A model generated the notes under the pieces. That model was not told the origin of the DNA, searched no databases, and saw nothing but the letters and a program-made list of their open reading frames with translations. Of a DNA stretch of 64,000 bases, positions 1-64,000 are shown in pieces (within the stretch, counting starts at the first letter, position 1; each line of letters starts with the position of its first letter). Source of the stretch: Rhodohalobacter barkolensis. Lineage in GTDB: Bacteria; Bacteroidota; Rhodothermia; Balneolales; Balneolaceae. Both the position numbers and the translations under genes were made by a program. The stretch lies in contig NZ_PISP01000001.1 in assembly GCF_002834295.1 (NCBI RefSeq), positions 1,054,001 through 1,118,000 on the forward strand, read 5' to 3'.

Positions 1-276
1 CTTTAGCGGTTCAGGATCAGATGGAAGTACTTTGGGGAGATCGGGATAGATTTCTCGAATTTGTTTCCAGTGCCACTCAGCAGGTAATTCGAAATTCAGA
101 TTAGCTGCAATACCCATTCTAACTGATACCTGAAGCTGAAGCCACTTGGCCGTATCACGATTGGGCACAATTACAGTTTGGGAGGCTAGCGGGTCGTCGG
201 GTAGATGATCTGCAAGGCATTTAGATAGCCTGTCTGCCAAAAGGGTTAGCCGGTTGCCGCTATAGTAGGTGATCAT
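1..276 (-). CDS. recC: RecC, exodeoxyribonuclease V gamma subunit, N-terminus (partial)
   Basis: Reading leftward from an ATG at 274-276, an open frame runs 92 codons to the window edge without a stop. The peptide starts MITYYSGNRLTLLADRL and contains an IVPNRDTAKWLQLQV stretch followed by GIAANLNFELPAEWHWKQI. This matches the N-terminal pattern of RecC: a short strand, then 'V.s.gm.rWL..qlA...GIaaN..F.lP..f.W'. RecC is the Chi-recognising subunit of the RecBCD helicase-nuclease that processes double-strand breaks. The rest of the gene, and presumably recB and recD, lie to the left. It is encoded on the same strand as the ParA/RHH pair, 133 nt downstream of it. Identity is by motif recognition on only 92 residues. 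Confidence 0.85.
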   Translation of the reverse strand, partial: MITYYSGNRLTLLADRLSKCLADHLPDDPLASQTVIVPNRDTAKWLQLQVSVRMGIAANLNFELPAEWHWKQIREIYPDLPKVLPSDPEPLK

Positions 277-331
277 AAACTCTCAAATTACAGTATCGAT
301 GAAATAATCTTCGACAATGTAATAATCAAGA

Positions 332-348
332 GTGACAACTTCTGTCAC
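332..348. repeat. Inverted repeat between the RHH gene and recC
   Basis: A perfect 6-bp inverted repeat, GTGACA (332-337) and TGTCAC (343-348), with a 5-nt spacer lies between the RHH gene and recC. It has no clear T-run on either side, so an intrinsic terminator is unlikely. It could be an operator for the upstream RHH protein or a site controlling recC. The function is not shown by the sequence. Confidence 0.35.
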
Positions 349-409
349 CCGATCAAAAAAGATAGGATCTGTTTACGACTGTTCTGTAGTTAAAGAATCA
401 TTCGGGAAA

Positions 410-802
410 TTAATATCCCTCGATATACTCTTCGATAGCTTCAGTGACTACAGCAGAATAGGAGCGGTTAATTTTATCGGCGTACAGTTTCAGTCTGTCG
501 ATGAGGTCAACTTCCAGGTAGTAGCTGGCCACTTTTTTCTTTGGTGGGTCTTCATCAACGGGTTCAGGTACATCTCTTTCAACGAGATGCTGGCTAAGCT
601 CATCATCATTTTTCTGAGGATTGCCGCCAATTTCACGTAATTCTCTGTTCAGATTAAACCCTCCGCTGTGCTCATTTCTTACACTTCTGAGGGGTTTCCG
701 CTCTTCACCCCCATTAATATCGGGAATAAAGGAGTATTCCGATTCGTCAACTTCGGATGAGCTAAATGGGAAATGGCCTAAGCTTTTCTTAGTTATGTTC
801 AT
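410..802 (-). CDS. Ribbon-helix-helix protein paired with ParA
   Basis: This 130-residue protein has two parts. The first ~85 residues are polar and probably disordered, with basic residues (K5, K6) near the start. The last ~45 residues (KKKVASYYLEVDLIDRLKLY...SYSAVVTEAIEEYI) read as a ribbon-helix-helix DNA-binding fold: a beta strand, helix 1, a turn and helix 2. The gene begins 5 nt after parA ends, so the two are almost certainly cotranscribed. The arrangement resembles ParA/ParG-type modules, in which an RHH protein replaces ParB, binds the centromere-like site, and stimulates the ParA ATPase through a basic flexible tail. The RHH fold is read directly; the partition role is inferred from the neighbour. 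A CopG/Arc-type repressor is an alternative. Confidence 0.7.
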   Translation of the reverse strand: MNITKKSLGHFPFSSSEVDESEYSFIPDINGGEERKPLRSVRNEHSGGFNLNRELREIGGNPQKNDDELSQHLVERDVPEPVDEDPPKKKVASYYLEVDLIDRLKLYADKINRSYSAVVTEAIEEYIEGY

Positions 803-807
803 ATCGG

Positions 808-1560
808 TTAGTGGCCGTTTCTGATTTCTTTCGCAAGCATTTGATAGTCTTTAGCACCGTTACTTTCTCTGTCATACTCAAATATTGTTTTGTGATGACT
901 GGGTGCTTCTGCTAAAGCAACGTTATCTCTAATAACGGTATTAAATACTTTTGATCCAAAATAATCCCGGATATGTCCTACTACTTCCCGGTTCAGGTTC
1001 TTGCGATTATCATACAACGTGCAGAGAATCCCCTCAACTTTGAGGTTCTTATTTAACCGTTTTTGAACAATTTGTATCACATCCATCAACTTAGACAAGC
1101 CGTGTAGTGCCAGATATTCTGACTGAAGCACAATAACCAACTCGTCGGCAGCTGTAAATGCATTCAGGGTTAGTATTCCAAGGTTTGGCGGACAGTCGAG
1201 CAGCACAAAATCGTATTTGTCGTCCACCTCATCCAGGGCATCTTTTAACAGCATTTCCCGTGCCGGAACATTTACAAGTTCCATTTCAGCACCGGATAAC
1301 TCAATAGATGAAGGAAGAATATCAAAGGAGTTGTGTTTTATGATAACATCAGAAACTTGAGCGCCATCCTTAAGCACATGATAGATATTCTTATCAATCC
1401 GATTGGAATGCAATTTCAGCGAGAAGGTCAGGTTGGCCTGAGGGTCCATATCCACTAAAAGTACTTTATAGCCCAGATTACTTAATCCGGCTCCTGTATT
1501 AATCGTAGTAGTGGTTTTCCCAACCCCTCCCTTCTGATTTGTAAAAGCAATTTTCCTCAT
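808..1560 (-). CDS. ParA/Soj-family partition ATPase
   Basis: This 250-residue protein is a full-length ParA/MinD-type ATPase. It has the deviant Walker A motif KGGVGKTTTT near residues 10-18, a Walker A' region (VLLVDMDPQANLT) and a Walker B region (DFVLLDCPPNLG). ParA proteins bind DNA non-specifically in the ATP form and move a partner-DNA complex, segregating chromosome origins or plasmids. The partner gene here is an RHH protein rather than a ParB/Spo0J, so this is probably not the main chromosomal parAB pair; it may be an integrated-element or dedicated secondary system. The start ATG at 1558-1560 gives the standard N-terminus (MRKIAFTNQ). Family assignment is secure; the cargo is unknown. 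Confidence 0.9.
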   Translation of the reverse strand: MRKIAFTNQKGGVGKTTTTINTGAGLSNLGYKVLLVDMDPQANLTFSLKLHSNRIDKNIYHVLKDGAQVSDVIIKHNSFDILPSSIELSGAEMELVNVPAREMLLKDALDEVDDKYDFVLLDCPPNLGILTLNAFTAADELVIVLQSEYLALHGLSKLMDVIQIVQKRLNKNLKVEGILCTLYDNRKNLNREVVGHIRDYFGSKVFNTVIRDNVALAEAPSHHKTIFEYDRESNGAKDYQMLAKEIRNGH

Positions 1561-1653
1561 TGTAACCCTATCGAAAACATTCGCATTTTTTGTCTATTAG
1601 AAGGAGTAAGAAAATGAATTTTTGTTACAAAATATAGTATAGATTATTAATTA

Positions 1654-1683
1654 AAAGAAAAAGGGCACCCGGTCAGAGCACCC
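1654..1683 (-). terminator. Leftward hairpin with T-run in the parA leader
   Basis: Read on the minus strand, GGGTGC (from 1683-1678) can pair with GTGCCC (from 1668-1663), with two G-U pairs and a 9-nt loop, and is followed at once by a T-rich tract (from 1662 to 1654). It has the form of an intrinsic terminator, yet no leftward gene lies upstream of it. It may act as an attenuator in a long parA leader or end a small RNA. Confidence 0.4.
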
Positions 1684-1717
1684 ATTTTGCCGTTATTTGA
1701 TTGTCGATAGTACGTAT

Positions 1718-1730
1718 TGGAGTTACTCCA
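1718..1730. repeat. 13-nt palindrome upstream of parA
   Basis: TGGAGT and ACTCCA flank a single T, forming a 13-nt palindrome about 160 nt upstream of the parA start. Its size suits a dimeric DNA-binding protein. No other copy was noticed in the window. Function unknown. Confidence 0.35.
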
Positions 1731-1758
1731 CTAATATTCGCATTATACATTAGCAAAT

Positions 1759-1778
1759 TGTTAAGCTCATGTTAAGCT
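1759..1778. promoter_or_regulatory. Tandem 9-bp repeats, possible RHH operator or centromere-like site
   Basis: TGTTAAGCT occurs at 1759-1767 and again at 1770-1778, so the two copies start 11 nt apart, about one helical turn. The second copy extends into the palindrome TTAAGCTTAA (1772-1781). RHH proteins commonly bind short repeats on one face of the helix, and an RHH protein is encoded in the adjacent operon. Assignment as its binding site is inference. Confidence 0.35.
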
Positions 1779-2062
1779 TAACTGAATATTTCACATGAAC
1801 CTATTCACTCAATTATACGTCAATATCTTTTATTGAAATCTTCCATAGATGATGAGAACCTGCTAATTATGACCTTTAATGAAAATTTTTATTCTTAACT
1901 TCACACTAATGAAAGACATGTTTGATCTGATGTCAGAAAACAATCAGCTGTGAAAGGATTCATTCAACACATATATGATTGAGAAATCTTTTTTAATGAA
2001 AGAAAATTGCGGTGTTCAAAACCACCAAAAGAAGAATTAAAACCTACTAAACGTTTTTTGAA

Positions 2063-2452
2063 ATGCCCGATATACACGAAGGTATGCGCTTTTTCAGTCG
2101 TAAATTGATTAAACCACAGGATTTGAATGCTCACGGAACTCTGTTTGGAGGAAGTGTTCTTGCCTGGGTTGATGAAGAAGCTGCGATTTATGTAATATGC
2201 CAGCTCGGAAAAAGTAATATCGCCACCAAATTTATGTCCGAAATTGATTTTGTAAGTTCAGCCAAACTGGGCGACATCATTGAAATTGGTATGGAGACTG
2301 TGAATTTTGGTAAGTCATCAATTACCGTAAAATGTGAAGTACGTCACAAATTTACCAAAGAAACGATTATACGAATTGACAAAATAGTATTTGTCCATCT
2401 TGATGAAGAAGGGCGCCCTACTCCTCACAATATTAACAAGCCCGTAAACTGA
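2063..2452 (+). CDS. Acyl-CoA thioesterase, YciA/BACH-type hotdog protein
   Basis: A 129-residue single hotdog domain that should hydrolyse acyl-CoA to free acid and CoA in the cytoplasm. The family signature N-x-H-G-x-x-F-G-G is present at residues 22-30 (NAHGTLFGG), followed by the acidic helix position D37-E38 and the strand ATKFMSEIDFVSSAKLGD. This is the YciA/cytosolic acyl-CoA hydrolase layout, distinct from the 4HBT-type thioesterase at 5084-5524. The gene starts at an ATG at 2063, and its TGA is 3 nt before the next ATG, so it is cotranscribed with the Hpt-like gene. The substrate chain length cannot be read from sequence. Confidence 0.85.
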   Translation: MPDIHEGMRFFSRKLIKPQDLNAHGTLFGGSVLAWVDEEAAIYVICQLGKSNIATKFMSEIDFVSSAKLGDIIEIGMETVNFGKSSITVKCEVRHKFTKETIIRIDKIVFVHLDEEGRPTPHNINKPVN

Positions 2453-2455
2453 CCT

Positions 2456-2803
2456 ATGGAAAACAAAGAGAATTTAGTTGATGTACAATTGATCCGGGAC
2501 ATGCTCTACGATGATGATGGATATGTAAAAGAGTTTTCCAACGCATCTATTCAATCATTTGGCGAATTCAAACAGCATTTTAAAGAGTCTTTACTGGCCA
2601 GAGAAATGGATGAACTGCGAAGAGCCGGTCACAAAATTAAACCGGTAGCCATGATGTTAAAACTGGACCCGGTTATAGAAATGTACGACACTTCCAAGAC
2701 CTATCTTGAAGAGAACAGATCCACAGAAGAACTGGCCGATTTAGCCGATGACATGGAAACCTATTGCGACACCGTAATAGCTGAGTTCCAAGAACTTGTT
2801 TAA
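2456..2803 (+). CDS. Small Hpt-like (histidine phosphotransfer) protein
   Basis: A 115-residue, probably all-helical protein without a signal peptide. The stretch ELRRAGHKIKPVAMMLKL around H59 resembles the phosphoacceptor helix of Hpt domains (A-H-x-[LI]-K-...): a histidine followed by a lysine three residues on and a run of small and hydrophobic residues. Hpt proteins relay phosphate between receiver domains in multistep phosphorelays. No kinase or regulator is adjacent: it sits between a thioesterase gene (3-nt gap) and galE. The nearest candidate partner is the PAS-HisKA-REC protein at 6767-7864. The Hpt call rests on one motif and overall helix pattern, so it is tentative; otherwise it is a hypothetical protein. 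Confidence 0.5.
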   Translation: MENKENLVDVQLIRDMLYDDDGYVKEFSNASIQSFGEFKQHFKESLLAREMDELRRAGHKIKPVAMMLKLDPVIEMYDTSKTYLEENRSTEELADLADDMETYCDTVIAEFQELV

Positions 2804-2831
2804 TTAAACTGATTTAAAACCAAGACTATTT

Positions 2832-3848
2832 ATGAAGACTGTACTCGTGACCGGCGGAACCGGTTTTATCGGCAGCCATACCGTGTTAGAACTGCTCGAA
2901 GATGATTACAAAGTTGTTGTTATGGATAATCTTTCGAACAGTAAAACGGAATCACTGGCCCGGGTTGAAAAACTGACCGGCAAAAAAGCTGATTTTCATG
3001 AACTGGATCTACTTGATAAAGATGGACTTCGTAAACTGTTCAGAAAATACAATTTCGACTCAGTTATACATTTTGCGGGTTTAAAAGCCGTAGGTGAATC
3101 TGTTGAAAAACCACTTCTCTATTTTAAAAACAACATTTCTGGCACAGTCATACTTTGCGAAGTGATGCAAGAGTTTGGCGTGAAAAATATAGTATTCAGC
3201 TCTTCGGCTACTGTTTATGGCGACCCTGAAAAATCTCCAATTCCTGAAGACAGTCCTGTTACTTCAGTTAATCCATATGGCCGTACCAAACTGACTATTG
3301 AATATATTCTGAAGGATCTCTATCAGTCTGATCGGGATTGGAACATTGCACTTCTCAGATATTTCAACCCTGTGGGAGCGCACGAAAGTGGATTAATAGG
3401 CGAAGATCCAAATGGAATTCCTAATAATCTGATGCCATTTGTTACGCAGGTTGCTGTAGGAAAACTGGAAAAACTGCGAGTATTTGGGGATGACTATCCT
3501 ACTCATGATGGAACGGGTGTAAGGGATTACATACACGTTGTCGACTTGGCCATTGGCCATCTGAAAGCACTTGAAAAGTTGGAAGAAAACCCGGGCGTGG
3601 TCACCTATAACCTCGGTACAGGGCAAGGCTCAAGCGTTCTGGACGTTGTAAAAGCCTTTGAAAAAGCCAACTCTATTGAAATCCCCTACGAAATTGCTCC
3701 CCGGCGTCCAGGTGATGCCGCAATCTGTTATGCTGATCCATCAAAAGCGGAGAAGGAGCTCGACTGGAAAGCCGAGCGTGATCTCGAAATGATGTGTCGC
3801 GATGCCTGGAACTGGCAGCAGAAAAATCCGAACGGATACGGTTCCTAA
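2832..3848 (+). CDS. galE: UDP-glucose 4-epimerase
   Basis: A 338-residue extended short-chain dehydrogenase, the normal length for GalE. It interconverts UDP-glucose and UDP-galactose using tightly bound NAD. The NAD-binding G8-x-x-G11-x-x-G14 motif, the SSSATVYG strand (123-130) and the catalytic Y149-x3-K153 pair are all present, together with the substrate-binding [10 protein letters not shown] segment. It supplies galactose residues for lipopolysaccharide or exopolysaccharide and feeds the Leloir pathway. It lies 28 nt after the Hpt-like gene and converges on the M42 peptidase gene, with 7 nt between the two stops. Confidence 0.95.
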
Positions 3849-3855
3849 AACTCAG

Positions 3856-4935
3856 CTATTCAAATACCGAAAAGGTTTGATCCGGTTCCATTGCCAGTAT
3901 GGACTCGGTCATCAGGGAGATCAGTGCTTCCACATCCTTCAGTGACGCCGTTTCTACCGGTGAATGCATATAACGGATCGGAAGGGATATCAATGCACTC
4001 GGAATTCCGGTTCTCTGGTAAAAGATACTGTCTGTATCTGTCCCCGTCCTTACGCTGGTTGCCTCGTGTTGTATTGCTATTTCTGACTTTTCAGCCGCTT
4101 TTTCAATGAGAGATACAATCGAAGGATGATTCGCTCCACCATGCTGAACCGATGGGCCTTCTCCCAGTTTTACAGTGCCGTGTTCTTTGTTGTTAATACC
4201 GGGAGTATCCGTTGCATGGGTTACATCTGTCACTAAAGCGGCATCGGGCATATGCCGGTAACTCATCATACGCGCTCCAAACCCTCCCACTTCTTCCTGT
4301 ACAGAGTTAAGAGCCATTACATTCACTTTAAGCTCACTCTTCCGCTTTCTGAGCTGTCGCATTACCTGTGCAATCACAAAACCGCCAATCCGGTTATCCA
4401 GTGCCCTGGCTGAAATAATTTCATCATTCAAATATTCAACTTCATCAGTGTAAGTAACGGGATCCCCGATCTGAACCAAATCGAGAGCTTCTTCTCTACT
4501 TCCCGCTCCGATATCCACATAGATATCTTTCCACGACGGCTGTTTTCCACCGCCGTTTTTTGAATCCTGCAGGTGGATTGCCTTGTTCCCGGTCACACCC
4601 AAAACCCGGCCTTTTTTGCTATGAATATAAACCCGCTTGGCTCGGGCTATGGTTGAATCACTTCCTCCCAATTTATTTAACGTGATAAAGCCGTCATCCG
4701 AGATATGTTGAACAACCATCCCGATTTCATCAGCATGGGCTTCCAGCATAATTGTAGCGACGTCCATATTCGTCTCAATTTTTGCAACAACAGAACCGTA
4801 AGCATCACTCTCTACTTTATCGGAATAATTCTTTACATATTTACGCCATACTTTCTGGCCTTCCGATTCATACCCGGTCGGACTCGGAGTAATAAGAAGT
4901 TCTTCTAAAAATGACTGTGACTCTTTATCTAACAT
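3856..4935 (-). CDS. M42 family metallo-aminopeptidase
   Basis: A 359-residue cytosolic metallopeptidase of the M42 (glutamyl aminopeptidase/tetrahedral TET) family. The two-metal site is complete: H67 and D69 in EAHADEIG, D180 in ALDNRIGG, the catalytic/metal E214-E215 in QEEVGGFG, D237, and H324 near the C-terminus (YMHSPVE). Members form large dodecameric shells that trim peptides released by proteasome-like or other proteases. Some are misnamed endoglucanases, and nothing here supports a glycosidase role. The start ATG is at 4933-4935. It is transcribed alone and diverges from the 4HBT thioesterase across 148 nt. Confidence 0.9.
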   Translation of the reverse strand: MLDKESQSFLEELLITPSPTGYESEGQKVWRKYVKNYSDKVESDAYGSVVAKIETNMDVATIMLEAHADEIGMVVQHISDDGFITLNKLGGSDSTIARAKRVYIHSKKGRVLGVTGNKAIHLQDSKNGGGKQPSWKDIYVDIGAGSREEALDLVQIGDPVTYTDEVEYLNDEIISARALDNRIGGFVIAQVMRQLRKRKSELKVNVMALNSVQEEVGGFGARMMSYRHMPDAALVTDVTHATDTPGINNKEHGTVKLGEGPSVQHGGANHPSIVSLIEKAAEKSEIAIQHEATSVRTGTDTDSIFYQRTGIPSALISLPIRYMHSPVETASLKDVEALISLMTESILAMEPDQTFSVFE

Positions 4936-5083
4936 CTTTTATGATTTATTTTTTGTTCATTTTGCAACTGAATATAAGCAACGGATTGATCGATATCGCG
5001 TTTAATTCCGTTGGTGATCTTGTATTCATCTTTCAGAGATATTCTGATTAACTTATAGTTTTTAAAATTTCATATACATCTTC

Positions 5084-5524
5084 ATGCTTAAACCAGAATA
5101 TAATCCGGAAAGTTTTTTTCACTGGACAGAAATCCGAGTTCGATTCAGAGATCTTGATGCACTGAATCATGTCAATAATGCTGTTTTTAACACCTATTTT
5201 GAAGAAGCAAGAGTCCAGTTTATCGAAGAGATTCCCGAATTTAAATCCTCTGTTCAGTCCGGATTCAGTTTTGTACTGGTTCATCTGGAACTTGACTACA
5301 TTAAACCGATCCTTTTCAAAGATACCATTCTAGTTGGCTCAGCGGTTGAAGAGTTCGGAAATAGCAGTATTCAAGGTTTTCAAGCGATCTACTCCAAACA
5401 TGATCATGAGCTTAAAGCTGTCGCTAAAACGACCGGTGTTTGGTTTGATCTGAAGAAAAACAGACCTGCTCGTTTGCCTGAACTGAAGAATCAGGAGAAA
5501 TATATTTTTAAAAGCTCAAACTGA
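5084..5524 (+). CDS. 4HBT-type acyl-CoA thioesterase
   Basis: A 146-residue hotdog protein of the 4-hydroxybenzoyl-CoA thioesterase/YbgC type. The signature VRFRDLDALNHVNNAVF (about residues 19-35) holds the catalytic aspartate (D23 or D25) and the HVNN loop, followed by the EEAR helix. It should hydrolyse short or medium acyl-CoA or acyl-ACP thioesters. Its TGA overlaps the ATG of the HD phosphohydrolase by one base (TGATG), indicating translational coupling. This is the second thioesterase within 3.5 kb, but of a different subfamily. Confidence 0.85.
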   Translation: MLKPEYNPESFFHWTEIRVRFRDLDALNHVNNAVFNTYFEEARVQFIEEIPEFKSSVQSGFSFVLVHLELDYIKPILFKDTILVGSAVEEFGNSSIQGFQAIYSKHDHELKAVAKTTGVWFDLKKNRPARLPELKNQEKYIFKSSN

Positions 5525-6786
5525 TGGATAAAAGTAAACAGTATAAAATTTTCAGTGATCCTATCCATGGATTTATCTCTGTTCCAAAAGGGATCATTTT
5601 AAAACTGATAGACCACCCGTACGTGCAGCGTTTGAGGAGAATCCGTCAGCTTGGACTCGGGTACTTGGTGTTTCCAGCAGCAGAGCATTCTCGATTCTCT
5701 CATGCTATTGGAGCTCTTGAACTTGGACAGCGTGTTCTAAAAAATTTACAGGAGAAAGATACCACTATAAGTGATCCGGAAATCAACGGGACATTAATCG
5801 CCATATTGTTACATGATATTGGTCATGGTCCTCTCTCCCACACGCTGGAACACTCGCTCATTAAAGATTTCAACCATGAGATGATGAGTCTTAAAATCAT
5901 GGAGAAACTGAATCAGGAGTTTGACGGTGCCTTAACTACGGCCATTGAAATATTTACAGATCAGTATCCAAAGAAATTTCTTCATCAGTTGATCTCCTCC
6001 CAGCTCGATATCGATCGTCTTGATTACCTCAAACGCGACAGTTTTTTCACCGGGGTATCTGAGGGCTCAGTTGGTATCAACCGGATTCTAAAAACCATGA
6101 GAGTGATTAATGGTAATGTTGTGATCGAAAAGAAAGGGATTTACGCCATCGAAAACTACATTCTATCCCGGCGATTAATGTATATGCAAGTCTACCTGCA
6201 TAAAACGGTTTTGAGTGCAGATTCGCTCTTAAAAAAGATCTTCAAACGCGTGAGTTACCTCATTAAAAATGGTGAGCAAATAAACATTCCTTCAGAACCC
6301 CTTCGTTATTTTCTTGAAAAAAGACCTAGCGCCAAGAAAGTAATTACCTATGAAATGATGGGACATTACCTCTCACTTGATGATCACGACGTGATGATTT
6401 GTCTTAAAAGTTGGATTAACAGCAAGGATCCCATCCTGGCAGACCTGACACTACGGTTTCTAAATCGATCACTGTTCAGAACTACGTTTATCAATAAAAA
6501 AGGATTGAAAAATTTAAAGAGTGATATATTGGCCCAAACTAAGAAACAGCTTAAAAAGGCGGGTTTACCTGATGATGATCATTCGGCAGGCTTTTATATC
6601 GACTTCGATAAAAGTTATTCAGAAGCGTACAAATACGAAAACGAGAGTATCTGGATCCTGGATGACGATCAAAAAGCGATAGAGTTTTCAAAAGCAGCAG
6701 ATACCAAACATATTATTGCATTAACTCAACCCGTTGTCAAACCCTATGTGGTACATCTTAAAGAGCTTAATTTAGATGTGTATTAA
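5524..6786 (+). CDS. HD-domain phosphohydrolase, dNTPase/SAMHD1-like
   Basis: A 420-residue HD-domain protein. It has the SAMHD1/dGTPase pattern HSRFSH (metal H60), then LLHDIGHGPLSH with H97-D98, and the later metal aspartate in SQLDIDRLDYLKRD. The family hydrolyses (d)NTPs or related phosphomonoesters, often as oligomers. The N-terminal 'F.DPIHG.I' segment is typical of the YdhJ-like bacterial subgroup of uncertain substrate. The gene is coupled to the upstream thioesterase by a 1-nt overlap. Its 3' end overlaps the convergent PAS-HisKA-REC gene by 20 nt (6767-6786). The dNTPase activity is a family-level inference. Confidence 0.85.
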   Translation: MDKSKQYKIFSDPIHGFISVPKGIILKLIDHPYVQRLRRIRQLGLGYLVFPAAEHSRFSHAIGALELGQRVLKNLQEKDTTISDPEINGTLIAILLHDIGHGPLSHTLEHSLIKDFNHEMMSLKIMEKLNQEFDGALTTAIEIFTDQYPKKFLHQLISSQLDIDRLDYLKRDSFFTGVSEGSVGINRILKTMRVINGNVVIEKKGIYAIENYILSRRLMYMQVYLHKTVLSADSLLKKIFKRVSYLIKNGEQINIPSEPLRYFLEKRPSAKKVITYEMMGHYLSLDDHDVMICLKSWINSKDPILADLTLRFLNRSLFRTTFINKKGLKNLKSDILAQTKKQLKKAGLPDDDHSAGFYIDFDKSYSEAYKYENESIWILDDDQKAIEFSKAADTKHIIALTQPVVKPYVVHLKELNLDVY

Positions 6787-7864
6787 CCGTTTTAAGAATG
6801 TCGGTTAAGTCCGTCTCTTTAAAAGGTTTTTTCAGAAGCGCATTAAAACCTTTGCTTTGAAGGGTTTCTCTATTGTTATAGAAAGAGCTGGCTGTTACGG
6901 CAATAATTGGCAGATCGTGAAGTGTATAGCCCTGTTTCCGAATATGTTTTGCTGCTTCCAGCCCGTTCATAACCGGCATACTGATATCCATCAAGATTAA
7001 GTCAACCGGTTCCTTTTCAAAAAAATCGATGGCTTCCTTACCATTGACGGCTTCTTTCACATTGTACCCCATTCTTTTCAGCATAATCTTTAATACCGTT
7101 CGATTGATCGGTACATCATCAACAATAAGGATATCTTTAATTTCAGCATGATTTTCACTACTCACAACATTGTTGGAGTCTTGATCGGAAAGAAGATGCT
7201 CAATCTTAGATTTGAGCATAAAAGATTGCATGTTTATTGTTTCGAGATAGCTCTTCAGTTCGTCTGTCAATCCATCCTGCTTTTTCAATATCTCGGAATA
7301 GCCAACTATCGCATTCAACGGTGTATTAATCTCGTGAAGCCATTTACCGGCTTCTGATTTTCCTTTCCCGGTTAGAACGTGATCTGAAATCTTTATTAAA
7401 CTGCCTAAAAACTGACCGTCATGAGTTGTAACCGGAGCTTTTCTACACGAGAATTTGTGATTATTAATCGTTAGTTGAACCGTTTTATTCCCGTCTGATT
7501 TTGTCTGGCTCTGTATAAACGCTTTCAGCTTTTTCGGTAATTTAATCTCTGAAACATTTTTATTATCAATACTTTCATCATTCAGGTTAAAAAGTTCGAG
7601 AAAGTGTTCATTTGCAAATTTCAGGACATGTTCTCGATCAATAATAAAATCTGCAGTATCTGAATATTTGGTGACAGCCTGAAGGAAATGGTACTGTTCA
7701 GATGTGGTAAGTGTAAAAGCTTCGGTTTTTCTGTTTTTAATAAACAGATAAGCTACTAATGAAAATACCATTAGCAGGGTAATTAAATAGATTTGGTTCG
7801 TGAGACTATAGAGCCAGATCTCATTTAAGAAAAAAAGGTTATATGTTTCGATATACGTGGTCAT
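6767..7864 (-). CDS. PAS-HisKA-receiver protein lacking a kinase ATPase domain
   Basis: A 365-residue membrane protein. It has one transmembrane helix (about residues 23-42), a PAS-like domain (about 60-160), a HisKA-type helix with WLHEINTPLNAIVGYSEIL and phosphoacceptor H177, then directly a receiver domain (244-365) with D249/D250, phosphoacceptor D293, T324 and K346. Only about 40 residues separate the HisKA helices from the receiver, so the ~110-residue HATPase_c domain with its N, G1 and G2 boxes is absent. It therefore cannot autophosphorylate in the usual way; it could accept phosphate from another kinase or relay it. The frame is intact, with no sign of a frameshift. Its 3' end overlaps the HD gene by 20 nt. 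Confidence 0.85.
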   Translation of the reverse strand: MTTYIETYNLFFLNEIWLYSLTNQIYLITLLMVFSLVAYLFIKNRKTEAFTLTTSEQYHFLQAVTKYSDTADFIIDREHVLKFANEHFLELFNLNDESIDNKNVSEIKLPKKLKAFIQSQTKSDGNKTVQLTINNHKFSCRKAPVTTHDGQFLGSLIKISDHVLTGKGKSEAGKWLHEINTPLNAIVGYSEILKKQDGLTDELKSYLETINMQSFMLKSKIEHLLSDQDSNNVVSSENHAEIKDILIVDDVPINRTVLKIMLKRMGYNVKEAVNGKEAIDFFEKEPVDLILMDISMPVMNGLEAAKHIRKQGYTLHDLPIIAVTASSFYNNRETLQSKGFNALLKKPFKETDLTDILKTVNTHLN

Positions 7865-7960
7865 TTTTGCAGTAATCGAAAGCTAAACTTTATCCTTAAC
7901 TTAGTGCAGTTAGTTTTTTTTAACTATAGGTAAACCACACTTAATAGGCTTACTTTTTGG

Positions 7961-8431
7961 TTAAACTTTTCTAAGCTTGACGAAATCGAATTCCTTATGC
8001 TCTTCTCTCCAATACTCTTCCCACTCTGACCCGATTTTGTTTCTGTATTCAGGAAAGAAAGTATCCCCCTCAAATTCCGCTTTAATTTCGGTGATTATTA
8101 ATTCATCAGCTCTATTAATCGTCTGTTTATAAACTTCCCCACCGCCTATTATAAATACTTTTTCATGCCCCTTTAAATAATCCAGTGCTTTTTCAATAGA
8201 GGTAAAAGTCTTGACGTGATCGTAAGTCTTGGATCTGGACAAAACGATGTTTTCTCTTCCGGGGAGAGGCTTTTCGTTGAGTTCTTCAAATACAATTCGG
8301 CCCATAATAATAGGAGAACCCATCGTTTCTCTTTTGAAGAACTTAAGATCTTCACTGTAATGCCATGGCAACTCATTATTATTGCCAATTACCAAGTTCG
8401 GATCATGAGCTGCTATTAGAATCAATTTCAT
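7961..8431 (-). CDS. folA: Dihydrofolate reductase
   Basis: A 156-residue DHFR of normal length. It reduces dihydrofolate to tetrahydrofolate with NADPH, regenerating the cofactor oxidised by thymidylate synthase. Family marks are the N-terminal IAAHDPNLVIGNNNELPWH loop with the LPW motif, the SPIIMGR NADPH-binding segment, NIVLSRS, and VFIIGGGEVYK for the dinucleotide phosphate. The ATG (8429-8431) overlaps the end of thyA by 4 nt, so thyA-folA form a coupled operon, a common bacterial pairing. Confidence 0.95.
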   Translation of the reverse strand: MKLILIAAHDPNLVIGNNNELPWHYSEDLKFFKRETMGSPIIMGRIVFEELNEKPLPGRENIVLSRSKTYDHVKTFTSIEKALDYLKGHEKVFIIGGGEVYKQTINRADELIITEIKAEFEGDTFFPEYRNKIGSEWEEYWREEHKEFDFVKLRKV

Positions 8432-9276
8432 ACGGCAACTGGGAATTTAATAGCCGGATCCGGATCGTAACCTTCCAGGGTGAAATCTTCATACTGCAGT
8501 TCATCAATTGGTTTATTGGCAATCGTCAGTGTGGGTAACTTTCTGGGCTCTCTTTTAAGTTGCTCCTGAAGACCTTCAATATGATTTTCATAGATATGAG
8601 CGTCAACAATTGTATGTGCAAATTCTCCGGGTTTCAATCCAACTTCTTTTGCAATAGCCATCGTTAATGCCGAGTAACAGGCAAGATTGAATGGGATTCC
8701 AAGTGCAATATCACCGGATCGCTGAGTGAGATGGCAATTAAGCTTTCCATCACTTACGTTAAAAATATACATAATATGACAAGGTGGAAGTCGCATCTCA
8801 TCCAACAGACCCGGGTGCCATGTAGATACCACAATTCTTCGGCTATTTGGATTGTTTTTCAACATATCAATAGCACGCTGAACCTGATCAAATTCATCAT
8901 AGACCCAATCTTTGTCTCGAGACTCCCCTAGTTTTGGATAAGATGAACCATCACTCGCTTTCAAAAAAGGAAATCGTCTCCAAAGAACCGGGTAGATTGG
9001 CCCTACATAACCATCATCATCGGCCCAGGCATCCCAGATATGAACATCTTTTTCATCTCTCAGCCACCGTACATGATCATCCCCCCTCAGGTACCAAAGA
9101 AGTTCCATGATGACAGATTTAAAATATACTTTTTTAGTTGTTAGAAGAGGAAAACCTTCTGCCAAATCTACCTTATAGAATTCAGCAAAATTGGAGAGCG
9201 TATCGGTTCCGGTTCTGTTCTCTTTACGAACACCGTTTTCCAAAACACGCTGGACGAGATCTAAATAAACTTGCAT
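8428..9276 (-). CDS. thyA: Thymidylate synthase (ThyA type)
   Basis: A 282-residue ThyA that methylates dUMP to dTMP using methylene-tetrahydrofolate. The catalytic cysteine lies in LPPCHIMYIF, the phosphate-binding arginines in RKENRTGTDT and NSRRIVVSTWHP, and the folate/dUMP residues in QRSGDIALGIPFNLACYS and DAHIYENH. It is roughly 18 residues longer than the E. coli enzyme, owing to an insert after GPIYPVLWRRFP, a region that varies between ThyA enzymes. It is upstream of and overlaps folA, its functional partner. The deoxynucleoside kinase at 17550-18188 provides a salvage route to the same pool. Confidence 0.95.
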   Translation of the reverse strand: MQVYLDLVQRVLENGVRKENRTGTDTLSNFAEFYKVDLAEGFPLLTTKKVYFKSVIMELLWYLRGDDHVRWLRDEKDVHIWDAWADDDGYVGPIYPVLWRRFPFLKASDGSSYPKLGESRDKDWVYDEFDQVQRAIDMLKNNPNSRRIVVSTWHPGLLDEMRLPPCHIMYIFNVSDGKLNCHLTQRSGDIALGIPFNLACYSALTMAIAKEVGLKPGEFAHTIVDAHIYENHIEGLQEQLKREPRKLPTLTIANKPIDELQYEDFTLEGYDPDPAIKFPVAV

Positions 9277-9291
9277 AGTTAATCAATCAAT

Positions 9292-10674
9292 TTAAAGTAC
9301 AACTCCTGTTAATAGTGCGACGGCGATACTGAAGTAGATCATAATTCCTGTCACATCCACCAAAGTAGCTACAAAGGGTGCGGAAGTAACAGCCGGATCA
9401 AGGCCTACTTTTGACATGATGAAAGGGAGCATGGATCCACTTAAATTTCCAAATAGTACAACTCCAATCAAACTCAGCCCCACCGTTAACGATTGAAGAA
9501 ACACAGCAATAGACATGGGTTCACCGCGAAATACCATCCATGTAGATATCACAACTGTTCCCATTATACCCAGAATTAATCCAAGCATAAAACCTGACAT
9601 GAGTTCCCTTTTTAGAACTCCCAGCCAATCGGAAAGCTTAATGTCGTCAGTAGATATAGCGCGAATAATCAGCGTGGCGGCCTGTGAGCCGGAGTTACCT
9701 CCACTGGAAATAATCATTGGAATAAAAAGTGCAAGAACAGCTGCCTTTGCAAGGGTGTCTTCAAAACCTGCCATAGCTGTTACGGTGAACATCTGTCCCA
9801 AAAAAAGCAGAATAAGCCACCCTATACGTTTTCTGACCATTTCAAGCATGTTGGTCTGAGAGTAGTAATCATCCAACGCACTCATACCGGCCATCAGCTG
9901 CATATCCTCAGTTGTCTCCTCTTCGGCAACATCCAAAACATCATCTACCGTAACAATTCCTACAAGGATACCATCAGAATCAACAACCGGAAGGGCAACC
10001 CGGTCGTATTTACTTAACATGCGTACGGCTTCTTCCTGATCATCAAAAGCACTTAAAGCTTCAAAAGAGTAATCCATGATATCCTCAATCTTGAGGTCAG
10101 GATCAGCAATTATTAGCTGATTTAAACGAAGATCATCGATCAGTTTTTCTTCTTCGTTTACAACATAAATAACGTTTACCGTTTCTGCATTACGGCCATA
10201 TTTTCGAATGTGGCTTAAGCTTCTATCGATTGACCAGTCCTTTTTAATTTTCACGTAGTTGGTGGTCATCAAACGTCCAACACTCTCAGGAGGATATCCC
10301 AATAGCCGTCTTATCAGAGCGATATTTTCTGAATCCATGGAGTTCAGAACACGCTGTGTTAATCCTCCGGGCAGTTCCTCCATCAGAGCAACTCTCTCAT
10401 CCGGCTCCAGGTTATTCATCACATCGCTCAACTGCTGCCGACTGAATACTTCCAGGAGTTCAACCCCTTTTCCGGAGCTTAGATAGGTAAATACATCCGC
10501 TGCTTTACTTTTTTTGAGAAGACGAAATATGACTACAGCAACTTCCGGTTCAAGATCTTCAAGAAGCTCAGCTACATCAACGGCCGGTACATCTTCAAGA
10601 GACTCTTTGATCGTGATCCACTCTTTTTTCCGGATCAGCTCATCAAATTCGGGTTTTAATAAATGTGCAATCAT
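9292..10674 (-). CDS. mgtE: Magnesium transporter MgtE
   Basis: A 460-residue MgtE-type Mg2+ channel. An acidic N-terminal alpha-superhelix (about 1-135, LLEDLEPEVAVVIFRLL...) is followed by a tandem CBS domain (about 135-260, ending VDDVLDVAEEE) and five hydrophobic segments forming the pore. The conserved pore-lining run is visible as MIISSGGNSGSQAATLIIRA. Cytosolic N and CBS domains sense Mg2+ and close the channel. It is transcribed leftward, 15 nt upstream of thyA, so it may be the first gene of an mgtE-thyA-folA unit, although functions are unrelated. Confidence 0.95.
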   Translation of the reverse strand: MIAHLLKPEFDELIRKKEWITIKESLEDVPAVDVAELLEDLEPEVAVVIFRLLKKSKAADVFTYLSSGKGVELLEVFSRQQLSDVMNNLEPDERVALMEELPGGLTQRVLNSMDSENIALIRRLLGYPPESVGRLMTTNYVKIKKDWSIDRSLSHIRKYGRNAETVNVIYVVNEEEKLIDDLRLNQLIIADPDLKIEDIMDYSFEALSAFDDQEEAVRMLSKYDRVALPVVDSDGILVGIVTVDDVLDVAEEETTEDMQLMAGMSALDDYYSQTNMLEMVRKRIGWLILLFLGQMFTVTAMAGFEDTLAKAAVLALFIPMIISSGGNSGSQAATLIIRAISTDDIKLSDWLGVLKRELMSGFMLGLILGIMGTVVISTWMVFRGEPMSIAVFLQSLTVGLSLIGVVLFGNLSGSMLPFIMSKVGLDPAVTSAPFVATLVDVTGIMIYFSIAVALLTGVVL

Positions 10675-10759
10675 ATCAGTACCGATTGTAAACAGGGATT
10701 ACTAACAAAAACGGTTCACAAAGATACTTCAAACACTCTGCAGAAGCTAACCGTTAAGG

Positions 10760-11524
10760 CTAATTTTTTGTAATACCTAACAACTCAATTGCTTTTTTTG
10801 CAGCCTGTTGTTCCGCCTTCTTTTTACTCTTTCCAACACCCTCTCCCAGTTTCTTATCATCAAAATAAACAGCCACTATAAATGTCTTATCGTGTCCCGG
10901 TCCCTCCTCCGATAAAACCTTGTAGGTTGGCAGCGAAGCACTTTCCGACTGGTAGTACTCCATCAATACACTTTTGAAGTTGTCAATCTTATTTTCAATT
11001 GTCTCGAAATCCAGGTAACGGTTTACATTGCTGAGAACAAAATTATAGGTGAACGAATAGCCTTTCGAAATATAAATTGCTGCAATAATAGACTCGTACA
11101 CATCTGCCATCACACTTTTAGAAAGTTCAATCCCCTGCCCTGTCGATCTCTCCCCAACTTCGAGCGCCTTATGGAGTTCAAGCTTCTCGGCAATGGTTGC
11201 GAGTGTATCTCCTTTTACAATTTTGGAGCGCAGTTTTGTTAAAAATCCTTCATTTTCGGTGGGATACTTCTCAAACAGAATTTCAGTCACAATCAGATCC
11301 AGAACGGCGTCTCCTAAAAACTCTAAGCGTTCGTAGGTTTCGTACGATTCGTACTGTTCATTGTCAACAATTGAACGATGTCTGATAGCCTGATTAAAAA
11401 CCGACTGATCTTTAATGGGAATAGAAAATCCAAGAGAGGCTTCAAGAGTTTGAAGACGAGCTAAAGGCTCAGATTGATTTATAGAAGTACCTTTTCTGAA
11501 CCACTCCTTTAGCCTGTCAATCAT
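10760..11524 (-). CDS. rnc: Ribonuclease III
   Basis: A 254-residue RNase III that cuts double-stranded RNA in rRNA precursors and mRNAs. The catalytic domain carries the signature YERLEFLGDAVLDLIVTEIL and the second acidic cluster MADVYESIIAAIYI. The C-terminal double-stranded RNA-binding domain ends KSKKKAEQQAAKKAIELL. It is the last gene of the long leftward pfkA-fab block, 3 nt after fabF. The association of rnc with acpP-fabF is widespread in bacteria. Confidence 0.95.
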   Translation of the reverse strand: MIDRLKEWFRKGTSINQSEPLARLQTLEASLGFSIPIKDQSVFNQAIRHRSIVDNEQYESYETYERLEFLGDAVLDLIVTEILFEKYPTENEGFLTKLRSKIVKGDTLATIAEKLELHKALEVGERSTGQGIELSKSVMADVYESIIAAIYISKGYSFTYNFVLSNVNRYLDFETIENKIDNFKSVLMEYYQSESASLPTYKVLSEEGPGHDKTFIVAVYFDDKKLGEGVGKSKKKAEQQAAKKAIELLGITKN

Positions 11525-11527
11525 AAA

Positions 11528-12772
11528 TTACTCTTCAAATTTCTTGAATACAAGAGTAGTATTGTGTCCTCCAAAACCAAATGCATTGTTCATTGCATAT
11601 TTCACATCGCGAACCTCCGCTTCGTTTGCAGTGTAATTCAAATCACACTCAGGGTCCGGAGTTTCCAGGTTAATGGTTGGAGGTACAGTTCCATGATAGA
11701 TGGAAAGAAGAGTTGCTAAAGATTCTGCAGCTCCGGCGGCACCCAACATGTGACCTGTCATCGATTTAGTAGAGTTTAAGTTGATCTTATAAGCATGATC
11801 CCCAAAAACTCGTTTAATCGAATTGGTTTCTGCGATATCTCCCAACGGAGTTGAGGTTCCGTGCATATTGATGTGATCAATATCTTCAGGTTTGATGCCG
11901 GCCATCTTCAATGCGTTTGTAAGCGCTAAATGGACACCATTTCCCTCAGGATCCGGTGCAGTGATATGATAAGCATCTGCAGAAAATCCGTATCCTACAA
12001 TTTCTCCATAAATTCTGGCACCTCTTTCGAGCGCCGAATCCAAAGATTCCAAAAACATCATTGATGCACCTTCAGACAGTACAAAACCATCTCGGCTTTT
12101 ATCGAAAGGACGAGATGCCCTTTCCGGTTCATCATTGCGGGTCGATAGAGCTTTCATGGATGAAAAACCGGCTATTCCGATCTCCCAAACAGGAGCTTCA
12201 GTTCCACCGCACAACGCCATTTCAGACTGCCCATGACGAATTGAGTCGTAGGCTAATCCTATGTTGTGGGATCCGGTAGCACAAGCCGATACAGCACAGA
12301 AATTTGCACCTCTAAAGCCGTATTTAATCGAAATCTGCCCGGCCGGCATATCAGGAATCAACATGGGAATAAAGAAAGGTGAAACCCCTCTGGGACCATG
12401 TTTATCGTGAGATATAGACTGATCGTAGAATGTTTTCATTCCGCCTATACCTGTACCAATCAATACAGCAACACGATCTTTATCAATTTTTTCAAGATCG
12501 ATTTTACTGTCTTTTATGGTTTCGTCTGCGGCAATCATACCATATTGAGTAACAGGATCTAATCTCCTGGCCTCTTTACGGTCGAAGTGATTGTTGGAAT
12601 CATAATCTTCGATTTGCCCTGCAAACTTTGTAGGATAATCGGAAGTATCGAAATGGGTAATTGGACGCACGCCACTTTTACCGGATACAAGACCGTTCCA
12701 GAAATCCGGAGCGGTCTTACCCAGTGGTGTAAACGCGCCTATGCCCGTGATAACGACTCTGCGTTCAGTCAT
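11528..12772 (-). CDS. fabF: Beta-ketoacyl-ACP synthase II
   Basis: A 414-residue KAS II condensing enzyme that extends acyl-ACP by two carbons from malonyl-ACP. The thiolase fold carries the Cys-His-His triad: C164 in VSACATGSHN, a histidine in NMHGTSTPLGD and one in STKSMTGHMLGAAG. The C-terminal NAFGFGGHN glycine loop is also present. FabF is the enzyme that adjusts unsaturated and long-chain acyl composition in many bacteria. It lies between acpP (33-nt gap) and rnc (3-nt gap). Confidence 0.97.
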   Translation of the reverse strand: MTERRVVITGIGAFTPLGKTAPDFWNGLVSGKSGVRPITHFDTSDYPTKFAGQIEDYDSNNHFDRKEARRLDPVTQYGMIAADETIKDSKIDLEKIDKDRVAVLIGTGIGGMKTFYDQSISHDKHGPRGVSPFFIPMLIPDMPAGQISIKYGFRGANFCAVSACATGSHNIGLAYDSIRHGQSEMALCGGTEAPVWEIGIAGFSSMKALSTRNDEPERASRPFDKSRDGFVLSEGASMMFLESLDSALERGARIYGEIVGYGFSADAYHITAPDPEGNGVHLALTNALKMAGIKPEDIDHINMHGTSTPLGDIAETNSIKRVFGDHAYKINLNSTKSMTGHMLGAAGAAESLATLLSIYHGTVPPTINLETPDPECDLNYTANEAEVRDVKYAMNNAFGFGGHNTTLVFKKFEE

Positions 12773-12805
12773 CGGCGGCTAATTAGGTTGTTAGTTTGCT
12801 TTAAA

Positions 12806-13042
12806 CTAAGACTTTTCTTGAATGTACTTAACGGCATCCCCTACAGTGGCGATGTTTTCAGCATCTTCGTCAGGAATACTCAGATCAAATTCTTTTTCGA
12901 ATTCCATAATCAGTTCTACAGTGTCCAGAGAATCTGCTCCAAGATCATTGGTGAAGTTTGCTTCCGCAACAACTTCTGATTCATCTACACCGAGTTTATC
13001 AACTATAATGGATTTTACTTTTGCTTCAACATCTTGTGACAT
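12806..13042 (-). CDS. acpP: Acyl carrier protein
   Basis: A 78-residue acidic four-helix protein with the phosphopantetheine attachment site S38 in [13 protein letters not shown]. It carries growing acyl chains between Fab enzymes and supplies PlsX, LpxA-type and other acyltransferases. It is preceded by a 122-nt gap from fabG, the widest gap inside the fab block, so an internal promoter or RNA processing site that raises acpP expression is plausible but not shown. Confidence 0.97.
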
Positions 13043-13164
13043 ATGAGTCCTATCGATTTGAATTATTGGTTTTTAAGTTAACTAAGTTTTTTTGACATGC
13101 AGAAAATACAACATCTCTGCATAAATAACACGAGTCAGAAAAGACTCCGTAAATTTATAAAAAA

Positions 13165-13908
13165 TTACATTGCCATACCGCCATCAACACGGAGAACTTC
13201 ACCGGTTATGTACGAACTGAGATCAGAAGCCAGAAATGCAACTACATTTGATACCTCTTCCGGATTCCCGGCACGTCCTAATGGAGTTTCCTGTTTAATC
13301 GACTCTAATACTTTTTCATCCAGATTCTCCGTCATTTCGGTCATGATATAACCGGGAGCGACAACATTGGCGCGAATATTACGACTTGCCAGCTCTTTGG
13401 CATACGATTTGGTAAATCCAATCAAACCGGCTTTTGAGGCGGCATAGTTACTTTGGCCTGCATTACCCGATATACCGACAACAGATCCGATATTAATGAT
13501 GGAACCACCGCGGGCACGCATCATCGGTTTAGCAGCAGCTTTGCTGTAATTAAATACACTTTTTAAGTTGGTATTGATAACAGCATCCCACTGTTCTTCA
13601 TTCATTCTTAGAATCAGGTTATCTTTGGTAATCCCTGCATTATTCACCAAAACATCCAGTGATCCCCACTCCTCTACAACTTTGGCGATTACCTCTTCTG
13701 CTTTACTGTAATCCGTTGCATCAGCTTGCAGTGCAATACCTTTAGAGCCGGATTTTTCAATTTCACTGACTACATCATTTGCAGCATCCGCCGATCGGGA
13801 ATAAGTGATTGCAATGTTTGCTCCTAATTTTGCAAATGTCAATGCAATGGCTTTTCCAATTCCACGGCTTCCGCCCGTTACAATACAATTTTTACCTTTT
13901 AAGTCCAT
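13165..13908 (-). CDS. fabG: 3-oxoacyl-ACP reductase
   Basis: A 247-residue short-chain dehydrogenase that reduces beta-ketoacyl-ACP with NADPH. It has the cofactor motif TGGSRGIGKA, the NNAG motif (VLVNNAGITKD), a catalytic serine in NIGSVVG and the YxxxK pair in SNYAASKAGLIGFTKS. The C-terminus SYITGEVLRVDGGMAM is typical of FabG. Its ATG overlaps the fabD stop by one base, so translation of fabD and fabG is coupled. Confidence 0.96.
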   Translation of the reverse strand: MDLKGKNCIVTGGSRGIGKAIALTFAKLGANIAITYSRSADAANDVVSEIEKSGSKGIALQADATDYSKAEEVIAKVVEEWGSLDVLVNNAGITKDNLILRMNEEQWDAVINTNLKSVFNYSKAAAKPMMRARGGSIINIGSVVGISGNAGQSNYAASKAGLIGFTKSYAKELASRNIRANVVAPGYIMTEMTENLDEKVLESIKQETPLGRAGNPEEVSNVVAFLASDLSSYITGEVLRVDGGMAM

Positions 13909-14792
13909 TATTCGTAGCCTTCTATTGTTACACTTTTCAACGTTCGTTTCACCAATCCTTGTAATACTTTTCCGGGACCAATTTCAATAAAATCAGTTGC
14001 TCCGGCATCCTGCATATTTATCAAGGTCTTTGTCCATTGAACAGGATTCGTAAGCTGCATGATCACATTTTCCCTCAAAACATCCGGATCAGTCGTTCCT
14101 TCTGCAGTATAATTACTATTAAGCGGAATATTGGCCGTAGAAAAATCGATCTCTTCAACCCTGTTTTTAAAAGATTTATATGCCGGTTCCATCAATGGAG
14201 AGTGGAACGCGCCACTGACCGGTAACAGCATAGCCATCCGGCACCCCTGATCTTTTGCGATTTCTACCGCTTTTTTTACAGCATCTACATCACCTGAGAT
14301 GACCAGTTGCCCCGGAGAGTTGTAGTTAGCAGTCACAACCGGCTTACCCACTTTCTCGGAAGCGTCTTCACAAATCTGATCCACTGCATCATCATCCATC
14401 CCAATAATTGCGGCCATTGTTCCCGGATGATGATTTCCTGCTTCCTGCATGAGTTTACCACGCAGTGAAACAAGTTTCAGAGCTGTTTCGAATGATAATA
14501 CTCCTGCTGCCACCAATGCACTAAACTCTCCTAAACTGTGGCCTGCAACCATATCCGGTTTGATATCCTGTTGCTCATAAAGTGCCACGGAATGAGTAAA
14601 TATTGCGGGTTGTGTGAATTTTGTTTGAGTTAATTTTTCTTTAGGGCCCTCAAACATAATCTTGGACAGATCATAACCCAGAATTTCATCAGCCTGATCT
14701 ATTCTCTTTTTGAATGCAGCATTCGAATCGTAATGATCCTTAGCCATTCCTACCTTTTGTGATCCTTGTCCCGGAAAAAGTATCGCTTTCAT
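13908..14792 (-). CDS. fabD: Malonyl-CoA:ACP transacylase
   Basis: Transfers malonyl from CoA to ACP. The start is placed at the ATG at 14790-14792, giving 294 residues beginning MKAILFPGQGSQ, the usual FabD N-terminus. The frame stays open to 14825, but those extra codons would overlap fabH by 34 nt and have no family counterpart. The catalytic serine S86 lies in AGHSLGEFSALVAAG, and the active-site histidine in LLPVSGAFHSPLM. The start overlaps the fabH stop by one base (TAATG), and its own stop overlaps fabG likewise. Confidence 0.95.
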   Translation of the reverse strand: MKAILFPGQGSQKVGMAKDHYDSNAAFKKRIDQADEILGYDLSKIMFEGPKEKLTQTKFTQPAIFTHSVALYEQQDIKPDMVAGHSLGEFSALVAAGVLSFETALKLVSLRGKLMQEAGNHHPGTMAAIIGMDDDAVDQICEDASEKVGKPVVTANYNSPGQLVISGDVDAVKKAVEIAKDQGCRMAMLLPVSGAFHSPLMEPAYKSFKNRVEEIDFSTANIPLNSNYTAEGTTDPDVLRENVIMQLTNPVQWTKTLINMQDAGATDFIEIGPGKVLQGLVKRTLKSVTIEGYE

Positions 14793-15781
14793 TACTTGCT
14801 CCATTTTAAATAGATGGCACCCCATGTCAAGCCCCCGCCAAATGCAGAAAGAATGATATTATCGCCCTTCTTCAGGCTATCTTTCCAGTCATCCAAACAG
14901 AGAGGTATTGTAGCAGCTGTGGTGTTGCCATATTTATTGATGTTTACCATCACCTTATCCTTACTGAGTCCCATTCTGCGAGCTGTGGCATCAATTATCC
15001 GCAGATTTGCCTGATGAGGAACCAGCCAAGCCACATCATCGGCATCCAGATTGTTTTTCTCCATTATCTCCAGAGAGACATCCGCCATGCCTTCTGTTGC
15101 TTTCTTAAAAACCGATCGGCCATCCTGGCGGATATAGTGCTGTTTATTTTTAACCGTCTCTTCCGATGCAGGATTTAAACTTCCCCCTGCCGGCTGATAA
15201 AGCATACAATTTTCATCACCTTCTGTATACTGTATAAAATCGACAATTCCATCATCCTGATCACTCTCTTCAAGCACAACTGCACCGGCAGCATCACCAA
15301 AGAGAATACAAGTGGAACGGTCGGTAAAATCTATGATCGAACTCATCTTGTCGGCACCGATTACCAGTGCTTTTTTAATACGACCGGATTCTATCATAGA
15401 TCCTGCTGTAGAAAGTGCAAAAAGAAAGCCGGAACATGCAGCCGACAGATCGAAAGCAAATGCTTTTTTAGCACCGATCCGTTTTTGAACAAGAGCTGCC
15501 GTTGCGGGAAAAAGATAATCCGGTGTGACGGTAGCTACAATTACAAGGTCAATCTCATCAGCTTTCACATTGGCATCCTTCAAAGCTTCTTCAGCAGCAT
15601 TGGTAGCCATAAAGGAAGTTGCTTTATCAGGGTCTTTTAAAATTCTTCGTTCCTCAATTCCGGTTCTGGACCTGATCCACTCATCGTTCGTTTCTACGTA
15701 TTTTTCCAGTTCTTCGTTGGTTAACACATATTCAGGAAGGTATTTACCCACACCTGTAATTTTTGCTCGCTTAAAAGCCAT
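14792..15781 (-). CDS. fabH: Beta-ketoacyl-ACP synthase III
   Basis: A 329-residue KAS III that starts fatty acid synthesis by condensing an acyl-CoA primer with malonyl-ACP. It carries C116 in LSAACSGFLFAL, a histidine in WLVPHQANLRI and an asparagine in INKYGNTTAATIPL, forming the Cys-His-Asn triad that separates FabH from FabF. In Bacteroidota and relatives FabH often accepts branched primers; that preference cannot be read here. It is between plsX (15-nt gap) and fabD (1-nt overlap). Confidence 0.96.
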   Translation of the reverse strand: MAFKRAKITGVGKYLPEYVLTNEELEKYVETNDEWIRSRTGIEERRILKDPDKATSFMATNAAEEALKDANVKADEIDLVIVATVTPDYLFPATAALVQKRIGAKKAFAFDLSAACSGFLFALSTAGSMIESGRIKKALVIGADKMSSIIDFTDRSTCILFGDAAGAVVLEESDQDDGIVDFIQYTEGDENCMLYQPAGGSLNPASEETVKNKQHYIRQDGRSVFKKATEGMADVSLEIMEKNNLDADDVAWLVPHQANLRIIDATARRMGLSKDKVMVNINKYGNTTAATIPLCLDDWKDSLKKGDNIILSAFGGGLTWGAIYLKWSK

Positions 15782-15796
15782 TAATTTTGGATAAGA

Positions 15797-16780
15797 TTAG
15801 TTTAGAGAAGCTACGATTTTGTCATTGAGCTTGTGAGTAACGCATTGAGCTGCGTTTAGAATCATATTTTTGATTGCCATAGGAGAACTTCCTCCATGAC
15901 CAACCAAACTTGTTCCGTTTACGCCCAAAAAGGGAACACCCCCAACATGCTCGTAGTTGAAAGTATTCAAACCTTTCGTAAGAATGGTATATAATTGCTT
16001 TTGCACTTCGGGAGCAACTTTCTCTTCTTCCATTGTCTTGGAAAGAAGTAATTTCAAAACACCCGGAATAGATTCACCGAATTTCAGAACTACATTTCCG
16101 GTAAATCCATCAGTAAGATAAATATCTGTTGCTCCGTATAAGATATCCTTACCCTCTATATTACCTTTAAATTCATCAAGTTCACTTAAAAGCTTATAGA
16201 CCTCCTTATGGCAATCTGTTCCCTTTTCAGGTTCTTCACCAATATTTAGAAGCCCAATAGTTGGATTGGATTTATTTAGAATCTCTGTCGAAAAAATTGA
16301 ACCCATCTTTGCAAACTGAAGATACATCTCAGGCTTCAAATCTAAATTAGCACCGGCGTCTATTAAAAGACTGATGCCTTTCAGGGTTGGATAGGTTGCA
16401 GAAATGGTAGGCCTGATCACACCCTCAAGTTTTCCGAGAATAAGTGTTGAGGCCGCCAACAGGGCACCCGTATTCCCGGCACTGACAAAAGCATCGCAAT
16501 CGCCATTTTTATGTGCCGAAATACCTATTGCTATTGAAGAAGAGCGCTTGCTCTTAACTGCAGCAGAAGGTGAATCTTGCATCCCTATAATTTCGGGTGC
16601 ATGCTGAATATGTAAACGATTCTGATCATACTCCAAACCTAACAATTCAGTTTGGATAAGATCTTCAGGACCTAAAAGTAGAATTTCAATTGAGTCGTCT
16701 ACTTTCAGGGCTTCAATTGCACCCAAAACAGGATTTTTAGGATAATGGTCTCCGCCTACAGCATCAACAGCAATCAGCAT
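15797..16780 (-). CDS. plsX: Phosphate acyltransferase PlsX
   Basis: A 327-residue PlsX that makes acyl-phosphate from acyl-ACP for the first step of phospholipid synthesis (PlsX/PlsY route). It opens with IAVDAVGGDHYPKNPV, contains FVSAGNTGALLAAS and ILYGATDIYLTDGFTGNV, and ends with the family segment PFLGVNGTSLVGHGGSS. The rpmF-plsX-fabH order is one of the most conserved bacterial gene strings and supports the assignment. Confidence 0.96.
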   Translation of the reverse strand: MLIAVDAVGGDHYPKNPVLGAIEALKVDDSIEILLLGPEDLIQTELLGLEYDQNRLHIQHAPEIIGMQDSPSAAVKSKRSSSIAIGISAHKNGDCDAFVSAGNTGALLAASTLILGKLEGVIRPTISATYPTLKGISLLIDAGANLDLKPEMYLQFAKMGSIFSTEILNKSNPTIGLLNIGEEPEKGTDCHKEVYKLLSELDEFKGNIEGKDILYGATDIYLTDGFTGNVVLKFGESIPGVLKLLLSKTMEEEKVAPEVQKQLYTILTKGLNTFNYEHVGGVPFLGVNGTSLVGHGGSSPMAIKNMILNAAQCVTHKLNDKIVASLN

Positions 16781-16795
16781 TTTTCAGTAGTTTAG

Positions 16796-16975
16796 TTATT
16801 TGGAAACATTCAGTACCTGACGGCCGCGATAATAGCCGCACTCCATGCAAACATGATGATACCGGTGCATTGCTCCGCAGTTTGTACATTCTGACAACGG
16901 TATTTCAGCTACTCTGTGGTGAGATCTTCTTTTATCTCTGCGGGTTTTGGATGTCTTTCGTTTAGGATGCGCCAT
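16796..16975 (-). CDS. rpmF: Ribosomal protein L32
   Basis: A 59-residue basic protein starting at the ATG at 16973-16975: MAHPKRKTSKTRRDKRRSHH, then a zinc ribbon with two CxxC pairs (C30-C33 and C43-C46), ending GRQVLNVSK before TAA (16796-16798). This is the zinc-containing (C+) form of large-subunit protein L32. It lies between the DUF177 gene (20-nt gap) and plsX (15-nt gap), its standard position. Because all four cysteines are kept, a Zur-controlled C- paralogue elsewhere is possible. Confidence 0.95.
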   Translation of the reverse strand: MAHPKRKTSKTRRDKRRSHHRVAEIPLSECTNCGAMHRYHHVCMECGYYRGRQVLNVSK

Positions 16976-16995
16976 TTTTACAGTTAATTATTGAT

Positions 16996-17508
16996 TTACT
17001 TTAATTTTTTCAATTTTTCCCATCTGGGATCAATCAGTTCCTCTTCATCAGGTTGAGGACCAAACGATTGAGTTTCAAATTTTTCCGGTTTTCCGTCAGA
17101 ATCTAACAAGTCAGGATGAATTTTACGAATTGGAAGATTCAGTAAAATGGTATCCCTCACCTCCTTATCAATATTTATCAACAGATCATCTGCCGGTATT
17201 TGCCGGATCGCCCCTTCCTCTGTTTCACTTTCTTCAACAGGATTCGGTTCGAATACTATGTGATAAGAACCCTCTGTTTTATATACAAACGGCTCTAAAG
17301 TACGATCACAAACCAGGTTTAAATCTGCAATTACACTGAATTTAACCTGAACGAAGTGATCTGTTTTATAAAAATTGATCTCAACGTTGGCCTTCTTCAG
17401 CGATACTTCATCATTAAAATCAAGTTCAGCATCCCCAAGAGCAACACTTTTGTTGCTTTCACCATCAGGTATTTCCTGGAGCCGAAATGTTAGTTTTGAT
17501 GTTTTCAC
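16996..17508 (-). CDS. DUF177/YceD-family protein
   Basis: A 170-residue protein of the DUF177 (YceD) family. It shows the typical core: FVQVKFSVIADLNLVCDRTLEPF, with a conserved cysteine, and a C-terminal NLPIRKIHPD...DPRWEKLKKLK. DUF177 genes almost always lie just before rpmF, as here. In plants and bacteria the family is linked to 23S rRNA accumulation, so a role in ribosome assembly is likely. The start appears to be GTG (17506-17508), with no better ATG nearby. Confidence 0.88.
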   Translation of the reverse strand: MKTSKLTFRLQEIPDGESNKSVALGDAELDFNDEVSLKKANVEINFYKTDHFVQVKFSVIADLNLVCDRTLEPFVYKTEGSYHIVFEPNPVEESETEEGAIRQIPADDLLINIDKEVRDTILLNLPIRKIHPDLLDSDGKPEKFETQSFGPQPDEEELIDPRWEKLKKLK

Positions 17509-17549
17509 GATAGCTTACAAAAATAAAAAGATATCTTTTGGAAAGCAAT

Positions 17550-18188
17550 TTAATTAAAGAGTCCGTAAAGGCGTTGTTCAACTAAGGAGATGATCTTACC
17601 GAGATCTTCACTGTCGTTCACAAAATCAAGATCATCTGTATCAATAATCAATTTTTCGTGCTCATAACGGTCGATCCAGTTTTCATATAAACCATTCAAT
17701 TTTTCAAGATATTCAATACGAATTGTGTTTTCGTAGGTTCTCCCCCTTTGCTGAATTTGCCTGACCAAAGTCGGAACTTCAGCTCTCAGGTAGATCAAAA
17801 GGTCCGGCGGACGCAGATAGTTAACCATTTCGTGAAACAGAGACTTATAATTTTCATAGTCCCTGTCACTCATCAAACCCATATCAAACAGGTTCTTGGC
17901 AAAGATTTCCACATCTTCGTATATCGTACGATCCTGAATCAGGTTAAGATCTGATTCCTGTATCTCTTTTTGATGACGAAACCTGCTCGACAGAAAGTAG
18001 ATTTGAAGGTTAAAACTCCATCTCCTCATATCGTCATAAAAATCCGACAAATATGGATTATCATCCACAGACTCGTAGTAGGGCTTCCAGTTAAAATTCT
18101 TTCCAAGCAGCCGGGTTAAAGAAGATTTCCCTGCGCCAATATTGCCGGCTATCGCAACGTACTTATTTTTGCTGTTATTGTTATCCAT
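17550..18188 (-). CDS. Deoxynucleoside kinase
   Basis: A 212-residue deoxynucleoside kinase of the dCK/dGK/dNK family. It has the P-loop IAGNIGAGKSSLTRLLG near the N-terminus, the base-binding ESVDDNPYLSDFY region, the DRTIYEDVEIFAKNL segment with the ERS/DR-type motif, and the LID arginines in IQQRGRTYENTIR. It phosphorylates deoxyadenosine, deoxyguanosine or deoxycytidine for salvage; which one cannot be told. It lies 8 nt after pgi and 41 nt before the DUF177 gene. Confidence 0.9.
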   Translation of the reverse strand: MDNNNSKNKYVAIAGNIGAGKSSLTRLLGKNFNWKPYYESVDDNPYLSDFYDDMRRWSFNLQIYFLSSRFRHQKEIQESDLNLIQDRTIYEDVEIFAKNLFDMGLMSDRDYENYKSLFHEMVNYLRPPDLLIYLRAEVPTLVRQIQQRGRTYENTIRIEYLEKLNGLYENWIDRYEHEKLIIDTDDLDFVNDSEDLGKIISLVEQRLYGLFN

Positions 18189-18196
18189 GCTGAGCG

Positions 18197-19486
18197 TTAC
18201 CTTTTCCCCAATAGTCGGTACATCGCCTGTTTATAATTTTCCACACCGGGTTGGTTGAACGGATTAACTTCCAACATATAAACGTAAACAGCGGTCATCA
18301 ATTCGTAAAAGTAAATCAGATGACCAAGTTGCTGGGCATTAAGTTTTTCGAGAATAATTTCTACAACCGGTACGCCCCCTTCCCTGTGTGCCTGGACTGT
18401 TCCTTCCCGTGCACTCTTATTAATATCATGAAAGAGCTTACCATCCAAGTAGTTTAATTGATCTGTATCATTTTCTACCTGGGGTACTTTCATTTTAGAA
18501 AGCGGACTTTCAACGACAAAGAGTGTCTCCATCATGTTTCGCTGGCCCTGCTGAACCATCTGACCTATACTATGCAGATCAGTGGAGTAACCTGCAATGG
18601 CAGGAAACAATCCCTTGCCTTTCTTTCCTTCACTTTCACCTAAAAGCTGCTGTGTCCATGCTGCAAAACCCATCAACTCCGGTTCAAATGAACCAATTAC
18701 ATCCAATGCAACCCCTTTCTTATGCAGTGTATAGCGCAAAGCAGAGTATTTTAATACTGTTTCAGGATTCTTCTCCTGTAATTCAAATTCGGCAACTGCT
18801 CCATAATAAAGGGTCTGAACATCAATCCCGGCCACGGCTACCGGTAACAATCCAACCGGTGTCAAAACAGAATATCTGCCCCCGATGTCTTCCGGAATGA
18901 TGTACTTTTTGTATCCCTCTTCTGCAATAATTTTATTCAGTACACCGCCGGTTTGGCCAGTAGTGGCAACAATTCTACTTTTTGCTTCATCACCATACGC
19001 CTCGTGCATCCATTTTCGGATGGTTCTGAATGCCAGGGCTGTTTCCAATGTGGAACCGGACTTGGAAATCACATTCAAATAAACACTTTTAGGATCACCG
19101 TTCTCTTTTGGAGCCTGGATATATTTGAGAAGCTGTTCCAGGTATCTTCCGCTCATATGGTGCCCGGCAAATAATATTTCCGGGCCCTGTTCATTGAATG
19201 GCATATTCAGTGCTTCAATGATGGCTTTTGCTCCGGTGAATGATCCACCAATACCGCATACAATAAAGATATCAGCATCTTCACGAATTTTTGTGGCATG
19301 TTGCTGAATCTGGTCAATTTCAGCATCATTTGGTTCGGCAAGGATTCTTCTCCATCCCAACCAGTCGTTGCCCGGTCCGGTGCCATCCACTACTTGCTTA
19401 AATGCTTTCTCAGCTTGTTGAAGAGCACTTTCTAGTTCACTCTCTTCAACAAAGTCTACTGCATTATCTAATTTAATTTTAATCAT
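18197..19486 (-). CDS. pgi: Glucose-6-phosphate isomerase (short form)
   Basis: A 429-residue phosphoglucose isomerase, the shorter form seen in Firmicutes and many Bacteroidota rather than the ~550-residue enterobacterial form. Signature segments are FIVCGIGGSFTGAKAIIEAL, NVISKSGSTLETALAFR (the SIS phosphate loop), the IPEDIGGRYSVLTPVGLLP helix and the C-terminal VNPFNQPGVENYK. It interconverts glucose-6-phosphate and fructose-6-phosphate. Its start is 2 nt from the pfkA stop, so consecutive glycolytic steps are encoded together. Confidence 0.95.
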   Translation of the reverse strand: MIKIKLDNAVDFVEESELESALQQAEKAFKQVVDGTGPGNDWLGWRRILAEPNDAEIDQIQQHATKIREDADIFIVCGIGGSFTGAKAIIEALNMPFNEQGPEILFAGHHMSGRYLEQLLKYIQAPKENGDPKSVYLNVISKSGSTLETALAFRTIRKWMHEAYGDEAKSRIVATTGQTGGVLNKIIAEEGYKKYIIPEDIGGRYSVLTPVGLLPVAVAGIDVQTLYYGAVAEFELQEKNPETVLKYSALRYTLHKKGVALDVIGSFEPELMGFAAWTQQLLGESEGKKGKGLFPAIAGYSTDLHSIGQMVQQGQRNMMETLFVVESPLSKMKVPQVENDTDQLNYLDGKLFHDINKSAREGTVQAHREGGVPVVEIILEKLNAQQLGHLIYFYELMTAVYVYMLEVNPFNQPGVENYKQAMYRLLGKR

Positions 19487-19488
19487 TG

Positions 19489-20457
19489 TTACCTCAGCAT
19501 TTTAGCTAATTCAACAAGATCGAAATTGATGTCTTTCTTTTTACCAAATGTCATCTTCAGGGGAGTCAATTTGATTTTGTTGTTTACCACGCCAACCATT
19601 ACCTGACTATGCCCCTCTTTCAAAACGGTAACAGCTGCAGAACCTAATCGACTGGCAAGTACACGATCTCTCGCAGTTGGGTTGCCACCACGCTGTACGT
19701 GACCCAGAATACAAACTCTCATTTCATATTTACTGAAGTCTGGCTTTAAAGCTTCAGAAATTTTCATTGCTCCGCCGGTTTCATCTCCTTCTGCAATTAC
19801 AACCAAGCTGCTTCTTCGCTGTTCGCTGAGTACTTTATTGAGAGAAGATTTTACTTCATCAATATCAGTTAGAGATTCAGGCAAGAGGATCAATTCAGCC
19901 CCACCTGCAATACCCGTTTCGAGCGCAATAAACCCGGCATCACGTCCCATAACTTCCACTAAGAATAGACGATCGTGTGCATCTGCTGTATCACGGATTT
20001 TATCAATCGCTTCCATTGCTGTATTAAGAGCAGTATCATATCCGATGGTTTCATCAGATCCTACCAGATCGTTATCGATAGTAGCCGGTACACCAATTAC
20101 ATTAATGTCATGCTCTTTGGCCAAAAGAGCAGCACCCTGAAAAGTCCCATCTCCTCCAATTGTAACTAATGCTTCAATTCCATGTTTTTCTAAAACCTTT
20201 GCAGCCTCAGCTCGGCCTTCCGGTTCTCGAAATTCATCGCATCTGGCTGATTTCAGTACAGTTCCGCCTCGTTGAATAATGTTCGATACATCATTAGAAG
20301 TAACTTTTGAAATATCATCATTAATCAAACCTTTGTAGCCATGTCGAATAGCTAAAACATCAATATCAAGTCCGTGAGCTGTTCGAACGATTGCCCTGAA
20401 AGCTGCATTCATTCCGGGAGAATCTCCCCCACTTGTTAAAACACCTATTTTTTTCAA
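19489..20457 (-). CDS. pfkA: ATP-dependent 6-phosphofructokinase
   Basis: A 322-residue PfkA. It carries the nucleotide-binding LTSGGDSPGMNAAFRAIVR, the GGDGTFQGA catalytic loop, GVPATIDNDLVGSD with the catalytic aspartate, and VEVMGRDAGFIAL and LGHVQRGGNPTARDR for fructose-6-phosphate. The glycine-aspartate-glycine pattern favours ATP over pyrophosphate as donor. The start is TTG (20455-20457): an in-frame TGA lies two codons upstream, so no ATG is available. It is the first gene of the long leftward block and diverges from the polyprenyl synthase gene across 128 nt. Confidence 0.95.
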   Translation of the reverse strand: MKKIGVLTSGGDSPGMNAAFRAIVRTAHGLDIDVLAIRHGYKGLINDDISKVTSNDVSNIIQRGGTVLKSARCDEFREPEGRAEAAKVLEKHGIEALVTIGGDGTFQGAALLAKEHDINVIGVPATIDNDLVGSDETIGYDTALNTAMEAIDKIRDTADAHDRLFLVEVMGRDAGFIALETGIAGGAELILLPESLTDIDEVKSSLNKVLSEQRRSSLVVIAEGDETGGAMKISEALKPDFSKYEMRVCILGHVQRGGNPTARDRVLASRLGSAAVTVLKEGHSQVMVGVVNNKIKLTPLKMTFGKKKDINFDLVELAKMLR

Positions 20458-20585
20458 GATTCAAAAATTTAGATTCATAGTAATTTTGAATAAGTTGTAA
20501 AACTAAAGAGCCCTTCATCATTGCGCAACTATTTAATCAGTTTATTCTTATTTTTCGGCTCTAAATACAAAAAGGATTTATCTAC

Positions 20586-21602
20586 ATGGCCTCAGAGGCA
20601 TTATTAAAAAAAGACGATTCAACCACTAACGATCTATCTCTCAAGGAGATAACTGCGCCTATACAAAACGACCTCACCACATTCAGAACCTTTTTCAAAA
20701 ATGAACTGAGAAGTGATGTTTTTGTCTTAGACCAGATTATACAGTATTTACTGCGGCAGAAAGGTAAGGAAATCCGCCCCACCCTTGTGTTTATGACTGC
20801 CAGAATGTTTGGCAAAATTGATAATCGGAGCTTTGTAGCCGCAACTATGATTGAGCTTCTTCATACGGCTACCTTAATTCATGATGATGTTGTGGATGAA
20901 GCCGATCTTCGTCGTGATTTCCTGAGTATAAATAAACTGTGGAAAAATAAAGCCGGTGTATTATTGGGAGATTTCCTCCTTTCCAAAGGGCTTTTGGTAG
21001 CATTGGACCATAAAGAGTATCAGCTTTTGCATGTACTCTCTGATGCTGTTCGTAAGATGAGTGAAGGAGAGCTGAGACAGCTCAAGACTTCCAAACTTTT
21101 TAATATGACGGAAGAGCGCTACTTCCAGATCATTTCTGAAAAAACAGCCAGCTTGATTTCTGCATGTTGCGAATGCGGGGCTATAGCTGCTACCGATGAC
21201 GAAAAAGTCATGAGTGGTATGAGAGAAATTGGCATGAATATCGGAATCGCCTTCCAGATCAAAGACGACCTGTTTGATTACGGCATTGATAATGTTGGTA
21301 AACCCACCCGAAATGACATTCAGGAGCGGAAGGTTACTCTGCCATTGATTAAAGCATTAGAAAAGGCACCCGCGTTGGAGCAGTTGAAAATCCGTCGGCT
21401 CATGAAAAAGCGTAAGAAGAAGACGTCTAATGTAAATGAAATTGTAAATTTTGTACATAAATACGACGGATTGAAAGAAGCCGAAAAAAGTATGGGAGAG
21501 TATGCTGAAAAAGCTTTAAAAACGTTGAATGCCCTTCCTGTGCAGCAAGGTGCAGAAGATTTTGTTTCATTAATCCAATTCATCATTAACAGGAAAAAGT
21601 AG
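20586..21602 (+). CDS. Trans-polyprenyl diphosphate synthase
   Basis: A 338-residue all-helical trans-prenyltransferase. The first aspartate-rich motif is LIHDDVVDEADLRR and the second is AFQIKDDLFDYGID; GKEIRPTL supplies the diphosphate-binding lysine and arginine. The residues before the first Asp motif look like those of long-chain enzymes, so it probably makes the side chain of menaquinone (IspB/HepT-like) used by the Nuo complex encoded at 25555-32954. Product length is inference. It starts the rightward lpxH-pbp unit, 7 nt before lpxH. Confidence 0.9.
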   Translation: MASEALLKKDDSTTNDLSLKEITAPIQNDLTTFRTFFKNELRSDVFVLDQIIQYLLRQKGKEIRPTLVFMTARMFGKIDNRSFVAATMIELLHTATLIHDDVVDEADLRRDFLSINKLWKNKAGVLLGDFLLSKGLLVALDHKEYQLLHVLSDAVRKMSEGELRQLKTSKLFNMTEERYFQIISEKTASLISACCECGAIAATDDEKVMSGMREIGMNIGIAFQIKDDLFDYGIDNVGKPTRNDIQERKVTLPLIKALEKAPALEQLKIRRLMKKRKKKTSNVNEIVNFVHKYDGLKEAEKSMGEYAEKALKTLNALPVQQGAEDFVSLIQFIINRKK

Positions 21603-21609
21603 CTCTTCT

Positions 21610-22368
21610 ATGAAGCACCTTTTTCTATCGGATGTCCATCTTGGAGCTTTCACTGATGATGAAAATGAACGGCTGGAAAAAGACCTCATTTCATTAATTG
21701 AATACGCCATCGAAAATAAGATTCACCTCCATATACTTGGAGATCTGTTTGACTACTGGATGGAGTTTGGGGCTACAATCCCGAATTACGGCCGTAATGT
21801 TTTAGACCACTTTGAGAACTACAACCTCAAATTGGCACCGGCTACGTATATAACTGGAAACCACGATAACTGGACACTTGGTTATTTTAAAAAAATTGGG
21901 TTTGATGTTCACAGTGACTTCAAAGAGCTGAATACCGGTGCTCATTCATTTTTTCTGCATCACGGCGACGGTTTAGCAGACCCGGAGTACAATCTGCAAC
22001 GTCCATTGGTTCACAAAGTACTGCGCCATCCGCTGTTTACATCTGCGTACAGAAAAATATTTAATCCAGATACCGGCATTGATTTAATGAAACAGTTTTC
22101 TGATTTCAGCAGAGCCAATCCTGATCAAAAACCGGATCGGCTAAACAGATGGTCAAAATCATTTTTAAAAAACACCTCATATGATTTTGTGGTATCAGGA
22201 CATGATCATATAGCAAGAGTGGAAACTTTCTCTTTCGGTACATATATAAATCTGGGTACCTTCTACGGAGATAAAACTGTTGCATTATATAACAACAACC
22301 AACTCAGTCTCGTTAGATGGGATGCAGAATACAGGCAGCTTAAAACCGTAAACACTTTACACGAATAA
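21610..22368 (+). CDS. lpxH: UDP-2,3-diacylglucosamine diphosphatase
   Basis: A 252-residue calcineurin-like metallophosphoesterase. All five blocks are present: FLSDVHLGAF, HILGDLFDYW, ITGNHDNW, LHHGDGLADPEY and VVSGHDHIARVE. The FDYW after the second block and the overall length are typical of LpxH, which cleaves UDP-2,3-diacylglucosamine to lipid X in lipid A synthesis on the cytoplasmic side of the inner membrane. It sits between polyprenyl synthase and the penicillin-binding protein genes, a reasonable envelope context. A different substrate within the superfamily cannot be fully excluded. Confidence 0.85.
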   Translation: MKHLFLSDVHLGAFTDDENERLEKDLISLIEYAIENKIHLHILGDLFDYWMEFGATIPNYGRNVLDHFENYNLKLAPATYITGNHDNWTLGYFKKIGFDVHSDFKELNTGAHSFFLHHGDGLADPEYNLQRPLVHKVLRHPLFTSAYRKIFNPDTGIDLMKQFSDFSRANPDQKPDRLNRWSKSFLKNTSYDFVVSGHDHIARVETFSFGTYINLGTFYGDKTVALYNNNQLSLVRWDAEYRQLKTVNTLHE

Positions 22369-22375
22369 TTTTACG

Positions 22376-24694
22376 ATGAGTGACAATGACCACAATGTAG
22401 ATATGGATCGATATTTTAATGATCCTGAGTATCGAAAAAGTGTGATGGGTAAGAACAAAAAAGACACCCCGGATGACAAATCTTTTCGCAAAGACGGAAA
22501 ACTAAGTCGTAAAATTTTACTTTACGGAGGTGGAGCGCTTGCTTTTTTTATTTTAATTGCTGTCGGATATTTTATTTATCTCACTCAGGGCCTCCCTTCA
22601 ATTCAAGAACTTGAAAACCCACAAACATCCGTTGCTACCGAGGTCAGAAGTCGTGATGGTGCAGTTCTCGATCGGTATTATATTGAAAACCGTACCCACG
22701 TTCCCATCGAAGATATCTCACCGAACATTATAAATGCTCTTGTTGCTACAGAAGATCATCGGTTTTTTGATCACTGGGGCGTTGACGTTCAAAGACTCAT
22801 CGGTCTTCCCTACTACTGGATTCAGGGCAGAATTCAAGGTGGATCTACCATCAGTCAGCAACTTGCCAGAAATCTCTATCGTAAAATTGGGTTTGAAGTT
22901 TCAGTGACCCGAAAACTGCGTGAGATGATCACTGCCATTCAAATTGAACACAATTACACGAAACGGGAAATCATTGAGATGTACCTGAATACTGTAGAGT
23001 TCAGTAACAGTGCGTTTGGGATAGAGCAGGCTGCAAGAACCCATTACGGGAAATCTGCACAAGACATTACAGTTAGTGAAGCGGCCACTTTAATCGGGCA
23101 GCTGAAAGCAGTTTATGCCTATAACCCGCGTCGATTTCCCGAACGCGCAGCCTTTCGAAGAAATGTTGTACTCAATCAGATGTATAACAGGGGATTTATA
23201 AGCAGTGAAGTTTTCCAAAATTTAAGATTGGAAGAGATTCAGTTAAACTACCAGCCACCATCCAGATCAGGCCGGGAAAGCCGTTATTTTGGAGAATATG
23301 TACGACTGCGTGTACAAGATTGGGCTTTGGAAAACGGATATGATCTGTTTACCGACGGCTTAGTGATTTACACGACCATAGATTCCAGACTTCAGCGACA
23401 TGCTGAACGTTCAGTGCAAGAAAATCTGGTAGAGTTTCAGCCGGTGTTTGAAAGCGAGTGGACCTCACGGGATGGAGAATATATGGATGAATACTGGGAA
23501 CGGTTTCCTCAATTTCTCAGGGAATATATTCGGGAAACAGATCGATATAAGAATGGTTTCCAAAAATTTGATACAGATCAGGAATCCGTAGTTTTCGAAG
23601 AATTGATGGCAGATTCAGCGTTTGTAGATTCCGTAAAAAGAGTAAATACACGACTGCAGGCTAGTTTTACAGCCATTGATCCGTCAAACGGTAATGTTTT
23701 GGTTTGGGTAGGCGGAGCCGATTTCGGGGCTAAACAGTTCGATCATGTGCATCAATCCAGAAGACAAGCCGGCTCAACATTTAAACCTTTTGTTTATGCT
23801 GTTGCCATAGATAATGGATATATGCCCTATCATAAATTCTCTAAATATCCATCCAGCTTTATTGAAAATAGTGGCAGGTTATGGAATCCTAAAGATCCTT
23901 CAGTGCCCGCCGGACCGGAAATGGTTGCACTAAGGGAAGCATTGGCCCGAAGTCTGAATAATGTAACTGTAAGGTTACTACCGGAAATTGCAGGGGCTCC
24001 GGGCACGAACAGAGCAGAAGACCTGATGCCTGCCGCCCGAAAAATAGCGGAAATGGCGTCCAACCTGGGTATCAACATGTCTTCATCCAGTGTCTACCCT
24101 TCTATTGCTCTTGGAACAACAGAAGTATCACTTTTAGAACTTGTTAGTGCTTACACTACATTTGTCAACCAGGGAGTTCATGTTGATCCCGTTGCGATTA
24201 CCCGTATTGAAGACCGTGAAGGAAATGTTCTCGCCGAATTCAATCCGGAATACACGCAGGAGGTCATCAGCCCGGAAACCGCCTACATGATGATTGATAT
24301 GATGCGTGGTGTGATTCGCGGCGGTGATGGCTACAATGGCACCGGGGTTCGGCTACGAAATACGTATAATGTACAGCAAGATGTTGCCGGAAAAACCGGA
24401 ACCACCCAAAACAGTGCTGATAATTGGTTTGTAGCAATGATGCCCCACATCGTGATGGGGTCTTGGGTTGGCGGTGAAGATCGCAGAATTCGGTTCCCTT
24501 CGAATGATCCGAATAGTATTGGTCAGGGTGCAAGAACTGCATTACCTATTGTGGGACAGTTCATAAACAGCGTCACATCCGATCCGGACACTCCATGGAG
24601 TTATGACGCTTTTGAACAACCGCCTGGATTTATATTACCCGAAGACCCTGCTGATTCGGAAAGGGATGACAGGCGCGGCAGAATTGGCTGGTAA
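22376..24694 (+). CDS. Class A penicillin-binding protein (PBP1A type)
   Basis: A 772-residue bifunctional peptidoglycan synthase. A polar cytosolic tail and one transmembrane helix (about residues 48-70) precede the GT51 glycosyltransferase domain with the catalytic ATEDHRFFDHWGVD and GGSTISQQLARNLY. The transpeptidase domain has S-x-x-K in AGSTFKPFVYAVAI, SxN in RSLNNVTVR and KTGT in AGKTGTTQNSADNW. It polymerises and cross-links the wall in the periplasm. It lies 7 nt after lpxH and 21 nt before a lipoprotein gene. Confidence 0.95.
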   Translation: MSDNDHNVDMDRYFNDPEYRKSVMGKNKKDTPDDKSFRKDGKLSRKILLYGGGALAFFILIAVGYFIYLTQGLPSIQELENPQTSVATEVRSRDGAVLDRYYIENRTHVPIEDISPNIINALVATEDHRFFDHWGVDVQRLIGLPYYWIQGRIQGGSTISQQLARNLYRKIGFEVSVTRKLREMITAIQIEHNYTKREIIEMYLNTVEFSNSAFGIEQAARTHYGKSAQDITVSEAATLIGQLKAVYAYNPRRFPERAAFRRNVVLNQMYNRGFISSEVFQNLRLEEIQLNYQPPSRSGRESRYFGEYVRLRVQDWALENGYDLFTDGLVIYTTIDSRLQRHAERSVQENLVEFQPVFESEWTSRDGEYMDEYWERFPQFLREYIRETDRYKNGFQKFDTDQESVVFEELMADSAFVDSVKRVNTRLQASFTAIDPSNGNVLVWVGGADFGAKQFDHVHQSRRQAGSTFKPFVYAVAIDNGYMPYHKFSKYPSSFIENSGRLWNPKDPSVPAGPEMVALREALARSLNNVTVRLLPEIAGAPGTNRAEDLMPAARKIAEMASNLGINMSSSSVYPSIALGTTEVSLLELVSAYTTFVNQGVHVDPVAITRIEDREGNVLAEFNPEYTQEVISPETAYMMIDMMRGVIRGGDGYNGTGVRLRNTYNVQQDVAGKTGTTQNSADNWFVAMMPHIVMGSWVGGEDRRIRFPSNDPNSIGQGARTALPIVGQFINSVTSDPDTPWSYDAFEQPPGFILPEDPADSERDDRRGRIGW

Positions 24695-24715
24695 TCATTA
24701 AATAACGAATGACTC

Positions 24716-25333
24716 ATGAGATTTTTAATAATCATCAGTTTGGTAACTATCTTTGTGAGTTGTACCAGATCGGATTCACCTGAAACCGAGTTATCCAATA
24801 AATCTGATCTTAAAAGCGTATCAGAAATCAACCGGCATTGTGGTGATACTCTTTTTGCAGCAATGTATCACATCCCTGCTACTCAAGATTTTTTTGATAA
24901 TCGTGCACAATTTGCCGGCCAACCTGTAGATTATTTTTCCGAAATGCTGAATGCCAGCCAAAAAGAAAACTTGCTGAAAAATTTTGAACAATATTTCAGT
25001 CAAGAGGATAACAACGAAAGATTAGTTCAACTGTCTAATCAGTTTTTGCAATGGTGTGATGCCAACGAAGAAATTCAGCAGCTGCAACACCAAATGAGTC
25101 ACGAAGAATTTCTTGCCTTACTATATGATAGTGAACGCTTTGGATATCTATTTCAACCGTTTAATGATCGTTCACTATTTCAATCCAAGGAGTACTCATC
25201 TTTAGATAAGGTAGCATCACTCAGCTCAGCTCAAAGCCATCAAATCCTATCCACACTTATAACAGATTTATCCATGCAAGGTCAATCTGAGTTTGAAAAT
25301 GACCTCAACTCACTACGCACGCTGATACAGTAA
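24716..25333 (+). CDS. Hypothetical lipoprotein
   Basis: A 205-residue protein with a lipoprotein signal: a hydrophobic N-terminus FLIIISLVTIFVSC with the lipidated cysteine C16, followed by a serine- and aspartate-rich linker. The mature part is helix-rich and polar, with repeated Gln-rich segments (EEIQQLQHQMSHEEF). No family was recognised. It begins 21 nt after the PBP1A gene and may be cotranscribed with it; a role at the cell wall is only suggested by that. Confidence 0.7.
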   Translation: MRFLIIISLVTIFVSCTRSDSPETELSNKSDLKSVSEINRHCGDTLFAAMYHIPATQDFFDNRAQFAGQPVDYFSEMLNASQKENLLKNFEQYFSQEDNNERLVQLSNQFLQWCDANEEIQQLQHQMSHEEFLALLYDSERFGYLFQPFNDRSLFQSKEYSSLDKVASLSSAQSHQILSTLITDLSMQGQSEFENDLNSLRTLIQ

Positions 25334-25554
25334 AACTTATAAACAAAAGGCGTTTAAAAGTTTACTTGTACTATGCTTCCTGCCACTATATTCGCCTTAA
25401 ACAGATTGTAATATTCAAATTTATTCAACATTCAATTTTTCTTAAAAAAGTGTTCATAGTTGGACTTAAAACCTGCTATATTCCATGCGTAATTTCGTTG
25501 ACTTTCCGTCCTTGTGGCGGTAATTTATGGCAAAATTAATTCTAACCGTATTTC

Positions 25555-25944
25555 ATGCTTGAACAATATTATCCCATTCTGGTACTGATAGGCGTTGCTT
25601 TTGTACTGGCGCTTGTTTTAATGTCGCTCTCAAGGATTTTGGGGCCCTATCGGCCAAACACAAACAAACTTAGTCCGTACGAAAGTGGTATGGATCCTGT
25701 TGGAGAAGCCAAAGAGCGATACTCAATCGCCTTTTACCTGGTGGCCATGGAATTTATAGTGTTTGATCTCGAAGTCGTTTTTATCTACCCATGGGCCGTC
25801 CGATTTATGGAACACGGTACCGGAACGTTTATAGCCATGACAATCTTTATTGTAGTACTGTTTATTGGCTTGGTCTACACCCTTAAAAAAGGCACCTTAG
25901 ACTGGGACGTGAAAAACATTAAATATGAAGCTTTATCGAAATAA
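25555..25944 (+). CDS. nuoA: NADH-quinone oxidoreductase subunit A
   Basis: A 129-residue membrane protein with three transmembrane helices. The conserved loop KLSPYESGMDPVGEAKERYSI... and FIVFDLEVVFIYPW are the hallmark of NuoA/ND3. It helps form the quinone site and the junction of the peripheral and membrane arms. It opens an eight-gene nuoA-H run. A 221-nt gap without other features precedes it and should carry the operon promoter. Confidence 0.96.
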   Translation: MLEQYYPILVLIGVAFVLALVLMSLSRILGPYRPNTNKLSPYESGMDPVGEAKERYSIAFYLVAMEFIVFDLEVVFIYPWAVRFMEHGTGTFIAMTIFIVVLFIGLVYTLKKGTLDWDVKNIKYEALSK

Positions 25945-25953
25945 CCGAATATT

Positions 25954-26436
25954 ATGGGTTTAGAAAGTTCTCTTAGCGAAGGCTATTTAACAACCAAGGT
26001 AGACTCTTTGGTTAACTGGGCCAGATCAAATGCTGCATGGCCAATGCCTATGGGATTGGCATGCTGTGCAATTGAAATGATGGCATTTGCAGGTCCGCGG
26101 TATGATGCAGCCAGATTTGGATCAGAAGTAATGCGTTTTTCTCCAAGACAGAGCGACGTTATGATTGTAGCCGGGTGGTGTACATATAAAATGTCGCATG
26201 CAATCCGAAGAATCTGGGATCAGATGCCGGATCCAAAATGGTGTATCGCCATGGGAGCTTGTGCTTCAACCGGAGGGATGCATCGTTGCTACGGGGTAGT
26301 TCAGGGTGTTGATAATTTCATTCCTGTTGATGCCTATATTTCAGGTTGTCCTCCCCGCCCGGATGCCGTTTTGCACGCATTAATGAAAATTCAAGATAAA
26401 ATTAAAACAGAGCATTCCGTTTCGCTCGACAGTTAA
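25954..26436 (+). CDS. nuoB: NADH-quinone oxidoreductase subunit B
   Basis: A 160-residue NuoB that holds the terminal [4Fe-4S] cluster N2 next to the quinone site. The ligands are the adjacent cysteines in [10 protein letters not shown], then GACASTGG and ISGCPPRPD. It is short and lacks extra N- or C-terminal extensions. It lies 9 nt after nuoA and 5 nt before nuoC. Confidence 0.97.
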
Positions 26437-26441
26437 TTCCT

Positions 26442-26954
26442 ATGAGTTTAGAACTATCAGAACCGCTTCAAAAAGCTATAGACGGGCTTTCCGAGAATTT
26501 TTCGGATCAAATTACAGATATCTATCAATCAACCGGTGACACATATGTTGTTGTCCAAAAAGATTCGATTACTCAGATCTGCAAATTCCTGAAAGAAGAC
26601 CATCACTATACCTATTTGTCTGATGTTTTTGGGATTGACCGATACACTTCCGACGATCGGTTTGAAGTCGTTTACAATATGATTTCACTCCGCGACGGTG
26701 TTCGTTTGTTTTTGAAAGTTCGTTGTGAAGAAGAGAATCCTGAAGTTGATTCGGTTACAGATATCTGGCCTTCTGCAAACTGGGCTGAACGGGAAGTTTA
26801 TGATATGTTTGGCATCCGATTTAATAACCATCCGGATCTCAGAAGAATATTGATGCCGGAGGATTTTGACTACTTCCCGCTACGAAAAGAGTTTCCACTC
26901 TTGGGAATTCCCGGTTCTATCGAGCTACCTAATTCAACACCCGATACTGAATAG
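26442..26954 (+). CDS. nuoC: NADH-quinone oxidoreductase subunit C
   Basis: A 170-residue NuoC (30-kDa subunit). It has the family core YTYLSDVFGIDRY and the signature WAEREVYDMFGIRFNNHPDLRRIL followed by PLRKEFPL. NuoC is a separate gene here, not fused to NuoD as in E. coli. It packs against NuoB/NuoD in the peripheral arm and has no cofactor. Confidence 0.96.
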   Translation: MSLELSEPLQKAIDGLSENFSDQITDIYQSTGDTYVVVQKDSITQICKFLKEDHHYTYLSDVFGIDRYTSDDRFEVVYNMISLRDGVRLFLKVRCEEENPEVDSVTDIWPSANWAEREVYDMFGIRFNNHPDLRRILMPEDFDYFPLRKEFPLLGIPGSIELPNSTPDTE

Positions 26955-26963
26955 TAAGATTTT

Positions 26964-28256
26964 ATGAAATTAACGGATATTCAATCGAAAGTTAACTCCA
27001 AGTTCTTTAAAGAGCACCAGAAAAAGCTCTATCAAAGTCTTGAAGATAAACACACCACTATTGAAGAGATGGATGACGGCGATCCGCTTACATCCAAAAT
27101 GATCTTGAATATGGGGCCCCAGCACCCTGCAACACACGGTGTGCTCAGGCTGGTTCTTCAATTAAACGGTGAGTCCATTGAGAAAGCTAAACTCGATATT
27201 GGATATTTGCATCGTGGTGTTGAGAAGATCGCAGAAAATAAGACGTACCAGGAGTTCATGCCCTATACAGATCGTATGGACTACCTATCCCCTTACAGCA
27301 ACAATGTTGCGCTTTGCCAAACTGTAGAAAAACTTGCAAACGTGGAGGTTCCGGAAAGAGCCCACTACATACGCATGATTGGTGCTGAGTTGGCAAGAAT
27401 TTCTTCACATCTGCTTTGGTTGGGAACAATGGTGATGGATGCCGGAGCTGTCTCTTTCTTTATCTGGACGTTTAAGGAGAGAGAAAAGATTTATGATATA
27501 ATGGATCGCCTGACCGGTCACAGATTTACAGTTTCTCATGCCAGAATTGGCGGAGTAGCTAACGACATTACAGATGAGGCGATGGGAGCCATTAAAGAGT
27601 TTGCTGCTACCTTCCCTAAAGAACTCAGAGACTATCATAAGCTGCTCGACAGAAATCGAATATTTATTGACAGAAATGAAGCCGTTGGGGTTTTAAAAAC
27701 TGAAGATGCACTTAGATTTGGTGCAACCGGGCCTGTCCTTCGGGCATCCGGTTATGGTTTAGACATCAGAAAGTTCGCTCCTTACGCCCGTTATAATGAG
27801 GTTGAATTTGATATTCCTACCCGAATGGAAGGTGATAATCTGGCCCGGTACTTTGTAAGGATGGAAGAGATGAGCGAAAGTATTCGCATTATCAATCAGT
27901 GTCTGGAAAAATTACCCAAAGGCCCCATTCGAACTGATAACGCAAAGCAGGCCTATCCTTCTAAAGACGAAGTATACTACTCAATGGAAGGTATGATTCA
28001 TGACTTTATGATGACGGATACCGGAATTTGTCCACCCGAAGGTGCAGAAGCATACTGTGCCGTTGAAGCACCAAAAGGTGAACTTGGTTACTATATTCAA
28101 AGTGATGGTACCGGTCACCCTTGGCGACTCAAAGTACGTGCTCCGTCATTTGCCAATCTGCAGGTTTTAGAAAATATTATTGATGGTGAAATGGTGGCAG
28201 ATACGGTAGTTATAATTGGAGGTATGGATCCTGTAATGGGTGAAGCTGATAAATAA
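26964..28256 (+). CDS. nuoD: NADH-quinone oxidoreductase subunit D
   Basis: A 430-residue 49-kDa subunit homologous to the large subunit of [NiFe] hydrogenases but without the metal-binding cysteines. It has NMGPQHPATHGVLRLVLQLNGE, YLHRGVEKIAE with the quinone-site residues, MDYLSPYSN and the C-terminal IIGGMDPVMGEADK. With NuoB it forms the quinone reduction chamber. An N-terminal extension of about 45 residues precedes the core. Confidence 0.97.
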   Translation: MKLTDIQSKVNSKFFKEHQKKLYQSLEDKHTTIEEMDDGDPLTSKMILNMGPQHPATHGVLRLVLQLNGESIEKAKLDIGYLHRGVEKIAENKTYQEFMPYTDRMDYLSPYSNNVALCQTVEKLANVEVPERAHYIRMIGAELARISSHLLWLGTMVMDAGAVSFFIWTFKEREKIYDIMDRLTGHRFTVSHARIGGVANDITDEAMGAIKEFAATFPKELRDYHKLLDRNRIFIDRNEAVGVLKTEDALRFGATGPVLRASGYGLDIRKFAPYARYNEVEFDIPTRMEGDNLARYFVRMEEMSESIRIINQCLEKLPKGPIRTDNAKQAYPSKDEVYYSMEGMIHDFMMTDTGICPPEGAEAYCAVEAPKGELGYYIQSDGTGHPWRLKVRAPSFANLQVLENIIDGEMVADTVVIIGGMDPVMGEADK

Positions 28257-28261
28257 ACATT

Positions 28262-28792
28262 ATGAAATACGAATTCACACAAGAAGACCTTACAGAAATA
28301 GAAAAGATTAAAGCTAAGTATCCCGATGTGAAAGCGGCAACGCTGCCGGCTTTATGGGTTGCTCAGAATCGTTTTGGTCACGTTAATGACGATGTACAAA
28401 AACTTGTTGCATCAACGTTGGATTTACCTGATGCCCACGTACATGGTGTGGCCAATTTCTACACGCAATACTATAAAGAAGAAAAAGGGAAATTTGTATT
28501 GGATGTTTGTACATGCCTGAGTTGTCAACTCTGTGGCGGATACGACATCCTTGAACACGCTGAGAAAAAACTGGGCATCAAATCCGGTGAAACCACCGAA
28601 GATGGAATGTTCACGCTTAATGAAGTTGAATGCCTTGGTGCCTGCGGTTATGCCCCTATGTTGCAAGTAACCAACGACAAATATGTGAATAATCTCACTC
28701 CGGAAAAGGTTGACAAACTTATTGAAGATCTGAAGTCGGGTAAGACCCTCGAGCACGAACAAATTGAAATGCCACTCAGAAAAGTTAAATAA
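28262..28792 (+). CDS. nuoE: NADH-quinone oxidoreductase subunit E
   Basis: A 176-residue thioredoxin-like 24-kDa subunit with a [2Fe-2S] cluster. Ligand cysteines lie in VCTCLSCQLCGG (C-x4-C) and VECLGACGYAP. Two additional cysteines occur in the first motif; they are not part of the usual C-x4-C...C-x3-C set. With NuoF and NuoG it forms the NADH dehydrogenase module. Confidence 0.96.
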   Translation: MKYEFTQEDLTEIEKIKAKYPDVKAATLPALWVAQNRFGHVNDDVQKLVASTLDLPDAHVHGVANFYTQYYKEEKGKFVLDVCTCLSCQLCGGYDILEHAEKKLGIKSGETTEDGMFTLNEVECLGACGYAPMLQVTNDKYVNNLTPEKVDKLIEDLKSGKTLEHEQIEMPLRKVK

Positions 28793-28797
28793 GCACT

Positions 28798-30093
28798 ATG
28801 AGTACTGTTGATTGGAAAAATTATGATCCGGTTCTGATTCCGAACATCAAAGATCTTCATAAGATTGATGTTTATCGAAAAAATGGTGGCTATGAGGCTT
28901 GGAAAGCTGTGCTGACTGACAAAAAGAAGTGGGCAGATCCTAAAAGTGTTGTAGATGAAGTTAAAAGCGCCAATATCAGAGGACGTGGCGGTGCCGGTTT
29001 CAATGCCGGTTTAAAATGGTCATTTATGCCCCCTGCTGATGGAGGTCCTCGTTACCTGGCTTGTAACGGAGACGAATCGGAGCCCGGCACATTTAAAGAC
29101 CGTAAGATTTTTGAGTATAATCCTCATGTTTTCATAGAAGGTGCACTTATTGCTGCCTACGCAATGGAAATTACATCTATTTATGTCTACATCCGGGGAG
29201 AGTATAAGTCATACATAGATATGATGGAGAAAGCAATCCAGGACGCTTATGATGCGGGATTGATTGGCGAAGATATTTTTGGATCAGGATACAGTGTTAA
29301 TTTCTATGTCCATTCCGGAGCCGGGGCTTACATTTGCGGTGAGGAAACATCCATGCTTGAATCCCTGGAAGGAAAACGTGGATATCCACGTGTAAAACCT
29401 CCATTCCCTGCCCAAAAAGGATTATGGGGACGCCCTACCACTATTAACAATATAGAAACCCTCTCACACGTGACCAGTGTAATTAACAAAGGTGCAGATT
29501 GGTTCAAAAGTGTTGGAGCTGAAAATCATCCCGGACCACTTCTGTACGGAATTTCCGGTCATGTAAATCGCCCAGGAGTATATGAACTTCCTTCCGGTAT
29601 GCCCATTCTTGACTTAATAAATGATGTTGCACAGGGCATGAGAAATGGAAAAAAATTAAAAGCCGTAATTCCGGGTGGTTCATCTACTCCAGTTGTAAGA
29701 GCTGACCAGTTAGACGGTGTAACGATGGATAGTGATTCACTTCGTGAAGTAGGAACCATGCTCGGTACTGCCGGCATGGTAGTGATGGACGAGGATACAG
29801 ATATGGTAGATATGTTGTGGAGAATCACTCATTTTTACCACCATGAATCTTGTGGTCAATGTACCCCCTGCCGGGAAGGAACCGGTTGGCTTGAAAAAGT
29901 GATGCTGAGAATCAAAAATGGCGAAGGGGAAATTAAAGACCTGGATCTATTATTAGACATCACTACACAGATGGAAGGCCGTACAATCTGTGCATTAGCT
30001 GATGCTGCCGCATGGCCTGTTCGTCATACCATTACTCGCTTCAGAGATGAATTTGAAGCAAGGTGTAAAAAATCAGTACATGCTGTAGCTTAA
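28798..30093 (+). CDS. nuoF: NADH-quinone oxidoreductase subunit F
   Basis: A 431-residue 51-kDa subunit that binds FMN and NADH and one [4Fe-4S] cluster. It has the glycine-rich FMN/NADH loop RGRGGAGFNAGLKWSFMP, CNGDESEPGTFKDR, GAGAYICGEETSMLESLEG and the cluster ligands ESCGQCTPCREGTGW plus a distal cysteine in GRTICALADAAAW. Presence of nuoE, F and G means the complex uses NADH directly, unlike the NuoEFG-lacking form common in many Bacteroidetes. Confidence 0.97.
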   Translation: MSTVDWKNYDPVLIPNIKDLHKIDVYRKNGGYEAWKAVLTDKKKWADPKSVVDEVKSANIRGRGGAGFNAGLKWSFMPPADGGPRYLACNGDESEPGTFKDRKIFEYNPHVFIEGALIAAYAMEITSIYVYIRGEYKSYIDMMEKAIQDAYDAGLIGEDIFGSGYSVNFYVHSGAGAYICGEETSMLESLEGKRGYPRVKPPFPAQKGLWGRPTTINNIETLSHVTSVINKGADWFKSVGAENHPGPLLYGISGHVNRPGVYELPSGMPILDLINDVAQGMRNGKKLKAVIPGGSSTPVVRADQLDGVTMDSDSLREVGTMLGTAGMVVMDEDTDMVDMLWRITHFYHHESCGQCTPCREGTGWLEKVMLRIKNGEGEIKDLDLLLDITTQMEGRTICALADAAAWPVRHTITRFRDEFEARCKKSVHAVA

Positions 30094-30202
30094 AGTTTTC
30101 TTAGGCTTAAAAGATATTTGCTTTAATTTTTAACAGAAATTGAATGAATGGTTTGTCTTACGATTTAACAGACAAACCCACTCTAAAATAAAGACTAAAA
30201 AG

Positions 30203-31930
30203 ATGCCTGAAGTATTTATAGATGGGAAACGATACGAATATGAAGGAGATCAGAGACTTCTTCAGTTCATACAAGATAAAGGGATGGAAGTGCCTTTTTT
30301 CTGCTATCACCCTTCATTATCGGCTCCTGCAAACTGCCGGCAATGTCTGGTTAAAGTCGGGCAACCGGTAAAAGATCGAGAAACCGGAGAGTACGAACTG
30401 GATGAAAATGGTGATCGTGTAATTCGTTGGTTCCCTAAGCTGCAAACTTCATGCAACACCATGATCTCTGATGGAATGGTGGTTCATACTCAGGAAACCG
30501 ATGATCTTGTTGAGAGAGCCCAAAAAGATAATCTCGAATTTATTTTGATTAATCATCCGCTGGACTGCCCAATTTGTGATCAGGCCGGTGAATGTCCGCT
30601 ACAGATTCAGACATACAAATATGGTCCGGAAGGAAGTCGGTTTGAAGTTAAAAAAGTTCACAAGCCTAAAAGAGTTAAATTAGGACCTCGCGTTATTCTT
30701 GATGCTGAGCGCTGTATCAACTGTACAAGGTGTGTTCGGTTTACCGATGAGATCAGTAAAACTCATCAGCTCACTATTACATCACGCGGCGATAAAAATT
30801 ATCCCACAACTGCGCCGGGAATGGAATTTGATGATGCCTATTCATTAAATACCGTCGACATCTGCCCGGTTGGAGCTTTAACATCTGCAGACTTCAGATT
30901 TAAAGCACGAGTATGGGAAATGAACCAAACTCCAAGTATTGACATCACGGGTGCAAAAGGAACGAATATCGATCTGTGGACTCGAGATAACCTGGTTCTG
31001 AGAGTAACTCCAAGATATAATGAAGCCGTTAATGATCACTGGATGCCGGACGAAGGCAGAGAAGCATATCGATTGTTTAATGAAAACAGAGTATCCCGGC
31101 CACATCAAAAGCTGGATAACGAACAGATTAAGTCATCTTGGAATAACGCATTTGCAACCGTTGCAGAACAGCTCGAAAATGTAAACAAAGATGATATTCT
31201 CCTTATTGGGAGTCCACACGCTTCCGTGGAAGAGAACTATATTTTATCAAAGTTTTCATCCCTTCTGGGTTACAATAATCCTGTATTCACTTCTCATATT
31301 GAAGAAGGTAAGGGAGATGATCTTTTACTTACAGATGATGTGGCTCCAAATGCAAATGGATGCCGCCTGTTAGGATTTAATGAGGTAAATAGTGCTGAAT
31401 TGGGTAAATCTGTATCCAAGGCAAAAGTTGTTCTGCTTCTGAATGACAATCTGATTGACCGTGGAGTATTGAGTAAAGAGCAGATAGCAAATCCATTTGT
31501 TGTTTGTTTCGCTACGAACCACACTGAAACAACGAAACTGGCTGATCTGGTCATTCCAATTACATGTATCGCAGAACATGCTGCAAGTTACGTAAACATT
31601 GATGGACGTATTCAAAGATCTTTTCCGGCTAAAGAGACTAAATACACAAACCGCAGACTTGATTTCGAAATGAATGAAGGTCGTTTGGACCGATATGGAA
31701 CAAATTTCGATAACTGGGTTACTGAAGAAAATAAAGTGGATTGTCTGCCCCTCTGGATTGTAGCAAATAAACTATCCGAAGAAATGGGCTTAGATGATTT
31801 CAGTTATTCATCCGGAAGAGAAATAATGGAAGAAATTTCTTCTAATCTCGCTCCATTTGATGGTGTAAACTATGCAAGGATGGATGAAGAGTCCGGAATT
31901 CTGGTTCAGAAAGAACAACAAACCGTATAA
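30203..31930 (+). CDS. nuoG: NADH-quinone oxidoreductase subunit G
   Basis: The start is placed at the ATG at 30203-30205 (MPEVFIDGKRYEYEGDQ); upstream in-frame codons to a TTG at 30140 have no family counterpart. The 575-residue product has the [2Fe-2S] motif CYHPSLSAPANCRQC, the HPLDCPICDQAGECPLQ ligands, including the histidine-type motif of cluster N5, and CINCTRC for a [4Fe-4S] cluster. The C-terminal molybdopterin-oxidoreductase-like part is much shorter than in E. coli NuoG (~900 residues), as in several other phyla. It carries electrons from NuoF toward NuoI/NuoB. Confidence 0.94.
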   Translation: MPEVFIDGKRYEYEGDQRLLQFIQDKGMEVPFFCYHPSLSAPANCRQCLVKVGQPVKDRETGEYELDENGDRVIRWFPKLQTSCNTMISDGMVVHTQETDDLVERAQKDNLEFILINHPLDCPICDQAGECPLQIQTYKYGPEGSRFEVKKVHKPKRVKLGPRVILDAERCINCTRCVRFTDEISKTHQLTITSRGDKNYPTTAPGMEFDDAYSLNTVDICPVGALTSADFRFKARVWEMNQTPSIDITGAKGTNIDLWTRDNLVLRVTPRYNEAVNDHWMPDEGREAYRLFNENRVSRPHQKLDNEQIKSSWNNAFATVAEQLENVNKDDILLIGSPHASVEENYILSKFSSLLGYNNPVFTSHIEEGKGDDLLLTDDVAPNANGCRLLGFNEVNSAELGKSVSKAKVVLLLNDNLIDRGVLSKEQIANPFVVCFATNHTETTKLADLVIPITCIAEHAASYVNIDGRIQRSFPAKETKYTNRRLDFEMNEGRLDRYGTNFDNWVTEENKVDCLPLWIVANKLSEEMGLDDFSYSSGREIMEEISSNLAPFDGVNYARMDEESGILVQKEQQTV

Positions 31931-31952
31931 TCGTAATAAAAATATTTAGGGG

Positions 31953-32954
31953 ATGGCTGAAGTCACATTGACATCTTACATAGTTTTAGGAGTGGGTCTA
32001 TTCATGCTCCTTAACTCGGCAGCAATTGCTGTATATGCAGAACGAAGAGTTGCTGCATTTATACAATACAGGGTAGGTCCAAATCGTGTAGGTCCACTGG
32101 GACTACTCCAACCTATTGCTGATGTTTTAAAACTGATTCTTAAAGAGGATGTCACGCCTGATAAAGGCAACAAAGTGTTACATACTGTAGCTCCTATGAT
32201 TCCGGTGGTTACAGCTCTTTTAACGGTTGCTGTCATCCCTTTCGGTGAAGGTCTTTATGCCACGGATATTAATGCCGGCGTTCTATATTTATTGGCTGTA
32301 GCATCTCTTGGCGTTTACGGAGTTACTCTGGCAGGATGGGCATCAAACAGTAAATACTCCCTTCTTGGAGGCTTGAGAGCAGCTGCTCAAATGATCAGCT
32401 ACGAGTTACCGTTAGGCATGGCTGTTGCCTCTGTTGTGCTTTTTGTTGGCTCACTAAGTGTTGTTGATATTGCAGCAGCCCAGGAAAACTGGTGGTTTGC
32501 GTTTCTAAATCCTTTAGGCGCTATCATATTTATTATTGCAGCTTTTGCAGAAAGTAACCGAACTCCTTTCGATTTAGTAGAAGCTGAACAAGAACTCGTA
32601 GGAGGTTTCCATACAGAGTACAGTTCTATGAAGTTTGGAATGTTCTTTTTGGCAGAGTATATGCATGTTGTCATAAACTCTATGCTCATGACCACTTTCT
32701 TCTTTGGAAGTTATCACCTCCCCTTTGCCGGTTACTGGCTGCCTGAATTATCGCCATTGGTTAAGGGAATCCTTGACGTTTCGGTATTTACTGCAAAAAC
32801 AGCATTCTTTGTCTTCTTCTTTATCTGGGTACGATGGACAATCCCAAGGTTTAAATATAATCAGGTAATGAAACTGGGTTGGTCCAGACTTCTGCCACTT
32901 AGTATCATAAACTTTTTTGTAATTGCAGCGATACTGTTTTTTATCGTTGGATAA
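31953..32954 (+). CDS. nuoH: NADH-quinone oxidoreductase subunit H
   Basis: A 333-residue membrane protein with about eight transmembrane helices. It has the signature AERRVAAFIQYRVGPNRVGPLGLLQPIADVLK (positions about 30-60) and FAESNRTPFDLVEAEQELVGGFHTEY, both lining the quinone tunnel. It is the last nuo gene here and is followed by a strong terminator at 32982-33018. nuoI, J, K, L, M and N are not in the window. Confidence 0.97.
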   Translation: MAEVTLTSYIVLGVGLFMLLNSAAIAVYAERRVAAFIQYRVGPNRVGPLGLLQPIADVLKLILKEDVTPDKGNKVLHTVAPMIPVVTALLTVAVIPFGEGLYATDINAGVLYLLAVASLGVYGVTLAGWASNSKYSLLGGLRAAAQMISYELPLGMAVASVVLFVGSLSVVDIAAAQENWWFAFLNPLGAIIFIIAAFAESNRTPFDLVEAEQELVGGFHTEYSSMKFGMFFLAEYMHVVINSMLMTTFFFGSYHLPFAGYWLPELSPLVKGILDVSVFTAKTAFFVFFFIWVRWTIPRFKYNQVMKLGWSRLLPLSIINFFVIAAILFFIVG

Positions 32955-32981
32955 ATAGAAGCCAACTTTTAATATCCTTAT

Positions 32982-33018
32982 AAAGCCCCATTTGTATTTT
33001 ACAATTGGGGCTTTTTTT
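32982..33018 (+). terminator. Intrinsic terminator after nuoH
   Basis: AAAGCCCCA (32982-32990) pairs perfectly with TGGGGCTTT (33006-33014), followed by a run of seven T. This is a strong rho-independent terminator 28 nt after the nuoH stop, showing that the nuo transcript ends here. Confidence 0.9.
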
Positions 33019-33114
33019 ATTTGCAGATTTCAGAGCTGAGTGAGATGATAACAAATGTCTATTTTTCACTTATAAATGAATCCATCTGTTAACTTATCCA
33101 CTATTTTCGATATA

Positions 33115-33151
33115 AATAAAAAATGGGGCACCTAACATATTAGATACCCCA
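33115..33151 (-). terminator. Intrinsic terminator after the sorting-domain protein gene
   Basis: On the minus strand TGGGGTATCTAA and TTAGGTGCCCCA can pair over 12 positions (two G-U) around a 4-nt loop, followed by a T-rich tract (33123-33115). It lies 34 nt past the stop of the leftward gene at 33185-35572. Confidence 0.8.
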
Positions 33152-33184
33152 CGGTTGTATAGATATTGCAATAAGTACTCAGTG

Positions 33185-35572
33185 TTATTTAATCAATACC
33201 ATTGATCGGGTTCTTACATAATCTGATGTTTGTAACCTGTAAAAATAAATTCCACTTGAGAAATTGTCAGCATTAAATGTAACATCATATTCACCCGCTT
33301 GCTGATTTTGATCCAATATCGTTGCTACCCTTCTCCCTAATGAGTTATATACATCAATTTTAACATTACTGTCATTCGACAGTTTATATTGAATTGTCGT
33401 AGACGGGTTAAAAGGGTTTGGAAAATTTGGCAGAAGTTCCGTCCGCTCCGGAGTGGTTGGTCCGGGCTCCACAATGGATCCTGTTTCATCAAAGCTTAAA
33501 TAGACATCATCTGTGGTATGTACGTCTCTGCCTGCAACTATGGAGGCTCGTTCCAGCACAATTTCAGGTGATGAGACCCAGTCCTGAACGGCACGTAAGG
33601 TGATTTTGATGAGATTATCTCCCTTTTTTGGCTGAGTAAAACCTCGATGTGCGACAGCTGCAGATAAACCAAAATCACTTTTAGCATTGAAATCGATCAA
33701 TCTATTGTCGCTTTCCCACTCTTTCCCCCAATCTCCAACACTTAACTGTTGAACTTGCCAGTCAGATTCGGCTATGCCATTAATACTAAACCTAAATGAA
33801 AAACCGGTTAATAAGATTTCATCATCTGACATTATATAAAGATCCATCTCCTCACCCGCTTTCATATTCTTTGCTGTAACTGTAGACAATGCAATACCAT
33901 CCGGTTGTTTAGTTCCGGTTCTGCTTTCACCAAAATTTAAACCAATAGGCAATAGATCATTTTGATTCACAATACCATCGCCATTTGCATCCGCATAAGT
34001 AGCTTCTACAGGAATCCATGCTTCCACACCCCTGGCATCCCAGTTTCTAAATTGATAGGGAGGTTCCGGGCCAACTGATCTCCAATATGCAGTTAAAGGA
34101 AGAACATCAGATTCATTAACAAAACCGTCATTATCGGTATCTCCCGGCCATACTTCAACCCGCTCCGCATCCGGATTTACACCGGATATAATGATATCAT
34201 CAATTCTACATGTACCACCGGAAGACGTTTCCGGATCAGAAGCTTCTTCGTCAATCCTAAATTCAGATGTATTTAACCACCTGATAAACAACTGTTCCTG
34301 ATTATTAGCAATAGAGGGTAATTGAAGTTGATCCAAAACACCTGAAGTCCAATTTTCACCGACAATTATTTCTCCTCCTGCAACATCAACCCAATCTACA
34401 CCGTCAACACTGACTTGTAGCTGAAAGTCTCTTGGCCCGGTACCTGAACCAGACTGCTTTGAAGACAAAAGAATATTTTCAAAATTTTCTGTAGAAATTG
34501 AAATCTCCCAATATTTGGGTAAAGTTTCATCATAATTGTCCCAGCCATTTGAATTTGCTGCTTGTCCAGAAGCACCTGATATAAATCCGCTTAAAGAGGC
34601 CCCGACGATTTCTAATGGAATACCGTCATTCTGGGGAAGTGAAAATGATGGATTCATAATTTCTTCGTCAAAGTTGTATTCAACTAAAGTGTATCTGAAT
34701 GGTGCTTGTTCTGAAATTATCATTTCTGCGGATGGATAATCCAAGCTGTTCCAAAAGCCGCCCACACCACCATATTTATATCCCGGCTGTGTATCTAATT
34801 CACTTCGAACTGCAACATAGTAACTGCCTAAAGGCCTTTGGTAAGCAATCTCCGCTTCATATAGAAAATATCCTTCATCCTCTTCAATTATGGTCATCTG
34901 TTCCCAGACACTTTCGTCCCAATCAGAAGGGTCAGAATCCACCTCATTCACACCAACCCACACATTTAATCTGTCGCTATTTGAAATATCTTGAGAAACA
35001 CCATTTGCATAAACTTCTGAAGTGGCCAGGTATGTATCTCCCTCAGTTAATTCAATGAGTGACGGGGTTGTTAGAGCGAGATCAGTAATCGCTTCTTCAA
35101 CTTCAAATGTAATATCATCTAATGGGTCAGTTGTAATTATTTGATCCGAAGAATCTGTTAAATTTTGGTTGTTAAATGAAAATGTATGATTGCCAACCGT
35201 TGTTTTCGTCTTAACGCTAAATGTCAATTGCATTATGTCGCCGGCTGAAATTGTTGATAATGGAGACGTTCTGGAAACTGAAGATCCCAGTAAACCACTA
35301 TCCAAAAGTTCTGCAATTTTTAGTCCCCCGGAAGTTAATCCAACATTCTCTATACTTTGAAATTCCAGAACATTCTCATCGAACTCAACTTCAACTGAAA
35401 AGAAAAAGACATCTGCGGCATCATTAACAGAGATGGTTAGTACTAACTCATCCTCAGGTAATAATACTTCACTTGACAGGTCACTGTTTAACGTTACTGT
35501 TTGTGAGTAAAGGTTTATTGGAATAATCAGTAACAGAAATATTCCTTTTATAAATGTAGTTAGCTGCTTCAT
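33185..35572 (-). CDS. Secreted protein with cohesin-like and dockerin-like modules and a C-terminal sorting domain
   Basis: A 795-residue secreted protein. It has a signal peptide (1-24, ending LYSQ), a cohesin-like beta-sandwich (about 25-155, with FFFSVEVEFDENVLEF), a linker/Ig-like region, and a jelly-roll-like segment (about 295-465). A dockerin-like pair of EF-hand loops follows (D478-D489 in DTDNDGFVNESD; D528-D539 in DANGDGIVNQND), then a second cohesin-like region (about 570-690). The C-terminal domain (about 714-795, NFPNPFNPSTTI...GIYFYRL...RSMVLIK) is the type A sorting signal of type IX secretion. No enzyme domain was recognised. Having both halves of a cohesin/dockerin pair suggests self-assembly or display at the cell surface, but that is inference. 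Confidence 0.75.
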   Translation of the reverse strand: MKQLTTFIKGIFLLLIIPINLYSQTVTLNSDLSSEVLLPEDELVLTISVNDAADVFFFSVEVEFDENVLEFQSIENVGLTSGGLKIAELLDSGLLGSSVSRTSPLSTISAGDIMQLTFSVKTKTTVGNHTFSFNNQNLTDSSDQIITTDPLDDITFEVEEAITDLALTTPSLIELTEGDTYLATSEVYANGVSQDISNSDRLNVWVGVNEVDSDPSDWDESVWEQMTIIEEDEGYFLYEAEIAYQRPLGSYYVAVRSELDTQPGYKYGGVGGFWNSLDYPSAEMIISEQAPFRYTLVEYNFDEEIMNPSFSLPQNDGIPLEIVGASLSGFISGASGQAANSNGWDNYDETLPKYWEISISTENFENILLSSKQSGSGTGPRDFQLQVSVDGVDWVDVAGGEIIVGENWTSGVLDQLQLPSIANNQEQLFIRWLNTSEFRIDEEASDPETSSGGTCRIDDIIISGVNPDAERVEVWPGDTDNDGFVNESDVLPLTAYWRSVGPEPPYQFRNWDARGVEAWIPVEATYADANGDGIVNQNDLLPIGLNFGESRTGTKQPDGIALSTVTAKNMKAGEEMDLYIMSDDEILLTGFSFRFSINGIAESDWQVQQLSVGDWGKEWESDNRLIDFNAKSDFGLSAAVAHRGFTQPKKGDNLIKITLRAVQDWVSSPEIVLERASIVAGRDVHTTDDVYLSFDETGSIVEPGPTTPERTELLPNFPNPFNPSTTIQYKLSNDSNVKIDVYNSLGRRVATILDQNQQAGEYDVTFNADNFSSGIYFYRLQTSDYVRTRSMVLIK

Positions 35573-35900
35573 ATCTACCCCCTTGTTTTTGTTTTTGGTA
35601 GTTAGAAATTCTTCATTTGATTTTGAAATAATAGATTCTGCTCTCCCCCTTTTTTGGCATCATCTATGATTGAAGAATTGTACTTTAATTATTTATAAAT
35701 ATTTGATTTAAGGTTCAATATTTCCAATCAAGATTATTTTTTTATAAAAACTGTAAGGATTTTGCCGTTCTCGTTCCTTATGACCTTAGGTGTTATATCT
35801 TAGAAAATCATTTGCAGAAAACTTGAAATTATTACACTTTTTCGGATCAAATAAGTAGGTGTTTTTTATTACCCCGGGGTGTACGATAAATTGGATAAAT
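35573..35900. other. 328-nt intergenic region between divergent genes
   Basis: AT-rich region between the leftward sorting-domain gene and the rightward Ser/Thr kinase gene. It should hold both promoters. Homopolymer runs (for example around 35585-35600 and 35739-35756) are present, but no repeat, hairpin with T-run or convincing small gene was seen. Confidence 0.5.
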
Positions 35901-38555
35901 ATGTCTGACTGGTCATTAGTAGAACAAATTGTTGATGAAGCTCTATTACTCTCTGTTGAAGATCAGAACGCTTTCATTAAAGACAGATGTAAAGGAGATA
36001 GCCAACTGGAAAATGATGTCAGAGATTTCCTGAAGTCTATTCAGCAATCATCTGATCTCTTCGACAGCGCAGCCAATACTAAGCAGTTTGCCTATAAGAA
36101 TGCTTTGAATGAAAAAAGTAGAAATTCTGCCAAACTGATCGGTACGGAAATCGATAAATATAAAATCGTTGACCTCATCAGTCACGGTGGAATGGGCACT
36201 GTATTCTTAGCTGAGAGAAACGATGGTTTATATAACCAAACTGTTGCCTTGAAGTTAATACGGCACGGAATGGAAACTCCTGAAAACATTTGTCGTTTCG
36301 AAAAGGAAAGAGAAATATTAGCCGGTTTAAATCACCCAAATATTGCAAAACTTATTGACGGTGGAGTGACAGATTTTGGACTCCCCTATCTGGTGATGGA
36401 GTTTATTGACGGTAAGCCAATCGACACCTATTGTGATGACAACAAGCTAACCGTAAAGCAGAGAATTAAGTTATTTACGGGCGTTTGCAAAGCTGTACAG
36501 TACGCACACAACAATTTGGTTATTCATAGAGATTTAAAACCTGACAATATTTTTATCGATGCGAATGGTCACATAAAAATATTGGATTTTGGAGTTGCCA
36601 AATTGATTGAAAATCAATTCGAAACTAAGGAGAATCGGACAGATCTTTCCAGGGAAGCCGTCACACCTGCCTACGCAGCTCCCGAACAAATATCCGGGGA
36701 AACAGTCACGACCTCTACAGATACCTATTCTCTGGGAATTCTCCTCTACAAATTACTTTCCGGAATTACTCCTTTTGACTTCTCTAATTACTCCAAACTC
36801 ACGACTCGAAGCAGACAAAATATCGTCCAAATGCTTCCGCCAAAACCGTCTGATCGGTTCAATCAAATATCTGTTCATGATCAACAGATCATCTCAGAAA
36901 ACCGATCTACAACCATCTCAAAATTATTTAATTCACTTCGTGGAGATCTGGATGCAATAATTTTAAAAGCACTTGAGAAAAAATCGACTGATAGATATCA
37001 AACCATTGATAATCTCGTAGACGATTTAACAAAATATCTGGTAAAGCTGCCTGTTTCTGTATATCAGAATAATTTTATGTATCGGGCTAAAAAGTTTATC
37101 CATAGAAACTACAAGCTGGCTTCGGCAACCGCAGCACTTGTACTGCTCTCATTAACATTTGGCTTTTACCATACCAATCGAGTAACGGAAGAGCGTAACA
37201 TTGCTCAGGATGAAGCTTTAAAAACTGCCGAAGTATCTTCCCTCCTCTTCGATCTGTTTGAAGCTAACGATCCTGATCAATCGCTCGGTGAAACAGTAAC
37301 GGCTCAGGAGTTACTCGAAAAGGGATTATCCAGAGCCGAAAAGTTAGTTGAACAACCTGATCTACAGTCCCAAATGTTCAGGGTGATCGGAAAGGTTTAT
37401 TTAAAAATGGGAAATCTTCCAAAAGCTGAAGAATTGATCAACAATAGTGTGCAAATTTACAACCGGCTGTATGGAATCGACCATCCTGAAACAGCATTAG
37501 CCATTGCCGACCAAGCGTCTGTAAATAGCGCTTTCGGAAACTACTCCAGAGCAGAATCGTTGTATGAATACTCTCTCAATATTCTTAGCAACCACTCCGG
37601 TTCCTACATGAACCAATACACAAACGCCATTAGTGAACATGCATATGTACTTAGAAGACAGGGGAAATACTCTGAAGCAGAAGATGCATTTCGAAAAAAC
37701 TACGATCTCCTCAAATCACAACATGGTGAGCTTCATCCCAAAACATTGGCCGCTTTGAATGGAGTTGGTGTTACACGGTTTAATAGAGGAAAGTATGAGG
37801 AAGCAGAAAAAATTATTCGAGAGGTTTTAGACAAAAGAATTGAAGTCTTTGGAGAAACACATCCGGACATTGCAGAGAGCAAAAACAGTTTAGGCGCACT
37901 ACTAATGAACATTGGGGTGTTTGATCAAGCGGAAAAGCTTTTTGAAGATGCTTTCTTTTTAAGAAATAGAATTCTTGGGTCGGATCATCCCAAAACACTT
38001 CTCACTCTCAATAATTTAGCATTGATGCAGCGCGACCAGGGAAAATTTGATCTGTCCATGTCTACATTCGAAAGAGTGCTTCGATTGAAAGAAGCTCGAT
38101 TCGGTACGGAAAGTATAGCTTCTGCGATTACATATTTCTCCTTTGGTGAGCTTTACCTAATGACAGACGAGTTCGAAACTGCGAATAGTTACTTTCAAAA
38201 AGCTTTGCCAGTTTTTGAAAAGCTTTTGGGTAAAGAACACTCATTTTCAGCTCGTACAAAAATGAATCTCGGATTCAGCTACCTCCTATCCAAAGATCTG
38301 CAAAAAGCCAACAAACTGATTGTTGAGGGATATGAGCAAGTGATTCAAATACACCCTGAAATTTCACTGGAGCGCGCAATTGCGAATCACCAATATGGAA
38401 TGTTGAAATTAAATCAAGGGCAATTTGAAATAGCCAGTGACCATCTCAACAAATCGCTGAGCGCCCTGAAAAGTATTGAAAGATCAGAGTCTGCCAGAAG
38501 AAAAATTGTGTTAAATGATATACAAAGACTCAACCAACTTGCCTCTGCAAATTAG
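35901..38555 (+). CDS. Membrane Ser/Thr protein kinase with C-terminal TPR repeats
   Basis: The start is placed at ATG 35901 (MSDWSLVEQIVDEALLL); the frame is open to a GTG at 35859, but the extra 14 codons look non-coding. The 884-residue product has a short N-terminal helical region, then a PknB-like kinase (about 87-370). The kinase has the glycine loop SHGGMGTVF, ATP lysine K118, the HRD motif at H209-D211 with DLKPDN, D229-F230-G231 and APEQ. A transmembrane helix (about 420-440) leads to about ten tetratricopeptide-like repeats facing the periplasm. All catalytic residues are present. Such kinase-TPR proteins often sit beside an ECF sigma factor gene in this group; none is adjacent here. 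Confidence 0.9.
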   Translation: MSDWSLVEQIVDEALLLSVEDQNAFIKDRCKGDSQLENDVRDFLKSIQQSSDLFDSAANTKQFAYKNALNEKSRNSAKLIGTEIDKYKIVDLISHGGMGTVFLAERNDGLYNQTVALKLIRHGMETPENICRFEKEREILAGLNHPNIAKLIDGGVTDFGLPYLVMEFIDGKPIDTYCDDNKLTVKQRIKLFTGVCKAVQYAHNNLVIHRDLKPDNIFIDANGHIKILDFGVAKLIENQFETKENRTDLSREAVTPAYAAPEQISGETVTTSTDTYSLGILLYKLLSGITPFDFSNYSKLTTRSRQNIVQMLPPKPSDRFNQISVHDQQIISENRSTTISKLFNSLRGDLDAIILKALEKKSTDRYQTIDNLVDDLTKYLVKLPVSVYQNNFMYRAKKFIHRNYKLASATAALVLLSLTFGFYHTNRVTEERNIAQDEALKTAEVSSLLFDLFEANDPDQSLGETVTAQELLEKGLSRAEKLVEQPDLQSQMFRVIGKVYLKMGNLPKAEELINNSVQIYNRLYGIDHPETALAIADQASVNSAFGNYSRAESLYEYSLNILSNHSGSYMNQYTNAISEHAYVLRRQGKYSEAEDAFRKNYDLLKSQHGELHPKTLAALNGVGVTRFNRGKYEEAEKIIREVLDKRIEVFGETHPDIAESKNSLGALLMNIGVFDQAEKLFEDAFFLRNRILGSDHPKTLLTLNNLALMQRDQGKFDLSMSTFERVLRLKEARFGTESIASAITYFSFGELYLMTDEFETANSYFQKALPVFEKLLGKEHSFSARTKMNLGFSYLLSKDLQKANKLIVEGYEQVIQIHPEISLERAIANHQYGMLKLNQGQFEIASDHLNKSLSALKSIERSESARRKIVLNDIQRLNQLASAN

Positions 38556-38614
38556 TTAAGATTATTTATTCATCTCTATTGCTTACAATTCATTTAGTGA
38601 TTGAATAAATGATT

Positions 38615-38640
38615 ACCAATCTATATTCAGATTGGTTTTC
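38615..38640 (+). terminator. Possible terminator after the kinase gene
   Basis: ACCAATCT (38615-38622) pairs with AGATTGGT (38629-38636) around a 6-nt loop, followed by only TTTC. A weak intrinsic terminator, 60 nt past the kinase stop. Confidence 0.4.
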
Positions 38641-38730
38641 TTACTGCTCATCACGTTGGTTACGTCCGTTTTAATTTCTATTTTCTGATTCGTTATCAGA
38701 TTTGACGATTCATTCCATCATTCAACCGAA

Positions 38731-39606
38731 ATGATCTCTAAAGACGTTTTAAAAAAGATTCGAAAATTGGAAATCCGTACCAAAGGATTGGTTAATAACA
38801 TCTTTGGCGGAGAATATCAGTCTGCATTCAAGGGACAGGGAATGGAGTTTACAGAGGTACGAACCTACACCTACGGCGATGACATCCGGCAGATTGACTG
38901 GAATGTAACTGCACGCAATGATGAACCTTACATCAAGGTGTTTGAAGAAGAACGAGAACAAACCCTCATGCTTTGTGTAGACATATCACCGAGCGGATTT
39001 TTCGGGAGCCATTCTCAAACGAAAATGGAACTGGCCATTGAAATATGTGCAGTAATGGCGTTTAGTGCGATTAAAAACAGTGATAAAGTGGGGCTGCTTC
39101 TATTCAGTGATAAAGTTGAAAAAGTAATACCGCCCAAGAAAGGGAAAAAACACGTTTTACGACTTATTCGTGAAATGTATACGACTAAGCCCACCGGAAA
39201 CCGTACAGATATTGCCGATGCTCTCTCCTATGTAAATCGGCTGCTGAACCGTAAATCGATCATTGTACTTGCTTCCGATTTTGAAGATGAAAATTTTGAA
39301 AAACAACAAAAAATCACTTCAAGAAAACACGATTTAGTGAATCTGATTATCAGGGATCGCCTTGAAGAGGAATTGCCAGACGCAGGTGTCATTCCACTGC
39401 TGGATGCTGAATCAGGTGATCAAATATTAATAGATACATCAGATAAAAAGGTACGATCTGAGTACAAAAAGAAGATGTGGCAAAGTAAAAAGTCTCTGAA
39501 TGAATATTTTGTGAAAAACAAAATGGACTATGTAGATGTTTACACAAACGAATCATACATCAGGCCATTAACTAATTTTTTCAGAAAACGGATTAACCGA
39601 TACTGA
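38731..39606 (+). CDS. DUF58 domain protein (VWA-like)
   Basis: A 291-residue DUF58 protein. It has the diagnostic GQGMEFTEVRTYTYGDDIRQIDWNVTAR block (about residues 33-60) and a von Willebrand A-like fold with DISPSGFFGS at the MIDAS position. DUF58 proteins usually act with a MoxR AAA+ ATPase and BatD/BatA proteins, in a system linked to folding or metal insertion and stress tolerance in the periplasm. No moxR gene precedes it here; instead the kinase-TPR gene does. It converges on the M23 peptidase gene, with 7 nt between the stops. Confidence 0.88.
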   Translation: MISKDVLKKIRKLEIRTKGLVNNIFGGEYQSAFKGQGMEFTEVRTYTYGDDIRQIDWNVTARNDEPYIKVFEEEREQTLMLCVDISPSGFFGSHSQTKMELAIEICAVMAFSAIKNSDKVGLLLFSDKVEKVIPPKKGKKHVLRLIREMYTTKPTGNRTDIADALSYVNRLLNRKSIIVLASDFEDENFEKQQKITSRKHDLVNLIIRDRLEEELPDAGVIPLLDAESGDQILIDTSDKKVRSEYKKKMWQSKKSLNEYFVKNKMDYVDVYTNESYIRPLTNFFRKRINRY

Positions 39607-39613
39607 TTTACGA

Positions 39614-40888
39614 TTAGCGGTTAGACGCAATTTCTTCGACTAGCTCAATATTAGCTAACCGATCATCAAAATGCTGAACTACCTGTTCGTATTCATGATG
39701 ATACTCCTCTTCAAGAGATTCGGCAGCCGGTAAATCTACTGTTACGGAATTCACAGGACGATCGTTTACGTAAAGTCTGTAGCATAAATGAGGCCCCGTA
39801 GCTAAACCCGTTTGCCCCACATAGCCGATAACCTGTCCCTGCTCAACCTTGACACCCGGTCTGATTCCCGATGCAAATCGATTCATATGCAGATATGCCG
39901 ATTTATAGCTGTTGTTATGCCTGATCTGTACAATATTACCATTCCCGCCGCGATATTGTGCTTCAGTAACTGTGCCTTCACCCACAGAGATGATAGGTGT
40001 ACCGGTTGGTGCGGCATAGTCTGTTCCGTGATGAGGCCTTCTCTCATTCAAAATTGGGTGGAACCTGCTATTTGAAAAGCCGGAGCTAATTCTTTGGCTG
40101 TAGTTGAAGGGAGCTTTCAAAAGCTCTTTCTGCATACTATTTCCATTTTCGTCAAAAAACCCTCTTCGGGATTCATTATCAAAATAGTATGCCTTGTGGA
40201 TATTGCCGCGATGCTGAAACTCTGCGGCTTTTATATCACCAATTCCTAAATATTCGTCGTTAACGTAGAGGTTTTCGTAGATAACTTTGAAATGATCTCC
40301 ATTTCTTAAGGCAAAGAAATCAACTTCCCAGCCAAAAACATCTGCTAATTCCACACCCAATCTTTGCGAGACACCCGCACCGGTCACAGTTTCGTATAGT
40401 GAACTTGTAATCACACCGGCAACTTCTGCTTCTTTAACGGTAATCGGAATATTCCCCGTTTCTACAGTAATATCATCTTTCCAATTAATCGTAGCATAAT
40501 TTACTTTAGACTGGTGCCACACCATTGCAAATGCACCATCATCGTCCTTGTAAATTCGGTACGATTGCCCGGGCATCATTCTTCTTAAATTAACGCTGCC
40601 GGATGCACTCTGTTGAATATTGTAAATCATTTGAGGATCTACATCGTGTCTTCGTAAAATGATGTATAGACTTTCATTTCTTCTTACAACACCCTCTTCA
40701 ACTTCCAATTCGTTTCCCTCAGTAACAAAACCATAATGGTCTTTAGCAGGCATTGGAGGGATTTCGTAGAAATTTTGAGTAGTAATTATATCTTCTTTTA
40801 AATCTTCTACTTTTTCAGGTCTCTCTAAAATTGCAAGAAAAATAAGCGCAAGAAGACACACGAATCCAGCTAGTATAGTCCGGGACAT
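39614..40888 (-). CDS. M23 metallopeptidase, MepM-like, with altered zinc motif
   Basis: A 424-residue envelope protein with an N-terminal membrane anchor (about 3-20), an OapA/LysM-like middle region (ESLYIILRRHDVDPQMIYNIQ...MPGQSYRIY) and a LytM/M23 domain. The zinc ligands are H and D in RRPHHGTDYAAPTG and the histidine in YLHM. The last motif, normally H-x-H, reads GPHLCYRLY, so the second histidine is replaced by cysteine. The family cuts peptidoglycan cross-links to allow wall growth. The cysteine could still bind zinc, or the enzyme could be altered. The gene is alone on this strand and splits the DUF58 gene from the BatD/VWA genes. Confidence 0.88.
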   Translation of the reverse strand: MSRTILAGFVCLLALIFLAILERPEKVEDLKEDIITTQNFYEIPPMPAKDHYGFVTEGNELEVEEGVVRRNESLYIILRRHDVDPQMIYNIQQSASGSVNLRRMMPGQSYRIYKDDDGAFAMVWHQSKVNYATINWKDDITVETGNIPITVKEAEVAGVITSSLYETVTGAGVSQRLGVELADVFGWEVDFFALRNGDHFKVIYENLYVNDEYLGIGDIKAAEFQHRGNIHKAYYFDNESRRGFFDENGNSMQKELLKAPFNYSQRISSGFSNSRFHPILNERRPHHGTDYAAPTGTPIISVGEGTVTEAQYRGGNGNIVQIRHNNSYKSAYLHMNRFASGIRPGVKVEQGQVIGYVGQTGLATGPHLCYRLYVNDRPVNSVTVDLPAAESLEEEYHHEYEQVVQHFDDRLANIELVEEIASNR

Positions 40889-41058
40889 CGAATAATTTTA
40901 ATTTTGAATGGTTAGTCCTAAAAGCATAACTAAATTAAAATAATCTGATCTCTATTCATAATTTTCAATTTGAATCAAATAATGTAGTTCTGTATTCGTT
41001 TTGCCTTTTCTTATCTTAGCAGACTGTAAACTCAATTAGACCTCAAGTTCTGTTTTCT

Positions 41059-42039
41059 GTGTACTCAAACGTTCGCTATTACATCCTGGTCATTTTACTG
41101 ATCTCCTTACAATCTGCAACTGCCCAACAGGTATCCACTTTTGTTGATACAGATTCTTTACAGGTGGGGGATATTTTTGAATATACAGTTGTGGTCAATG
41201 GCGGAGATGAACTTTTATCCTATCCGGATCAAGATGATTTTGAAGAAGACTTAGAACTGCTTGATAGAAATCGATACCAGGTAGGTGTAAGCAGGGACAG
41301 CCTTGTTTATCGATTTCAATACTTTGGAACGGAAGATCTTACAATATCCCGAAAATCGATTGTTCTCTCAGTAGCGGAAAGTGACACAACTCTGTTTACC
41401 AATCAGGTGCCCCTGTTTTTTAAAACCTTACTTGCTGAGGAAGACGAAGAGTTCAGATCTTTAAAACCAATATTTGATTTTGCCCGATCTATACTCCCGT
41501 GGTTAATTGGATTTATCCTACTTTTAATACTTGGATACTTAGCCTATAGATTGTGGCAAAAACAGCAGGCCAAACCGGTGGCAGAAAAACCCTCATATCA
41601 ACCTGTTCCCTTTGAGAACCCGCTGGAGCAACTGAAAATCGAATTAGATCAACTGCCGTCAACGGAAAACCTGAATAGCTTCAAAGAATTCGAAAGTTAC
41701 TATGTGAAGCTTGGTGACGCGATCAGAAGATATCTGAAACGTGTTCACGGTATACCGGCGTTGGAAATGACAACATCAGAAATTGCAGCATCTCTTAAGA
41801 AGGAATTTGTTTCTGTTGATGTTATTGCTATCACCAGAAAAGTTTTAAACAGTGCTGATATGGTAAAATTTGCACACTTCGAACCCACTGTAGAACAAGC
41901 AAACTCAACCCTCGATAAAGCTCAGGAATTTTACAGAATTGCTTCAAAAAATGATATCGATAGAATAAATCAGATGCGTAATCATCATGAAAAGAGAGAG
42001 AATGAGAAATTTGAACAAGTAGAAAATCAGCAGAAATGA
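41059..42039 (+). CDS. BatD-like membrane protein
   Basis: A 326-residue protein with a signal peptide (about 1-22, ending ATAQQ), a beta-sandwich periplasmic domain typical of BatD/'oxygen tolerance' proteins (VSTFVDTDSLQVGDIFEYTVVV), one transmembrane helix (about 145-166) and a soluble C-terminal domain (SFKEFESYYVKLGDAIRRYL). The start is a GTG at 41059; no suitable ATG precedes the signal peptide. The last codons overlap the ATG of the VWA gene by 4 nt, so they are translationally coupled. The annotation is by domain layout and neighbours. Confidence 0.7.
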   Translation: MYSNVRYYILVILLISLQSATAQQVSTFVDTDSLQVGDIFEYTVVVNGGDELLSYPDQDDFEEDLELLDRNRYQVGVSRDSLVYRFQYFGTEDLTISRKSIVLSVAESDTTLFTNQVPLFFKTLLAEEDEEFRSLKPIFDFARSILPWLIGFILLLILGYLAYRLWQKQQAKPVAEKPSYQPVPFENPLEQLKIELDQLPSTENLNSFKEFESYYVKLGDAIRRYLKRVHGIPALEMTTSEIAASLKKEFVSVDVIAITRKVLNSADMVKFAHFEPTVEQANSTLDKAQEFYRIASKNDIDRINQMRNHHEKRENEKFEQVENQQK

Positions 42040-43034
42040 GTTGGGCAAATCCTGAATATTTCTGGCTCTTACTGTTAATTCCTCTTTTTATAGGTTATCG
42101 ATTCTGGATGACCTTTAAGAAAAGAGAAGCCACACTTACTTTTTCCTCATTGGATAAATTAAAAGGAGTTTCTGCCGGCTATAAAACCTGGTTAACCTGG
42201 GTCACTCCTCTGTTACAGATTGCAGCGTTCACACTTTTTATAACTGCGTTGGCAAGACCTCAGCTCCAAAACACGACCGTTGAACAATATGCAGAAGGGA
42301 TTGATATTGTCATCAGCCTCGATATTTCATCCTCAATGATGGCCGAAGACATTAAACCCAACCGATTAATTGCTTCAAAAGAACTGGCTGCATCATTTAT
42401 TGATAAGCGAATTTCTGATCGGATTGGCATAAACGTTTTTGCCAGGGAAAGTTTTACCGTTGTACCTCCAACACTCGATTATAATTTAGTGAAAAACATG
42501 CTCGAAACGGTTGATCTGGGTATGGTAAGAGATGGAACAGCCATCGGAATGGGAATTGCCACCGCCATAAATCGTTTAAGGGAAAGTGAAGCTGAATCAA
42601 AAGTCATTATTTTACTTACGGATGGAATGAATAATGCCGGCGAAATTGATCCGATAACAGCCGGAGATATCGCCGCATCGTATGATATTCGTATCTATTC
42701 CATAGGAATTGGCTCCAGGGGAACAGCCCCCTACCCTGTGGACGATCCGATTTTTGGACGCAGGTACCAAAACGTCCAGGTCAATATTGATGAAGAGATG
42801 CTAACACAAATTTCTACACAAACCGGTGGCAAGTATTGGAGGGCAACTGATACTCAAGAGTATGAAGAGATCTATGAGGAAATTGATCAGCTTGAGCAAT
42901 CCGAAATAGAAGAGGTCATTTATGTTGATTACGAAGACCAATATTTTTTCTATCTGCTTGGCGGAATTTTCCTGGTCATATTGGCTTTCGTAAACGAACG
43001 CTTTGTTACCAGATCACCGTTATTTCAACCCTGA
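42036..43034 (+). CDS. BatA-like VWA membrane protein
   Basis: A 332-residue membrane-anchored von Willebrand factor A protein. Hydrophobic helices near the N-terminus (about 8-25 and 60-76) and at the C-terminus (about 305-322) flank the VWA domain. It has an intact MIDAS: DISSSM, the threonine in RDGTAIGMG and the aspartate in LLTDGMNNAG. This is the BatA/aerotolerance-protein layout, acting with BatD and DUF58. It overlaps the BatD-like gene by 4 nt. BatB/C-type genes do not follow; mfd does, after 61 nt. Confidence 0.88.
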   Translation: MSWANPEYFWLLLLIPLFIGYRFWMTFKKREATLTFSSLDKLKGVSAGYKTWLTWVTPLLQIAAFTLFITALARPQLQNTTVEQYAEGIDIVISLDISSSMMAEDIKPNRLIASKELAASFIDKRISDRIGINVFARESFTVVPPTLDYNLVKNMLETVDLGMVRDGTAIGMGIATAINRLRESEAESKVIILLTDGMNNAGEIDPITAGDIAASYDIRIYSIGIGSRGTAPYPVDDPIFGRRYQNVQVNIDEEMLTQISTQTGGKYWRATDTQEYEEIYEEIDQLEQSEIEEVIYVDYEDQYFFYLLGGIFLVILAFVNERFVTRSPLFQP

Positions 43035-43095
43035 TTACATTCTTTCAGGCTTTTTAATAAACACACAATCGCTTTAGACAGCATCATAAACTAAT

Positions 43096-46000
43096 ATGAT
43101 TAATCAAATTCGCTCAGCAGTTCTTTCCTCAATACCGGTAAAAGAGGTTATTGATAAATTGAGCGACCGGAAACGTGTTCTTTTCAAAAATTTTATCGGC
43201 TCTTCTCCCCTGTTTTCAATCACAGAGATTCAACCTGAAACAGGGACACTTTTATATATCACAAAAGATTTTGAACGTTCAGCAGCCATTGCAGCCGACA
43301 TTGAACAGATCTCAGAAATAAACGCATACTTATTCCCGCCAACCAGAAGAAAACCGTACGACTCCGAAAAAGTAGTTGATATGTCTGTTCTGGTGCAGCG
43401 GTCTGAAGTACTCGAAAAAATCAGTTCCGGAGAAAAGGGCATCATTGTGGCATCAATCGATGCTTTAGTGGAAAAACTTGTTCCGGCTGATGTTTTTCAT
43501 GAATCGTCCATCAAACTTGTAAAAGGAAACGAAATTAGTCCTGATGATCTCTCACAACAATTGGTAGATCAGGGTTACACTTCTACACGTTTTGTTGATG
43601 CTCCGGGTGAATTTGCCATTAGAGGAGGCATTTTTGACGTATATCCCTTTTCAGGAGAATACCCGGTTCGAATAGAATTTTTTGGAGACGAAATTGAAAC
43701 CATTCGAGAGTTTGATCCCAACTCCCAGCGATCTATCGCATTTTTGAATGAGACCCGTTTGGTACCCAATGCCGGTGGAAATGGAATGGACACAAAGGAG
43801 AGCCTGCTCTCCTATTTACCGGAAAATTCCTCTATAGTTGTAGAAGATCTGGATGTACTATCCGGTGAAGTATCCGACTATTTTGAGAAAGCTGAGAAGA
43901 TCTATTCTGAACTGGATGAAGATAAATATTCTGCTCCCGAATTGAATTTTGTGACTCCTGATGAATGGAACACTGATATTTCAAAACGCGGAATGCTCTT
44001 AATCGGGAATTTTAATAAGAGCGTACAACATAATTTAACGGTAGAATTGGACGCCTCCCCTCACCCCTCTTTCAGCGGTAATTTCAAACTGCTGCGTGAA
44101 TTTATTACGGAGCAATCGTCTCGGGGAGTTCAAACGTATATTCTGGCAGATCACGAAAACCAAAAAGAACGTTTTGAAGAACTTTTGGGTGAGCCATCGG
44201 ACAATTTTTTGTATCACGTGTCTACTCAAACCATTCACGAAGGGTTTATACTTAATTCTGAAAAGAAAGCTGTTTTAACAGATCATCAGATATTTAATCG
44301 CTACCATCGTCCAAAAATAAAACGGAAACGTGTTCGGGGCGGGATTTCCTTCAAAGAGTTGAAGGATCTGAACATCGGTGATTTTGTTGTACACGTTGAT
44401 TACGGTATTGGGAAGTTTGCCGGATTCAAAAAAATTGAAGTTCGAAATACAACCCAGGAAGCGGCTGTACTGCGTTATAAAGACGACTCAACTCTTTACG
44501 TTAACGTTTCCAGTCTTCATAAAATACAGAAGTATTCGGGCAAAGAGGGGAAACAACCCCGGGTTACAAAGCTGGGTTCGGGTGAATGGGCTCGAAAAAA
44601 AGCGACCACAAAGAAAAAGGTCAAAGATATAGCCCGCGACCTTATTGAGCTCTATGCTAAACGAAAGGCACAGAAAGCGTTTGCTTTCAATCCGGATAAC
44701 TCCTGGCAAACAGAGATGGAAGCTCGTTTTGAATATGAAGAGACGCCGGACCAGCTTGAAGCAATACATTCTGTAAAAGCTGATATGGAGTCTGAACAAC
44801 CGATGGATCGGCTGATCTGCGGAGACGTTGGATTTGGCAAGACAGAAATTGCAGTTCGGGCCGCCTTTAAATCCGTGATGGATCAAAAGCAGGTTGCTGT
44901 TTTGGTTCCCACAACCATTTTAGCCGATCAGCACTACAAAACTTTTGCAGACCGAATGAAGGAGTTTCCGATAGAGATTGAGTCCCTTTCCCGGTTCAGA
45001 ACGGCGAAGGAACAGAAAGAGATCATTAAAAAATTGGAAGCCGGTAAAGTAGACATACTGATCGGTACTCATCGGATTGTTTCAAAAGATGTGAAATTTA
45101 AGAATCTGGGACTTCTCGTGATCGATGAAGAACAGAGATTCGGTGTATCGGTAAAAGAGAAGTTAAAAGAGTTTCGAGCTACTGTAGACGTGATGACCCT
45201 GACAGCTACTCCAATCCCCAGAACGCTGCAGTTTTCGCTGATGGGTGCAAGAGATTTGAGTATTATCAACACTCCTCCCCCAAACAGGCAACCCGTATAC
45301 ACGGAAATTCACAGCTTCAGTGAAGAATTAATACGCGATGCAATTATTGAAGAGACGTCTCGGGGCGGACAAGTGTTTATCATTCACAATCGGGTAAAAA
45401 ACATTGAACAAGTTGCCGGTATGATCCACGACTTAGTTCCTGATATTCGTGTTCGTTTTGCCCATGGTCAAATGAAGCCGTCACGTTTGGAAAAAATTAT
45501 AAAAGACTTTTACGAACATCGGTTTGATGTATTGATCTCAACAAATATTGTTGAGAACGGAATCGATATTGCCAATGCAAACACCATTATTATCAACAAT
45601 GCGAATCAATTTGGTTTATCTGAACTTCACCAGTTGAGAGGGCGTGTGGGCCGATCGAATCGTAAGGCATTCTGTTATTTGATCACCCCGCCCATTCAGA
45701 AGCTGTCACCCGATGCCCGGAAGCGTCTAACCGCGCTGGAAGAGTTCTCCGATCTCGGTTCCGGATTTAACATTGCCATGCGCGATTTGGATATTCGCGG
45801 CGCAGGCGACATTCTGGGAGCTGAACAGAGTGGATTCATCTCCGATGTGGGATTTGAGCTCTATTCAAAAATTCTGGATGATGCGGTAAAAGAGCTGAAA
45901 GAGACAGAGTATAAATCGATGTTTAAAAATGAAGAAGTCTCTATCGATTATCCTGAAACTCAAGTTGAGTTTGATCTCTCTGCATACCTCGATAAGTCTT

Positions 46001-46443
46001 ACGTAAAAGATAATGTAGAGCGCCTGAACCTATATCGGAAATTGTCTGAAGCTTCAAGTATTGAACAAATTGAAGACTGGCAGGAAGAAGTTATAGACCG
46101 GTTTGGTAAGATGAATAAGACCGGAAATAACCTGGTTGAAGCTGCCAAAATAAAATTGATTGCGTCTAAAATGCTGTTGAAGAAAGTTACCATTCGGGCT
46201 GACAGAATGTGGCTGATGGGACCTAAAAATGATAGCAAACTGGGAGAACAGTTTTATGGGTCCGGCTTCTTCCAGAAGCTGCTTGGCAACATTCAAAGTA
46301 ATCAGTCGCACCCATATAAAGTGGTTCAAAAGAATGATACTGTTACACTTGTCATTCAGAATATCAAAGATGAAGAGCAAGCCATTGAGTATTTGAATTC
46401 GCTGCCGGAATTCACTGTAGATAAACAAAAGATTGAGGCGTGA
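43096..46443 (+). CDS. mfd: Transcription-repair coupling factor
   Basis: A 1115-residue Mfd that removes stalled RNA polymerase and recruits UvrA. In order: UvrB-like homology region (about 1-330), the CarD-like RNA polymerase interaction domain starting IGDFVVHVDYGIGKFAGF, the RecG-like motor with Walker A GDVGFGKTEIAVRA and DEEQRFGV, TATPIPRTLQ and QLRGRVGRSNR, and the C-terminal D7 domain. Length is normal (E. coli 1148). It is followed 3 nt later by the Sua5 gene. Confidence 0.97.
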   Translation: MINQIRSAVLSSIPVKEVIDKLSDRKRVLFKNFIGSSPLFSITEIQPETGTLLYITKDFERSAAIAADIEQISEINAYLFPPTRRKPYDSEKVVDMSVLVQRSEVLEKISSGEKGIIVASIDALVEKLVPADVFHESSIKLVKGNEISPDDLSQQLVDQGYTSTRFVDAPGEFAIRGGIFDVYPFSGEYPVRIEFFGDEIETIREFDPNSQRSIAFLNETRLVPNAGGNGMDTKESLLSYLPENSSIVVEDLDVLSGEVSDYFEKAEKIYSELDEDKYSAPELNFVTPDEWNTDISKRGMLLIGNFNKSVQHNLTVELDASPHPSFSGNFKLLREFITEQSSRGVQTYILADHENQKERFEELLGEPSDNFLYHVSTQTIHEGFILNSEKKAVLTDHQIFNRYHRPKIKRKRVRGGISFKELKDLNIGDFVVHVDYGIGKFAGFKKIEVRNTTQEAAVLRYKDDSTLYVNVSSLHKIQKYSGKEGKQPRVTKLGSGEWARKKATTKKKVKDIARDLIELYAKRKAQKAFAFNPDNSWQTEMEARFEYEETPDQLEAIHSVKADMESEQPMDRLICGDVGFGKTEIAVRAAFKSVMDQKQVAVLVPTTILADQHYKTFADRMKEFPIEIESLSRFRTAKEQKEIIKKLEAGKVDILIGTHRIVSKDVKFKNLGLLVIDEEQRFGVSVKEKLKEFRATVDVMTLTATPIPRTLQFSLMGARDLSIINTPPPNRQPVYTEIHSFSEELIRDAIIEETSRGGQVFIIHNRVKNIEQVAGMIHDLVPDIRVRFAHGQMKPSRLEKIIKDFYEHRFDVLISTNIVENGIDIANANTIIINNANQFGLSELHQLRGRVGRSNRKAFCYLITPPIQKLSPDARKRLTALEEFSDLGSGFNIAMRDLDIRGAGDILGAEQSGFISDVGFELYSKILDDAVKELKETEYKSMFKNEEVSIDYPETQVEFDLSAYLDKSYVKDNVERLNLYRKLSEASSIEQIEDWQEEVIDRFGKMNKTGNNLVEAAKIKLIASKMLLKKVTIRADRMWLMGPKNDSKLGEQFYGSGFFQKLLGNIQSNQSHPYKVVQKNDTVTLVIQNIKDEEQAIEYLNSLPEFTVDKQKIEA

Positions 46444-46446
46444 CAA

Positions 46447-47391
46447 ATGATTATTGATCTGCAAACCGCTGCCAACCTTATCAGTGAAGGTCATGTTGTC
46501 GCTTTCCCAACTGAAACGGTGTATGGATTGGGTGCAGATGCAAAGAATATTATGGCCATTAAAAAAACCTTCGAGCTAAAAGGCAGACCCTCTGATAACC
46601 CACTCATAGTGCATGTTTGCAGCGTCAATCAAGCTGAAGAAATCACTCAAAACTTACCCGATGACTTTTACAAGCTGGCTGAAAACTTCTGGCCCGGTCC
46701 GTTAAGCATCATTGTAGAAAAGAGTCAATCTGTACCGGATGCCGTAACAGCCGGATTGAATACTGTTGCAGTTCGTATGCCTGACCATCCTCTGGCTCTT
46801 AAACTCATTCAGCTAACCGGCCCGCTTACTGCTCCAAGTGCCAATAAAAGCGGTAAACCAAGTCCAACCAAACCGGACCATTTAGTTCAGGATTATGGTG
46901 ATTCTCTTCCAATATTAGATGGTGGGAATACAAGGATTGGTCTAGAATCCACAATCTTAAACTTAACTTCCGAGCAACCTGAAATTTTAAGACCGGGTGC
47001 CATTACTGCCCGGGAGATTGAAAACGTATTGAACCGGAAAGTTCAGGATTTCAGGGAAAGCCAAACAGACATTTCTAAACCTGCAAAAAGTCCGGGCGTT
47101 AAGTACACCCATTATAAACCCGAAGCAGAAGTGAATTGGTTTGATGAATTCCCTTTGATACCCAAAAATGACACAATTTATGTGGTTCACTCCAAAAATA
47201 ATTGGGAAAAATCTGACCAAATTTTTGCATATGAGGAGGATTTTAATGAGATGGCTAAAGATCTTTACGACATTTTCAGAATGGCTGATCATTTAAATTA
47301 TAGACGGGTATTAATAGAACAACTTCCTGAACCGGAACAACATAGCCTTTTAACTGCTTTAAATAATCGCATCTCAAAAGCGGTAGGTTAA
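46447..47391 (+). CDS. L-threonylcarbamoyladenylate synthase, Sua5 type
   Basis: A 314-residue two-domain protein. The YrdC/TsaC domain (about 1-200) has VVAFPTETVYGLGADA, FELKGRPSDNPLIVHV and the LTAPSANKSG segment that binds ATP and threonine. A C-terminal Sua5 domain follows (about 215-314, beginning after SPGVKYTHYKPEAEV). It makes threonylcarbamoyl-AMP from threonine, bicarbonate and ATP for the universal t6A37 tRNA modification. The C-terminal domain makes it the Sua5 rather than the short TsaC form. It lies 3 nt after mfd. Confidence 0.93.
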   Translation: MIIDLQTAANLISEGHVVAFPTETVYGLGADAKNIMAIKKTFELKGRPSDNPLIVHVCSVNQAEEITQNLPDDFYKLAENFWPGPLSIIVEKSQSVPDAVTAGLNTVAVRMPDHPLALKLIQLTGPLTAPSANKSGKPSPTKPDHLVQDYGDSLPILDGGNTRIGLESTILNLTSEQPEILRPGAITAREIENVLNRKVQDFRESQTDISKPAKSPGVKYTHYKPEAEVNWFDEFPLIPKNDTIYVVHSKNNWEKSDQIFAYEEDFNEMAKDLYDIFRMADHLNYRRVLIEQLPEPEQHSLLTALNNRISKAVG

Positions 47392-47547
47392 CTACCTACT
47401 TCTTGATCCGGTTTGTAGGGAAATCTACCTAATAAAAAAATTTTCAATTCGCGTAAACGATTTTTAGATCTTTTCATGTTAGTGGAGGTAACTGATTGAA
47501 AACAATTTTTCTTCAGAATTATAAACCCAACTAAAACAGCTAACACG

Positions 47548-49983
47548 ATGAAATTAAAAAATACGCTTAGGAAGTTTTTGCTGCTCGTTGCAGTTCCGCT
47601 TCTTACACTTACCCTAATGACCGCTTGTGGAGACGACGATGACGATCCGGTTACACCACCACCGTCTGACGAGTTAAATCTTGTTGAACTTGCACAAAGC
47701 GATGAAGACTTTAGCATCCTTGTGGATATAATTGTCGATCTCGGTTTAGAAGAAACTCTTGCCGAAAGCGATTTCACAGTATTTGCACCGACAAATGATG
47801 CATTTGAAGCTCTGCCAGATGGAGTACTCGATAATTTAACAGATGAGCAGAAACTTGATATTATACAGTTTCACGTAACTGAAGGATCTGTCCCATCAAG
47901 CGCACTCGATCCACAGCAAGACGTTACTATGTTAAATGAAGAGAGAACATTGGTTCAGTCAAGCGCTGCCGGTGTTGTTGTTAATGGTTCAAGTAATGTA
48001 GTAGAAGCTGACTTAGAAGCTACAAATGGTTACATACACGCCATTGATGAAGTGCTACTCCCAAGAGATGTGAGAGTTGCTCTTGAAATGCCAAGTTTAG
48101 TAGAAGTTGCAGAAGAAGCCGGAAATTTTGAAACCCTTCTGACACTTGCTGAGGATGCCGGTTTAACAACTACCCTTCAGTTTTTAGGCCCTTACACTGC
48201 ATTTGCTCCTAATGATGATGCATTTGCTAACTTAGGTGTAGACCCGGGAACTTTAACTACAGAACAGCTTCAGTTCATTCTTACTTACCATGTAATTTCT
48301 GGAGCTGAAATAGCTTCCGGAGATTTACAAGCTGAACAAACCGTTGCTTCTGCTGCCGAAGAGAATCTTTACATCACTTCTGGTGAAAATGGTGTATTTG
48401 TTAATGGTAGTTCAGAAGTAATTACACCTGACATTGACGATGCAACGAATGGTATCATTCACGTTGTTGACAGTGTTCTGTTACCCAATGCATTCCTTGA
48501 CATCACCGGAATTGCTCAGAAAAACTATGACCTGAGTACACTCGTAGGATTACTTGTTGATAATAATCTTGTAGAAACACTTCAGGGTGACGGACCTTTC
48601 ACCGTATTTGCACCTACCAATGATGCTTTTGAAGCTATTGAAGGCGTAGTTGCCGGATTAACTCCTGAAGAAGTTGTTGAGGTACTGACATACCATGTAT
48701 TAGCTGATAATGTTGAATCAGGTGATCTTGACGCTTCTCAAACAGTTCAAATGCTGAATGAGCAGGATGTAGATATCACTGTTGACGGAGATGTTGTAAC
48801 TATTGAAGATGCATCAGGCGGTACTGCCGAGGTTACTGTTGCCGACCAAATCGGTACAAACGGTGTAGTACACATTATAGATGCGGTTCTTATACCAAAT
48901 CTTGACGGTGGTAATGGAGGCGGTGGAGACCAAGCAGTAACCCTACCTGTTACCTTTGAAGATAGCAATGTAAATTATGACCTGGTTGATTTTGGTGGTA
49001 ATATTTCTGAAATCGTTGAAGACCCAACAGACGCCACAAATACAGTCGCTCAGTCAACCAAAGGCTCTGGTTCTGAAGTTTGGGCCGGTACAACCGTTGG
49101 TGGTGAAGTTGGATTTGAAAATCCAATTCCATTCACAGAGACTGAAACAACTATGAGTGTTCGAGTATGGTCTCCTACCGCAGGTACACCGATCAGACTA
49201 AAAGTTGAAGATGCAACAGATGGTGGAATCAGTGTAGAAACTGAAGTCAACACAACGGTAGCCCAAGAATGGGAAACTCTAGTTTTTGATTTCAGCAATG
49301 AAGCTACGGGAGCTCCTTTAAATCTTGCAAATGTTTACGACAAAGCATCCATCTTCTTTAACTTTGGTACATCCGGCAGTGATGAAGTTTATTACTGGGA
49401 TGACATTGAGTTTGGAGGAGAAGCTACCGGTGGTAACGGTGGCGGAGGCGGAGATATTACAGAACCTACATCACCCGCACCTACACCACCTGCCAGAAAT
49501 GAAGCGGACGTAATATCAATTTACAGTGATGCTTACACAGACATTGGCGTTACAACCTTTGAAACCGATTGGAGTGAAGGAACCGAAGTGGAAGATATTG
49601 AAATTGTATCCGGTGACTTTATCAAGCTGTATGATATAGGCAACTTTATCGGTATCCAGCTTGACGATTACATTGACCTGACTGACTTTACTCACATGCA
49701 TTTTGACTATTGGGTAGCCGATGAATCTGTTGATGCAGGTGCTGTATTCAATCCAAAATTATCCAACCATGCTAATCAAGATGGCGAAACTGGTGCTATT
49801 GGATCGGTTAATGAAGTTTCGACAACCGGCGAATGGGTTTCATTTGATGTGGCACTTGATGACTTTACAGATGAATTTGGGAACGGTGTGTTAGACAGAG
49901 ACAGTATCTATCAGATTGTCATGACCACATCAGGTACCGTAAATAATGTTTACATAGACAACCTCTACTTTTACAAAGAGTGA
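47548..49983 (+). CDS. Lipoprotein with three fasciclin domains and two C-terminal jelly-roll-like modules
   Basis: An 811-residue surface protein. It has a lipoprotein signal ending LMTAC (C27) followed by an acidic DDDDD tract. Three FAS1 domains follow, each with the TVFAPTNDAFEAL or AFAPNDDAF H1 motif and a closing H-x-[IV]-D-x-VLLP motif. After a glycine linker (GGNGGGGD) come two beta-rich modules of about 160 residues, separated by another glycine/proline-rich linker. Both resemble carbohydrate-binding jelly-rolls found on Bacteroidota glycan enzymes (ending YYWDDIEFG and VYIDNLYFYKE). No catalytic domain was recognised. The likely role is cell adhesion or glycan binding at the surface; this is inferred from domains. 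Confidence 0.8.
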   Translation: MKLKNTLRKFLLLVAVPLLTLTLMTACGDDDDDPVTPPPSDELNLVELAQSDEDFSILVDIIVDLGLEETLAESDFTVFAPTNDAFEALPDGVLDNLTDEQKLDIIQFHVTEGSVPSSALDPQQDVTMLNEERTLVQSSAAGVVVNGSSNVVEADLEATNGYIHAIDEVLLPRDVRVALEMPSLVEVAEEAGNFETLLTLAEDAGLTTTLQFLGPYTAFAPNDDAFANLGVDPGTLTTEQLQFILTYHVISGAEIASGDLQAEQTVASAAEENLYITSGENGVFVNGSSEVITPDIDDATNGIIHVVDSVLLPNAFLDITGIAQKNYDLSTLVGLLVDNNLVETLQGDGPFTVFAPTNDAFEAIEGVVAGLTPEEVVEVLTYHVLADNVESGDLDASQTVQMLNEQDVDITVDGDVVTIEDASGGTAEVTVADQIGTNGVVHIIDAVLIPNLDGGNGGGGDQAVTLPVTFEDSNVNYDLVDFGGNISEIVEDPTDATNTVAQSTKGSGSEVWAGTTVGGEVGFENPIPFTETETTMSVRVWSPTAGTPIRLKVEDATDGGISVETEVNTTVAQEWETLVFDFSNEATGAPLNLANVYDKASIFFNFGTSGSDEVYYWDDIEFGGEATGGNGGGGGDITEPTSPAPTPPARNEADVISIYSDAYTDIGVTTFETDWSEGTEVEDIEIVSGDFIKLYDIGNFIGIQLDDYIDLTDFTHMHFDYWVADESVDAGAVFNPKLSNHANQDGETGAIGSVNEVSTTGEWVSFDVALDDFTDEFGNGVLDRDSIYQIVMTTSGTVNNVYIDNLYFYKE

Positions 49984-50043
49984 GGTAGTTCTTGACGCAA
50001 CCATCGAAGTGATCTCACTTCCTATGGTATGTCTATAAACTTG

Positions 50044-50076
50044 AAAGGCGACTCAATTTATTGGGTCGCCTTTTTT
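50044..50076 (+). terminator. Intrinsic terminator after the fasciclin gene
   Basis: AAAGGCGAC (50044-50052) pairs with GTCGCCTTT (50065-50073), and a T-run follows (50071-50076). It lies between convergent genes and probably stops the rightward transcript. Confidence 0.85.
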
Positions 50077-50080
50077 ATTT

Positions 50081-51145
50081 CTACCACGTCCATCGATATA
50101 GCTTGGAACTCCTTTGTACCCAATGTGCTTTTCCGGGGTATTTGATTCTCATATCCACAAGCGGCCAGAACAGTTTTGAATAGATTCTGTCCGGTTTGAT
50201 GTACTCTGAAATGCCTTCGGCTTTCATTAGGTTGCCATTCAACGTTGCCAAAACATTTCCCTGAAAGCGTTGGTAAAATGGGCCACTGTCAATCAGCTGA
50301 TCCTTCTGCAAAACGGCTTCAAAACCCTCTCCTTTAAATTTCAGCCTGCGTGCGCTTTGCAGTCCAAAGAAGGTTAGTCCGTGCTCTTCAAGCTCAATTG
50401 AATCTAACGCCAGAACAGAGCCGTCCTGATCAATTAACCATGCTCTGTTATCCCACTCACCTTTCACGTTCATCACGTAGTAGATTAACGTAGATGTGTC
50501 AAAATGATACCTCCCCCAATACCACTCGTCAAAAGACTCCTTCATCGGTTCAGAACCAAAATTGTGATCGTGATAGCCTGTACCCTTAAACGAGATACTT
50601 TCCTGCTGAAGGGAACCAACTCTCAACTCTCCTGAAACTTCACATTTTGGGAATATCAAATTCCAAATATGTGTCTCTGAACTCTCTTGATTGAAATTTG
50701 AACTCCTGATTCCGGATCCTGATTTTGACGAAAATAGTAACTTCCCTGAAATACGTTCACTATTGGGAAGCGTTTGATTCAGCTCCAGAGTGTAGGAAAT
50801 CTCATCCCCTACTTGATGACCAGTGAAACTATTCTCTCCTACCCTTCCAAAAATCTCCTCTGAACTAAATTCAGCAAATTCAGGATCTGTTTCTTCAAAA
50901 CTGTAGAAGAGCGGTTTTCCGTCTTTGTATACCGAAATACTGATAGCCGGATAAAATTCTGCTGTATGATTAACCTCCTTCGACAATGCCTGAATGTATT
51001 TTTTTGAAAAGGGGTTACCTTCATAGAAAATCACTACAATACTGTAACCGTTATGGTCTATTGCATCAAAGTACCACCACTCATAAGATCCCGGAACCGA
51101 TTTTTTAGTTCTGATATCCTTAGTGTAATCTGAAATGATCTGCAT
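50081..51145 (-). CDS. CrtC-family carotenoid 1,2-hydratase
   Basis: A 354-residue protein matching the CrtC (hydroxyneurosporene synthase) pattern. The N-terminal SYEWWYFDAIDHNGYSIVVIF has the conserved E-W-W-Y, and the central FKGTGYHDHNFGSEPM...DEWYWGRY corresponds to the family's G-x-G-Y-H-D-x-N-x-G-x-E-P motif. CrtC adds water across the terminal double bond of an acyclic carotene to give a 1-hydroxy group. The related AttH-like lipocalin proteins are the alternative. A glycosyltransferase gene starts 59 nt away on the other strand, suggesting that the hydroxyl is then glycosylated. No other carotenoid gene is in the window. Confidence 0.75.
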   Translation of the reverse strand: MQIISDYTKDIRTKKSVPGSYEWWYFDAIDHNGYSIVVIFYEGNPFSKKYIQALSKEVNHTAEFYPAISISVYKDGKPLFYSFEETDPEFAEFSSEEIFGRVGENSFTGHQVGDEISYTLELNQTLPNSERISGKLLFSSKSGSGIRSSNFNQESSETHIWNLIFPKCEVSGELRVGSLQQESISFKGTGYHDHNFGSEPMKESFDEWYWGRYHFDTSTLIYYVMNVKGEWDNRAWLIDQDGSVLALDSIELEEHGLTFFGLQSARRLKFKGEGFEAVLQKDQLIDSGPFYQRFQGNVLATLNGNLMKAEGISEYIKPDRIYSKLFWPLVDMRIKYPGKAHWVQRSSKLYRWTW

Positions 51146-51204
51146 AAATCTCTATTTTCAAGAAAAACCTATAGCTGGCTATTACTAATATTATAAATGA
51201 ATCG

Positions 51205-52380
51205 ATGGATATATCCATTCTATTTTGGCTGCTGTCTGCGTCTCTGCTCTACCTGGTAGGTACGTCCATTATTCTCATCCGCAACAGAATTGAGCTTACA
51301 GAACTGCCACATGATACAGCCGAAAATTTAAACAGCAAAAAAATCTCTGTCTGCATTCCTGCCCGAAATGAAGAAAACAACATTGCAACACTTTTGAGTT
51401 CAGTTTTTAAACAAACCTACGTCAACTACAACGTGCATGTTTTAGATGACCGATCTACGGATCAAACCCCTCAAATTTTAGATGAATTTAGAAGCTTACA
51501 CCCCGACAGGCTTTATGTTCATCGCGGAACAACAAAACCGGATGACTGGCTTGGCAAACCGTGGGCTTGTCACCAGCTTGGTTCCCTGGCAGATGGAGAA
51601 ATACTTCTTTTCGTTGATGCAGATACAAAACTAGAATCAGATGCACTGGCCAAAATCAATCACACATTTGCACACTATCAACTTGATATGATTACAGTTT
51701 GGCCAAGGCAGATCTTGGGAAGTTTTTGGGAAAGAACCGTAATTCCACTTATCTATTTTGCGCTTCTTACTGTACTTCCTTCCATCTATGTATATCGAAA
51801 GCCCAGATGGATGCCACAATGGATTTACACCAATTTTAAAGATAAGTTTGCGGCTGCGAATGGCCAGTGTCTGGCATTTACAAAAGAGGCATATCACAAG
51901 ATCAATGGTCATCAGTCTGTTAAACAACAAATTGTTGAAGATGTACATCTGGCAAAAAAAATTAAAAGAGAAGGATTACAACTGCGAATGTTTACCGGAA
52001 TGGAAACCATTAGCTGCAGAATGTATAAGTCTGAGTCGGAAATGTTTGAGGGACTGCGTAAAAATTTCCTTGCGGGATTTGAAAATTCTTTACCGGTATT
52101 CATAATTGCAGCAGTTTTACATATCATCGTTTTTCTGCTTCCATTCTTTACACTTGCCTGGCAGTTGATTTCTTACAATCCGCCTATTCTTTTTCTTTCA
52201 TCTGCAGCAATCTCCATTATATTCATTCAGAGGATAATTATTTCCATTTGGTTTGGCTGGAATCCAATCTATACCTTTACGCACCCTATAGGTGTATTAT
52301 GGTTTCAAAGGCTGGGTTTTACAAAAATTCTCGATAAGATGACGGGCAGAAACGCGCTATGGAAAGGAAGAGAAATTTAA
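51205..52380 (+). CDS. Family 2 glycosyltransferase, possibly carotenoid-modifying
   Basis: A 391-residue inverting GT-A enzyme anchored by an N-terminal helix (about 4-24) and C-terminal helices (about 295-345). The GT2 features are SVCIPARNEENNIATLLSS, the HVLDDRSTDQT nucleotide-binding loop, the metal-binding LFVDADT and a general-base region VEDVHLAKKIKREG. The layout resembles CruC-like and hopanoid/carotenoid-associated transferases more than cell-wall GT2 enzymes. The divergent CrtC-family neighbour supports a carotenoid glycoside role, but the acceptor is inferred. Confidence 0.75.
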   Translation: MDISILFWLLSASLLYLVGTSIILIRNRIELTELPHDTAENLNSKKISVCIPARNEENNIATLLSSVFKQTYVNYNVHVLDDRSTDQTPQILDEFRSLHPDRLYVHRGTTKPDDWLGKPWACHQLGSLADGEILLFVDADTKLESDALAKINHTFAHYQLDMITVWPRQILGSFWERTVIPLIYFALLTVLPSIYVYRKPRWMPQWIYTNFKDKFAAANGQCLAFTKEAYHKINGHQSVKQQIVEDVHLAKKIKREGLQLRMFTGMETISCRMYKSESEMFEGLRKNFLAGFENSLPVFIIAAVLHIIVFLLPFFTLAWQLISYNPPILFLSSAAISIIFIQRIIISIWFGWNPIYTFTHPIGVLWFQRLGFTKILDKMTGRNALWKGREI

Positions 52381-52491
52381 TGGATACGAATAATACTCAT
52401 TCATAGTTTTTAACAACTTAGAAAGAATTTTCACACCTAAAGTTGTCGTACTATTTATTTTTATTCATCAAGTACGCTATATTGATAACAG

Positions 52492-53409
52492 ATGAAGGAA
52501 TGGATCAATAAATATATTAAGTATCTGAGGATAGAGAAGAACTCCTCTCCTCATACTTTGACCTCATATCGTACAGATTTAGAACAATTTTTATCCTTCT
52601 GCTCTTCACATTTTGACAAAACATTAGATGAGGTTGATATCCATCATATTGATCGATTAACGATCCGTTTATGGTTAGGAGCACTCAGTGAGGATGGAAT
52701 GGCAAGGAGTACAATTTCAAGAAAAGTAGCCTCAATTCGATCTTTTTTTAAATACAGTTTTGTTCGCGGTGCCATCCAAAAAAATCCCGCACATCTGTTA
52801 ATTGTACCGAAAAAAGAGAAAAAACTTCCCAAAACGGTTCAGGTAGAAGAAATTGAGCGAATGATGAATCTTGCCGAAACCGGCACACCCATTGGAAACC
52901 AAGACCGGGCGATACTTGAGCTTTTTTATGCAACAGGAATGCGGCTGAGTGAATTAACCGGTTTAAATATCAATCAACTGGATCTGAACGATAAACAGGT
53001 AACCGTAATTGGTAAAGGTAACAAACAGCGTATCATACCGTTAGGTAATCAAGCCATTCAAGCATGCAAACACCATCTTGAAACACGTAGCGAACTTTAT
53101 GGTAAAAGAACAGATTCTGACGCACGCAAAGCACTGTTTATAGCTCCCGGGGGACAACGTATGTATCCGCGCCGCACGCAATCTATCGTGAAAAATTATC
53201 TGACTAAAGTGAGTGAAGTCACGCAAAAAAGTCCACATGTTTTGAGACACAGTTTTGCTACTCATATGCTGGATGCCGGAGCTGATATCCGCATCATCAA
53301 AGAATTTTTAGGACATGCAGATTTATCTGCAACACAAATCTATACTCATACAAGTGTAGATCGTTTAAAAAAAGTATACAGTAAAGCCCACCCAAGGGCA
53401 GAAAAATAA
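52492..53409 (+). CDS. Tyrosine recombinase XerC/XerD
   Basis: A 305-residue tyrosine recombinase with complete catalytic residues: R151, K175, H249, R252, H275 and nucleophile Y284. It has an N-terminal SAM-like core-binding domain (about 1-90). The length and lack of extensions indicate the chromosomal XerC/XerD family that resolves dimer chromosomes at dif, rather than a phage integrase. XerC versus XerD cannot be decided. It lies 19 nt before hpf. Confidence 0.9.
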   Translation: MKEWINKYIKYLRIEKNSSPHTLTSYRTDLEQFLSFCSSHFDKTLDEVDIHHIDRLTIRLWLGALSEDGMARSTISRKVASIRSFFKYSFVRGAIQKNPAHLLIVPKKEKKLPKTVQVEEIERMMNLAETGTPIGNQDRAILELFYATGMRLSELTGLNINQLDLNDKQVTVIGKGNKQRIIPLGNQAIQACKHHLETRSELYGKRTDSDARKALFIAPGGQRMYPRRTQSIVKNYLTKVSEVTQKSPHVLRHSFATHMLDAGADIRIIKEFLGHADLSATQIYTHTSVDRLKKVYSKAHPRAEK

Positions 53410-53418
53410 ACCTTAATT

Positions 53419-53424
53419 GGAGGA
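53419..53424 (+). promoter_or_regulatory. Strong ribosome binding site of hpf
   Basis: GGAGGA lies 4 nt before the ATG at 53429. It decides the start: the longer frame from a TTG at 53417 would place the Shine-Dalgarno sequence inside the gene. Such a strong site is uncommon among the genes of this window. Confidence 0.7.
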
Positions 53425-53428
53425 ACTA

Positions 53429-53728
53429 ATGAAAACGACTTTCACAGCAAGACATTTTGAATGCAGCCAAGACTTAAAAGAGTTTAGTTTAAGCTCTGTA
53501 GAAAAACTAGAGCAATTTTTTGATAAAATTATTGTCTGCGATATCGTTCTTCAACCCGGACAGGATGACGATAACCCTGCGATTGCAGAATTAAATGTAA
53601 AGGTTCCAAAAACATTGATTAACGTAAAAGAGGAAGCTCCCTCCTATGAACAAGCTATTGGAACTGCAGTAGACACCGCTGTAAGACAGCTTCGAAAGTA
53701 TAAGTCGAAACATTTTGAACACTACTAA
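53429..53728 (+). CDS. hpf: Ribosome hibernation promoting factor, short form
   Basis: The start is the ATG at 53429 behind GGAGGA. The 99-residue product is the HPF/YfiA ribosome-binding domain alone: FTARHFECSQDLKEFSLSSVEKLEQFFDKI and a C-terminal AVDTAVRQLRKYKSKHF, typical of the family. It inactivates ribosomes in starved cells by binding the 30S decoding region, and the short form needs RMF or acts as a monomer. It sits between a Xer recombinase and hprK, with a strong terminator (53745-53784) after it. Confidence 0.9.
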   Translation: MKTTFTARHFECSQDLKEFSLSSVEKLEQFFDKIIVCDIVLQPGQDDDNPAIAELNVKVPKTLINVKEEAPSYEQAIGTAVDTAVRQLRKYKSKHFEHY

Positions 53729-53744
53729 TGAATCACTGCATTCA

Positions 53745-53784
53745 AAACCTGTTCTGAAAATTATATCAGAACAGGTTTATTTTT
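53745..53784 (+). terminator. Intrinsic terminator after hpf
   Basis: A perfect 13-bp stem, 53745-53757 with 53766-53778, encloses an 8-nt loop and is followed by TATTTTT. It separates the xer-hpf transcript from hprK, which must have its own promoter. Confidence 0.9.
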
Positions 53785-53808
53785 ATTCACACCCAAAAAG
53801 ACAATAAC

Positions 53809-54837
53809 ATGCTTTTTGAAAATCAGGATATTATTCCTAAGCGTGAGAAAGTTCCCGTTTCAACTTTAGTTGACAGGTTGAAAGAGACTATTAAGATTGA
53901 TCTTGAACCTTGCACCTCAGAAGAGCATGCAGAAAAAAAATATGTTGTAGAAGCCGATTTACATCGACCGGGGTTAGCCCTCTCCGGGTATGTGGACCTC
54001 TTCACATACCAGCGTATACAAATTATAGGAAATACAGAGTGCCGGTTTTTAAGGAATTTAAGTGAGTCAGAAATGATGAGTTCCTTTGAACAGTTAGTCT
54101 CTTTTGACATACCGGTCATATTTCTAACTGATAACAACAACCTCCCCGAAAAAGTACTCAAACTGGCTGATCAGCATAAAATTCCGGTTTATCGTACTGA
54201 TATAGAAACCACCAAGTTTATGTACCAGCTGCGGGATTTTCTTGAAGATCTCTTTGCCGTTCAAACCATGCTGCACGGTACAATGGTTGATGTTTATGGG
54301 ATTGGTATTCTCATAGCCGGTAAATCGGGTATTGGCAAGAGTGAAGTTGCCTTAGACTTGGTTGAACGAGGACACCGGCTTGTATCGGATGATGTTGTGA
54401 TTCTGACTAAGAAAAACAATATCTTGTTGGCCTCTGCCACCGAAATGAACAAGCACTTTATGGAAATCAGAGGGCTTGGTGTAGTCGATGTTATGTCTAT
54501 GTTTGGAATTCGATCCATCCGCTACCAAAAGCGGTTAGAGGTTGTTTTAGAACTCTCCCTTTGGGAAAACGCAGATAAAGTTGATCGTACAGGATTGAAC
54601 AACGATACGATTGGAATTTTGGGTACAAATATTCCGTTAATTCATCTACCGATTACTGCCGGTAAAAATATTACCGTAATTGCAGAGGTTATTGCAATGA
54701 ATTATCTCTTAAAACACTACGGTTACGATGCTGCCAAAGCATTTCAAAAGAAAGTGAAAAAACACATTTCTGAGAAAAAAAACAGAAGCGACATGCCGAA
54801 AAGAGCTATTGAATACTTTGAAGGAGATTTTGAATAA
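53809..54837 (+). CDS. hprK: HPr kinase/phosphorylase
   Basis: A 342-residue HprK/P: an N-terminal MurF-like domain and a C-terminal kinase with Walker A GKSGIGKSEVALDLV (about residues 172-186), RLVSDDVV, and the signature MEIRGLGVVDVMSMFG. The family phosphorylates Ser46 of HPr, or reverses it. Bacteroidota-type genomes often have HprK without a full sugar PTS, so it may act on an HPr-like protein in regulation rather than sugar uptake. A phosphate source and partner are not in the window. Confidence 0.93.
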   Translation: MLFENQDIIPKREKVPVSTLVDRLKETIKIDLEPCTSEEHAEKKYVVEADLHRPGLALSGYVDLFTYQRIQIIGNTECRFLRNLSESEMMSSFEQLVSFDIPVIFLTDNNNLPEKVLKLADQHKIPVYRTDIETTKFMYQLRDFLEDLFAVQTMLHGTMVDVYGIGILIAGKSGIGKSEVALDLVERGHRLVSDDVVILTKKNNILLASATEMNKHFMEIRGLGVVDVMSMFGIRSIRYQKRLEVVLELSLWENADKVDRTGLNNDTIGILGTNIPLIHLPITAGKNITVIAEVIAMNYLLKHYGYDAAKAFQKKVKKHISEKKNRSDMPKRAIEYFEGDFE

Positions 54838-54940
54838 TCAATATCATCTAATTATTTCGTAACAAATCCTTCCCGAAACACTCTTTTATATGCAATAGGA
54901 ATGTGCTAAATTGTCGGCGCTGATACACAACCGCTCAAAT

Positions 54941-55915
54941 ATGTCTGATATCAAACATTTTTACTACGATAACGAGCAGTGCGAATTTGTTCCTGTTATC
55001 TACGATAAAAAGAAAAAAATATTTAACGCTCTCTCATTTTGGATAATCAACGGTATTGTGATGGCCAGTATTGCTATCATTGTATTATCCAATTTTATTG
55101 GTTCCCCTGCAGAAATTGCTTTAAAAGCTGAGAATGATGCGTTAATGAATCAGTTACAAACCACCCGTGTTTCCATCACGGAGCTTGAATCGGAACTAAG
55201 CACTATTTCTGAACTGGATAACGAGATGTATCGATCAGTTTTAGGATTAAATCCCATATCCGATGATGAAAGAATGGCAGGTACAGGTGGTACAGACCCC
55301 TACTCCGATTTTGATCTCTACAGCGAAGATGCTTCAGAAATTTTACGCTGGACAGCTTCCCGGCTTGATAACTTGGAAAGACGACTGAGTATTCAGAAAA
55401 TGTCTTTTGAAGAGATAAAATCCTACTACAACGAAAATCAGGAAAGGTTGAAGCATGTCCCTGCCATTCGTCCGGTGAACGGAATTTTGTTAAGCGGATA
55501 CGGACCAAGAATTCATCCTGTTCTAAAATACAGAAGGATGCACGAAGGTATTGATTTCCGCGCAAACATCGGTACTGATATCTATTCAACCGGTGAAGGC
55601 GTGGTTAAATATGCCGGAAGAAGAGGCAACTACGGCCTTTTGGTAGAAATAGATCACGGATTTGGATACGTAAGCCGATATGCACATATGTCTGGTTTTG
55701 CAGATGGAATCAAAACTGGCGCAAAGATCGAACGTGGTCAACTTATTGGGTATTCAGGTGAATCTGGTATGACGAACGGACCACATCTCCATTACGAAGT
55801 GCATTTTGAAGGTGAAGCTGTAGACCCGCTTAATTATCTTTTTGCAGAAATCACTCCTGAAGAGTATTTGATGTATAAAGATATTGCAGAGAATAACCCA
55901 ATGTCGATGGATTGA
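54941..55915 (+). CDS. M23 metallopeptidase with coiled coil
   Basis: The start is placed at ATG 54941 (MSDIKHFYYD); upstream codons to a TTG at 54911 look unsupported. The 324-residue protein has a cytosolic N-terminus, a transmembrane helix (about residues 34-52), a coiled coil (about 62-100, LKAENDALMNQLQTTRVSI), and an M23 domain with H and D in RMHEGIDFRANIGT, YAHM and an intact GPHLHYEVHF. It should cut peptidoglycan or activate an amidase in the periplasm. Its canonical HxH contrasts with the HLC variant in the other M23 protein at 39614-40888. Confidence 0.9.
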   Translation: MSDIKHFYYDNEQCEFVPVIYDKKKKIFNALSFWIINGIVMASIAIIVLSNFIGSPAEIALKAENDALMNQLQTTRVSITELESELSTISELDNEMYRSVLGLNPISDDERMAGTGGTDPYSDFDLYSEDASEILRWTASRLDNLERRLSIQKMSFEEIKSYYNENQERLKHVPAIRPVNGILLSGYGPRIHPVLKYRRMHEGIDFRANIGTDIYSTGEGVVKYAGRRGNYGLLVEIDHGFGYVSRYAHMSGFADGIKTGAKIERGQLIGYSGESGMTNGPHLHYEVHFEGEAVDPLNYLFAEITPEEYLMYKDIAENNPMSMD

Positions 55916-55917
55916 TA

Positions 55918-55943
55918 AAGTGACGACATTTCGTTTGTCACTT
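55918..55943. terminator. Hairpin between convergent genes
   Basis: AAGTGACGA (55918-55926) and TTGTCACTT (55935-55943) can form a 9-bp stem with one G-U pair around an 8-nt loop. There is no T-run. It lies between the M23 gene and the convergent SAM-like gene and could act as a weak terminator or an RNA end structure. Confidence 0.35.
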
Positions 55944-55960
55944 CATCCAATTTATCTTAC

Positions 55961-56293
55961 TCACCCGGTAATTTTCATAATTCCCGGCTCTACATCATTC
56001 TCATCCGATTGAGAAGTCAAATCGATCCCTTTGCTCTTTTTTAGAACCACATTAAAAAGAAATGACAAGGCTGATTTGGCCTGCAGTATCTCCCCTTTCG
56101 TTCTATTCACATTACTTTCCAGAGATGATAAAAAATAATCTCTCTGCCATAGCCTAATCTGGCTCGAATGAACGACAGACATCTCTTCAAGGAATTTAGA
56201 TACCCATTTTAGAGCACTCTTCTCGGCAACATAGTTGGCTTGTTTTCTGCGAAGTTCAATTCTTAAGTTCGATAGGATTAAATCTCTTCTCAT
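55961..56293 (-). CDS. Stand-alone recombinase SAM-like domain protein
   Basis: A 110-residue protein whose start is the ATG at 56291-56293, placed by the AAGGAG ribosome site five bases upstream. Residues about 20-85 follow the pattern of the N-terminal core-binding (SAM-like) domain of tyrosine recombinases, close to integron integrases: EKSALKWVSKFLEEM...IRLWQRDYFLSSLESN...TKGEILQAKSALSFLFNVVL. The catalytic domain is absent: the frame ends after a short polar tail, and only 45 nt remain before the neighbouring M23 stop. It lies about 150 nt from ssrA, a common integration target. It could be a remnant of an integrative element or a domesticated DNA-binding domain. The intact frame and good ribosome site favour an expressed protein. 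Confidence 0.65.
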   Translation of the reverse strand: MRRDLILSNLRIELRRKQANYVAEKSALKWVSKFLEEMSVVHSSQIRLWQRDYFLSSLESNVNRTKGEILQAKSALSFLFNVVLKKSKGIDLTSQSDENDVEPGIMKITG

Positions 56294-56298
56294 TGTTT

Positions 56299-56304
56299 CT
56301 CCTT
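56299..56304 (-). promoter_or_regulatory. Ribosome binding site of the SAM-like gene
   Basis: On the minus strand AAGGAG ends five bases before the ATG at 56291-56293. This sets the start at that ATG rather than at an upstream TTG (56330-56332), which would add 13 codons spanning the site. Confidence 0.65.
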
Positions 56305-56396
56305 TTTTCTTATAAGAAACAGATAGATCCAAATCCTGACAGAATTTTTTGAATTAATTCTCTTTACACTGAAAAATACTATCCGGTAAACTCCAT

Positions 56397-56430
56397 AAAA
56401 AAAGCTCTCAATCAACGATTGAGAGCTTTT
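56397..56430 (-). terminator. Intrinsic terminator of ssrA
   Basis: A perfect 13-bp stem (56401-56413 with 56417-56429) around a 3-nt loop is followed on the minus strand by T residues, giving a run of seven. It lies 15 nt past the mature 3' end of the tmRNA. The sequence is nearly symmetrical, so it may also stop rightward transcripts. Confidence 0.9.
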
Positions 56431-56443
56431 AAATTACTTGAAG

Positions 56444-56809
56444 TGGAGCTGGCGGGAGTTGAACCCGCGTCCGAGAAGGTAAATCGTCAAGCATCTACAT
56501 GCTTAGCTATTGATTAAGGTTTCGGATGAAGCAATGCTCAATAGCAAAGCAACTCCACCCTATTCTGTATTAAGTTCTCCAGCCACGCGACAGACACGCC
56601 CTTCGGAAAAGCCAGTTTTATCGGCGCTCGCAATGGGGCCTACTGGCAAGACGCCCAAGGGAACGGACTCGTCAGTTTAAGCTGCGAGTCTGTAAGAGTA
56701 ATTGTTGTCAACTACTTTTATTCCATGATGAATGATTAACGAGATTCATCGGTCAATCTCGGCATGCAGCCTGCAATTGTACTCAACCCGTCGAATCCGG
56801 TACAGCCCC
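56444..56809 (-). ncRNA. ssrA: Transfer-messenger RNA (tmRNA)
   Basis: The 5' end GGGGCTGTACCGG (from 56809) pairs with CAGCTCC near 56451-56445 to form the acceptor stem. The T-arm GGCGGGAGTTGAACCCGCGTCC on the opposite strand is the classic tmRNA 3' landmark. The total is about 366 nt. CCA is not encoded: the gene shows discriminator A, then CTT. The messenger part encodes a tag ending ...YSYRLAA and TAA (see the entry at 56677-56709). tmRNA with SmpB frees stalled ribosomes and tags the unfinished protein for proteolysis. A short TTTG motif just upstream (in GTTCTTTG) resembles the -7 element of Bacteroidota promoters. Confidence 0.95.
56677..56709 (-). other. tmRNA tag reading frame
   Basis: Inside ssrA, reading from 56709 to 56677, the codons GAC AAC AAT TAC TCT TAC AGA CTC GCA GCT TAA encode DNNYSYRLAA. 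The preceding TAGTT resembles the TAGTC that precedes the resume codon in E. coli, which places resumption at GAC. An alternative start two codons earlier would give VVDNNYSYRLAA. The LAA end is the usual ClpXP degradation signal. Confidence 0.75.
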
Positions 56810-57047
56810 ATTAAGTCAAAGAACTTTATAGTCTGATAATATAACGAAATATAATCGGAATTCGTATATCTGTTATCCCGGACTATAATCCTTTATCATT
56901 GTGCAAATTCCCTTATTTTCAAATAGTGAAAGCAGGTAATCCGGAACGTTTCATCGCAGTAAAATCTTATAAGTCATATTTACATATAACTTTATCGTGT
57001 TCATTTCGTCTACTGCAAAAACTCACATATTTTTTAAAACTGAGCTT

Positions 57048-59315
57048 GTGTACAGAATTACATTCCTATTCATCCTTTTATTATCAATTTCATTTACATC
57101 TGCTTTTGGGCAGAATACCGGTTCGGTGAATGGATACATTACCGATAGCCTCTCCGGAGAGACATTACTTTCTGCGAATATTGCAATACTTGAAATCAAC
57201 AGGGGCACTTCAAGTAACAATTCCGGTTACTTCAGTATTACAAATATAGAACCGGGTACTTATACACTGGTTGCCACCTACATTGGGTATGAGCGTTTTG
57301 AAATTGAGATCACTATAGAGGCAGATCAAACCCTTCGCCAAAATATAGAATTAGTACCCGAAGGAGTTGAGCTTGAGGAGTTGGTGGTTGAATCGCGGGC
57401 AGAACGTGAAGCTCAACGAAATATCGGCCGGGCTGAAGTTTCCACTGAATTAATTAAAGAAGTACCAGCAATAATTGAACCGGACGTTTTTCGATCCGTT
57501 CAACTACTACCCGGTGTAAAGGCGGCTTCCGATTTTTCAAGTGGATTGTACATCAGAGGTGGCGGTCCCGATCAAACCCTGATCCTTTTGGATGAAACCA
57601 CCGTTTATAATCCATCTCACTTTTTCGGGTTTTTCTCCACATTTAACCCGGATGCCGTAAAGGATGTTCGGCTTTATAAAGGTGGGTATCCTGCCGAATT
57701 TGGAGGTCGCTTGGGATCCGTTTTAACGGTATTCAACAAGGATGGTAATCGAAATGAAACCACAGGTACGGTCAGTCTTGGTTTTCTTGCATCCCGTGCA
57801 TCCGTGGAAGGCCCATACAGTAAGGGATCTTGGATGTTATCCGTTCGCAGATCTACGCTGGAACCGGTTTTGGCCGTACTGCGTCAATCCGTGGATACAG
57901 TACCCGACCTTTTCTACTTTTATGATGTAAACGGGAAAATAAATCTTGATGCTTCTGAAAATGATCGATTTTCAATAGCATTTTATGCCGGTAAAGACAA
58001 AGTATCTTTACCCTTTCAGGAAGATGCTACAATTAATCTTAACTATGGAAATCAAACCGTAAGTACGAAATGGAGACGTATTATTTCTGATCGTCTCTTC
58101 AGTTCAGTTACGGTTACGGGCTCACGATATTTCAATCAACCCGGATTTCAAATTGGAGGCACTCCGTTTGAGAGCAATAACAAAATTAACGATTTCTCCC
58201 TGAAAAGTGACTTTGAGTATTTGCCGAATGAGCGGCATACAATTTCGTCGGGAATCTGGAGCGGTATTCTCACCTTAAGCTATTCAGATCAGTTTGACAA
58301 TCAGCCTACGTTCACAAATCGCATACAATCCACGTACCTCTCAGCTTACATTCAAGATGAATGGAAACCGAACAGAAAATGGATTATCAACGGTGGTCTT
58401 AGACTCAATACATTTGCTGAGGGTGATTTTTACAGACTTGAACCCAGAATTTCCGTTGAACACCGACCTTTCTCCAATGTACGCTTACAGGCTGCATATG
58501 GCCGATACTACCAATATTTGACACTCATCACGAACGAAGCATTTTCAGGATTTGATATTTGGTTGACCTCAGATGACGGAGTACCTCCATCTTATGGCGA
58601 TCAGTTCGTTATCGGTGCAAAAACCATCCCCTTTGAAGGTTATGGGTTTGATGTTGAATTATACTATCGAACCATGAGAGACCTGTTTGAACTGGACCCA
58701 TTTGTTAGTGATGCCGCAGGATTAGACTACACAGAACTATTCAGATTTGGGGAAGGCTACGCTTACGGTATAGAGTTGTTTTTAGAGAAACAAACCGGAC
58801 GGTTCGTAGGATTCATCGGATATACATTTGGGATAACGGAACGGAAATTTCCCGGCTTCAATGGAGAGATTTTAGACAACCCGCAGAGAGGCCGATTCTA
58901 TCCACCAAAATATGATCGAACTCATGATGCAAACATTGTGAGCAGCTATCAGCTCTCCAATAGATGGACCGTATCTACAGTATTTAATTTTGCGACCGGC
59001 CAACCCTATACTGAACCGCTCGGAAGAACTCAGCTGACAGGAGTTCCCTGGGGGAGCAGTGAGCGTGACATATTTACCATCGGAAATGTAAATGCTTCAC
59101 GACTGCCCTCCTATCACCGACTCGACATTGCATTTAGCAGACGAGGAACATTTTTTAATATTGGCGATGCTGAATGGCAGTTCCAGCTGATTAATGCATA
59201 CTCCAGAAGAAATATCTGGTTCTATAATTACGACTTTGAGGAAAATCCTGTTGAACGACAGGACGTACAACTGCTGCCCATCATTCCATCGATATCTTAT
59301 ACCGTAAATTTTTAA
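57048..59315 (+). CDS. TonB-dependent receptor with carboxypeptidase-like N-terminal domain
   Basis: An outer membrane receptor of about 755 residues. The GTG at 57048 is preferred because it gives a normal signal peptide (YRITFLFILLLSISFTSAFGQ); a GTG at 56997 would add 17 residues, and no ATG is available. After the signal come a carboxypeptidase regulatory-like domain (SVNGYITDSLSGETLLSANI), a plug domain (VFRSVQLLPGV...SGLYIRGGGPDQTLILLDE) and a beta-barrel. It imports a ligand using TonB energy. It pairs with the DUF4249 lipoprotein gene 6 nt downstream rather than a SusD gene, so it is not a standard glycan utilisation locus. The ligand is unknown. Confidence 0.9.
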   Translation: MYRITFLFILLLSISFTSAFGQNTGSVNGYITDSLSGETLLSANIAILEINRGTSSNNSGYFSITNIEPGTYTLVATYIGYERFEIEITIEADQTLRQNIELVPEGVELEELVVESRAEREAQRNIGRAEVSTELIKEVPAIIEPDVFRSVQLLPGVKAASDFSSGLYIRGGGPDQTLILLDETTVYNPSHFFGFFSTFNPDAVKDVRLYKGGYPAEFGGRLGSVLTVFNKDGNRNETTGTVSLGFLASRASVEGPYSKGSWMLSVRRSTLEPVLAVLRQSVDTVPDLFYFYDVNGKINLDASENDRFSIAFYAGKDKVSLPFQEDATINLNYGNQTVSTKWRRIISDRLFSSVTVTGSRYFNQPGFQIGGTPFESNNKINDFSLKSDFEYLPNERHTISSGIWSGILTLSYSDQFDNQPTFTNRIQSTYLSAYIQDEWKPNRKWIINGGLRLNTFAEGDFYRLEPRISVEHRPFSNVRLQAAYGRYYQYLTLITNEAFSGFDIWLTSDDGVPPSYGDQFVIGAKTIPFEGYGFDVELYYRTMRDLFELDPFVSDAAGLDYTELFRFGEGYAYGIELFLEKQTGRFVGFIGYTFGITERKFPGFNGEILDNPQRGRFYPPKYDRTHDANIVSSYQLSNRWTVSTVFNFATGQPYTEPLGRTQLTGVPWGSSERDIFTIGNVNASRLPSYHRLDIAFSRRGTFFNIGDAEWQFQLINAYSRRNIWFYNYDFEENPVERQDVQLLPIIPSISYTVNF

Positions 59316-59321
59316 ATCTTC

Positions 59322-60221
59322 ATGAAAAAATATTTCATCATAACAGTCATTCTATTCCTTTCCATCACAGCCTGTGAGAGCTACAATCAGGATGATTACC
59401 AAGAGTATATTGTTGTTGAAGGATATGTAACCGCCGGACAGTCCCTGCCGGAAATCCGGCTTAGTACTACTCAGGTTGCTGACAGTTTATATGATTTTGA
59501 AAATAGCGCAATTGACAATGCTATTGTTCAGATTACTCTTTTAGATGAAGATGGAGAAACAGAAGAACTTTTTGAGTACGTGCAAATTACCGGTCAAAGA
59601 GGTATTTATGAACCTATTGTACAGAGCTATCGTGTGGAACCTCGACGAACATATAAACTGGATGTAGTTTTTACGGATAGACCGGATCAAATTTCAGCTA
59701 CGACTACCGTTCCAGACCAGGTTGAAGTTATTAATGAGGTACCTGAATCAGTTGTATATCAAAGTGACGAACAACTTGAAATTGTTTTAGCAGAAACGTT
59801 GCCAACCCGCGATCAGAATGTATTTGTATTTAATACCATTTCGCTGGAACCCGCGATTGAAAACCTCACGCCTTTTTACCTGAGTGTGGTTGAAGATGAA
59901 GATGATGTAGATATCAATGAATATGTAAGAAACTCTTCAGGTTTGATTAATGAAGGAAATTTCGACCCCTTACCAGATGGTACCATACTTTTAAGGTTTC
60001 CATGGATTGGTGTTGCCTTCTTTGGAGAAAACCTGGTTGTTACGCTATCTGTTGATAAAAATCTGTCTGATGTTATTCGTTCTCAGGAGGTTCAGCTTGG
60101 AGGGTCCACCCTTTCACCCGGAGAAATTCCAAATCTGTTGTACAATATTGAAGGAGGTATAGGTGTTTTTGGGAGTTTAACTGCAGATACCATTCAAACC
60201 AATTTCAGCAGACCCTTTTAA
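59322..60221 (+). CDS. DUF4249 lipoprotein
   Basis: A 299-residue surface or periplasmic lipoprotein with a signal ending SITAC (lipidated C18). The mature N-terminus follows the DUF4249 pattern: YIVVEGYVTAGQSLPEIRLSTTQ, then beta-rich domains with EVSYKLDVVFTD-like strands. DUF4249 proteins occur in Bacteroidota next to TonB receptors carrying the carboxypeptidase-like domain, as here (6-nt gap), and probably bind the ligand or cap the receptor. Function otherwise unknown. Confidence 0.8.
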   Translation: MKKYFIITVILFLSITACESYNQDDYQEYIVVEGYVTAGQSLPEIRLSTTQVADSLYDFENSAIDNAIVQITLLDEDGETEELFEYVQITGQRGIYEPIVQSYRVEPRRTYKLDVVFTDRPDQISATTTVPDQVEVINEVPESVVYQSDEQLEIVLAETLPTRDQNVFVFNTISLEPAIENLTPFYLSVVEDEDDVDINEYVRNSSGLINEGNFDPLPDGTILLRFPWIGVAFFGENLVVTLSVDKNLSDVIRSQEVQLGGSTLSPGEIPNLLYNIEGGIGVFGSLTADTIQTNFSRPF

Positions 60222-60329
60222 CCTTTCCAGATAGCAACTTTTCGTCATTATTAAACTTCTATTCTATTTTTTCGTGATCGTTTTTTTCGAGATATTTAAG
60301 TGCTAAAATCCAAAGCTTAATAAACTATC

Positions 60330-60773
60330 ATGATTGTACCTATCGCAAGTGACCACGCCGGCTACGAAGCCAAGGAAAAGGCAAAACAAATACTTGAAAA
60401 AATGGGCCACACGCCCGTTGATTTTGGCACACACTCGCCAGATTCAGTTGACTATCCTGACTTTGCAGTTCAGGTTTCGGAAAAAATCAACTCCGGAGAA
60501 AATAACTTTGGGGTTTTAATTTGTGGAAGCGGTCAGGGCATGTGTATGACAGCCAATAAATTTCCAAACGTACGGGGTGCATTGGTTTACAATAATGAAT
60601 CAGCCAAATTAACCCGCCAGCACAACAACTCTAACATCCTCTGTTTACCGGGGCGAGAATTACCAGATGATCTGTTGGAAAGCGTAATCAAAACCTGGTT
60701 TCAAACAGAATTTGAAGGCGGAAGACACGATCGACGGGTAAAGAAAATTCACTCATTAACTGAAAAAAAGTAA
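60330..60773 (+). CDS. rpiB: Ribose-5-phosphate isomerase B
   Basis: A 147-residue RpiB that interconverts ribose-5-phosphate and ribulose-5-phosphate in the pentose phosphate pathway. It has the N-terminal [13 protein letters not shown], the active-site cysteine in [15 protein letters not shown] and the C-terminal phosphate-binding arginines in [11 protein letters not shown]. It lies 2 nt before glyA, with which it is almost certainly cotranscribed. Confidence 0.95.
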
Positions 60774-60775
60774 AA

Positions 60776-62074
60776 ATGGATTCATTGAAACATCAAGATC
60801 CTGAACTGTACGGATATTTAGAAAAAGAGACAGAACGCCAAAATTACAATTTCGAGCTGATCGCCTCTGAAAATTTTGCATCCAAAGCTACCATATCAGC
60901 TATGGGATCGGTTTTGACAAACAAGTACGCCGAAGGTTATCCCGGTAAAAGGTACTATGGCGGGTGTGAATTTGTAGATCAGGTGGAAGATCTTGCACGA
61001 GAAAGAGGTAAAAAATTATTTGGCGCTGACTGGGTGAATGTTCAGCCTCACTCCGGGGCATCGGCTAATGCGGCTGTTTATCTTGCTATGATGAAACCCG
61101 GCGATACGCTTTTAGGTTTGGATTTAGCACACGGCGGACACTTAACTCACGGCTCTCCGGTAAACTTTTCCGGAATTACCTATCACCCCGAATTTTATGG
61201 TGTGGATAAAGAGACCGGGCTCATAGATATGAATAAAGTTCGAGAAAAAGCCAAAGAGGTAAACCCGAAAATGATCTCCATCGGCGCAAGCGCTTATCCC
61301 CGGGATTTTGACTATCAGGCATTTCGTGATATTGCTGATGAAGTAGGTGCCATTCTATGGATGGACATGGCGCATACCGCCGGATTAATTGCAGCAAAAG
61401 AGCTGAATGATCCGCTTCAAATTTGTGATGTTGTTACCACAACTACCCACAAAACATTACGTGGACCAAGAGGCGGAATGATTTTGATCGGTAATGACAG
61501 TGAGAACACAATTGGTGTTGTTGCCAGAAAATCGGGTCGAACCAAAAACTGGAGTGAAGTTCTCGACTCAGCAGTATTTCCGGGCAGCCAGGGTGGTCCG
61601 CTGATGCACGTCATTGCCGCAAAAGCTGTAGCATTTGGTGAAGCGCTAAAACCTGATTTTAAAACTTATCAGAAGCAGGTAAAAGCAAATACCAAGGTCA
61701 TGGCTGAAGAGTTTCTCAACCGAGGTTATAAATTGGTAAGCGGCGGCACAGACAATCACCTGATTTTGGTAGATCTCAGAAGTAAAGGGTTAACCGGAAA
61801 AGTAGCTGAAGAATCGTTGGATGACGCAGGTATTACCGTAAATAAAAATATGGTTCCATTTGATACCGAAAGTCCATTTGTCACTTCAGGAATCCGAATC
61901 GGAACCCCTGCCCTCACTACCCGAGGGTTCAAAGAAGATGAGTTTAGATCTGTAGTTGAATTGATCGACAACGTTCTTCAAAAACCTGAAGATGAATCAA
62001 ACAGGAAGAAAGTAAAACAGCAGGTTCGTGAAATGTGTGAAAAGTTTCCGCTGTACGATTTTGTAATTGTTTAA
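60776..62074 (+). CDS. glyA: Serine hydroxymethyltransferase
   Basis: A 432-residue PLP enzyme that converts serine and tetrahydrofolate to glycine and methylene-tetrahydrofolate, the one-carbon donor used by ThyA (8428-9276). It has [27 protein letters not shown], the PLP lysine in [17 protein letters not shown] and the [11 protein letters not shown] loop. Length is typical. It follows rpiB with a 2-nt gap; tatC comes 56 nt later. Confidence 0.97.
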
Positions 62075-62130
62075 TCTCAATAATGCATGAACCGAAAAGC
62101 ACGTTCACTCCATATAATTAACTCTGCTGA

Positions 62131-62991
62131 ATGAGCGAACAAGAAGGTCGTACAAAACGAAGTATCATGGGCAAAGTATTGCCTAAAGCAAAGCCGCCCA
62201 AGGAAGATCCAACAAACAATATGTCTTTTCTGGATCATCTCGAAGAACTTAGGTGGAGAATTTTAAAAGGATTGGTCGGTGTACTTTTTGGTGTAATCGT
62301 CGCTTTCTTTTTCCGTGATTTCATCATCCAGCAGTTTATTCTTGGGCCGGCGAGAGCTGATTTTTTCATGTATCAGATCATGCCCATTGATGCGGTGGAT
62401 CTATCTTTAATCTCCCGGAGACTACCGGGGCAGTTCTTTACCTACTGGGGTACGCTGATCGTTGCCGGTGGTATTATTGGCTCACCAATTCTGATTTACC
62501 AGCTTTGGGCCTTTGTTGAACCCGCTTTGGAGACCGGTGAAAAGATTAAAACATTTCTAAACGCGATGTTTATTAATTTTTTCTTTTTGCTCGGTATCTC
62601 TTTTGGGTACTTCATCCTGGTTCCTTTTGCCGTACAGTTCTTTACTCAGTTCATTATCGATACAGTGATTAGTAATGAGTTTGATATCAATGAATATTTC
62701 ACATCTGTTGCGATGTGGACACTGGCCTGTGGAGTAATTTTCCAGATCCCTGTGGTCAGTTACTATCTATCCAAGGTGGGTTTACTTACACCCGAAATCA
62801 TGAAAGCATATCGCAGACATGCTATTGTAGCAGTGATGATTGTGGCGGCATTTTTAACCCCGCCGGATCCTGTCTCACAGCTAATGATTGCCATACCACT
62901 GCTGTTTCTTTACCAGTTTGCCATCTTTTTAAGTAAAGTTGCAAATAAACAGAGAAAACGAGCGTTAGAAAAAGCGTTTGGAGATTCATAA
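62131..62991 (+). CDS. tatC: Sec-independent protein translocase subunit TatC
   Basis: A 286-residue inner membrane protein with six hydrophobic segments. The conserved N-terminal motif NMSFLDHLEELRWRI, which binds the twin-arginine signal, is present, as are FEPALETGEK in the first periplasmic/cytosolic loop region and FLTPPDPVSQLMIAIPLLFLYQ. The N-terminal cytosolic extension of about 30 residues is slightly longer than average. tatA/B are not adjacent. Confidence 0.95.
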   Translation: MSEQEGRTKRSIMGKVLPKAKPPKEDPTNNMSFLDHLEELRWRILKGLVGVLFGVIVAFFFRDFIIQQFILGPARADFFMYQIMPIDAVDLSLISRRLPGQFFTYWGTLIVAGGIIGSPILIYQLWAFVEPALETGEKIKTFLNAMFINFFFLLGISFGYFILVPFAVQFFTQFIIDTVISNEFDINEYFTSVAMWTLACGVIFQIPVVSYYLSKVGLLTPEIMKAYRRHAIVAVMIVAAFLTPPDPVSQLMIAIPLLFLYQFAIFLSKVANKQRKRALEKAFGDS

Positions 62992-63095
62992 ACACGTTTA
63001 GAAATAAGTTGTTTAATGATTCATGAAAACCCGTTACCTTTCAGCCTGTAAAAAAAGGATGTCTTATTAATTTTTTGAAAATATTTAAATCATAA

Positions 63096-63635
63096 ATGAA
63101 GTTTAGCTCTTTTAAAATCTCGATCATATTAGCCGTTTCACTATTTGCCATTATTTCCTGTGATACAAATGATCCTTTCAACATTCCCCCTCCGGATTTT
63201 TCAACGGTTCCCGATGCCTATGACTATGAAGATTTGGAGCCGATTGATATAGAAGAAGGAATCACAGCATATATTCACGAAGAGGGAGACGGAGTGGGTA
63301 CTGTTACCATTCGCGATGATTTACTCCTGTTTATTACATTGAGGACATTGGATGGAGATATCATCTATAGTACCTATAATGATGCCAGTGTTGAACCTAC
63401 GACGGTTCGTGTAGGGAATATTCAACTTAATCCAAGTGTGTTCAATTACAGTATTCAACTGACATACACTTATGGAATGAGGCAGGGTCTTATAGGTATG
63501 GAAGAGGGAGAACGACGGACTTTGATCGTTCAACCTGAACAGGGATTTGCAGATTTGCCGGACGGTGCTGCTAATTCTGAATACAAAGAATCTGTGCTGC
63601 AGTATGATGTTATTGTCCTAGACATTCTGGATTAA
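63096..63635 (+). CDS. FKBP-like lipoprotein
   Basis: A 179-residue lipoprotein with a signal ending AIISC (C22) and a short proline/aspartate-rich linker. The C-terminal domain has the FKBP pattern: an early strand after DLLLFITLRTLDGDIIYST, the helix and loop YGMRQGLIGMEEGERRTLIVQPEQGF and the final strand VLQYDVIVLDIL. FKBPs isomerise prolyl bonds, here probably in the periplasm. Several aromatic residues of the usual active site are not obvious, so activity is uncertain. It follows tatC after 104 nt. Confidence 0.75.
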   Translation: MKFSSFKISIILAVSLFAIISCDTNDPFNIPPPDFSTVPDAYDYEDLEPIDIEEGITAYIHEEGDGVGTVTIRDDLLLFITLRTLDGDIIYSTYNDASVEPTTVRVGNIQLNPSVFNYSIQLTYTYGMRQGLIGMEEGERRTLIVQPEQGFADLPDGAANSEYKESVLQYDVIVLDILD

Positions 63636-63671
63636 GAACATCTTAAAAAAAGAAACGAAGGTTATTAAAAA

Positions 63672-63702
63672 GAAGAGTTTTTAAAACAGCTCTTCCTTTT
63701 TT
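63672..63702. terminator. Bidirectional terminator between convergent genes
   Basis: GAAGAG (63672-63677) pairs with CTCTTC (63690-63695), with A/T-rich flanks giving a T-run on both strands (63697-63702 rightward; complementary to 63666-63671 leftward). It lies between the FKBP-like gene and the convergent racemase gene and can serve both. Confidence 0.65.
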
Positions 63703-63705
63703 GTT

Positions 63706-64000
63706 TTAGAAATTCAAATACTCCCGTTCAAACCGGCCCTTCAGATTGGTGAGTATTTCATGAACGTTTGTCCCTGCAAGTTCAGACCAATCCGCTGCAT
63801 TTAAAGCCTCACCTCCAAGCAGTGTAACATCCGCATCCGTTGAGATCTTATCCCCTTTTAGGTAAACCATTATGTAATCCATAGTAACGTTACCAACCTG
63901 AGAATAAAGCTTCCCATTGATTGAAACCTGTAACTTGTTGCTTAGTGATCTTGGAATTCCATCTCCATATCCAACAGGAATGGTTGCCAGGTACCCATCT
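63706..64000 (-). CDS. alr: Alanine racemase, C-terminus (partial)
   Basis: The last 97 codons of a leftward gene, ending TAA at 63706-63708, are in the window; the rest lies beyond the right edge. The peptide has IPVGYGDGIPR, the IMDGKLYSQVGNVTMDYIMV-type strand with the conserved M-D and a final strand-helix EILTNLKGRFERE. This is the C-terminal beta domain of PLP-dependent alanine racemase, which makes D-alanine for the wall. The catalytic tyrosine of this domain lies upstream of the visible part. A MurF-Alr fusion, common in Bacteroidota, cannot be excluded. Confidence 0.85.
   Translation of the reverse strand, partial: DGYLATIPVGYGDGIPRSLSNKLQVSINGKLYSQVGNVTMDYIMVYLKGDKISTDADVTLLGGEALNAADWSELAGTNVHEILTNLKGRFEREYLNF

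Follow-up and report, generated by a model that had tools for sequence, protein, structure and literature searches.

A small gene beside ssrA in Rhodohalobacter barkolensis encodes what is probably a domesticated core-binding (CB) domain of the integron-integrase (IntI) type, belonging to a competence and recombination regulon of an ECF sigma factor and acting as a DNA-binding accessory of recombination. This reading was reached by comparison, from fold, clade, selection, promoter sharing and a conserved, self-targeted sigma operon.

In the window, i.e. the whole stretch of 64,000 nt analyzed, the gene occupies positions 55961–56293 (-) and encodes a 110-aa protein, P0001, which was analyzed by profile searches and structure modelling. 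As recorded in the initial annotation, the frame is intact and a ribosome-binding site is present, AGGAG being contained in a short leader before the ATG (56294–56311, (-)). The gene lies just 3' of ssrA (tmRNA, tag DNNYSYRLAA; 56443–56809, (-)), with which it makes up the span 55961–56809, and its convergent neighbor is an M23-type peptidase-like gene (54911–55915, (+)), named by reading its sequence and common to the window and the L003 and L004 loci. P0001 is composed of a basic four-helix domain (residues 3–87) followed by an acidic, disordered tail ending in EPGIMKITG. Residues 7–86 match Phage_int_SAM_4 (PF13495) at 1.1e-4, below the gathering score (the curated Pfam cut-off), and do so as a stand-alone protein. 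The integron integrase profile TIGR02249, of 315 positions, is matched over positions 1–85 at 1e-6, with 28.3 bits versus a full-length cut-off of 265. The match to tyrosine recombinases is confined to the N-terminal domain, and the catalytic domain is absent; with such a score and a CB domain alone, the protein is a derivative of an integrase and not an integrase.

An AlphaFold2 model of P0001 built on 19 sequences showed the four-helix CB fold over residues 3–87, with pLDDT mostly >90. Helices spanning residues 3–16, 21–37, 48–60 and 66–87 were modelled at high confidence, and the tail was disordered from residue 89. The top match among solved structures was the CB domain of VchIntIA (PDB 2A3V; 84 residues, 1.9 Å, Z 11.9), followed by XerA, the N-terminal domain of an archaeal integrase, a Xer recombinase and lambda Int. 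Profile matches and model thus agree with the initial proposal of a lone recombinase CB domain. The likeness to VchIntIA extends beyond the fold to an N-terminal basic patch, R11, R15 and R16, and to E13 and E24, which are retained as in related full integrases. By contrast, P0001 has no catalytic domain, its helix D is altered, and it carries an acidic tail with a conserved C-terminus. Where 23 related full integrases all begin helix D with T-Q-N, the clade of lone CB proteins has E/D-L-L, and S8, S39, Q45, R47, W49, L70 and K73 are newly fixed in this clade. Loss of TQN and acquisition of new conserved residues indicate that the protein has been neofunctionalized and is not a simple dominant-negative integrase. 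The contrast between a basic core (pI about 10) and an acidic tail (about 4–5) is found in nearly all short homologues.

A search of 98 related genomes retrieved 18 further short homologues of the same size, which places the lone CB gene far from chance. Counting the window gene, short orthologues are present in 16 of 28 genomes of the genus and in three from two sister genera; cultivated carriers are R. halophilus JZ3C29 and R. sulfatireducens WB101. The short homologues are 30–65% identical to P0001, begin alike and share HSSQIRxWQ, and most end in EPGxFRITA/G right at the stop codon. In a tree of CB domains, with few columns and a long branch for L020, all 19 form a single clade (support 99/100). 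Values of dN/dS in close pairs were 0.088, 0.065, 0.061 and 0.048, with dS near saturation in most, indicating purifying selection. Same-length orthologues, purifying selection and the CB fold uphold the view of the initial annotation that a function has been kept: Rhodohalobacter and its near relatives conserve the gene product as a protein in its own right, and it is not scrap from a broken integrase. From these sequence comparisons we conclude that the gene is a domesticated CB domain of integron-integrase ancestry. Several genomes of the genus, e.g. G005 and G011, have comEC and the sigma factor described below without a lone CB gene, which is therefore accessory or dispensable.

Comparison of the regions upstream of the 19 lone CB genes revealed TGTAAGG, 14 nt and then a GGTTCATAC-like sequence. 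The resulting 30-nt element, TGTAAGG-N14-GNYTCWTAY, ends 14–29 nt before the ATG and was found with ≤2 mismatches at 18 of 19 loci, the exception being L007, where a poly-T run occurs near a contig end. It is kept although the flanking genes differ between loci, and no second conserved site was seen beside it upstream of the 19 genes. Conserved -35 and -10 blocks with fixed spacing, common to the regulon, characterize it as an ECF-type promoter. The window gene carries it as TGTCAGG-N14-GTTTCTTAT (56312–56341, (-); in full TGTCAGGATTTGGATCTATCTGTTTCTTAT), ending 18 nt upstream of the ATG and deviating, in the blocks TGTCAGG and TTCTTAT, by one mismatch from the consensus. A second copy in the window (TGTAAGGATTTTGCCGTTCTCGTTCCTTAT; 35752–35781, (+)) lies just upstream of a gene, starting at about 35859, whose sequence suggests a Ser/Thr kinase with TPRs and which is a possible regulon member or signalling input.

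In the window genome, sites precede genes for a ComF-family protein, YifB/ComM, ComEC, RecA, SSB, a ComEA-type protein, a RecQ-like helicase, RadC, the integron integrase and the lone CB protein, as well as several REP-associated/IS200-like transposases, several four-helix-bundle proteins and a DUF559-like protein. At ≤3 mismatches this genome contained 93 sites versus 51 in the control, and as the excess was only about twofold, single weak sites were not trusted alone. With one mismatch allowed, site and control counts in three other genomes were 36/4, 35/6 and 19/4, and comEC, radC, intI, lone CB, four-helix-bundle, GxxExxY, DUF559 and transposase genes appeared again in their lists. Exact matches numbered 348 versus 1 in the control across 24 genomes of the genus. 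The element was carried by comEC at 14 of 14 loci of the genus (≤2 mismatches), a level of match reached by a shuffled 500-bp sequence in 14 of 4000 cases, and by full-length intI in 20 of 20 cases across the order; the negative control gyrB had it in 0 of 11 genomes. The prediction that the regulon includes dprA, a core transformation gene, failed (0 of 11 loci). Membership of the DNA-uptake genes comEC and comEA and of recombination genes is as in a late competence regulon, with dprA outside. The existence of a competence and recombination regulon that includes intI is well supported by these sequence comparisons. The open-licence papers searched contained no account of natural transformation in these bacteria, and none of those retrieved described this kind of regulon or a lone CB protein of an integrase acting in competence.

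Many unlinked genes for four-helix-bundle proteins (23S rRNA IVP, TIGR02436) bear this competence-type promoter, as do genes of the REP-associated/IS200-like transposase, GxxExxY and DUF559 families, which points to an involvement of these families in DNA uptake or mobility. Element-bearing orphan loci are L033, L038, L039, L045, L046, L054, L066, L067, L073, L074, L081 and L086–L089. At G000:C2:374063–375387 (L048–L050), several promoter-like elements are clustered within 1.3 kb with no obvious downstream ORFs and may be repeat or non-coding units.

A candidate for the sigma factor is encoded next to radC. Almost all of the 30 loci compared run from radC through a gene for a 175–180-aa protein and the element to an anti-sigma-like/TPR gene, and in most of them a second element precedes radC. 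With TIGR02937 (sigma70-ECF), the 180-aa protein scores 38.3 bits (9.9e-10), just under the cut-off of 42.9, and the top Foldseek matches of its model, of moderate confidence, were ECF sigma factors such as SigE, SigH, SigW and AlgU (probability about 1). Judged by its sequence, the product of the gene after the element combines an anti-sigma-like segment with a hydrophobic stretch and TPRs. Relatives of the sigma factor, paralogues included, occur in 90 of the 98 genomes. Since self-targeted promoters are typical of ECF operons, the radC-linked sigma factor is the likely, though not proven, user of TGTAAGG-N14-GNYTCWTAY, an assignment based on synteny and self-targeting. The arrangement radC–ECF sigma–element–anti-sigma/TPR (L117–L146) is kept across the genus and near relatives and is a good candidate for the operon of a master regulator.

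The integron integrase of the window genome has 320 aa and scores 406 bits with TIGR02249, well over the cut-off given above, and the gene bears the element 11 nt before its ATG. No convincing attC repeats of a cassette array were found within 20 kb. Upstream of intI, three imperfect direct repeats lie 46–50 nt apart (L201:11667–11786; G000:C6); because they contain GTTAAAT or GTTACAT on the intI strand, close to the GTTRRRY core, they may represent an attI-like site. In genus g7, other short CB genes of 103–120 aa (L102, L103, L114, L030, L097 and L095), much closer to intI, also bear the element; two of them have a full intI nearby and two adjoin a tadA-like gene, and one orthologous pair showed a dN/dS of about 0.08. 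The tree of CB domains is compatible with both a single and a multiple origin of these short CB genes. Among the 28 genomes of the genus, 10 have both the lone CB gene and intI, 6 only the former, 5 only the latter and 7 neither (Fisher p 0.45), and G012, a 99%-complete genome in 10 contigs, has the lone CB gene and no intI. These counts do not support an obligate partnership with intI.

Taken together, these comparisons suggest how the protein could act. When the sigma factor is active, ComEC, ComEA, ComF, ComM, RecA, SSB, RadC and IntI would be made together with the lone CB protein. Judging from fold and charge, the basic CB domain would bind DNA or recombination intermediates, without cutting since the catalytic domain is missing, and a partner could be docked by the acidic, disordered tail, whose C-terminal peptide is conserved. 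In this way the small protein would assist or modulate recombination with incoming DNA. As its promoter is common to DNA-uptake, recombination and intI genes, it probably works during uptake of foreign DNA, and we infer that it is a DNA-binding accessory of transformation. For the wider proposal, that an undescribed ECF-sigma regulon of Balneolaceae co-induces intI and DNA uptake and that CB domains, freed perhaps more than once, tune the recombination of incoming DNA, we see the chances as even.

The initial annotation had also considered that the gene might be left over from a decayed integrative element, and had treated ssrA as relevant context. ssrA is a common integration site, and the gene lies just 3' of it. 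However, ARAGORN placed a tmRNA gene beside only 2 of the 19 lone CB genes, those of the window and of L004 (R. halophilus), so that the orthologues do not always adjoin ssrA; the others adjoin PaaI-like thioesterase/acyl-CoA ligase genes, a conserved ~380-aa gene or unrelated genes (functions read from sequence). In keeping with the initial annotation, the 64,000-nt window contains no repeat of the ssrA 3' end, and neither an element remnant nor a catalytic remnant was seen. Phage records gave no match, and plasmid records returned mostly integron integrases plus one marginal unannotated match. The orthologues of conserved length that are under purifying selection away from ssrA, together with the missing 3' repeat, effectively rule out a decaying remnant at ssrA, and we judge the adjacency coincidental and ssrA functionally unrelated to the lone CB gene.

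Other roles are less remote from the data. The protein could be devoted to the integron integrase, or to XerC/D, as an antagonist or helper that occupies core sites or joins synapses and so restrains site-specific recombination while the integrase is induced; descent from IntI-type CB domains, the promoter shared with intI in all 20 cases and the element-bearing short genes of g7, two of which have a full intI close by, speak for this, but the helix-D TQN of full integrases is lost and presence of the gene does not track intI, as G012 illustrates, which makes a strict anti-integrase role less likely. We consider this possibility rather unlikely. Similarly improbable is that the regulon, instead of serving competence, is one of DNA repair or of general stress and mobile DNA, in which the lone CB protein serves repair: it contains recA, ssb, radC, recQ and transposase-like genes, and dprA lies outside, but comEC, comEA, comF and comM are members, and the list overlaps the late competence regulon of pneumococcus (PMC6560143). 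A small, basic, co-regulated protein with a DNA-binding type of fold might also regulate the competence regulon, by repressing it or shutting it off, or be nucleoid-associated; as no second conserved site lies upstream of the 19 genes and the fold is not that of a known repressor, this is more doubtful still.

If the preferred reading of a recombination accessory within a competence regulon is correct, a sigma factor switching on both cassette integrase and DNA uptake would couple gene capture directly to transformation in a further phylum. It would also place the four-helix-bundle/23S IVP, GxxExxY, REP-associated transposase and DUF559 families, and a stand-alone integrase domain, in the context of DNA uptake, and the roles of these orphan families and of the lone CB protein become testable in cultivated Rhodohalobacter. 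A close functional parallel is the ComX regulon of pneumococcus, in which a sigma factor drives uptake and recombination genes, the late genes including comEA, comEC, comFC, radC, ssbB and recA (PMC6560143). By contrast to that system, the sigma factor proposed here is of the ECF type, the promoter is different, dprA is outside, and intI, lone CB, REP-associated transposase and four-helix-bundle genes are included. In Vibrio, both SOS and catabolite control are known to act on integron integrases, and integrase control by SOS and CRP has been reviewed (PMC8876359). Integrase expression is there coupled to a stress state and to incoming DNA, as it would be here, whereas in these bacteria intI has an ECF-type promoter in common with DNA-uptake genes.
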